DNA of 32,635 nucleotides from an uncultured bacterium (GTDB taxonomy: Bacteria > Chloroflexota > Anaerolineae > J036 > Brachytrichaceae), in assembly GCA_903921365.1 (NCBI GenBank), contig CAIXPS010000516.1, forward strand, positions 1 to 32,635. Reading direction: 5' to 3'. The position numbers and the translations under genes are program-made. Shown piece after piece: positions 1 through 32,635 of the stretch. Numbering within the stretch: position 1 is the stretch's first letter; each line of letters opens with the position of its first letter. Under the pieces are notes generated by a model that saw only the letters and a list, made by a program, of their open reading frames with translations, had not been told where the DNA came from and ran no database searches.

Positions 1-183
1 AGTGTCGTTCGCGGCCGGGTCAACCGGCGTGAACGTCACATCAGCGTCAATCGCATCGGCGATTAATGCGCTCACCGTGTCGACCATCTCGTCCGTCAGG
101 CGGTGGAGGTCTGCTACCGTCAACCCCTGTGCGAGATCAGCTATCGTTAGTTCCTTACTTCGTACACGCGAAAAATCCAACAT
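1..183 (-). CDS. DinB-like protein, N-terminal part (cut by window edge)
   Basis: The first 61 residues of a minus-strand gene whose ATG lies at 181-183; the rest is beyond the left edge. A good ribosome site (GAGGTG) sits about 4 bases before the ATG. The peptide begins MLDFSRVRSKELTIADLAQG and continues with a run of helix-forming residues ending in TFTPVDPAANDT. This resembles the start of DinB/YfiT-type four-helix proteins common in Chloroflexota, a superfamily of metal-binding, thiol- or stress-related enzymes. The family call is from remembered resemblance of the N-terminus only, since the metal-binding histidines would lie outside the window. Reading frame and ribosome site make the gene itself likely; the function is uncertain. 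Confidence 0.55.
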   Translation of the reverse strand, partial: MLDFSRVRSKELTIADLAQGLTVADLHRLTDEMVDTVSALIADAIDADVTFTPVDPAANDT

Positions 184-204
184 GTTCACCTCATCAGTCC
201 TTAT

Positions 205-221
205 TATGACAATTTATCATA
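205..221. promoter_or_regulatory. Small inverted repeat upstream of the DinB-like gene
   Basis: TATGA (205-209) and TCATA (217-221) form a 5-bp inverted repeat with a 7-base spacer in the AT-rich stretch 184-388 between two divergent genes. On the minus strand it overlaps a possible CATAAT -10 hexamer for the DinB-like gene. It could be an operator, but a repeat this short occurs often by chance. Nothing else stands out in 184-388. Confidence 0.2.
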
Positions 222-388
222 GACGATGAAAATAGTACACCTTAGTCAGCCTTTCATTTTCCTGTCTTCGTATTTATACTTGGCTTGTTGGCTCTGTATT
301 TCACGCTGTCCGCACAACAGCGTATGTTTGTTGTTGTTTGTTATTGATGTTCGTTGAAATGCCCTGTATTGTGGTTGATTGACAATCG

Positions 389-1546
389 ATGTCTACATTT
401 AAACTCACCCGCAGAGAACTCTTCCGACTTGGCGCTGCTGCCGGCATGGGACTGGCCGCTGGATCACTGCGCCGTTTTATGCCTGTCGTGATGGCCGGCG
501 ACAATAAGCCGTTTTTCTACAGGCTGAATGACGCGCAGGAGTTTATCCGGGGGTTCAACAACAAGCAGTTTGGCGTCGGGTATGGCCGCGCGTGGGGGTT
601 GCCCAATCTGGGCGAGCCGGCGATGGTCGCCAATAACCTGGGCGGGTTTCCGTTCCAGCCCGGCGTCGTGGATGATCCCGTCTATGGTCAAATGCTCGAC
701 CTGAGCGTCCATCGGTTGACGAAGGCCGAACACAAGTTGCTTGACGATAAGGGCGCCATTGTTGATATGGCGCGCCGGCAAGCGACTGCCGGGCAGGATT
801 TCGCCAGTTCCGCGTTCCATGTTTACCCGCCCGACGGGTTCAGCCACATGGAAGTGACCTTGAAGCTGCCGCGCGGAATTCATGAAACAGTCGTTGGTAG
901 CGCGAAAGTGATGAATGGCATCGACAATACCTTCGTCGGCGTGTGGGTTCTGCCGGACCTGCTTCGCTTGTCGGACGATCTGGCATCGCTGCAGAAGAAT
1001 AAGGGCTTGTCCGAAGCGGATGTTGCGCGCATCACGCACAAGTTTGATGATTCCCATGTGGAAGTGGATATTCTGGAGGCGGTGGGGCACAGTGCGCTTA
1101 ACCTCTCCAGCATCATGACCGGCGCTCACTTGCAGGGGCTGCAAAGCCTGACGACCAACTCCCTGTACTACGATCGCAGGTTCTTCTACAACGTGGCAAC
1201 GCCTAAATGGCTGCAATTCATGGTCGATAACGGCGCGCCGTTCAAGTGGGAAACCGATTATCTCAACATCGTTTTTGAGTTTGACCCTGACGGCCACTGG
1301 CGCACGTACTTTAACGAGATTGAGATGGTGAACAGCAAGACCGTGCTGGAAAAAGCCGAGGCGCCTCAGGAAGAATTGCTGCGTCGCATCCCCATACGGA
1401 CAGTGGCGACGCCGGTTGGCCCGCTCACGGTTTCCTATTTCATCATCTTCCACGCTGCGGCCGGCGGAACGTGGCCTGGCCAGCCGATAGCGCCAAATGA
1501 CGCTGCCAGGGATGGGTTGCGCGTCGCGAATCTGCTGCTCAGATAA
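389..1546 (+). CDS. Tat-exported protein of unknown function
   Basis: A 385-residue protein with a clear twin-arginine signal: TRRELFRLG (Arg8-Arg9) followed by an Ala/Gly/Leu-rich hydrophobic stretch to about residue 27. It is therefore predicted to fold in the cytoplasm, perhaps with a cofactor, and to be exported by TatABC. The mature part contains many aromatic residues and Asp/His pairs, but I recognise no family motif. The ATG at 389 has no strong ribosome site (the preceding bases are TTGACAATCG); it is preferred because it places the RR pair at the usual distance from the N-terminus. The next gene, a lipoprotein, follows after 86 bases on the same strand, so both may be envelope proteins. 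The long open frame antisense to it (464-1453) is a composition artefact. Confidence 0.75.
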   Translation: MSTFKLTRRELFRLGAAAGMGLAAGSLRRFMPVVMAGDNKPFFYRLNDAQEFIRGFNNKQFGVGYGRAWGLPNLGEPAMVANNLGGFPFQPGVVDDPVYGQMLDLSVHRLTKAEHKLLDDKGAIVDMARRQATAGQDFASSAFHVYPPDGFSHMEVTLKLPRGIHETVVGSAKVMNGIDNTFVGVWVLPDLLRLSDDLASLQKNKGLSEADVARITHKFDDSHVEVDILEAVGHSALNLSSIMTGAHLQGLQSLTTNSLYYDRRFFYNVATPKWLQFMVDNGAPFKWETDYLNIVFEFDPDGHWRTYFNEIEMVNSKTVLEKAEAPQEELLRRIPIRTVATPVGPLTVSYFIIFHAAAGGTWPGQPIAPNDAARDGLRVANLLLR

Positions 1547-1632
1547 TCATTCTCTCAGCATTACCTGCGATAACATCACTCATTGGTGAGTCTACAGTGG
1601 TGTTTTTGTTGTTATTGGTCTGGAGGTAAGTC

Positions 1633-3216
1633 ATGAATGTTCATAAGCGTCTGAGCCGGCTGGGTGCGACGCGCCCGGCGCGCGTCATAGCGATGGCCGT
1701 AGCCGTGGCGGCGGTGTTGTTGAGCGCGTGCAGCGGGTTGGCGGGAGGCGCGCCGGCGGCGCCGGCACTGCTGCCCACCAGAACACTGGCGCCCATCCGG
1801 ACCGTTGCGCCTGTGACGCCTGACCCAACCCAACCCCCGGCGCCGACAAGCGCAGCGCCGTCATCCGGGGCTGATAGCCAAATTGCGACGCCGGCGCCAA
1901 CCCGTGTCTCCAGCATGACGTCATGTTCCTCATTGAAACTGGATGCCGGCGCGACTTCCGCGACGACAAAGGTTGCCAGTGCTGCCGGGCGCATCGTGTA
2001 TGTCACTATCGACGGCAATATCGGCGTCAGCGATGTTGCTGGCAAGAACGTCATTGAGGTCACCAGCGACGCGAATACCGATGCCAGTAAAGGCGCTTTC
2101 CGCATTTACACCTTCCCGACCTTTTCCGGCGATGGCAAGTCGCTCGCGTTCGTCTCGTATGCCACCATTTCGGGGACCCAAACGGCAACGCAGACGTTGT
2201 ATGTGACGACTCCGGAACAGAAGGCGAAGACACTCAAACTGTATACCACCTCAGACGACAGCATCCCGTATTTAGATTGGTCGCCGGACGGCAAGCAGAT
2301 CGCGTTCCTGACCATCCGGTCGGGCAAAGGCGCTATGCGCATGATCAGTAAGGATGGCGGCAAAGCGACGGTGATTGAGGAAGGTTCATCGGCCTACTGG
2401 CACTGGCGCGCTGATTCGACAGCGCTGATGACGCATCTGAGTGGTTCCCCCGCGACCAGCGCCGACGCCCACATGTCTATTGCTGACGCCAAAGGCGCCA
2501 ATCCGAAGAAGATCACCAGCTTGCCCGGAAACTTCAAGGCGCCGCAGTTCTCGCCGAACTCAAAGTACTTGTTGTTTGTCGCCCGCACTGGCGGCGATGA
2601 CGACCTTGTGATCTCAGACGCAACTGGAAAACCGCTGTGTTCGCTGGCGGTGCTGGAGGCCGGCGCGTCCTTTGCATGGTCGCCCGACGGCCAGCGCATC
2701 GCGTGGATCAGCAGCTCGCTGACGCTGCAGAACCCGGCGCCGTTGTCGATCTTCGATCTCACCACTGGCGCAACCACGCAGGCGCACGATGAGGCGATAG
2801 CATTCTTCTGGTCGCCCGACAGCAGGCATATTGCCGTTTATTCGGTGGTTACAGACGGCGTCCCGACAGAGTTCAACGCTGCGGGTAAGGTTGATGAGCA
2901 AGCGTCAATCGCGGCGCAAGCGGGCAGTCAGATGTTGCGCATCGAGATTGTGGATGCGGCTGTGGGCGGCGCCAAGCCAATCGAAGTGGCCGATACAGCG
3001 CCGACAAGCGCCGTGATCGACGTGATGGGCTTTTTCGATCAGTACTCGCGCGCGGTCACCCCGTGGTCGCCAGATGGCAAACAACTGGTCTATACCACCG
3101 TCTCGCATCAACAGTCGCGCATGGACCTTGTTGTCGCCACGCTCAGCAGTGCGGCAGACAAAGTGGCATTAAGTCGCCTGACCGATGGCGTCCTGGCCTT
3201 CTGGTCGCCCCGGTAA
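1633..3216 (+). CDS. PD40/TolB-like beta-propeller lipoprotein
   Basis: A 527-residue lipoprotein. Residues 1-33 are a signal peptide ending in the lipobox LLSAC (lipidated Cys33). A Pro/Ala/Thr-rich linker (about 34-95) separates it from the globular part. The rest repeats the WD40-like (PD40) blade signature: LDWSPDGKQIAF, FSPNSKYLLFV, FAWSPDGQRIAW, FFWSPDSRHIAVY, TPWSPDGKQLVYTT and a final FWSPR. These six-bladed propellers resemble TolB and act as extracytoplasmic binding or scaffolding domains; the partner is unknown. The ribosome site GGAGGTAAG before the ATG is strong and decides the start. There is no catalytic motif. It may work with the Tat-exported protein upstream, but only proximity suggests that. 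Confidence 0.85.
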   Translation: MNVHKRLSRLGATRPARVIAMAVAVAAVLLSACSGLAGGAPAAPALLPTRTLAPIRTVAPVTPDPTQPPAPTSAAPSSGADSQIATPAPTRVSSMTSCSSLKLDAGATSATTKVASAAGRIVYVTIDGNIGVSDVAGKNVIEVTSDANTDASKGAFRIYTFPTFSGDGKSLAFVSYATISGTQTATQTLYVTTPEQKAKTLKLYTTSDDSIPYLDWSPDGKQIAFLTIRSGKGAMRMISKDGGKATVIEEGSSAYWHWRADSTALMTHLSGSPATSADAHMSIADAKGANPKKITSLPGNFKAPQFSPNSKYLLFVARTGGDDDLVISDATGKPLCSLAVLEAGASFAWSPDGQRIAWISSSLTLQNPAPLSIFDLTTGATTQAHDEAIAFFWSPDSRHIAVYSVVTDGVPTEFNAAGKVDEQASIAAQAGSQMLRIEIVDAAVGGAKPIEVADTAPTSAVIDVMGFFDQYSRAVTPWSPDGKQLVYTTVSHQQSRMDLVVATLSSAADKVALSRLTDGVLAFWSPR

Positions 3217-3537
3217 GAGTGCGGTTCGGACGGTTGTGGGATTGTGGGAACGAGCGAGCATTCTAGTCCATGATATTTAACGCGCCTGTGCCGCGCATGG
3301 ATTTACATTATGATGTATAAATAGATATCTGGTGTCCGCGAGGATACGGGTTCCGAGCTGTCGTGTCATTACCACGCCAGTCAAGCGGGAACCCGTTTTT
3401 TTATTCATGGCCGGAAAGAGCCAGAATAAGGAGGTGCTGATCGCAGAAGCACAATGTTTCCATCGATTACACAGCTTAGCCGAGATGCTCTCATTTACAA
3501 AGCAAACAAAAAGAAGAGAAGGAAGGAGATAGTTCGC
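3217..3537. other. Intergenic leader region before the BMP importer operon
   Basis: 321 bases without a gene. They hold a TATAAA-like hexamer at 3316-3321 without a convincing -35 box, a long two-part hairpin with a T-run (listed separately), an isolated AAGGAGGTG at about 3428-3436 that is not correctly spaced from any start codon, and an A/G-rich stretch ending in the ribosome site AAGGAGAT of the next gene. The region could be simply the 3' end of the lipoprotein transcript plus a promoter, or a regulatory leader of the importer operon. Confidence 0.5.
3346..3402 (+). terminator. Two-part terminator-like hairpin with T-run
   Basis: ACGGGTTCC (3346-3354) pairs perfectly with GGAACCCGT (3388-3396), followed directly by a run of seven T. 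Inside, CTGTCGTG pairs with CACGCCAG (one mismatch) around the loop TCATTAC, so the whole folds as a 9-bp basal stem, an internal loop and an 8-bp apical stem. It lies 130 bases after the lipoprotein stop and 136 bases before the importer start. It may terminate the lipoprotein transcript or act as an attenuator in the importer leader. I could not match the fold to a riboswitch class. Confidence 0.7.
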
Positions 3538-4821
3538 ATGAAAACACATTTGCTCAAGTCGTTTACCGCGCTGGCAGCGATAAGCATGTTAGTCAGCGCG
3601 TGCGGCGCAGCCACAACCGCTCCGACGGCTGCGCCGGCTGCCACCGCCGCTCCCGCAGCCACAGCGGCCCCAGCTGCCACCGCCGTGCCGGCAGCCACTG
3701 CGGCGCCATCAGCACTCCAGATCCCGGATGTTGAGAAAGGCAAGTTCAACATCGCCGCCGTTCTGCTTGGCCCACACGATGATGGTGGCTGGAGCCAGGC
3801 GCATTTCGATGGTTTGCAATACGTCGAAAAGAACGTGCCCAACACGCATGTGGCTTATATCGAGAACGTTCCTGAGGGCGCTGATTCCGAGCAGGTCATC
3901 CGTGGTTTAGCGCGCAAGGGTTTTGACCTGATCCTGACCACTTCCTTCGGCTATATGGACCCCACTGCTGCGGTCGCCGAAGAATTCCCGAACCAGACAT
4001 TTATTCACGTGAGCGGTTTCAAGACCAATGGCAAGAACTTCGGCAACCTGTTTGGCGCCATGGAAGATATGAAGTACCTGGCCGGTATGGTCGCCGGTTC
4101 GCGCGCAAAACTCGACAAGAATCCCAAACTGGGCTACATCGCCACATTCCCCATTCCTGAGGAATTGCGATTGGGCAACGCCTTCGCTCTGGGTATGCGC
4201 AAGACCTGCGCGGACTGCACGATGGATGTGCGCTGGATCAACACCTGGCATGATCCGGTGCAGGAAAAGTCCGCCGCCGAATCGCTTTTCGATGCGGGCG
4301 CGCAAGTCGTCTTCACCGGCGCTGACACCCCGGCGCCAGCCGATGTGGCACAGGCCAAAGGCAAGTGGGGCCTCACCTACGACTGGGTGGGTTCCTGCAA
4401 AGTCGAGCGTTGTCTGACCACCATCTATTGGGATTGGGGCAAGATTTACGCCAAGATTGCCAAGGGCGTAATGGACAAGACTTACAAGCCCGGCTTCGAC
4501 TACTTTGATGCCGATAGTGGCGCACTCGGCTTGTATGGCTTTATGGAAGGTCAGCAGCCCACTAAGGGCATGGCCGACCTGCCCGCCGCTGATATGACGA
4601 TGGTCAAGGACACGCTGGCGCAGATGCTCAGCGGTAAGTTCACCCGCTTCGATGTCTTCGCCGGTGAGGTCAAAGACAACACCGGCAAAGTGGTCGTGCC
4701 TGCCGGCCAGAAGATGGTGCAGGCTGACCTCGATCAATTCCCGCCTGGCGCCGATGGCCTGGCGTGCAAATACTGCATGAAGTGGTGGGCTCCCGGTATC
4801 GTAGCCGAACTGCCCAAGTGA
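3538..4821 (+). CDS. BMP-family ABC transporter substrate-binding lipoprotein
   Basis: A 427-residue binding lipoprotein of the BMP/PnrA family (PF02608), whose known members bind purine nucleosides or related ligands. The signal peptide ends in LVSAC (Cys22), followed by a low-complexity TAAPAA-type linker to about residue 60. The family start is visible as IAAVLLGPHDDGGWSQAHFD, then the ligand-domain segments GFDLILTTSFGYMDP, TFIHVSGF, LAGMVAG and VVFTGADTPAP. The ATG at 3538 is chosen because AAGGAGAT precedes it by 7-8 bases and it gives a proper signal peptide; a longer in-frame start at 3454 would spoil the signal. The ATPase and two permeases follow. A hairpin 29 bases after the stop probably raises its expression relative to the membrane parts. 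Nucleoside specificity is inferred from family only. Confidence 0.92.
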   Translation: MKTHLLKSFTALAAISMLVSACGAATTAPTAAPAATAAPAATAAPAATAVPAATAAPSALQIPDVEKGKFNIAAVLLGPHDDGGWSQAHFDGLQYVEKNVPNTHVAYIENVPEGADSEQVIRGLARKGFDLILTTSFGYMDPTAAVAEEFPNQTFIHVSGFKTNGKNFGNLFGAMEDMKYLAGMVAGSRAKLDKNPKLGYIATFPIPEELRLGNAFALGMRKTCADCTMDVRWINTWHDPVQEKSAAESLFDAGAQVVFTGADTPAPADVAQAKGKWGLTYDWVGSCKVERCLTTIYWDWGKIYAKIAKGVMDKTYKPGFDYFDADSGALGLYGFMEGQQPTKGMADLPAADMTMVKDTLAQMLSGKFTRFDVFAGEVKDNTGKVVVPAGQKMVQADLDQFPPGADGLACKYCMKWWAPGIVAELPK

Positions 4822-4850
4822 TCGTAAGCAGTTAAGAGTGTCAGTGAACG

Positions 4851-4884
4851 AAGGACGGATGACGGTCTACTGTCACCGTCCTTT
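4851..4884 (+). terminator. Intra-operon hairpin after the binding-protein gene
   Basis: AAGGACGG (4851-4858) pairs with CCGTCCTT (4876-4883), and an inner TGAC/GTCA extends the stem past one bulged A. Only a T-rich stretch (TTTGTGTTTGTT) follows rather than a pure T-run. It lies between the binding-protein and ATPase genes, where a leaky terminator or an mRNA-stabilising 3' hairpin typically sets the excess of binding protein over transporter. Confidence 0.6.
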
Positions 4885-4925
4885 GTGTTTGTTCGTCTCA
4901 CAGCAAGCTGTTCAATGAGGTTTCC

Positions 4926-6467
4926 ATGCAAGACACGCCTAACGCCGTGGAAATGCGAGGCATTGTCAAGCGATTTCCGGGCGTTCTCGCGAACGATCAT
5001 ACGGATTTCGATCTGCGCCTGGGTGAGGTTCATGCTTTATTAGGTGAAAATGGCGCAGGAAAAAGCACATTGATGAATGTGCTGGCCGGAATGTACAAAC
5101 CGGATGAAGGCCAGATCATCGTCAAAGGCGCGCAGGTTAGATTTAGCTCACCTCGCGATGCCATCGCCGCCGGGCTGGGGATGATTCACCAGCATTTCAT
5201 GTTAGTGCCCACACAGACGGTTACTGAGAATATCATCCTGGGTCTCAGTGAGCCGCATTTCTACCTGCCCATGGCGGAATTGGACAAACGCGTCATGGCG
5301 TTGCAGGAACAGTATGGGCTTAAGGTGGACCCCAGAGCCAAAATCTGGCAGCTATCCGTTGGCGAGCAGCAACGCGTCGAAATCCTGAAGATGCTTTACC
5401 GTGGCGCCAGGGTGCTCATCATGGACGAACCGACGGCCGTCCTGACACCGCAGGAAGTCGATGAACTGTTTGTAACATTGCGATCAATGACCGCAAGTGG
5501 CCACTCGATTGTCTTTATAAGCCACAAACTGGATGAAGTGCTGGCAATTGCCAACCGCGTCACGGTGTTGCGGCACGGCAAGGTGACCGCATCAGGGCTT
5601 TCAACAATTGGTGTGACCAAAGCCCAGTTGGCGTTATTGATGGTTGGACGCGAGGTGGTATTCTCGGTAGACAAGAAGCCAGCTGTTCCCGGCGAAGTTG
5701 CACTCTCGATTGATGACATTTGCGCTGAAAACGATCGCGGGCTACCGGCCCTGCGCAACTTCTCGCTGCAGGTGCGCCAGGGTGAAATTATCGGCATGGT
5801 GGGTGTGGCGGGCAACGGGCAGAGCGAATTGGCGCAGGTGATTACCGGTTTGCGCGGCTGCTCGTGTGGTCGCGTGTTGATTGCCGGCGAAGATATTGCC
5901 AACATGAAACCCTATGCGGCGATTAAGCGCCATGTGGCGCATGTGCCAGAGGATCGCCACGGTGTGGGAAGCTCGCCCGGTCTCAGCCTGGCCGACAATC
6001 TGATCATGAAGAACTACCGGGAGTCACCCGTGTCAAAAGGCTGGGTGCTAAACCGGTCTGTCGTTCGCAAGCAGGCCAACCAGTTAAAGACCGAATACGA
6101 CATCATCGCGCCGTCCATCGACGTGCAGGCGCGCCTGCTTTCGGGCGGCAATCTGCAGAAAGCGATTCTGGCGCGCGAGATGTCAGCCGGGCCCAAGCTG
6201 ATCATCGCCGTGCAGCCGACGCGCGGTCTGGATGTGGGCGCCATTGAGGCGGTGCACAAAGTATTGCTCCAAGAGCGCGAAAAAGGCACTGCCATCCTGC
6301 TCATCTCCGAAGAGCTGGAGGAAATCATGGCGCTTGCCGACCGCATTGTCGGTATCTACGAGGGCAAGAATATGGGCGAGTTGCCGGCCCAGACGGCGAC
6401 GTTGACACAGATAGGTCTGATGATGGCGGGCACACCGCAAGGTTCAGCCCAGACGAAGGAACAGTAA
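4926..6467 (+). CDS. BMP-type ABC transporter, double ATPase subunit
   Basis: A 513-residue protein with two fused nucleotide-binding domains, the layout of RbsA/YufO-type sugar and nucleoside importers. Domain 1 has Walker A GENGAGKST, signature LSVGEQQRVEI, Walker B RVLIMDEPTAVLTP and the H-loop ISHKLDEV. Domain 2 has a degenerate Walker A (VAGNGQSELAQ, lacking the P-loop lysine), signature LSGGNLQKAILAREM, and a Walker B region KLIIAVQPTRGLDVGA in which Asp-Glu is replaced by Val-Gln. This asymmetry is normal for the family: one competent and one degenerate site. The ribosome site GAGG precedes the ATG by about 6 bases. The permease gene starts 4 bases after the stop, so translation is coupled. 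Confidence 0.95.
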   Translation: MQDTPNAVEMRGIVKRFPGVLANDHTDFDLRLGEVHALLGENGAGKSTLMNVLAGMYKPDEGQIIVKGAQVRFSSPRDAIAAGLGMIHQHFMLVPTQTVTENIILGLSEPHFYLPMAELDKRVMALQEQYGLKVDPRAKIWQLSVGEQQRVEILKMLYRGARVLIMDEPTAVLTPQEVDELFVTLRSMTASGHSIVFISHKLDEVLAIANRVTVLRHGKVTASGLSTIGVTKAQLALLMVGREVVFSVDKKPAVPGEVALSIDDICAENDRGLPALRNFSLQVRQGEIIGMVGVAGNGQSELAQVITGLRGCSCGRVLIAGEDIANMKPYAAIKRHVAHVPEDRHGVGSSPGLSLADNLIMKNYRESPVSKGWVLNRSVVRKQANQLKTEYDIIAPSIDVQARLLSGGNLQKAILAREMSAGPKLIIAVQPTRGLDVGAIEAVHKVLLQEREKGTAILLISEELEEIMALADRIVGIYEGKNMGELPAQTATLTQIGLMMAGTPQGSAQTKEQ

Positions 6468-6470
6468 CCG

Positions 6471-7601
6471 ATGGCCATGACAGAAAGCATCGCGAAAGGT
6501 TTTCATTTTCCATTTTCGGTTCGATTTGAGCAACGCCTGTCTACGCCAGCATGGCTGCCGGCCTTGACGTCTGTCGGTTCTCTGGTTGTGGCATTCATGA
6601 TCGGCGCCGTGGTCATCTGGGCTGCCGGTGGAGACGCCATCGCCTCATATGAGCACATTGTTAAGGCTGCCTTTGGCGACATTGGCGTCTTCAACGATAC
6701 GCTGGTGAAAGCCACGCCGTTGATCCTGATCGGCCTGGCCTGCACGTTGGCATTCCGTATGAAGTTGTGGAACATCGGCGCAGAGGGCCAGTTCTATATG
6801 GGCGCCTGGGGCGCCAGCGCCATCGTGCTTGCCCCCATTTTGCCGCCCACGACGCCGGGCATTCTCATGATCCCGATAATGATGCTGGCAGGATTTGCCT
6901 GTGGCGCATTGTGGGGGCTCATCCCGGGCTTTCTCAAGGCGCGCTTTAATGTGAACGAGATTATCACCACACTCATGATGAATTACATTGCCACGTCGTG
7001 GGTGCTGTTCTGGGTCTTTGGCGTCTGGAGTGAAGCTGGTTTTCAGATGTCACCCGTGTTCCCAAAGAGCGCTTGGCTGCCCCGCCTGACCGATTATGCC
7101 AAACAGTTTCCCGAATTGGGGGGACTGACATTGCATGCAGGCATTCTCTTCGGGCTGATCGCTACGGTGGTGGTGTGGTTTTTTATTTCGCGCAGTCGCT
7201 GGGGCTATGAGATTCGTCTGATTGGCGATAGCAAACAAGCGGCCTTTTATGCCGGCGTCAATATCGTGCGCAACACGGTGCTCGTCATGATGGTCTCGGG
7301 CGGCCTGGCCGGATTGGCCGGCATGGCAGAGATTTCTGGCGTGGTGCATCGCCTGCAGGGCTCGATTTCGAATAACTATGGCTTCACCGGCATCATCATT
7401 GCCTGGCTGGCCAAGCTAAATCCCTTCGCCGTTGTGCTGGTGGCGATTCTATTCGGGGGTCTGATCAACGCTGGCCGGGAGATACAACCGTCTGGCGTGC
7501 CCCGTATGTTGCAGGGCATCATCCTTTTCTGCGTGATTGCGAGTGATGTGTTGTTGCGATATCGCGTGCGAATCGCGCGTAACCAGGTGAACCATGATTG
7601 A
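6471..7601 (+). CDS. BMP-type ABC transporter permease 1
   Basis: A 376-residue inner-membrane permease of the BPD_transp_2 (LivH/RbsC-like) fold, corresponding to YufP/BmpC. Many hydrophobic helices are visible (for example about residues 23-43, 83-100 and 118-146). Family landmarks are LKARFNVNEIITTLMMNYIA, which contacts the ATPase, and a C-terminal GFTGIIIAWLAKLNPF. It starts 4 bases after the ATPase stop; AAGGA lies about 10 bases before ATG 6471, and a second in-frame ATG at 6477 is equally possible. Its last 8 bases overlap the next permease gene, indicating tight co-translation. It forms a heterodimer with that second permease. Confidence 0.93.
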   Translation: MAMTESIAKGFHFPFSVRFEQRLSTPAWLPALTSVGSLVVAFMIGAVVIWAAGGDAIASYEHIVKAAFGDIGVFNDTLVKATPLILIGLACTLAFRMKLWNIGAEGQFYMGAWGASAIVLAPILPPTTPGILMIPIMMLAGFACGALWGLIPGFLKARFNVNEIITTLMMNYIATSWVLFWVFGVWSEAGFQMSPVFPKSAWLPRLTDYAKQFPELGGLTLHAGILFGLIATVVVWFFISRSRWGYEIRLIGDSKQAAFYAGVNIVRNTVLVMMVSGGLAGLAGMAEISGVVHRLQGSISNNYGFTGIIIAWLAKLNPFAVVLVAILFGGLINAGREIQPSGVPRMLQGIILFCVIASDVLLRYRVRIARNQVNHD

Positions 7602-8565
7602 CTGGATCGTCATACTTCAAGCCGGGGTTGCCAGCGGCACTGTCTTATTGTTTGCCAGCCTCGGCGAAATTCTGGCTGAGCGCTCGGGCGTGATGAACCT
7701 TGGCATCGAAGGCATGATGCTGATTGGCGCCATGACGGCATACAAAATAGCTGTTGTGACTGGTAACGTGTGGTTGGGCATGGTGCTGGCCATGGTTGCT
7801 GCAGGAGTATTGAGCCTGCTGCATGCGCTCGTGACGATAAATTTCCGGGCGGACCAGGTTGTGAGTGGGTTGGCGATCAACTTCGTCGGCATAGGTTTGA
7901 GCACAGTGCTGGGGGAAGGCTTAAGCAAGTCCGGAGCGGTCAACCTGCTGCCGACTTTTTCGCTGCCGTTGTTGTCACAAATCCCGGTCCTCGGGCCGAT
8001 CCTGTTCACCAACCACAACCCGATGACCTACCTGGGTTATCTTCTGACACCTGCGGCGTGGTTCTATATCAACCGCACGCGACCCGGGTTGCATCTGCGC
8101 GCGGTGGGCGAACATCCAGCCGCGGCCGATGCGTTGGGCATCAATGTATACGGCCTGCGTTATCGCTACGTCTTTATCGGTGGATTGATGGCTGGGTTGG
8201 CCGGCGCGACGATCAGTCTGGCGGTGTCGCCTGGCTGGTTCAGCGACCTGACGACTTCCGGGCAGGGCTGGATTGCCGTGGGTCTGGTGATCTTCGCGCA
8301 GTGGAACCCATGGCGCGCGGCAGCCGGCTCGTACATGTTCGGCGCGCTGCGCCGTTTGATCCTGGATCTGCAGGGCCCGCAGACATTGCTGTTCTTCGCC
8401 AATCCTTTTTACTATATGCCCAAACTGGGATTTTTTCTGCAGATGTTGCCCTATGCGTTGGTGATCCTGATCCTCTTTATTGGCTCGCGCGAGGCGATGA
8501 AGAAGCGTTTAGGCACGCCAGCCGCACTTGGAGTGCCCTATGTGCGGGGCGAGCGCGGATTATGA
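7594..8565 (+). CDS. BMP-type ABC transporter permease 2
   Basis: A 323-residue partner permease, YufQ/BmpD-like. It begins with a membrane segment containing ASLGEILAERSGVMNLGIEG, the hallmark N-terminal motif of this subfamily, and has FRADQVVSGLAINFVGIG as the ATPase-coupling region and GQGWIAVGLVIFAQWNPW towards the C-terminus. The ATG overlaps the end of the preceding gene by 8 bases. The last 6 bases overlap the 3' end of the convergent acetyltransferase gene, so there is no room for a terminator between them. It completes the importer (binding protein, ATPase, two permeases), which is a self-sufficient set. Confidence 0.93.
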   Translation: MIDWIVILQAGVASGTVLLFASLGEILAERSGVMNLGIEGMMLIGAMTAYKIAVVTGNVWLGMVLAMVAAGVLSLLHALVTINFRADQVVSGLAINFVGIGLSTVLGEGLSKSGAVNLLPTFSLPLLSQIPVLGPILFTNHNPMTYLGYLLTPAAWFYINRTRPGLHLRAVGEHPAAADALGINVYGLRYRYVFIGGLMAGLAGATISLAVSPGWFSDLTTSGQGWIAVGLVIFAQWNPWRAAAGSYMFGALRRLILDLQGPQTLLFFANPFYYMPKLGFFLQMLPYALVILILFIGSREAMKKRLGTPAALGVPYVRGERGL

Positions 8566-9156
8566 CAGCCTGCGGTTGTATAGAACACCCACTATTTGCA
8601 GGTAAGTCGGTGTAGGCAGCGGGTTGCGCGTCAATGTCATGCCCAATTTACGCATGACGCCTTGGGAAGGTGTATTGTCATACTCAGTTGTGGCAATGAT
8701 GCGCCGGATATTCCAGCGGGCGTCGTCGAACGCGTCTCTGATCAAGGCACTGGCTGCTTCGTGTGCATAGCCGCGTCGCTGGAAATCCGGGTCGATTGCC
8801 CAGAACAAGCCCACTTCGGTCTGATTGAAACCGGATGCAGATATGCCCGGATAGAGTTCGGGAATCTGATCGAATGGCATCAAGCATGGCACATTGCCGA
8901 CCTGTCCGATGAGCTGTCCTGTGTCGCGCAACGTCACCGCCAAGTCGCCATATGCCGGTTGCCTCAATTCATCCAACATCTGCGGGTTCAGCGACATCCA
9001 CTGCACAAATGGGCGGTATCTCTCGATGGCTTCTCTGTCATTCACGCGGTTGCCATCGCCGAAACAGCGATCCATGATGCGAAACGCGGTTTCATACTCT
9101 TCAGCCAGGTATGGACGAATCAACAATCGCTCGGTGGTAAACATTGGGGCAGACAT
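8560..9156 (-). CDS. GNAT acetyltransferase (RimJ/RimL-like)
   Basis: A 198-residue GNAT protein beginning MSAPMFTTERLLIRPYLAEE, the usual start of RimJ/RimL-type acetyltransferases. The acetyl-CoA loop is DPDFQRRGYAHEA, and a typical late segment is TEYDNTPSQGVMRKLGM. The frame is open further upstream to 9258, but that part is encoded by intergenic palindromic repeats and does not look like protein, so ATG 9156 (or 9144, MFTTERL) is taken. It is tail-to-tail with the permease gene. The substrate is unknown; members acetylate protein N-termini, antibiotics or small metabolites. It is separated from the sugar operon upstream on the same strand by the repeat cluster and may be transcribed independently. 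Confidence 0.88.
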   Translation of the reverse strand: MSAPMFTTERLLIRPYLAEEYETAFRIMDRCFGDGNRVNDREAIERYRPFVQWMSLNPQMLDELRQPAYGDLAVTLRDTGQLIGQVGNVPCLMPFDQIPELYPGISASGFNQTEVGLFWAIDPDFQRRGYAHEAASALIRDAFDDARWNIRRIIATTEYDNTPSQGVMRKLGMTLTRNPLPTPTYLQIVGVLYNRRLS

Positions 9157-9185
9157 AAGCCGATTCTCGCACAGGTGCGCGACTT

Positions 9186-9314
9186 CCCCTGCGAAGGTTG
9201 CGATCGTGAAACACAACCAACCAGATACCCTTCGCAGGGGTGGTGTCACGAGCGCCAAACCCTGCGAAGGGTTTATGTCGAGGACGATCCGCGCAAGTCC
9301 AACCTTCGCAGGGG
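9186..9314. repeat. Four copies of a CCCTGCGAAGG palindromic repeat
   Basis: Four copies of a 14-18 bp element in alternating orientation: CCCCTGCGAAGGTT (9186-9199), ACCCTTCGCAGGGG (9227-9240), AAACCCTGCGAAGGGTTT (9257-9274) and AACCTTCGCAGGGG (9301-9314). The first and last are exact reverse complements. Adjacent copies can pair into large hairpins. They occupy the whole gap between the isomerase-like gene and the GNAT gene. This is the layout of REP/BIME-type intergenic repeats, which can act as 3' mRNA stabilisers or terminators. Confidence 0.85.
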
Positions 9315-9321
9315 AGCAGTG

Positions 9322-10653
9322 CTACGGCATAAAACCCAGCAGGCTCTGCGGCGACTCGTATAGGATTGCGCGGGCAACCGAGAGCGCGTCTTCGATACTG
9401 TATTGCTCCTGCGCCACCTTCTGCGCCAGCACCTCGGCCAGTTGCTTGCGCACGATCAAGGCTTTGGCGTAGGTCCAGTCAACGCAATAGGCGTCGCTGA
9501 AGAAGCCGATTTGCTTGTTTGTCGCCACCATATCGAGCCGTTCGCTCATGACCTTGCGCATCGCGCCGGGGAAGAAGTTGTGCCACCAGTAGCCGGCCAG
9601 CGACAGGTTAGGCAACTCACGCGCCAGTGTGCACATCGCCTGGTTGGCGTGTTCACTCGCGAGAAACACCTGGAAGCGCAGGCGCGGGTGGCGGGCGATG
9701 ATCGCCGCGACGTCGAAGATGCTGTCCTGGCGCAGCTTGCTGCCGGTCTCGTAGGGCAGGGGCTCGGCGCCGAGCGAGAACTGGTACACGATCTCATCGC
9801 CGTGTTTCTCGAGCTCGGACAGGAACGCCTCGTTGATATAACTGGCGTAGATGTCGCGATCGGCCTCGCTGGGATTATCGCGATGGGTGAGCGCACTCGC
9901 CATATCGGCGGACGTCACATCGCGGAAGTGGATGTCGGTGGAGATGTGCTGTGCGGTGCTGAGCACTTGGCCATAGGGGATCTTTGACACATAGTGCGCA
10001 ATTGCCGCGCGCACGTCATCGAGTGTGCGAATAACACGCGCCAGCATTGGGCGTCCTGAACCCATCGTCACGGGCAGAGGCGCGCCGGGGCCAGGCTGGT
10101 TCCACGCGTTTTCGAGCTCGAATAGCGGGATGTCGTTGGCGCCCCATTGAGCGCGCGTGAAGAAAGCCCATTCGAGCGCATAGCGCAGGACGTCATCGTA
10201 GCGGCCGTCATGCCTCCGCCATAGTTCGGTGCCGGCGCGTTGCACGCCAGCCATTTTCAGTATCCGGCGTGGCCACTCGGCGTCGCTTGCGCGTTCGCGG
10301 ATGATCGCATCCAGCCTGCGCCAGTTGTCGAGTGTGATTGGTTCCATCCAGCCGTACAGGTCGCGCAGGATGACGCGCACGCCCCATGCGATGCTCGTGT
10401 TCTGGATGTGCGGGAAGTAGGGGATCGCCTCGATGAGACGAGAAGTTGCTTCCTCTTCACTCGGCTCTTCCGACAATCGGCCGCGATTGGGGCAACCGGC
10501 AGTCACGAGATCCGAGACGACCATGTGATAAAGCGCGATGTCATGCAGCCCGCGCGCGGCGAGGTGTGAGGCGTCGAGATGCGTATGAATATCCAGCAAT
10601 GGGATGGCCGACAGCCCTTCTTCCAACGTCTTGATTAGACTATTTTCCTGCAC
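9322..10653 (-). CDS. Uronate-isomerase-like amidohydrolase (UxaC family, distant)
   Basis: A 443-residue metal-dependent protein of the amidohydrolase superfamily, closest in layout to uronate isomerase (UxaC). The N-terminal metal motif is LLDIHTHLD (His23, His25). The C-terminal part AGYWWHNFFPGAMRKVMSER then FFSDAYCVDWTYAKALIVRK (metal Asp about 387) corresponds to the UxaC segment with the conserved Asp and Arg. UxaC converts D-glucuronate/D-galacturonate to keturonates, but this protein diverges enough that the substrate is open. I choose the GTG at 10653 because GGAGG precedes it by 6 bases; an upstream ATG at 10710 would overlap the kinase gene by 38 bases and add an atypical N-terminus. 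It lies 19 bases after the kinase gene in the aldolase-kinase-isomerase operon. Confidence 0.75.
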   Translation of the reverse strand: MQENSLIKTLEEGLSAIPLLDIHTHLDASHLAARGLHDIALYHMVVSDLVTAGCPNRGRLSEEPSEEEATSRLIEAIPYFPHIQNTSIAWGVRVILRDLYGWMEPITLDNWRRLDAIIRERASDAEWPRRILKMAGVQRAGTELWRRHDGRYDDVLRYALEWAFFTRAQWGANDIPLFELENAWNQPGPGAPLPVTMGSGRPMLARVIRTLDDVRAAIAHYVSKIPYGQVLSTAQHISTDIHFRDVTSADMASALTHRDNPSEADRDIYASYINEAFLSELEKHGDEIVYQFSLGAEPLPYETGSKLRQDSIFDVAAIIARHPRLRFQVFLASEHANQAMCTLARELPNLSLAGYWWHNFFPGAMRKVMSERLDMVATNKQIGFFSDAYCVDWTYAKALIVRKQLAEVLAQKVAQEQYSIEDALSVARAILYESPQSLLGFMP

Positions 10654-10672
10654 GTTTATCCTCCAGCACGAC

Positions 10673-11695
10673 TTACGGATTGTTCGACATGGTTTGTTCG
10701 ATGAAGGCATCGATGGTCGCGCGCGATGGGATGCCGGCGCGACCGCCGGGTTGGGTAGCCTTTAATGCTGCTGCCGCAGAGGCTACCTGCACCGCTTTGC
10801 TTACGGGTTCGCCCTGCGCGATGCACGCGGCATAGACGCCGTGAAACACATCGCCGCAGCCAGTGGTGTCGACGACGTTGACGGAGTAAGCTGGCACATG
10901 CGCGACGGGTGCGCCAGAAGCACTGGTCGCGCCTGGCGCACTTGGTGCGTACCAGCAACCGCGTTCGCCGGCGGTGACGACGCAAGTGGCGCGACCGCCC
11001 GACAGACGGCGCAACCCCTGCACCATTTCAACCGGATCAGCTGCGCCGGTCTTGCGTTGGGCGAAACCAATTCCGACGATCAGGTGATCGATTAACGGCG
11101 CCAGCAGTTCCGAGCGTGGCTCCGTCTCGCGCTCGATGTCTGCGACGACCGGGATGCCGCGAGCATGCGCCAATTCGATTGCGCGCAGCCCACCCTCAAC
11201 GGCGTGGTGATCCACGAACAACACGCGGCACCGGGCAATCAGCGCATCAGTGATCTCTTCCGCCGCGCGCCACTGCACGCTGACGAACGACGCCATGATG
11301 CTGCGCTGCCCATTATTACGGTCGACGATGATCATCGAATGGATGGGGCGCGCCTCCGGATGAATCACCACCGGCGCACAGTCCACCCCTTCGCGCGCGA
11401 ATTCGTTGAGCGTGTACTGCGACAGGTCGTCATCGCCCAGTATCCCGGCGTAGGCGGCGCGCGCGCCCACCCGTGCCGCGGCGACGAGCGCCGTGCCGAC
11501 GAGTCCGCCGCCGTGGCGTTGCTTATCGAGCACTGCCACCTTCATGTCGGGCAGCGGGTAATGCTCGACGTAGATCAAGTCATCGACCGTGACTGCGCCA
11601 AAGCCGAGCACATCCCATGTAGTCTGGTTATCGCTGTGTAGGGGCAATCCCTGGCGGTTGCCCTCCATTCTCCATGTGGGCTGGTTGTCTGTCAT
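10673..11695 (-). CDS. PfkB-family sugar kinase
   Basis: A 340-residue ribokinase-fold kinase. Visible motifs are the N-terminal WDVLGFGAVTVDDLIY, the substrate-binding RHGGGLVGTALVAAARVGA (GG hinge region), ILGDDDLSQYTLNEF, and the C-terminal signature NVVDTTGCGDVFHGVYAA with catalytic Asp282; the usual GAGD is GCGD here. It phosphorylates a sugar or keto-sugar using ATP. The N-terminal ~26 residues (two DNQ-x-TW motifs) are encoded by a tandemly repeated DNA element, so the true domain starts around DNQTTWDVLG. ATG 11695 is chosen because an ATGA overlap and AGGA spacing precede it. It sits between the aldolase and the isomerase-like gene, suggesting that it makes the phosphorylated substrate of the aldolase. 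Confidence 0.88.
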   Translation of the reverse strand: MTDNQPTWRMEGNRQGLPLHSDNQTTWDVLGFGAVTVDDLIYVEHYPLPDMKVAVLDKQRHGGGLVGTALVAAARVGARAAYAGILGDDDLSQYTLNEFAREGVDCAPVVIHPEARPIHSMIIVDRNNGQRSIMASFVSVQWRAAEEITDALIARCRVLFVDHHAVEGGLRAIELAHARGIPVVADIERETEPRSELLAPLIDHLIVGIGFAQRKTGAADPVEMVQGLRRLSGGRATCVVTAGERGCWYAPSAPGATSASGAPVAHVPAYSVNVVDTTGCGDVFHGVYAACIAQGEPVSKAVQVASAAAALKATQPGGRAGIPSRATIDAFIEQTMSNNP

Positions 11696-11776
11696 GCGAG
11701 TCCTGCTGTGTAGGGGCAATCCCTTGCGGTTGCCTGCCGTTCCCCATGTGGCTGGTTATCTGTCATGCGAGTCCTG
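11633..11776. repeat. ~71-bp direct tandem duplication at a gene junction
   Basis: Plus-strand unit 1 begins GCTGTGTAGGGGCAATCCCT at 11633 and unit 2 repeats it at 11705. The companion block TGTCATGCGAGTCCTGC occurs at 11690-11706 and again at 11761-11776 (there followed by GAG). The period is 71-72 bp. Each unit contains the hairpin GGGCAA-N10-TTGCCC, which looks like a REP-type palindrome. A third, partial copy is visible in the kinase coding sequence (CCATGTAGTCTGGTTATC, 11615-11632). Copies differ by several substitutions and a one-base indel that shifts the frame of the first copy. Confidence 0.85.
11692..11766 (-). CDS. 24-codon minicistron created by tandem duplication
   Basis: An ATG at 11764-11766 overlaps the aldolase stop as ATGA and opens a 24-codon frame (MTDNQPHGERQATARDCPYT then AGLA). 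Its own TGA (11692-11694) again overlaps the kinase ATG as ATGA. The start region (CAGGACTCGC then ATG) is identical in both copies, so ribosomes leaving the aldolase gene could re-initiate here and then again at the kinase. The peptide ends AGLA like the aldolase, because the duplicated DNA carries the aldolase tail. It is probably a by-product with no peptide function, but it may keep translational coupling alive. Confidence 0.45.
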   Translation of the reverse strand: MTDNQPHGERQATARDCPYTAGLA

Positions 11777-12566
11777 CGAGTTGCAGCGCCTCTTGTGCCG
11801 TCTTGCCGTCGTGTAGAACAGCCTTGAATGCGTGCACCGCTTTGCCGATGTCAGTCAGCCCCCAGATATTCCGGCCGATAGTAGCGCCGCGCGCGCCCGA
11901 CTTCACAACCTCGCTCATCATGTCGAGGGCGAGTTCGAGTGTGCTGGACTGTGGGCCGCCCGCCGCAACCACCGGCACCGGACAGTCGGCAACGATCTGT
12001 GCAAATGCCGCAATGTCGCCGCAATAGGGCGTCTTGACGACGTCTGCGCCGACCTCGACTGCGCAACGCGCGGCCCAGGCGATGTCCTCCGGCGCAAATG
12101 ACACAGTTGGCGCGGCGCTGAAGTCGCGCGGGTAAATGTGGCAGATGACGGGGATGTCGAAGCGAGCGGCTTCGCGCACGGCATCGGCGACGCGGCGCAG
12201 ATAGGCTGCCTCGCTATTCCCGCGCACGAACGCCGCAATCGCGAAGGCATCGGCGCCAAGGCGCACGGCGTCTTCCGGTGTGGCGACTTGTTCCATCGCG
12301 GTGTCGTCGACGCGGATGGTGCTGCTCTGGATAATCAGCGGCACCGCGCCGGCATGCGGCGCCCACGCGCTCATGGCGATGCCTTTGTGCATCGTCACCG
12401 CGTCGGGTTGTGCGGCGACGATGGCCGCAAGGGTGGGTTGTATATGGCGCAGTCCTGGCGGGAGCCCCTGCCCATAGGCGATGAAGTGGTCGACGGCGAC
12501 CGAGCACAGGCGTCCGGAAGGATGCGAGAAGATGCGATTCAGGCGAATTTGCTTTCCAATGTTCAT
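11763..12566 (-). CDS. DhnA/LacD-type class I (Schiff-base) aldolase
   Basis: A 267-residue TIM-barrel aldolase of the DhnA/FbaB/LsrF group. Visible are the early VAVDHF motif, TMHKGIA, ICHIYPRDF, the Schiff-base lysine in GADVVKTPY (Lys178), the phosphate-binding AAGGPQSS and GATIGRNIWG. Such enzymes cleave or form phosphorylated keto-sugars (fructose-1,6-bisphosphate, tagatose-bisphosphate, sulfofructose-phosphate, autoinducer-2 phosphate, amino-shikimate precursors). The frame is open to 12674, but conserved sequence begins at MNIGKQIRL (12566); no clear ribosome site precedes it. It is the first gene of the minus-strand operon, divergent from the FCD regulator, and its stop overlaps the next ATG. 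Confidence 0.87.
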   Translation of the reverse strand: MNIGKQIRLNRIFSHPSGRLCSVAVDHFIAYGQGLPPGLRHIQPTLAAIVAAQPDAVTMHKGIAMSAWAPHAGAVPLIIQSSTIRVDDTAMEQVATPEDAVRLGADAFAIAAFVRGNSEAAYLRRVADAVREAARFDIPVICHIYPRDFSAAPTVSFAPEDIAWAARCAVEVGADVVKTPYCGDIAAFAQIVADCPVPVVAAGGPQSSTLELALDMMSEVVKSGARGATIGRNIWGLTDIGKAVHAFKAVLHDGKTAQEALQLAGLA

Positions 12567-12599
12567 AGTGATGGATGGCAGTGTAGCTGATTTTCTATA

Positions 12600-12666
12600 A
12601 AACCCGAAGAGTGGCGCATTACATCTCGCGCCCGGCAAGTGTCTACATGCGCCACCCTTCGGGTTT
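12600..12666. repeat. 67-bp imperfect palindrome in a divergent promoter region
   Basis: The 19-base arms 12600-12618 (AAACCCGAAGAGTGGCGCA) and 12648-12666 (TGCGCCACCCTTCGGGTTT) are reverse complements with one mismatch, separated by 29 bases. It lies between the aldolase start and the regulator promoter, one base before the -35 box. There is no T-run for a normal terminator. It may be a non-autonomous mobile palindrome, or a structured 5' leader of the aldolase transcript. Confidence 0.8.
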
Positions 12667-12667
12667 C

Positions 12668-12696
12668 TTGACAAGAACTTGGGTTGGCGCTACAAT
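12668..12696 (+). promoter_or_regulatory. Sigma-70-type promoter of the FCD regulator
   Basis: A consensus -35 TTGACA (12668-12673), exactly 17 bases of spacer, then -10 TACAAT (12691-12696). Transcription should start near 12703, giving a leader of about 44 bases before the ATG at 12747. It is the best promoter visible in the window. Confidence 0.8.
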
Positions 12697-12703
12697 TCGC
12701 TCT

Positions 12704-12727
12704 ATTGATCCAATAAATACGATCAAT
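12704..12727. promoter_or_regulatory. Candidate operator: ATTGATC-N10-GATCAAT
   Basis: A perfect 7-bp inverted repeat (12704-12710 and 12721-12727) with a 10-base spacer. It starts at the predicted transcription start of the regulator gene, a position where a bound dimer would block transcription. FCD/GntR dimers bind palindromes of this size, so autoregulation by the adjacent gene is the simplest reading. It could also act on the divergent aldolase operon, whose start is about 140 bases away. Confidence 0.6.
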
Positions 12728-12746
12728 ATGAATTAAGTGTATTTTG

Positions 12747-13475
12747 ATGGCGTCCGAAAAAATAGATTCCGCCCTGCTGCGTTATATCGTTGCCCAAGGC
12801 TTTCAGCCGGGCGACCGTCTTCCCGCGCTTGACGACCTCAGCCTTGAACTCAAGATCAGTGTGGGGAAATTGCGCGAACAGCTCGAAGTGGCGCGCGCGC
12901 TGGGTCTCGTCGATGTGCGCACCCGTAGCGGCATCCGCCTCGAAGAATACACCTTCATGCCCGCGGTGCGTTTCAGCCTGCTATACGCTCTCGCCATCGA
13001 CCCCACTCAGTTCGATGCGTTTAACATGCTGCGCAACCGCGTCGAAGCCGCCTTCTGGCACGATGCCGTGGCGCGGCTGACCCCTGAGGATCACGACCAT
13101 CTGCGCGAGCTTGTGAGCAAGGCTTGGGCCAAGCTGAATGGTCATCCTATCCGCATCCCGCAACCTGAACACCGCGATCTGCACCTGACTATCTTTGGCC
13201 GATTGCAGAATCCGTTTGTCAAGGGATTGCTGGAGGCGTACTGGGAAGCTTATGAGGCAGTGGGGTTGAGCGTGTTCTCGGACTACCGTTACCTGCGCGA
13301 GGTGTGGACCTATCACGAAAAGATCGTCGATGCGATTGTGGCGGGGGATAGTGAGGAAGGATATAACCTGTTAGTAAAACACACCGCCCTGTTGCGCAAC
13401 CGAGAGAGCACACATCCACATGCTGTGCCCGAACGTCCGATTGCTGACGCGGCGTTGTTTGCCGATATTAGTTGA
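12747..13475 (+). CDS. FCD-domain GntR-family transcriptional regulator
   Basis: A 242-residue regulator. Residues about 1-65 form the winged helix-turn-helix (PGDRLPALDDLSLELKISVG, then KLREQLEVARALGLVDVRTR and the wing). Residues about 80-225 form the all-helical FCD ligand domain, with the expected metal/ligand residues spread over FNMLRNRVEAAFW, EHRDLHLTIF and TYHEKIVDAIVAGD. FCD regulators sense sugar acids and other organic acids, which fits the uronate-isomerase-like gene in the divergent operon. The ATG at 12747 is used; a TTG directly before it is also in frame. No ribosome site is evident. The ferredoxin oxidoreductase genes follow 40 bases downstream and may be co-transcribed. Confidence 0.87.
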   Translation: MASEKIDSALLRYIVAQGFQPGDRLPALDDLSLELKISVGKLREQLEVARALGLVDVRTRSGIRLEEYTFMPAVRFSLLYALAIDPTQFDAFNMLRNRVEAAFWHDAVARLTPEDHDHLRELVSKAWAKLNGHPIRIPQPEHRDLHLTIFGRLQNPFVKGLLEAYWEAYEAVGLSVFSDYRYLREVWTYHEKIVDAIVAGDSEEGYNLLVKHTALLRNRESTHPHAVPERPIADAALFADIS

Positions 13476-13515
13476 TATATAGACTGTTACATGCGAAATC
13501 AAGGAGCTAAGTGCA

Positions 13516-15363
13516 ATGAGTATTGCTGAAGTGAATACCGAACCCCAGGCTGGGCAAACGGCGGAGAGACCATTGATAGTCGATGATTTTTCAATTAGCG
13601 TTGCGACTAAAAACGGGTCGGGCAGCCAAACCGCCAACACCACCCTGTTGCGCGCGCTGTTCAAGATGGGTATCCCGGTCAGTGGGAAGAACGTGTTCCC
13701 CTCGAATATCCAGGGTATGCCGACCTGGTACACGATTCGCGTGAGCAAAGATAACTACATTGGGCGGCGGCTGCATGCAGAGATCGTTGTGGCGATGAAC
13801 CCGGCCACAGCGCTTGAGGATCACCAGTTGGTCGAGCCGGGCGGCGTGTTCATGTATGCTGACGACATCAAGATTCCGCTCAATCGCAGCGATCTTTCGT
13901 ACTATCCGATCCCGGTCAAGAAGATCGCTTCTGAGAACGAGACCGACCCCAAGCTGCGCTCCTATGTGGCAAACATGGTGTACGTCGGCGCACTGGCTCA
14001 GTTGCTGAACATCAACCTGAGCGACATCGAAGGGGCGCTGCTCTATCACTTCCGCGGCAAGCGCAAGCCGGTCGACTCGAACATGAAGGTCGTGAGACTT
14101 TCGGCCGAGTGGGTAAAGGCCAATCTGCCAAAGACCGATCCCTTCATCGTCTCCAAGCTTAATCTGACCGATGGCTTGATCATGATCGACGGCAATACGG
14201 CTGCGGGGCTCGGAGCGATCTATGGCGGCGTAACTTTTGCCGCCTGGTACCCGATTACCCCTGCGACCGGCGTCGCCGACGCTCTGAACGAATACCTGCC
14301 CAGGCTGCGCATCGACCCCGTGACCAAGGCGCCTACCTATGCGATCATACAGGCCGAGGACGAACTTGCTGCGCTCGGTATGGTGATCGGCGCCGGCTGG
14401 GCTGGTGTGCGCTCAATGACTTCCACATCCGGCCCGGGCATTTCGCTGATGGCCGAGTTCACCGGTTACGGTTACTTCGCCGATATCCCCGCAGTGATCT
14501 GGGACGTGCAACGCATGGGCCCCAGCACTGGCATGCCGACCAAAGTGTCGCAAGGCGATATCATCCCGGCGCATTATCTGGGTCATGGCGATGGCCGCCA
14601 CCCATGTCTGATACCGGGATCGGTATACGAGTGCTTCGAGTTTGGCTGGCGCGCTTTCGATGTCGCGGAACGCCTGCAGACGCCGGTGTTCGTGCTGAGC
14701 GACCTTGATCTCGGTATGAACCAGTGGATGACCAAGCCGTTTGATTATCCAGAAGAGCCGATCAATCGCGGCAAGGTGCTGACTGCCGAGGATCTCAAGA
14801 AACTGGGCATCGGCGGCTACAAGCGTTATCGAGACGTGGATGGAGACGGCGTCGCATGGCGCACGCTGCCCGGAACCGATCACCCCGCAGCTGCCTACTT
14901 CACACGCGGCACAGGCCACAACGATGAAGCGAAGCTTTCAGAGCGCACAGATGACTGGGAGAAGAGCATGGCCCGCCTGGCGCGCAAGTTTGAAACCGCG
15001 CGTTCGATCGTGCCGGCGCCGATTGTCGATCAGGTTGAGGACGCCGAAGTGGGCATTATTGCCTATGGATCGACCGATGCGCCAATTGTCGAAGCGCGGT
15101 CAATGCTGGCCGAAGCGGGCATCAAGACATCGTACATGCGCGTGCGCGCACTGCCATTGAGCCACGCGGTCAAAGCGTTTGTGGCAGCACACAAACGCAC
15201 CTACATTGTTGAGATGAACAGCGATGCACAGATGTGCCAGTTGGTGCGGCTCGATATGCCAGAACTGGCGACTGCGGTGCGACCCTGCAACCACAATGAC
15301 GGTATGCCTCTGACGGCAGTCTGGATCAGTGGCGCGATTACCGATAAGGAAAAGAGCAAGTAA
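13516..15363 (+). CDS. 2-oxoacid:ferredoxin oxidoreductase, fused gamma-alpha subunit
   Basis: A 615-residue subunit in which the gamma (PF01558) and alpha (PF01855) domains are fused, as in KorA/VorA-like enzymes. The gamma part (about 20-215) contains ATKNGSGSQTANTTLLRALF and GMPTWYTIRVS. The alpha part starts at LIMIDGNTAAGLGAIYGG with the family motif WYPITPATGVADAL, then TSTSGPGISLMAEFTGYGYF and WDVQRMGPSTGMPTKVSQGD. A C-terminal domain (about 510-600) follows. With the beta subunit downstream it oxidatively decarboxylates a 2-oxoacid to an acyl-CoA and reduces ferredoxin. AAGGAG precedes the ATG by about 9 bases. The substrate (pyruvate, 2-oxoglutarate, branched-chain or other oxoacid) cannot be assigned. 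Confidence 0.9.
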   Translation: MSIAEVNTEPQAGQTAERPLIVDDFSISVATKNGSGSQTANTTLLRALFKMGIPVSGKNVFPSNIQGMPTWYTIRVSKDNYIGRRLHAEIVVAMNPATALEDHQLVEPGGVFMYADDIKIPLNRSDLSYYPIPVKKIASENETDPKLRSYVANMVYVGALAQLLNINLSDIEGALLYHFRGKRKPVDSNMKVVRLSAEWVKANLPKTDPFIVSKLNLTDGLIMIDGNTAAGLGAIYGGVTFAAWYPITPATGVADALNEYLPRLRIDPVTKAPTYAIIQAEDELAALGMVIGAGWAGVRSMTSTSGPGISLMAEFTGYGYFADIPAVIWDVQRMGPSTGMPTKVSQGDIIPAHYLGHGDGRHPCLIPGSVYECFEFGWRAFDVAERLQTPVFVLSDLDLGMNQWMTKPFDYPEEPINRGKVLTAEDLKKLGIGGYKRYRDVDGDGVAWRTLPGTDHPAAAYFTRGTGHNDEAKLSERTDDWEKSMARLARKFETARSIVPAPIVDQVEDAEVGIIAYGSTDAPIVEARSMLAEAGIKTSYMRVRALPLSHAVKAFVAAHKRTYIVEMNSDAQMCQLVRLDMPELATAVRPCNHNDGMPLTAVWISGAITDKEKSK

Positions 15364-15412
15364 CTACTGAACCGGAGTATCAGGCTCTGGGTCTTGAGAT
15401 GGAGAAGTAAAC

Positions 15413-16489
15413 ATGACAACTTTACCTGTTGTAAAACCAGTTTCACCTGCGCCCGCCGCCGCAGCGGCTGTAAAGAAAGTGAATATCATCGGCCTCGAAC
15501 GCACCGACTATAAAGGCGCCGACTCGACGCTGTGCGCCGGTTGCGGCCACGACTCGATCGCGTCGCAGATCATCACCGCATGTTACGAAGTCGGTTTGTC
15601 GCCGGAACGCTTGATCAAGTTCAGCGGCATCGGCTGCTCTTCCAAGAGCCCGGCTTATTTTATGAGCCGTTCATTTGGCATCAACACACTGCATGGGCGC
15701 ATGGCCACTGTCGCGACCGGCGCGCTGACTGCAAACCACAAACTCAACGGGATCGGGGTGAGCGGCGACGGCGATACAGGCAGCATTGGCCTGGGCAACT
15801 TCAAGCACATGCTGCGTCGCAACGTGCACATGGTCTATATCATTGAGAACAACGGCGTATACGGCTTGACTAAAGGTCAGTTTTCCGCCACTGCCGATGT
15901 CGGGCAGGAACTGAAGCATGCCGGGCGCAACGAACTGCCCCCGATTGACCTGTGTCTGGAAGCGCTCGCGGCCGATTGCGGCTTCGTGGCGCGCGGCTTT
16001 GCCGGCGATCCCAAGCAGGTCGTGGCGTTGATCAAGGCGGCGCTCAGCCACCGTGGCACCGCAGTGCTTGACATCATCAGCCCGTGTGTGACGTTCAACA
16101 ACAAAGACGAATCGACCAAGAGCTACGCCTGGGGCAAGGCCAACGACGAGCGCATCAACGACTTTACATTCGTGGCGCCGCAAGTGGAAATCACTGCTGA
16201 ATTTGAGCCCGGTGAGTCCAAGGAAGTGGAACTGCACGATGGTTCGCGCATTCTGCTCAAGCGGTTGGATCAAGGTCATAACCCCACCGACCGGTATGCG
16301 GCGATGACGCTGTTGCAGCAGGCCCGCGAGAAGCAGATGTTCATCACTGGGTTGATCTATGTCGACAGCAGCCGCGAGAGCCTGGCCGAGCATGAGAACC
16401 TGGGCGATGTGCCGTTGGCGCGACTGCCGAACGAAAAGCTGCGCCCATCGAAAGACACACTGCAGAAGATCATGGCATCGATGGCGTAA
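15413..16489 (+). CDS. 2-oxoacid:ferredoxin oxidoreductase, beta (TPP-binding) subunit
   Basis: A 358-residue beta subunit. The cysteine motif CAGCGHDSIASQI and later IKFSGIGCSSKSP match the KorB/PorB cluster-binding pattern. The thiamine-diphosphate motif is GVSGDGDTGSIGLGNFKHML followed by VYIIENNGVYGLTKGQFS. It forms the catalytic core with the fused gamma-alpha subunit; electrons go to ferredoxin. GGAG in the 49-base gap provides the ribosome site. There is no separate ferredoxin-like delta subunit, as is usual for this two-subunit type. The residues before ERTDYKGADSTLCAGCG are an Ala/Pro/Val-rich extension of about 25 residues. Transcription ends at the palindromic terminator downstream. 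Confidence 0.9.
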   Translation: MTTLPVVKPVSPAPAAAAAVKKVNIIGLERTDYKGADSTLCAGCGHDSIASQIITACYEVGLSPERLIKFSGIGCSSKSPAYFMSRSFGINTLHGRMATVATGALTANHKLNGIGVSGDGDTGSIGLGNFKHMLRRNVHMVYIIENNGVYGLTKGQFSATADVGQELKHAGRNELPPIDLCLEALAADCGFVARGFAGDPKQVVALIKAALSHRGTAVLDIISPCVTFNNKDESTKSYAWGKANDERINDFTFVAPQVEITAEFEPGESKEVELHDGSRILLKRLDQGHNPTDRYAAMTLLQQAREKQMFITGLIYVDSSRESLAEHENLGDVPLARLPNEKLRPSKDTLQKIMASMA

Positions 16490-16504
16490 AGTTGCCCGGT
16501 TGCG

Positions 16505-16599
16505 CGCCAGCAAGCATCCATCGACTGCGCGGCGCGAAGGGTGTTTGTGAGTTACGCCATGGTTTTCGCGCGCCGCTCCGCTCTGGATGCTTGTTGGCG
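16505..16599. repeat. Large imperfect inverted repeat after the oxidoreductase genes
   Basis: CGCCAGCAAGCATCCA (16505-16520) and TGGATGCTTGTTGGCG (16584-16599) are reverse complements apart from one G-T wobble position. The interior carries further partly pairing GC-rich blocks (GCGCGGCGCGAA near 16527-16538 against TTCGCGCGCCGC near 16565-16576). The fold would be a long cruciform just before the terminator. It has no coding content and looks like a REP-type intergenic palindrome. Confidence 0.75.
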
Positions 16600-16600
16600 G

Positions 16601-16649
16601 GTTAAAGAAAGAAGACCGGCTGTTCAACAGCCGGTCTTCTTTCTTTAAC
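16601..16649. terminator. 49-base near-perfect bidirectional terminator
   Basis: Two perfect 24-base arms (16601-16624 and 16626-16649) around one central C. The core is GACCGGCTGTT/AACAGCCGGTC, flanked by A/G-rich and T/C-rich ends that supply a T-rich tail in both directions. It sits between the convergent oxidoreductase (plus) and VOC (minus) genes and should terminate transcription from both sides. Confidence 0.9.
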
Positions 16650-16673
16650 GTAACGTGTCTGAGACTATTCTGT

Positions 16674-17153
16674 CTACTGTGGCGGTAGCGGTGGGGCCTG
16701 CAGCAGTTCGAACGTGATGCCATCGGGATCAGTGAAGTAGATGGCATAGCCGCCCTTGTTCACGCCGTGCTCGATGGCAACCGGCGCATCCGCCTTGAAC
16801 TTCACGCCTAACGCCTTCATGCGGTTGAACTCGGCGTGGATGTCGTCCACAAGGAAGGCCCAATGCCCTACGCCCGTGTTGTTTGTGCTCAAGTCGAGGT
16901 TGCTCACGCCGCGCGGGCGCTCGTACTCGATCAACTCGACGTGATGGTTGGCGCGCGGGGGCAATGGCATTCCCGGAACGCGCAGTTGCACCACGCGTAG
17001 TCGCACATTCTCAAAGCCCACCAACCGGCCGGTGTACTCGTTTTCCTGGAGTTGCTCACGATGGAACGTCAGCCCAAGCACCTCGGTGTACCACTTGACT
17101 GCCGCGTCCATGTTCGAGACGGTGAATGAAACGTGCCAAATTCCCTGGATCAT
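16674..17153 (-). CDS. VOC-superfamily (glyoxalase/dioxygenase-like) protein
   Basis: A 159-residue single-chain protein with two beta-alpha-beta-beta-beta modules of the vicinal-oxygen-chelate superfamily. Module 1 starts GIWHVSFTVSNMDAAVKWYT (His7 as a probable metal ligand) and module 2 starts VGHWAFLVDDIHAEFNRMK. Its end, YAIYFTDPDGITFELLQ, carries the conserved C-terminal Glu ligand. Members include glyoxalase I, methylmalonyl-CoA epimerase and extradiol dioxygenases; the precise reaction is not evident. An AAAGG about 11 bases before the ATG is the ribosome site. It lies 13 bases after the E1-beta gene, so the two are co-transcribed. Confidence 0.87.
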   Translation of the reverse strand: MIQGIWHVSFTVSNMDAAVKWYTEVLGLTFHREQLQENEYTGRLVGFENVRLRVVQLRVPGMPLPPRANHHVELIEYERPRGVSNLDLSTNNTGVGHWAFLVDDIHAEFNRMKALGVKFKADAPVAIEHGVNKGGYAIYFTDPDGITFELLQAPPLPPQ

Positions 17154-17166
17154 ATTTGATTAACCT

Positions 17167-18144
17167 TTACTTCGCTAACTTCAACGCGCCCGCCACGATG
17201 TCTGCAGGCTGGGGCAGGGCGGCATCTTCCAATTGTTTCGCCACCGGGATCGGCACGTTCATACCAGCCACGCGCACGATCGGCGCATCTAACTCGTCAA
17301 ACGCCTTCTCCACGATTTGAGCGATGATTTCCGCGCCGACGCCGCAGGCCGCGTGCGCCTCGTGCGTCACCAGCAGCCGGTGCGTCTTGCGCAACGACGC
17401 GATTACCGTGTCAATGTCGAGCGGCACCGTGCTGCGCAGGTCGATGACCTCGGCGCTGATGCCATGCTCCTTCTGCAGCGTCTCCGCCGCCTGAAGCGCA
17501 AACAGCACCTGGCGCGAATATGACACTATCGTCATATCCGCGCCAACGCGCTTAACGTCGGCCTTGCCGATCGGGAGCGTATACTCCTCTTCCGGCACGG
17601 GCCCTTTCGTGTTATACAACAGCTTGTGCTCTATGAACATCACCGGGTTGTCGTCCCGGATGGCCGACTTGAGCAGCCCCTTTGCGTCGTACGGTGTGGC
17701 CGGGATGACAACCTTCATCCCGGGGATGTGCGTGAACATCGCCTCAAACGACTGCGAGTGTTGTGCTCCGTTACCGCGACCGCCACCTTGTTGCGCTCGG
17801 ATGACCATCGGCACTTTGACCCGCCCGCCGCTCATAGAGCGCATCTTGGCGGCCTGGTTCCAGATTTGATCCGCGGACACCAGCGCAAAGTCCATGAACA
17901 TCAACTCGGCCAGCGGGCGTTTGCCCGTCATCGCCATGCCCACAGCCATGCCGATAAACGCTGATTCGGTGATCGGTGTATCTCGGACGCGCGTCGGGCC
18001 AAACTCGTGGATCAGCCCTTCGGTCACGCGAAAGACGCCGCCGTACTCGCCGATGTCTTCGCCCATCAGGATAACATTCGGATCGCGCCGCATCTCTTCA
18101 GTCAGCGCCTCGCGCAAGGCCTGTGTGTAGGTGAGTTCTCGCAT
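17167..18144 (-). CDS. 2-oxoacid dehydrogenase E1 component, beta subunit (orphan)
   Basis: A 325-residue transketolase-like protein matching PdhB/AcoB/BkdB. It starts [20 protein letters not shown] and has [40 protein letters not shown], the [20 protein letters not shown] loop, and the C-terminal domain [10 protein letters not shown] to [16 protein letters not shown]1 is normally an alpha2-beta2 tetramer that decarboxylates pyruvate, acetoin or branched oxoacids and passes the acyl group to E2 lipoate. Here no alpha, E2 or E3 gene is adjacent: the upstream gene is fucose-isomerase-like and the downstream one is VOC. The length is normal. No strong ribosome site is seen before the ATG. A partner elsewhere in the genome is the likely answer. 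Confidence 0.9.
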
Positions 18145-18207
18145 AATTCAGCTTAATTTACAGTGTTCAACCGCATACCGTTTCAACCGTAGTTGCACTG
18201 CGGTTGT

Positions 18208-19815
18208 TTAGATATCTCCGCAAATAGACACTTTCATCCCCAGTTCCTGCATCGCCGCAGCCTTGGCGTACAGTGCCTTCTTCGCGCCGGCCTTATCGGG
18301 GGCGTAGGCAACCTGGATGTGGTTGGCCTTGTGGCGCGCCATGAACTCGTCGCGGCTGATGCCCTTGAGCACGGCGTGCATGATCGGCCACTCCGAGGTG
18401 GTGAGCTTCCAACGGTCTTCGGTTTCTTCGATTGGCAGCAACACCGACTCGGCCAGGCCGATGTCGTAGTTCAACTTGCCGTCGGCCACAAAGACGCGGC
18501 TCCACACGACCCAACCGGGTTTGCTGATGCCTTTGAGCGAGCCGCCGCCAAGCGGGAAGTACATCGAGGGCTGGCGCTCGCTGACCGCGCCGGCGTATCC
18601 ATCAATGAGGTGCGCCGCAGGCACCGCGCCGGAAATCTCGAACACCCACACGAAGTCATCGATCTTCTTGCCGTTGCTTATGCCGGAATAATGGCGGCCC
18701 CAGCGGACATCGTGAAGTGTGTTCTCGGGCGAAAAGCCCAGCTTGAGCCACAGTCTGTTGGTGACGAGACCATCCAGACCGGCGCACTCATCCACTTCGT
18801 TGAAGTGCGGGATGGCCTCGCCGGCGAACAGTTCGTTGCCTTGCGCGTCGACCACAGGCGGGCGATCTACGTTGTTCAGCAAACCTTCGACAAGGTCGGA
18901 GGCGGGGGCCAGGTCCTTAAGACCCTGCTGATACTGGATGCCGATGGTTGCGCAACCAAAGTCCGCCGCGATGCGAACAGCCGCGATGTACATCTTGCAC
19001 TGCTTCAGCACCTGGCTCTCGGTCAACTCAGTGGCCTCGTCAGTGCCGAGCTTGAACTTCAGACCCTTGGCAAGCAACCACTCGTACACGACGCGCGCTT
19101 CGCTGTCGCTCACGGTCTGCATGCCTGCATACAGAGCAGACTGGCTGAGGCGCTCCTTGAACACGCCGGTGGCCGACAGCAGTTCGTCGGGGATGAGGGC
19201 GTTGTACATGCCCATGCAGCCTTCGTCGAAGATGCCCATGATCGCCTTGTTGGCGCGCAAGTCCGTCGCCACCTTCACGCCGATTTTTGCCGCGCCGGCG
19301 GGAATCTCGACATCCGCGATCGGGTGAACCTGCGGCGTCTTGTGAACCACTTTGCCCTTTTGAAGCCAAGTGCGCAGTCCCTTCTTGAAGAAGTCGTCGG
19401 TGAAGTCGTCGCTCCACAGCGTAGAGTACTTCACACCAGCCTTGGTCAAAGAGCCGTTCAGGTTGAGCATGCCGACCAGCCCAGGCCACTCACCGCTCCA
19501 GTTCGCGACCGTGAGGATGGGGCCTTTGTGTGTGCTCAAGCCGGGGAGCACGTGATGAGTGTACTGCCAGACTGCCTCGGCAACGATGATCGGCGCGTCT
19601 GTCGGGATGGTGCGGAAAACTTCCATCCCGTACTTCTGGCTGTCGATAAAGCCGTGACCCTTTTCCGGGTCAAATGGGTGACCGCGCTTGACGTCGGCCC
19701 CTTCGAGCTTGAGCGCCTCGGTAACCTGTTTTTCCATGGCTTCCTGCGCGGCCCAACACTTCTGGTTGGCCGACAGTCGCAGGTCGCCGCTTGCTACGAG
19801 ATAGACGGTTGTCAT
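18208..19815 (-). CDS. L-fucose isomerase-like protein
   Basis: A 535-residue protein of the L-fucose/L-arabinose isomerase superfamily, somewhat shorter than E. coli FucI (about 590). It starts with a Rossmann-like strand [33 protein letters not shown] (about 195-212) fits the metal Glu region, and [15 protein letters not shown] near the C-terminus provides the conserved His (about 499). Such enzymes interconvert aldoses and ketoses with Mn2+. The substrate is uncertain; members in this branch are often annotated only as fucose isomerase-like. GGAGGAAGC lies 8 bases before the ATG and a good promoter lies upstream. It is the first gene of a run with E1-beta and VOC. A long antisense frame (18193-19872) is a shadow. 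Confidence 0.72.
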
Positions 19816-19865
19816 GATTTGCTTCCTCCACTAACTATGCGATGCATTTCTAAATCGCAATGGTC

Positions 19866-19894
19866 ATTATAGAGGCGCGTGGATATGTCTGCAA
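19866..19894 (-). promoter_or_regulatory. Promoter of the fucose-isomerase-like gene
   Basis: Read on the minus strand: TTGCAG (19894-19889), a 17-base spacer, then a consensus TATAAT (19871-19866). The transcript would start near 19859 with a leader of about 44 bases to the ATG at 19815. The -35 box matches consensus at only three positions; the -10 and spacing are ideal. Confidence 0.6.
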
Positions 19895-19997
19895 GCTAAG
19901 TGCAGGTGTTATTCATCCATAAGGGCCGTGGTTAAGAACAAGCAATGCAAAACCAATGATAGTAGGATTCAAATGAGAAACCGAGAATGGCAGGTGT

Positions 19998-20549
19998 ATG
20001 TTGATCGAAATTCGAACCTTGAACGAACTCAATGCTGAGGCAATCAACCGCTTAACCGGGTCTTTTGTCTGCCACGATACCTATAGGGTGACGCACCACG
20101 ATAGTTCTGAGTGTGCTGGTTTTGAACTAGAGCTAGTCGCACTCGCGGAACCATTTGTGCATCGTTACGATCATCTCGATGAAGAGTATATTCACACTTA
20201 TCTCGCGCGCGCCAACCTGTGTATAGGAGCATTTAACGACGAGCTTCTTGTTGGAATTCTTATTGCGGAAAAGCGCGAGTGGAACAATAGTCTGTGGGTC
20301 ATGGAATTCCATGTTGCTGCTGAATGGCGCAGGAAGGGCGTCGGGCGATTGCTGATGGATCGCGCGGCAGTTCAGGCCAAAGACGCTGGCTTGCGTGTGA
20401 TTGTGTGCGAAACTCAGAACCAGAACAGCAATGCCATCAAAGCCTATCGAAGCCTGGGTTTCTGCCTCGAAGGCATCGATATCTCCTATTACACCAACGA
20501 CGACTATCCTGACCGCGGAATCGCCGTTTTTATGAAGCGGCGTTTGTAG
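19998..20549 (+). CDS. GNAT acetyltransferase, streptothricin-acetyltransferase-like
   Basis: A 183-residue GNAT protein. The acetyl-CoA loop is AAEWRRKGVGRLLMDRA, followed by RVIVCETQNQNSNAIKAYRS and a C-terminal DISYYTNDDYPDRGIAVFMK. This order (VAxxxRxKGVG, then ETQ-x-x-N-x-xA, then YxN-x-x-Y, then IAxF) is shared with SatA-type streptothricin acetyltransferases, which modify the beta-lysine of streptothricin. Resistance activity is a possibility only; many such proteins have other amines as substrates. AGGTG sits just before the ATG. Its composition is slightly less GC-rich at the N-terminus than its neighbours, compatible with transfer. It is divergent from the fucose-isomerase-like gene. 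Confidence 0.82.
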   Translation: MLIEIRTLNELNAEAINRLTGSFVCHDTYRVTHHDSSECAGFELELVALAEPFVHRYDHLDEEYIHTYLARANLCIGAFNDELLVGILIAEKREWNNSLWVMEFHVAAEWRRKGVGRLLMDRAAVQAKDAGLRVIVCETQNQNSNAIKAYRSLGFCLEGIDISYYTNDDYPDRGIAVFMKRRL

Positions 20550-20556
20550 GTATCGT

Positions 20557-20578
20557 CGTCAGGCGCAATTCGCCGACG
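20557..20578. terminator. Weak hairpin after the GNAT gene
   Basis: CGTC-A-GGCG (20557-20565) pairs with CGCC-GACG (20571-20578) around the loop CAATT, with one bulged A. It begins 8 bases after the GNAT stop and just before the 3' end of the convergent small ORF. There is no T-run, so termination would be weak or Rho-assisted. Confidence 0.35.
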
Positions 20579-20590
20579 TCGTCAATGGGT

Positions 20591-20851
20591 TCACACCGCT
20601 TTATGGTTGCTCACCGGGACACCCGCATACGTCGCGAGGTAGAAGTTGATGATCTCGTTGGCCTGCGCCATGCTCAATCTGGGAAATTTCTTGAGCAGGT
20701 AGAACCGGCCGATCTGGCGGTTCACCCCGATTTGCCCGAAAATCTGGAACATATAACTGAGATGTTCTGTCGTGCAGAACGCCGGCCTGGCTGCAAATGA
20801 CGCAGTCTTGCCCCCGGTAGAGTCAACGCGCGATTGTTTTGAAGATTGCAT
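20591..20851 (-). pseudogene. Small orphan ORF or gene remnant, function unknown
   Basis: An 86-codon minus-strand frame. Its last ~50 residues (MFQIFGQIGVNRQIGRFYLL then KKFPRLSMAQANEIINFYLA, ending NHKAV) use strongly G/C-ending codons like real genes here. The first ~35 residues do not, and no ribosome site precedes ATG 20851. I read it as the C-terminal remnant of a larger gene whose front was lost, or a small uncharacterised protein. No family is recognised. The stretch 20852-20961 before the MOSC gene holds nothing else that I can identify. Confidence 0.35.
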
Positions 20852-20961
20852 ATTCAGTGTGCCTGTACACAACCTCACGCTAACTTGTTATGGAGGATCG
20901 GAAATTGCGTAAACCGCGTATTCAGGCCGTGCCTGTTGTCATAAGTGGTACGCGGTTTGAC

Positions 20962-21516
20962 CTAAGTTACGCTTTTTATGTAGAACTGCCGGAAATTCTC
21001 GACGATCGTGTCCGACTCTCCTGTGAATGGAAGCAACGTTACCGGGTCGCCAGCGTTGACCGCGCCCGGCGTGATGACGCGACAATAAACGCCCGGTCGT
21101 TCGGCGCGCCGGAAGCGTTTGACGAATGTCGGATCGCCCATGCGCGCGGCAAGTGTGACGCACGGGATGCGCGGCCAGGTGATCTCCAGCATTACTGCGC
21201 CGACCTGCAGCCGGTCGCCAATATGCAACGGCGCGCTTTCGAGTTCAGAGATTGTCAGGTTTTCGCCGAATGTGCCGGGCGCTAATTCCTGACCCAGTTC
21301 TGTCGACCACCAGTCGTAGTCGGCGCCGCCGAATATATAGACAGCCTGGTCGGGACCGCCGTGATTGGCGCGGTCGATGATCGCGTCGCCCGTCACACCT
21401 TCTGGCGTGATCTCGACCGGTCCTGCAACCGGTTTCTTGAAAATGCCCGTCGTGCCGCTTTTACCGCCGTTCTTGATCGCCTGCTCTTTACCGATATTGA
21501 TACTGAGTAGATGCAT
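20962..21516 (-). CDS. MOSC-domain protein (YiiM-like)
   Basis: A 184-residue single MOSC domain protein. It starts MHLLSINIGKEQAIKNGGKS, with VTGDAIIDRANHGGPDQAVY and GTFGENLTISELESAPLHIG as family landmarks, and the conserved cysteine in TWPRIPCVTLAARMGDP. MOSC domains bind molybdenum cofactor or carry sulfur. YiiM reduces N-hydroxylated bases and other compounds using Mo cofactor. The gene follows the serine hydrolase by 12 bases on the same strand, so they share a transcript; no functional link is obvious. Confidence 0.9.
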   Translation of the reverse strand: MHLLSINIGKEQAIKNGGKSGTTGIFKKPVAGPVEITPEGVTGDAIIDRANHGGPDQAVYIFGGADYDWWSTELGQELAPGTFGENLTISELESAPLHIGDRLQVGAVMLEITWPRIPCVTLAARMGDPTFVKRFRRAERPGVYCRVITPGAVNAGDPVTLLPFTGESDTIVENFRQFYIKSVT

Positions 21517-21528
21517 AAGTTGCGCGGG

Positions 21529-22962
21529 TTACTTGCCGATCAGGGTTGGCATGGCAGTGGGGCCGAAGCCGACGTTGGTCTTAACGTCCATGAATAACTG
21601 CGCATCCGTAAAACGGCAGGTGATTGTTGTGATGAACGGCGTCTCATACATACACACTTTGATTGTGAATGTGTCCGCCGCTGTCCAGGCGCCGCTGGTT
21701 GCTGCAGCATTTGATTGCGTAAAGCCGAATGTCGTCGCGTCTTTCAACCATGTGCCGATGTTGCCCGTGATAGTGTGCGTTCCACGCTGATCGACCACTG
21801 TCAACCCGAAGCCAGCGCCGTTGAGTGCAAGCGCCGCGCAGGCGACCTTCGGCTCGTTCTCGGCGAAGTTGAACACTTTGTCCGAAACTGCCGTTGCGAT
21901 CTGGGAGGCCGCCTGACCCTGCACCGGGGGCAGCGCGAGCCCTGCCAGTTTCTGGTTGAGCGCCGCCTGCGCCGCCGGGTTTTCCGCGAGTGCGCCGGTG
22001 TGCAGTATCGGGAGCAGCATGTCCCATGCGATTGTGAGCACTTGTTGCATGTCGCCGACGCCGCTGGTGATTGCCAGCACCGCGTCGAAATCCGGCATGA
22101 TGACGCAATACTGGCCGAACGCGCCGTCGCCACGGTAGCCATTGTGTTGGCAGCGCCAGAACTGATACCCGTAGCCCTGTATCCAGTCCGGGTTAGTCTG
22201 CGTGCCGTTGTTGTTGTCTGAATGAGGGAAGGATGCCTCGGCCACCCAGGCCTCCGAGACGATGCGTTGGCCGTTCCAGACGCCCTTCTGCAGGCACATC
22301 TGGCCGAAGCGCGCGATGTCCTCCGTCTTCACGCTCAGCCCGAATCCGCCGGTGTTGATCCCGCGCGGGTCAGTCTCCCAGGTCGGGTTCTCAATGCCGA
22401 GGGGGTTGAACAGGCGCGGTGTGAGGTATTCGAGCAGGCTGACGCCGGTGAGTTTCGTGATGATGGCCGAGAGCATGTAGGTCGCGCCGGTGTTGTAAAG
22501 GAAGTGCGTGCCGGGGGCTCGCTCGACCGGCAGGGCGAGGAACGCGCGCGGCCAGTTGCCGTCCGCGGCGCGATGCAGGTAACCGGTGGTGTCCTCAACG
22601 TGACCGGTGTTCATCGACAGCAGGTGGCGCACGCGCATCGCTTTTAGATTATCGCTCGGTTCAATGGGCGCATCCTCGGGGAAGAACTTCAAAACCAGGT
22701 CGTCGACGCTCAGGCGGCCTTCATCGACCGCGATGCCGATGGCGGTGGCGGTGTAGCTCTTGCTCAGCGAGAAGAGCATGTGTGGGATGTCGCGCCCATA
22801 TGGCGGCCACCAGCCCTCGGCGACGACGCAGCCGTGGCGCACCAGCATGACGCTGTGGAAGGACTCGACCTTCTCGTCGATGGCGGTGATGTACTTGAGC
22901 AAATCAGTGGACGAAATCCCTTGCGCTTCAGGGGTGCTGCGCGGTAGGCAATTAGTAGACAT
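21529..22962 (-). CDS. Class C beta-lactamase-family serine hydrolase with C-terminal domain
   Basis: A 477-residue PF00144 hydrolase. The nucleophile motif is SLSK (Ser65-Lys68), followed by the YNTG motif (Tyr general base, near residue 160) and GDGAFGQYCVIMPD as the third active-site element. The family covers esterases, D-aminopeptidases and beta-lactamases; there is no signal peptide, so a cytoplasmic esterase or amidase is more likely than antibiotic resistance. Residues about 350-477 form an extra beta-rich domain after an Ala/Pro/Gln linker, ending FMDVKTNVGFGPTAMPTLIG. The start MSTNCLPRSTPEAQGIS gives the usual distance to the SxxK motif. The MOSC gene follows it. Confidence 0.9.
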   Translation of the reverse strand: MSTNCLPRSTPEAQGISSTDLLKYITAIDEKVESFHSVMLVRHGCVVAEGWWPPYGRDIPHMLFSLSKSYTATAIGIAVDEGRLSVDDLVLKFFPEDAPIEPSDNLKAMRVRHLLSMNTGHVEDTTGYLHRAADGNWPRAFLALPVERAPGTHFLYNTGATYMLSAIITKLTGVSLLEYLTPRLFNPLGIENPTWETDPRGINTGGFGLSVKTEDIARFGQMCLQKGVWNGQRIVSEAWVAEASFPHSDNNNGTQTNPDWIQGYGYQFWRCQHNGYRGDGAFGQYCVIMPDFDAVLAITSGVGDMQQVLTIAWDMLLPILHTGALAENPAAQAALNQKLAGLALPPVQGQAASQIATAVSDKVFNFAENEPKVACAALALNGAGFGLTVVDQRGTHTITGNIGTWLKDATTFGFTQSNAAATSGAWTAADTFTIKVCMYETPFITTITCRFTDAQLFMDVKTNVGFGPTAMPTLIGK

Positions 22963-23032
22963 ACGTTAAGTATAGTAGCACCCGGAAAAACTAAGGAACC
23001 AAGCCTATAATTTGTGTTGTACTTCGCGACAT

Positions 23033-23785
23033 ATGCTTGACAAGCATAAAGTTCGCCGATTCGCCATGGTCACCCTATCTGACATTCTAAATACAGTCGG
23101 TTTCTTCTTCGTCACCGGATTAAGCATCAGTCTTTTGTACGGGATTGTCTACGCCGTAATAACAAAAAGCGGCAAGGGCGACATAATCCTGACTATTCTG
23201 TACTGGTCCAGTGTTTTTATTTTCCTAATCGGAATAGGTGTATTCACAACAAACTATTTATACGCCTTAGGTGTTTTGCTTCCTTTGCTAGCACTCTTAC
23301 TCGGTCTGCTAGTCGTCTTTTTCAGTAAAAACCTACAAAGCATCCGGCATCAGGAAATCTATCTTGACAAGCAGGAAAGAACGTTGTGGGCTCAGGCGGA
23401 TGAATTGATCCAGTCGATCAACAACTCACTCACGCATGCGACAATCACAAACGAACAGAAAGCGAGCCTGCGTGCTCAGGCAGCAGATATCCAACTTAAT
23501 ATCCTCAAGAGCGGTCAGATTCTGCATCGCTTGAGAGAAACCAATAAGTTGATATATCGGCAGACAAATCAGCTTAACGTGGAGCTTCAGAATATGGAGC
23601 GTAAACGCACACAGGCGATATATGATTCGCTGGTTGTACTGCGCTCCATTCCTGTGGCATTGTTGAGAGTTGAGAGCGCTCGGGATGCGCGCAGTGTTGA
23701 TGCGATCATTAAGACGCTGGCAGATACCAACCAGCGCGTGCGCGATATAGCTGATGCGCACGACGAATTGCATCAGTCCCGTTGA
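23033..23785 (+). CDS. Membrane protein with cytoplasmic-type coiled coil, unknown function
   Basis: A 250-residue protein with three hydrophobic segments (about residues 20-43, 48-70 and 74-98). These are followed by a long helical, Gln/Arg/Glu/Leu-rich region with coiled-coil character (about 105-245), for example ELIQSINNSLTHATITNEQK and QLNVELQNMERKRTQAIYDS. ATG 23033 is chosen; ATG 23066 and a TTG at 23012 are alternatives, and none has a ribosome site. A TATAAT at 23006-23011 would start transcription only a few bases before ATG 23033, so a nearly leaderless message is possible. GC content is lower than in most neighbours, especially in the membrane part. No family is recognised; a sensor, scaffold or phage/stress-related membrane protein is imaginable. 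Confidence 0.75.
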   Translation: MLDKHKVRRFAMVTLSDILNTVGFFFVTGLSISLLYGIVYAVITKSGKGDIILTILYWSSVFIFLIGIGVFTTNYLYALGVLLPLLALLLGLLVVFFSKNLQSIRHQEIYLDKQERTLWAQADELIQSINNSLTHATITNEQKASLRAQAADIQLNILKSGQILHRLRETNKLIYRQTNQLNVELQNMERKRTQAIYDSLVVLRSIPVALLRVESARDARSVDAIIKTLADTNQRVRDIADAHDELHQSR

Positions 23786-23804
23786 CAGGTTATGTGTTGT
23801 TTGG

Positions 23805-24269
23805 TCATGGAAGCAATTCGTGTGCAGCCTTCTGTTCGAGCATCGCCAGTTTCGCCACGCGCCGGCGAAAGTCCGGGTCGGTGCTGAACTGTGCGCCGAG
23901 ATACGCGCCCAACAGGTCCTCGACCAGCTTGATCCCGACGATCTGCGCGCCGAGACATAGGATGTTGACGTCGTCGTGCTCGACGCACTGGTGTGCGCTG
24001 TACACGTCGTGACATACAGCAGCCCGGATGCCGGGAATCTTGTTCGCCGCGATACATGCGCCAACGCCGGTCCCGCACACCATGATGCCGCGTTCAGCTT
24101 CGTTATGCCGAACGGCATTGCACACCGCCGCGGCGATATCCGGGAAGTCGACTGGGTCAGGGGTGTAACTGCCGTAGTCGCGCGCGGTATGCCCGGCTGC
24201 GCGCAACCATTCGATGACCGGCCCTTTAAGCGGGTAGCCAGCGTGATCTCCGCCGATGGCGATGTGCAT
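23805..24269 (-). CDS. rpiB: Ribose-5-phosphate isomerase B
   Basis: A 154-residue RpiB/LacAB-family enzyme interconverting ribose-5-phosphate and ribulose-5-phosphate in the pentose phosphate pathway; some members act on allose-6-phosphate or galactose-6-phosphate. Diagnostic motifs are IAIGGDHAGYPLK, MVCGTGVGACIAANKIPGIR (catalytic Cys65) and NILCLGAQIVG. AAGGAG lies 7-8 bases before the ATG. It is 13 bases downstream of the nucleoside deaminase gene, so the pair forms an operon that would suit ribonucleoside breakdown (deamination of the base, recycling of ribose-phosphate). It is tail-to-tail with the membrane/coiled-coil gene. Confidence 0.95.
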   Translation of the reverse strand: MHIAIGGDHAGYPLKGPVIEWLRAAGHTARDYGSYTPDPVDFPDIAAAVCNAVRHNEAERGIMVCGTGVGACIAANKIPGIRAAVCHDVYSAHQCVEHDDVNILCLGAQIVGIKLVEDLLGAYLGAQFSTDPDFRRRVAKLAMLEQKAAHELLP

Positions 24270-24282
24270 CAGGTGCTCCTTT

Positions 24283-24774
24283 TTATTGATGGCCTGTCAG
24301 AATGTAGGCCAGGTTTTTCGGATCGTATTTCGTCCAGAGGGCGACAGATTCCTCGCGCAACATGCCGCCGAAGTAACTCTTGATGTGGCGGCGCACGTAT
24401 GGATTCGTTTCGACGGTGTGCGCCGAGTGCACGACCGCATCCGGCAGGGCGAAGATGATGTGCGGAATGTCGGCCATGACCGCGGCGCCCAGGCACATCG
24501 GACAAGGCTCGACGGTGGTGAACAGGATAGCGCGTTTATAGTCCGTCCACAACCGCTCGTCGCCTGCCAGAATGGCGTTCAACTCGGCATGGCGCACCTG
24601 GCTGCGCGATTGCTGATGTGTCGCCCGTCCGCGCGCGATGATTGCGCCGTCGATGACGATCACTGCGCCGATGGGGAATTCACCGGCCTGGCCAGCCAGG
24701 TCTGCTTCAATGAGCGCTTCACGCATGTACTGGGACAGATCGAGGGATTGGAGTTCGGGGGCAATGGCGTTCAT
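24283..24774 (-). CDS. Nucleoside/nucleobase deaminase (CDA superfamily)
   Basis: A 163-residue zinc deaminase of the cytidine-deaminase-like superfamily. The zinc and catalytic motifs are RHAELNAI (His62, Glu64) and TVEPCPMCLGAAVMADI (Cys91, Cys94), the pattern shared by guanine deaminase, tRNA adenosine deaminase TadA and related enzymes. The C-terminal part (YVRRHIKSYFGGMLREESVA) is not typical of TadA, so a free-base or nucleoside substrate is more likely. The frame is open to 24873, but that extension is unlike protein and includes a Z-DNA-like tract; MNAIAPELQSLDL at 24774 is the natural start. No strong ribosome site. First gene of the pair with rpiB. Confidence 0.9.
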   Translation of the reverse strand: MNAIAPELQSLDLSQYMREALIEADLAGQAGEFPIGAVIVIDGAIIARGRATHQQSRSQVRHAELNAILAGDERLWTDYKRAILFTTVEPCPMCLGAAVMADIPHIIFALPDAVVHSAHTVETNPYVRRHIKSYFGGMLREESVALWTKYDPKNLAYILTGHQ

Positions 24775-24837
24775 AGTATTAGTTGAGCTTTCCTGGAATG
24801 TGTGCTTCTGACCGATAACGTGAAGTATACCGATTAT

Positions 24838-24859
24838 CGCGCACGCGCGTGCGCGCGTG
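24838..24859. repeat. 22-base alternating CG/CA tract (possible Z-DNA)
   Basis: From 24838 to 24859 pyrimidine and purine alternate without a break (CGCGCACGCGCGTGCGCGCG, then TG), almost entirely as CG steps. It lies in the 171-base gap between the divergent deaminase and penicillin-binding-protein genes. Such tracts readily flip to left-handed DNA under negative supercoiling, which builds up between divergent promoters. Confidence 0.7.
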
Positions 24860-24894
24860 GAGCAGTCGTCCATATGCCGTCAGCCCTCAGTCGG

Positions 24895-24921
24895 TTGTTT
24901 ATGGGAGTCGCCTGATATACT
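24895..24921 (+). promoter_or_regulatory. Candidate extended -10 promoter of the PBP gene
   Basis: TGATATACT (24913-24921) is an extended -10 element (TG-N-TATACT). A TTGTTT at 24895-24900 is a weak -35 with a short 15-base spacer. Transcription would begin near 24928, about 18 bases before ATG 24946. Confidence 0.45.
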
Positions 24922-24945
24922 GCCAAACTGACCAATGTGTTTGAT

Positions 24946-27654
24946 ATGAGCGAGCAACCAGATCGGGATAAGCCACAACCTAAATCGCGCGCAACGCCGC
25001 CGCCGCAGAGGGCGGGATATGTGCCAGCGCCATCTTCGCAACCCACGCCATCTTCACAGCCAGCCGCCCCAGGTGGGGACGACAAACTCAAGCCGCCGGC
25101 CTCAACACCGCCAGCGCAAAGGCCGCCTCGACCTGCACCCTCACCGACCCCTGCGCAACGCGCGAAGCCGCAACCTGCGTCCCCGCAACCTGCGTCCCAA
25201 TCCAGTCGCGCATCGCGCGCGTCGCCGCAGGGCGCGCGTCGTAAGCCACAACGCTCACTGGGGCTGACGATCGCCCGGCTGTTCTTTGTCACGTCGCTCG
25301 TTGGGGTGCTTCTGTTTTTTGCTCTCATGGCTGTTGGCGCCGCCGGGTACATCATCATCGGCAGCGAGGTTCCCGATATCACCCATTTGAAGGAGAAACA
25401 GAGCCAGTTTGCCAGCACCAAGATACTGGATCGCAACGGCGCCTTAATCGTCGAACTGACCGATCCCACCGATCCGACTGCCGGCCGGCGCACCTTTGTG
25501 ACGCTTAACCACATCAGCCCGTTTCTGCAACAGGCGACCATCGCCACAGAAGATCCCAACTTCTATCGCTACTCGGTGGGCTTTGACCCGATTGCCATCA
25601 TTCGCGTGCTGTACTACGCGGTCAGCCAACGCGAGTTCATCATTGGCGGCAGCACGATCACGCAACAGGTCGCGCGCAACTTGCTGCTCTCGCCGGAGGA
25701 GCGCAACTCGCGCAGCCCGATGCGCAAGTTTCGCGAAATCGTGCTCGCCAACGCGCTGGCTGAACGTTACACCCGCGACGAGATTCTCGAGGTCTACCTG
25801 AACGAGATTTTCTACGCGAATCAGGCTTATGGGATCGAGGCCGCGTCAGAGACGTATTTCAATAAATCCGCCGCGGATCTGGATCTGGCCGAGGCGTCGA
25901 TGCTGGCCGGAATCCCGCAATCTCCGGTGCTATGGGACCCGGTGGAGAACAAGGCGAATACCGCGCGCCGCCAGGGTGACGTGCTGCGCTTGATGGTGCA
26001 GGCCGGTCAGATCAGCCAGAGCCAGGTGCAGCCAGCGCTCGACGAGATCAGCGCGAAAACGTTCAGCGTCCCGACGACGAACTTCTCGACAATCGCGCCG
26101 CACTTCATGACCTACGTGCGCCAGATTCTCGACCAGGACTTTGGGGCCGGCGGGTTGTATCGCACCGGGCTGCGCGTCTACACCACACTCGACACGCGCA
26201 TTCAGGCGCTCGCTGAGAAGTCCGTGAAGGATCAGATCGCGAAGCTGGCCGGCAAGCACGTGGACAACGGAGCAGTCGTCGTGATCAATCCGCAGACCGG
26301 TGAAATCCTGGCGATGGTGGGCAGCGCAGATTTCAACAATGTGGAGATCAAGGGGCAGGTCAACGTGGCGCTTTCGATGCGTCAGCCCGGCTCGGCAATC
26401 AAGCCGTTTAATTACCTGGCCGCGTTCGAGAAGGACTACACACCGGCGACACTGTTCTGGGATCTCGCGGATCGAGCTAAGTTTACTAATCAGTACGGGC
26501 AGGTTTATGAGCCGATGAACTATGATGGTAAGTTCCACGGCGCGATGTTGTTGCGCGATTCGCTGGCGCAGAGTATGAACGTCCCGGCTGTGCAGACTCT
26601 CGATCATGTGGGATTGCCGGATTTCCTCGCGATGACCCATCGGGTCGGCATTGACTTCCCGCCCAACGATCAATATGGGCTGGCGCTGACACTGGGCGGC
26701 GGCGAGATACGCCTGCTTGACCTGACGACTGGCTATGCGACGCTGGCGAACAACGGCGTGCTCGTCATGCCCTCGCCCATCGCGCGCGTCGAACTGCCCG
26801 ATGGTCAGGTCGCGCGCGACTATCTTCAGAACAACAGGGTGGGTCAGGTCGTCGATGCGCAGTCGGTCTATCTGATTACGAATATCCTGAGTGACAACAA
26901 TGCGCGCACACCGGCGTTCGGCGCGAACAGCGTCCTGAAGACTTCGCGCCCGACGGCGGTCAAGACCGGCACGACCAATGACTTTCACGATAACCTGACC
27001 GTGGGCTACACCCCGGATCTGGTCGTCGGCGTGTGGGTGGGCAACACTGATAACACGCCAATGGAGGGCGTCACGGGCGTGACTGGCGCTGCGCCGATCT
27101 GGCACGACGTGATCGAAGGGGCGACGGCGGGCACGCCGGTCAAGAACTTCGCGCGACCCGCCGGGGTGATCGACGTTGAGATTTGCATCGACGGCGGGCA
27201 TATCCCCACCGCGGATTGTCCGGCCAACCGTCGCCGCAAGGAAGTGTTTCGGTCGGATCGAGGGCCGTTGCCAGCGGATGCCAACGTCGAGCGCGCCGCG
27301 CGCGCCGGAGATCCAAATGTTGCAGCGGCGCCCGCGCCGGCGCCGCCCGCATCCACCAACATCATCGCGATCAGCCAGCCGGCTGAGGGTGTCACTATCG
27401 CGCGCGGGCAGTTATCCATTCGCGGCACGGTGAATCCGCCCGGATTCAAGTCGTACCAGGTGGAGTGGGGTGATGGCGACAACCCCAGCCAGTGGAAATG
27501 GATCAGCGGCCCGCACCTCAGCCCGGTCGTCAACGAGCAATTGACCACCTGGGGGACCGAGAGCCTTAGCGCCGGTCGCTATACGCTGCGCGTCTCTGTC
27601 AGCACTTCACAGGGCACGCAGGTCGGTTTCTCGCACTTTAACGTTGCGCCGTGA
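24946..27654 (+). CDS. Class A penicillin-binding protein (PBP1A-like)
   Basis: A 902-residue bifunctional peptidoglycan synthase. The N-terminal ~105 residues are Pro/Ala/Gln/Ser-rich, cytoplasmic and probably disordered. A membrane anchor (about 112-138) follows. The GT51 transglycosylase domain has ATEDPNFYRYSVGFDP (catalytic Glu202) and GGSTITQQVARNLLL; the usual His of EDxxFxxHxGxD is absent and one residue is inserted. The transpeptidase domain has SxxK in QPGSAIKPFNYL (Ser483, Lys486), SxN in AQSMNVPAVQ and KTG in AVKTGTTNDF (Lys673). A C-terminal beta-sandwich (about 805-902, VGFSHFNVAP at the end) resembles an Ig-like extension. ATG 24946 is preferred over GTG 24937; neither has a ribosome site. 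Confidence 0.95.
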   Translation: MSEQPDRDKPQPKSRATPPPQRAGYVPAPSSQPTPSSQPAAPGGDDKLKPPASTPPAQRPPRPAPSPTPAQRAKPQPASPQPASQSSRASRASPQGARRKPQRSLGLTIARLFFVTSLVGVLLFFALMAVGAAGYIIIGSEVPDITHLKEKQSQFASTKILDRNGALIVELTDPTDPTAGRRTFVTLNHISPFLQQATIATEDPNFYRYSVGFDPIAIIRVLYYAVSQREFIIGGSTITQQVARNLLLSPEERNSRSPMRKFREIVLANALAERYTRDEILEVYLNEIFYANQAYGIEAASETYFNKSAADLDLAEASMLAGIPQSPVLWDPVENKANTARRQGDVLRLMVQAGQISQSQVQPALDEISAKTFSVPTTNFSTIAPHFMTYVRQILDQDFGAGGLYRTGLRVYTTLDTRIQALAEKSVKDQIAKLAGKHVDNGAVVVINPQTGEILAMVGSADFNNVEIKGQVNVALSMRQPGSAIKPFNYLAAFEKDYTPATLFWDLADRAKFTNQYGQVYEPMNYDGKFHGAMLLRDSLAQSMNVPAVQTLDHVGLPDFLAMTHRVGIDFPPNDQYGLALTLGGGEIRLLDLTTGYATLANNGVLVMPSPIARVELPDGQVARDYLQNNRVGQVVDAQSVYLITNILSDNNARTPAFGANSVLKTSRPTAVKTGTTNDFHDNLTVGYTPDLVVGVWVGNTDNTPMEGVTGVTGAAPIWHDVIEGATAGTPVKNFARPAGVIDVEICIDGGHIPTADCPANRRRKEVFRSDRGPLPADANVERAARAGDPNVAAAPAPAPPASTNIIAISQPAEGVTIARGQLSIRGTVNPPGFKSYQVEWGDGDNPSQWKWISGPHLSPVVNEQLTTWGTESLSAGRYTLRVSVSTSQGTQVGFSHFNVAP

Positions 27655-27678
27655 TTCCATAAACGTCTGCGTCCGTCA

Positions 27679-30219
27679 CTAGATGCGCTTAGAGCGGAGG
27701 CGCAGGCTGTTGCTGACGACGAACAGGGAGCTGAAAGCCATAGCGCCTGCGGCCAGTATGGGGCCGAACTGGGCGAACAGGCCAAGCGCGGCGACGGGGA
27801 TGAGGATGACGTTGTAGAAGAAAGACCAGAACAGGTTCTGGCGGATTGCCTGGACGGTCAGGCGTGAGAGTGTGATGGCGCGGGCGACGCTGCGCAGGTC
27901 TCCGTTGATGATCGTCACGCCAGCGGCTTCAATCGCAACATCAGCGCCGGTGCCGATGGCGATGCCGATATCGGCTTGAGCAAGGGCTGGGGCGTCATTC
28001 ACGCCGTCGCCGACCATCGCGACGATTTCCTTTTGCCCCTGCAACGCTGCGACTTTGGCAGACTTGTCGCCGGGGAGCACGTCAGAGATCACCTCGTCAC
28101 TGCTGCTGAAACCGGCCAGCGCCGCGATGGCCTGCGCGGAACGGGCATTGTCGCCCGTCAACATGACGACACGGACACCCTGGCTGCGCAGGTCGTTGAT
28201 GGCGGCAGGCGAACTGTCCTTGATGGTGTCGGAGAGCGCGATCAAGCCGGCGGGTTGATTGTCGATTGCCGCAAACATGATCGTTTTGCCCTGTGCGCGG
28301 AGCGCTCCCGCTTTTTCATCCAGCGCGACCAGATCGATTCCTTGCATCGCCATCAGTTTGTTATTCCCGACGCTGATCTGATGCCCGTCGATGACTGCGG
28401 TGATGCCTTTCCCTGGGACGGAGAGAAAGCGCTGCACTGGCATGAGCTTAATGCCGCGCGCGTCGGCAGCCTGCATGATTGCCTGACCCAATGGATGCTC
28501 GCTGCCGTGTTCGGCGCTGGCAACCCACTGTAGCAATGTGTGGCTGTCTTGTGCAGACCCTCTCCCCTCGCCCCTCTCCCAGGGGGAGAGAGGTTGGGGA
28601 GAGGGAGGGGCGAGGGGAGAGGGGATGATGTCGGTGACCTGGGGTTTGCCCTGGGTGATGGTGCCTGTTTTGTCGAGGACGGTCACCGTAATGGCCGACG
28701 CGCGTTCGAGGGCGGCGCTGTTTTTGAACAGGATGCCGTTTTCGGCCCCCTTGCCCATGCCAACCATGATCGCGGTGGGGGTTGCGAGACCGAGCGCGCA
28801 GGGGCAGGCGATCACTAGCACGGCAACCGCGTTGATCAGGGATTGCTCGAGGTTCCCGGCGCTGACCAGCATCCATCCCGCAAAGGTGAGTGTGGCGATG
28901 ATGAGCACCGCCGGCACAAACACGGCCGATACCTTGTCCGCCAGCGCTTGGATGGGCGCCTTGCTGCCCTGCGCCTGCTCGACAAGCCGGATGATCTGCG
29001 CGAGTGCGGTGTCCCGGCCCACGCGCGCCGTCTCGTAGCGCAACAGGCCTTCCTTATTTACCGTTCCAGCGATCACGGGGTCGCCGGGTTTCTTATCCAC
29101 CGGCAGACTCTCACCGGTAATCATGCTCTCGTCGACGGCGGAGCGGCCATCGATCACGATGCCGTCAACCGCGATGCGCTCGCCAGGGCGGGCGATGACG
29201 ACGTCGCCGACGGATATCTCGTCGACTGGCAGATCGAGTTCCTGTCCACTGCGCATCACTCGCGCCGTTTTGGGGCGCAGGTTGATCAGGCGTTTGATCG
29301 CTTCACTGGTGCGACCCTTGGCTTTTGCCTCCAGCCACTTGCCGACACTGATCAGTGCGAGGATAACGGCGGCGGTCTCGAAGTAGACGTGTCCGTTGAA
29401 CACCCCGATCAGAACCAGAATGGAATAGAGGAACGCCACTGATGAGCCGAGTGCAACCAGCACATCCATATTGGCTGAGCCGTTGCGAAGCGACTTGTAA
29501 CCATGAACGTAGTAGGGATAGCCGACATAGAGTTGGACGGGCAGCGCCAGGGCGAGCAGGATGACGTCCACAATCCAGTTGAATGAACCGATCTGCATTG
29601 CAGCACCGGTCATCATGGCGTTGGCGCCGGACAACGCGCCAAGCAGACCAAAGTCGCGACTCATGCTGAGCACGAACGCGGGGATGGCGAATGCCATGCC
29701 GACGATGACGCGGCGCCGGCGCATCGCGATCTCGGCGTCGCGCGCTTCCTGCTCAATATCGCGGTCGTTTGTCTTGCTGCCGGAATTGTTGGCAGAGGGC
29801 ACGTCGTAGCCTGCTTTGCGGATCGCGGCGACCATGTCTGCGATGCTGATCGCGCCGGGGACATAGTCGACCGAGGCGCGTTCACTCGCAAAGTTCACAC
29901 CGGCCAGGGAGATGCCGGGCAGCTTCTTGAGGGTGCGCTCGATCGTGTTGGCGCAGTTGGCGCAGGTCATGCCCAGCAAAGGAATCTCGGTGTGCGCGAC
30001 GGTCACATCGTAGCCCGCCTGGCGCACACGTTCGACCAACTGGGCGGGAGTCACCTGCGACGGGTCAAACTGGACCTGGGCGCGCTCGTTTGCGTAGTTC
30101 ACCGCGGCCGTGCTGACGCCGGCCGTCTTCTTGAGTGTGCGCTCAATAGTGTTGGCGCAGTTGACGCAGGTCATGCCGGTGACCGGCAGTTCAATGGTGC
30201 TGATCGGGTTAGAAGCCAT
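27679..30219 (-). CDS. copA: Copper-exporting P1B-type ATPase with two HMA domains
   Basis: An 846-residue Cu(+)-ATPase. Two N-terminal metal-binding domains carry GMTCVNC (Cys18, Cys21) and GMTCANC (Cys86, Cys89) and are near-duplicates. Then come the A-domain TGES ([11 protein letters not shown]), the transmembrane metal site [13 protein letters not shown], phosphorylation motif DKTGTIT, nucleotide-site SEHPLG, hinge [10 protein letters not shown], and the final helices with YNVILIPVA and [15 protein letters not shown], which are the Cu(+)-specific signatures of TM7/TM8. About 22 residues after DKTGTIT are encoded by a palindromic repeat (listed separately). ATG 30219 gives the proper HMA start; the longer frame to 30285 runs through a terminator. 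No ribosome site is seen. It detoxifies or exports copper with the chaperone upstream. Confidence 0.96.
28558..28622. repeat. GC-rich palindromic repeat inserted in frame inside copA
   Basis: The two arms (about 28560-28579 and 28603-28622) are reverse complements over 20 bases with one mismatch, built of CCCCTCGCCCCTCTCC-type sequence around the centre CAGGGGGAGAGAGGTTGGGG. Read on the copA strand it encodes a Pro/Ser/Gly/Arg-rich segment containing [12 protein letters not shown], at about residues 533-555. The segment lies between the DKTGTIT region and the SEHPLG motif, where normal copper ATPases have a short link. The frame stays open. Confidence 0.85.
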
Positions 30220-30231
30220 AATGTTGCGAAT

Positions 30232-30258
30232 AAAAAAAGGGGCGCTCAAGAGCGCCCC
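30232..30258 (-). terminator. Strong intrinsic terminator between copZ and copA
   Basis: On the minus strand, GGGGCGCT (30258-30251) pairs perfectly with AGCGCCCC (30246-30239) around a CTTG loop, followed by seven T (30238-30232). This is a textbook Rho-independent terminator pointing from copZ towards copA. It ends only 12 bases before the copA ATG. Confidence 0.92.
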
Positions 30259-30342
30259 AGGCAATCGGGAAAGTGTCGCTGTCACTACCGCACGCTGAGC
30301 CGAACTGCGGCTGGAACATCGAATGGGCCTAAAGCATTTTGC

Positions 30343-30558
30343 TCAGGCTGCGATCTCTTCCGGGGCGTACTCGATCTCGACCAGCTTAGCCTTGATCGCT
30401 TCCCAGGTGGCGCCGCCCTCGAAGTTCACGGTCACCATCTTGGTCGGCAAGTCTGCCTTCACCGACTTCACGCCGGGGACGAGAGCGACTTCGTTCTGGA
30501 TTGTGCGGACACAACCGTTGCAACCAATATTCGGCACTTTGAAAGTTTTGCTATCCAT
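30343..30558 (-). CDS. copZ: Copper chaperone / HMA-domain protein
   Basis: A 71-residue single heavy-metal-associated domain. The metal site is NIGCNGCVRTIQNEV (Cys13, Cys16; a CxxC variant with Gly after Asn). The remaining beta-alpha-beta pattern fits, with GVKSVKADLPTKMVTVNFEG and a C-terminal EYAPEEIAA. It would bind Cu(+) in the cytoplasm and hand it to the ATPase encoded downstream. GAGG about 8 bases before the ATG is the ribosome site. A strong terminator lies 84 bases after its stop. Other metals cannot be excluded, as the motif is CNGC rather than the more usual C-x-H-C or C-x-S-C of CopZ. Confidence 0.85.
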   Translation of the reverse strand: MDSKTFKVPNIGCNGCVRTIQNEVALVPGVKSVKADLPTKMVTVNFEGGATWEAIKAKLVEIEYAPEEIAA

Positions 30559-30580
30559 TTGTAAACCTCACTGTCTCATT

Positions 30581-30605
30581 TACCCCCTCCCAGGGGGGAG
30601 GGGTA
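30581..30605. repeat. Short C-run/G-run palindrome upstream of copZ
   Basis: TACCCCCTCCC followed closely by GGGGGGAGGGGTA forms an imperfect hairpin in the 121-base gap between divergent copZ and the SDR gene. Its C/T-G/A composition recalls the palindrome inside copA and may be a degenerate relative. It would lie in the copZ 5' leader. Confidence 0.5.
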
Positions 30606-30679
30606 CTTGCGTAAGTATACCACCACACGACCGAACTATAATCCAAAAACCTAATTCATTCGGGACTTTGTGAATTGCT

Positions 30680-31456
30680 ATGACAGAACCAGAAACACAG
30701 AAAGCGAAAGTGGCGGTTATTACAGGCGCAGGGCAGGGCATTGGCAAGGCAATCGCCTTTCATCTTGCCGCAGATGGCTACACGATTGTCATTGCGGACA
30801 TTCGCGAGGAAGTGGCGCGACTGACCGCTGATGAACTGAACCAGAAAGGTTTTCACGCCGGTATCGTCCGGACGGATGTCACCGATCCAGACTCGTGCGA
30901 AAACATGATCCAGAGCGCCGTAGCTCAGTTTGGGCGGGTGGACATCCTGGTCAATAGTGCGGGCATCAGCAAGCCAGGCCCCACGCTCGATGTTCTCCCG
31001 GCGGACTGGCAGCGCATGATGAACATCCAGTTGAACGGCACGTTCTATTGCTGCCAATCGGCTGGCCGGCAAATGGTCAAACAAGGGTGGGGCGGGGCGA
31101 TTGTCAACATCACCTCGGTGACCGCGCAGGCCGCGTTCCCGCAGCGGGCGTCGTACTGCACCGCCAAGGCGGGCGTTGACATGCTCACAAAGGTGCTGGC
31201 TATTGAGTGGGCGCAATACAAGATCCGCGTGAATGCCGTCGGCCCGTCGCACACGGAAACCGAGATGACCAAGACGCTGTTGGCGCAGGGGTTGTATGAC
31301 CTCGAAACGGTCACCAAACGCATCCCGATGGGCCGGTTGGCGAACGTGGACGATATCGCGAATGGCGTGGCATTCCTGTGCTCAGAGAAGGCGAGCTTCA
31401 TCACCGGGCAGGCGCTCTATATCGACGGCGGTTATCTGGCGTACGGGTACTTTTAG
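30680..31456 (+). CDS. Short-chain dehydrogenase/reductase (classical SDR)
   Basis: A 258-residue classical SDR. The cofactor motif is TGAGQGIG (residues 15-22), with Asp40 at the end of beta-2 favouring NAD(H). VNSAG stabilises the fold. The catalytic set is Ser146 (VNITS), Tyr159 and Lys163 (SYCTAKAG). The C-terminal FITGQALYIDGGY is typical of FabG-like and sugar/polyol dehydrogenases. It oxidises or reduces an alcohol/ketone; the substrate is unknown. A TATAAT at 30637-30642 is a possible -10 box; no strong ribosome site precedes ATG 30680. The serine hydrolase gene follows closely on the same strand. Confidence 0.93.
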   Translation: MTEPETQKAKVAVITGAGQGIGKAIAFHLAADGYTIVIADIREEVARLTADELNQKGFHAGIVRTDVTDPDSCENMIQSAVAQFGRVDILVNSAGISKPGPTLDVLPADWQRMMNIQLNGTFYCCQSAGRQMVKQGWGGAIVNITSVTAQAAFPQRASYCTAKAGVDMLTKVLAIEWAQYKIRVNAVGPSHTETEMTKTLLAQGLYDLETVTKRIPMGRLANVDDIANGVAFLCSEKASFITGQALYIDGGYLAYGYF

Positions 31457-31485
31457 GGTTGCGGTTCGTCCGCAAGACGCGCATC

Positions 31486-32502
31486 TTGAACTTGAATAAA
31501 CCCGATTGGCAGTGGTCGTCGCCAGCAGAGCAGGACGTCGATCCCGTCGCACTGGCGACGGCGTTTGACGAGATCGCGCGGTTCCAATCGTTGCGCAGTG
31601 TGCTCGTTGCGCGGAACGGGTTTCTCATCGGCGAATACTACGCGGATGCCAGTTTCCGGTCGACTGCGATCAACGCACATTCGGTGTCCAAGAGCATTCT
31701 GTCGTTGCTTACTGGCATCGCCGTGCGGGAGGGTTGGCTGAAGGATATGAATCAACCCATCGCCGATTGGCTGCCCGAGTATTTCGACGCCAATACCGAC
31801 GCGCGCAAACGGTCAATCACGCTGAGGCACCTGCTCACAATGAGCGCGGGGCTGGGGTGGATCGAGAACCCGGTTTCAATGCGACACTGGCGTCACAGCG
31901 CTGATTGGGTCAAACACGCCATTGCCCTGCCGTTGGTGGCGATGCCCGGAAGACAGTTCAACTACAACACCACGCTCACGCATCTCCTGTCGGTGATTCT
32001 GGCGCGCGTGAGCGGGATGAGCACGCTGGCGCTGGCCGAACGCACCCTGTTCGGGCCGCTCGGAATCGAGGGGGTTGACTGGAGGGCCGACCCGCAGGGC
32101 TATTACATCGGAGGCACCGACCTATATTTGCGACCGCAGGACATGCTGACGCTGGGGCAGATGGTTTTGGCAGGCCGGGAGCAGAACCAGAGCTCAGTCG
32201 TTCCCGCGGCGTGGATCACGGAATCGACCCACACGCAGATCGAACTGCGCCAGCCGGGCTTCTGGCATCCGGCCTACAAGAATTATGGGTATCTGTGGTG
32301 GTTACGCACCCTGCAGAGTTACGATGCGGTCGTGGCTTCAGGATATGCAGGCCAACTGGTCTTCATCGTGCCGCGGCTGGGGCTTGTGGTCGCGACTACC
32401 GCCGACGATACGACGCCGTTTGCGAATGTGATGAAGCAATCGAATCTGATCGAAGGGATCGTAGAAGATCTCATTATTCCAGCAGTCCAGGAGGACTACT
32501 GA
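31486..32502 (+). CDS. Class C beta-lactamase-family serine hydrolase
   Basis: About 338 residues of a PF00144 hydrolase. The nucleophile motif is SVSK (Ser66-Lys69 if TTG 31486 is the start), the Tyr motif is FNYNTTLTHLL, and the third element is SGYAGQLVFIVP near the C-terminus. It resembles esterases/6-aminohexanoate-dimer-hydrolase-like proteins. There is no in-frame ATG in a sensible place: the nearest is 31378, deep inside the SDR gene. TTG codons at 31459, 31486 or 31492 are the candidates; 31486 fits the conserved distance to the SxxK motif. No signal peptide. Probably co-transcribed with the SDR. It shares the fold, but not obvious close identity, with the hydrolase at 21529-22962. 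Confidence 0.85.
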   Translation: MNLNKPDWQWSSPAEQDVDPVALATAFDEIARFQSLRSVLVARNGFLIGEYYADASFRSTAINAHSVSKSILSLLTGIAVREGWLKDMNQPIADWLPEYFDANTDARKRSITLRHLLTMSAGLGWIENPVSMRHWRHSADWVKHAIALPLVAMPGRQFNYNTTLTHLLSVILARVSGMSTLALAERTLFGPLGIEGVDWRADPQGYYIGGTDLYLRPQDMLTLGQMVLAGREQNQSSVVPAAWITESTHTQIELRQPGFWHPAYKNYGYLWWLRTLQSYDAVVASGYAGQLVFIVPRLGLVVATTADDTTPFANVMKQSNLIEGIVEDLIIPAVQEDY

Positions 32503-32547
32503 CCGTCCAGTAAATCACTAAACTGAAATTGATGTTACAACCAGTTC

Positions 32548-32635
32548 ATGGTGGCACGCATATCGCAAAGGCAGGCAAGAGCGGAATCTCGACGGCTACA
32601 AGCTGTTGAACTTAAGCGGCAAGGATGGACACAAG
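32548..32635 (+). mobile_element. IS630-type transposase, N-terminal fragment at window edge
   Basis: An open frame from ATG 32548 runs off the right edge: MVARISQRQARAESRRLQAV then ELKRQGWTQ. This matches the start of the helix-turn-helix domain of IS630-family transposases, in which RRLQAVELKRQGWTQ is followed by a REIAAALGVS-like helix. Only 29 residues are visible, so the family is assigned from this motif alone. The left end of the element should lie in 32503-32547; I could not identify its terminal repeat without the other end. Confidence 0.6.

Follow-up and report, generated by a model that had tools for sequence, protein, structure and literature searches.

The junction between an aldolase gene and a sugar kinase gene in an uncultured, Anaerolineales-like Chloroflexota bacterium is duplicated in tandem together with a short palindromic repeat, and a 24-codon minicistron now lies between the two genes. 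In the reading to which we give a probability of about 0.75, a REP inserted with duplication of its target, a 72-bp duplication followed, and the two events made both the minicistron and an extension of the kinase while translation of the kinase stayed coupled to that of the aldolase. The elements themselves (REP, RAYT, and ATGA overlap) are of known kinds; what is less expected is the duplication of target DNA that accompanies REP insertions, and the outcome this has repeatedly had at gene starts. The window, meaning the whole stretch of DNA analyzed (32,635 nucleotides), is contig C516 of a single 6.88-Mb draft genome in 603 contigs (G000), which forms the evidence base and whose nearest named relatives are Anaerolineales/Chloroflexi genomes from metagenomes.

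Anatomy of the duplicated junction

The genes at the junction are read from the minus strand as a chain of aldolase, minicistron, and kinase, in which an ATGA joins each gene to the next. The DhnA/DeoC-LacD-type aldolase (11763–12566, minus strand; 267 aa) was identified from the open reading frame list and Pfam PF01791 (1.1e-27), and matches NCBIfam PRK07226 at 5.4e-60, a score under that model's cut-off. Its stop TGA lies within the first ATGA (11763–11766), the ATG of which opens the minicistron (MTDNQPHGERQATARDCPYTAGLA*; 11692–11766, minus strand). That frame ends in the second ATGA (11692–11695), where the PfkB-family sugar kinase starts (10673–11695, minus strand; 340 aa, including a 19-residue repeat-encoded extension; Pfam PF00294, 3.3e-37), its sequence beginning MTDNQPTWRMEGNRQGLPLHSDNQTTWDVLGFG. 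The open reading frames and direct reading of the sequence confirm this arrangement, a 24-codon minicistron with ATGA on both sides, as it had been described in a first-pass annotation.

Tandem Repeats Finder places the strongest array of the window by far at 11633–11777 (period 72, 2.0 copies, 90% matches, score 239). Alignment divides it into an aldolase-proximal unit of 71 nt (11705–11775, minus strand) and a kinase-proximal unit of 72 nt (11633–11704, minus strand), in agreement with the period of about 71 bp noted at first pass. Each unit contains the aldolase tail, an AGGA five bases upstream of the ATG, the ATGA, a block D (GAYAACCAGNCNACATGG), and a 26-bp palindrome. The SD-like AGGA was thus duplicated along with the ATG, and both ATG1 and ATG2 are preceded by it. 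The units differ by several substitutions and by a one-base indel (CC versus CCC, 71 versus 72 nt), which, as had been claimed, shifts the first copy out of the kinase frame.

Block D occurs three times, twice in the kinase frame and once, a base shorter, in the minicistron. The short copy, D1 (GATAACCAGCC-ACATGG; 11744–11760, minus strand), carries the frame-changing indel. Both D1 and D2 (GACAACCAGCCCACATGG, encoding DNQPTW; 11672–11689, minus strand) align as duplicated target blocks, while D3 (GATAACCAGACTACATGG, encoding DNQTTW; 11615–11632, minus strand) is the resident copy of the target and adjoins the kinase, as seen when the insert is removed and a gap-free alignment with the relative G001 results. 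The N-terminus of the kinase, with its two DNQ-x-TW motifs, does derive from repeat DNA as proposed.

Pattern search and DNA hairpin prediction locate the two palindromes on the plus strand, at 11710–11735 (GTAGGGGCAATCCCTTGCGGTTGCCT) and at 11638–11663 (GTAGGGGCAATCCCTGGCGGTTGCCC), the latter with an unpaired GTAG tag and a stem of 6+2 bp. The GGGCAA-N10-TTGCCC form ascribed to the copies is exact in the kinase-proximal one, but the other ends in TTGCCT.

A GTAG-type REP and its RAYT genes

The 26-bp palindrome is a genuine GTAG-type REP with neighboring RAYT genes. Folded as single-stranded DNA, GTAGGGGCAATCCCTTGCGGTTGCCC leaves GTAG unpaired next to a 6+2-bp stem, ....((((((.((.....)))))))), and an unpaired GTAG with a short imperfect palindrome is the published layout of this class (PMC3733652). 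The REP inventory, built from pattern searches of the genome, comprises 47 places that match the REP with at most three mismatches and 64 that match the broader pattern GTAGGGGC-CCTTGCG-GCCC with at most two, against 0–1 for a reversed-pattern control. Four relatives of the same genus hold 1–7 REP places at one mismatch, compared with the 47 of this genome, and RAYT matches number four here and zero or one in each of those relatives.

A RAYT-like gene on contig C474 has an exact REP ~130 bp downstream. It matches NCBIfam NF047646 with an E value of 3.4e-16 and 59.4 bits against a curated cut-off of 80, and was recognized through its REP neighborhood, having been missed by a Pfam Y1_Tnp profile search of the genome. 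A second copy, on C112, is truncated by the contig edge and is 96% identical to the first in DNA. A REP-bearing insert lies ahead of its start; 72 bp of the insert match the C474 REP and its flanks at 93%, and it duplicates ~13–15 bp around the RAYT ATG. The near identity of the two genes (C474:2275–2853 and C112:3–179; L101 and L002) suggests a recent RAYT duplication.

Two further features of REP distribution deserve mention. Contigs C145, C276, C517, and C520 (L053, L054, L057, and L059) stop within REP arrays of period 51 or 44, which implies that such arrays break the assembly and that true copy numbers are higher. Separately, three genus members carry a REP at the same site, with a similar left flank ending in gtgctgaacgc (G000 C119:6233, G001 C38:1523, and G003 C120:6126; L052, L128, and L127); judged from the shared position, this is evidently an old, vertically kept insertion.

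The junction in relatives

The junction was compared across seven distinct relatives that have the aldolase next to the kinase and a readable junction: G001 (L069), G004 (L072), G002, G003 (L071), G037, L073, and L074 (CP070811). L070, L075, and L078 were left out because a kinase match is absent, and L076 and L077 because their gene order differs. The repeat is present in zero copies at all seven junctions. This falls within the first-pass prediction of 0–3 copies, although relatives with one to three were not found among these seven. The aldolase/kinase ATGA overlap is already there in G001, G037, and CP070811, while the remaining readable relatives have gaps; its retention, suspected earlier, is borne out by its presence at both new junctions. 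When 128 bp are removed from the window, the resulting MTDNQTTWDVLGFG aligns with the nearest relative, G001 (MIDHHPRFDVLGFG), over 47 nt without a gap.

The relatives also lack the in-frame extension DNQPTWRMEGNRQGLPLHS, which amounts to 57 nt or 19 codons (11633–11689, minus strand). Their kinases begin just a few residues ahead of a conserved (W/F)D(V/I)LG. In full-length matches, solved PfkB structures align from residue ~22–33 of the 340, the best of them, sulfofructose kinase 7ag6, from residue 33. Together with the short N-termini of the relatives, these alignment starts place the 19-residue extension outside the catalytic fold. The claim that a REP-like repeat extended a protein and inserted a cistron is upheld in that the repeat is a GTAG REP and the relatives are without it. 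Overall, the first-pass observation is confirmed, and its interpretation is partly supported and extended.

Target duplications at other REPs

Isolated REPs elsewhere in the genome (n = 32) were searched for direct repeats shared by the two flanking 60-bp segments, at a score of at least 36. Such repeats flank 6 of the 32, versus 0 of 20,000 random positions in the same genome; most isolated REPs (25/32) are without a flanking duplication. The 60-bp windows were chosen because a 100-bp control was contaminated by natural tandem repeats, and an initial random control was set aside because REP arrays abounded at the loci it was drawn from. Of the six high scorers, C602 and C576 were rejected as clean target duplications, being other, BIME-like repeat types with REP-like flanks. 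The other four are clean duplications of unique target DNA, of 36 bp at C533, 37 bp at C520, 36 bp at C285, and 30 bp at C316.

The C533 locus is what we take, from reading its sequence, to be an FGGY-type kinase (...LLDPVIPGGETTYERPQTEQPQGIAPTQPVTAGGETTYERMMAL...), and the C285 locus, by the same reading, presumably a GH38-type enzyme (...LQALAAQVDTQASEGNRKGLPLQEGLQALTAQVDMQA...). Exactly 25 residues are missing in relatives at both, in G004 and G002 at C533 and in G003 at C285, corresponding to 75 bp made up of the REP, a short filler, and one copy of the target. The two target copies at C533, C285, C316, and C520 differ by ~10–17%, so these are not fresh events. At these loci (L141, L008, L096, and L142) the REP between the diverged copies stays near consensus; the insertions could be old with a conserved REP, or copying could be error-prone.

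The REPs of G034, G036, G028, G033, and the genus relatives yielded no unique-target duplications, only REP-like partner arrays, and the REP singletons of G034, G036, G028, and G001 are likewise without duplications of unique sequence. Given its absence at REP singletons of more distant genomes, the footprint may be lineage-specific, or visible solely for younger insertions. No description of target duplications at REPs was found in the open-access literature searched. A different arrangement is seen at C213:51304–51416 (L003), where an in-frame tandem of 87 bp, formed by two REPs close to the C-terminal end of a long open reading frame, adds PGSRIPGNREGLPLQEVTASEVVNGRFTV repeats; relatives end near REVVKGRF.

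Minicistrons at other gene starts

Similar REP insertion events appear to have taken place at two further gene starts, those at C316 and C520, so that a repeat of known kind would be producing this side effect recurrently. The C316 insert doubled a 30-bp stretch containing the ATGA common to an upstream gene and a sugar-isomerase-like gene, and the upstream ATG reads MKISAFQGQPRATARDCPYTERVKELAK before terminating in the isomerase's ATGA. The same isomerase occurs in G003 and G004 with the insert absent, and there the upstream gene ends in similar residues (NLGGVPYKTHRV). At C520, a lipoprotein-like gene provides the ATGA in which the upstream copy, reading MNTSRNKGVGAMPCACPSAVMVTQR, comes to its stop.

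The start-to-start distances at the three gene starts are 71, 83, and 74, all 2 mod 3, and a distance of 2 mod 3 is what makes the TGA of the ATGA fall in the upstream frame. By chance this would happen at three of three loci with p = 1/27; counting just the two loci that played no part in forming the idea, p = 1/9. The insert ahead of the RAYT gene on C112 breaks the rule: there the distance is 100 (1 mod 3), and the upstream frame, closing after ten codons, does not end in the RAYT start. The regularity at three loci hints that upstream frames running past the gene start are selected against, which is not proof of coupling.

Origin of the minicistron

Between operon genes, a stop and a start combined in one ATGA allow termination–reinitiation coupling. 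The ancestral locus would have been such an operon, aldolase-ATGA-kinase, into which a GTAG-type REP inserted just within the kinase start, probably mobilized by the genome's own RAYT transposases, whose catalysis is assumed here. The insertion would have duplicated the adjoining target, block D, and so added 57 bp in frame, or 19 codons of kinase. A further duplication of 72 bp would then have copied the aldolase tail, the SD-like AGGA, the ATGA, D, and the REP, although the order of the two steps may have been the reverse. The second REP copy is probably a product of this duplication rather than of another independent insertion, since both REPs have the same short filler on either side, unlike those at other loci. 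Loss of one base in unit 1 (CC for CCC) would have made a cistron of its own from what was otherwise to lengthen the kinase further in frame: because the stop/start overlap lies within the duplicated stretch, and copy 1 has 71 nt instead of 72, the upstream ATG reads a 24-codon frame ending in the kinase ATGA. Ribosomes finishing the aldolase would be expected to restart at ATG1, terminate after 24 codons, and restart again at ATG2. Two successive stop/restart hand-offs would thereby replace one, keeping the kinase coupled to the aldolase, with the minipeptide as a by-product.

A neutral origin deserves serious thought, even if we doubt it on balance. REP hairpins could promote replication slippage and so generate tandem copies with their flanks, and arrays of REP plus flank do occur throughout this genome at many periods (44, 45, 51, 55, 77, 83, and 87 bp) and are known elsewhere (PMC3733652; PMC3116915). 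The ATGA frame would then be a one-in-three accident, an outcome requiring no selection, and the kinase would be read from ATG2, which owns a site through the AGGA copied with it, or from a later codon. Slippage of an existing REP alone, however, does not explain single REPs that lie between target duplications when both are absent in relatives. That all three REP inserts in which the start of a protein is duplicated at a gene junction terminate in an ATGA also speaks, weakly (1/27), against accident.

That the insertion and indel harm kinase expression and the locus is becoming a pseudogene is improbable: the upstream ATG is indeed out of frame with the kinase and a REP hairpin follows the kinase start, but the 340-aa kinase frame is unbroken, matches PfkB in full, and is 77% identical to that of G001, and the extension measures exactly 19 codons. 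Even harder to credit is a doubling of one unit during assembly. Several contigs of the 603-contig draft do end within REP arrays, yet the same architecture recurs at independent loci, and the substitutions and indel that separate the units make the short-read assembly error considered at first pass unlikely.

With insertion and duplication preferred over these accounts, the most fitting view of the minicistron is that REP insertion with target duplication yields such frames repeatedly as a by-product, and that they persist where reading or coupling is preserved. A broader proposal is tentative: that REP/RAYT insertion in this lineage, unlike IS200/IS605 transposition, proceeds with a long, variable target duplication of roughly 15–40 bp. 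In one step it might then duplicate a start codon and yield a minicistron whose stop lies in the ATGA of the gene it displaces; within a gene, it would add the repeat together with a peptide in frame.

Relation to known systems

How REPs spread is described as an unresolved question (PMC8266576). Insertions that are flanked by target duplications, and whose sites are empty in relatives, provide a concrete, testable footprint of that spread, and a long target-duplication footprint, if true, would constrain its mechanism. They also outline a simple route by which a selfish repeat could give rise to a new small open reading frame and a protein extension with the stop/start overlap of the operon intact, the same outcome being met at three gene starts in one genome.

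With GTAG-type REP/RAYT (TnpAREP) systems the present case shares the unpaired GTAG tag and imperfect palindrome, dispersed copies, tandem arrays with flanking DNA, and a RAYT beside REPs. It differs in that several singletons here lie between duplications of 30–37 bp of unique target, with relatives lacking both at two of them. IS200/IS605 relatives are reported not to make larger target duplications (PMC2817692), and the duplications of 30–37 bp at C533, C285, C316, and C520 depart from IS200/IS605-like single-strand insertion. Stop and start overlap in an ATGA at both junctions of the aldolase-minicistron-kinase chain, as in coupled operon genes, except that here the overlap has been copied and a minicistron interposed. 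Intragenic and tandem REPs have already been published (PMC3733652; PMC3116915), and GTAG repeats have been reported in Chloroflexi and inside open reading frames, N-termini included (PMC3733652). Rickettsia palindromic elements similarly sit in frame within coding genes and add residues (PMC3733652), but they have another sequence and host, whereas here the target is also duplicated and a separate minicistron arises. Finally, the tandem REPIN clusters of Pseudomonas fluorescens SBW25 are likewise built of flank-REPIN-flank units (PMC3116915); the SBW25 unit is a REP doublet, whereas the elements described here are REPs that occur singly, both where genes meet and within coding sequence.
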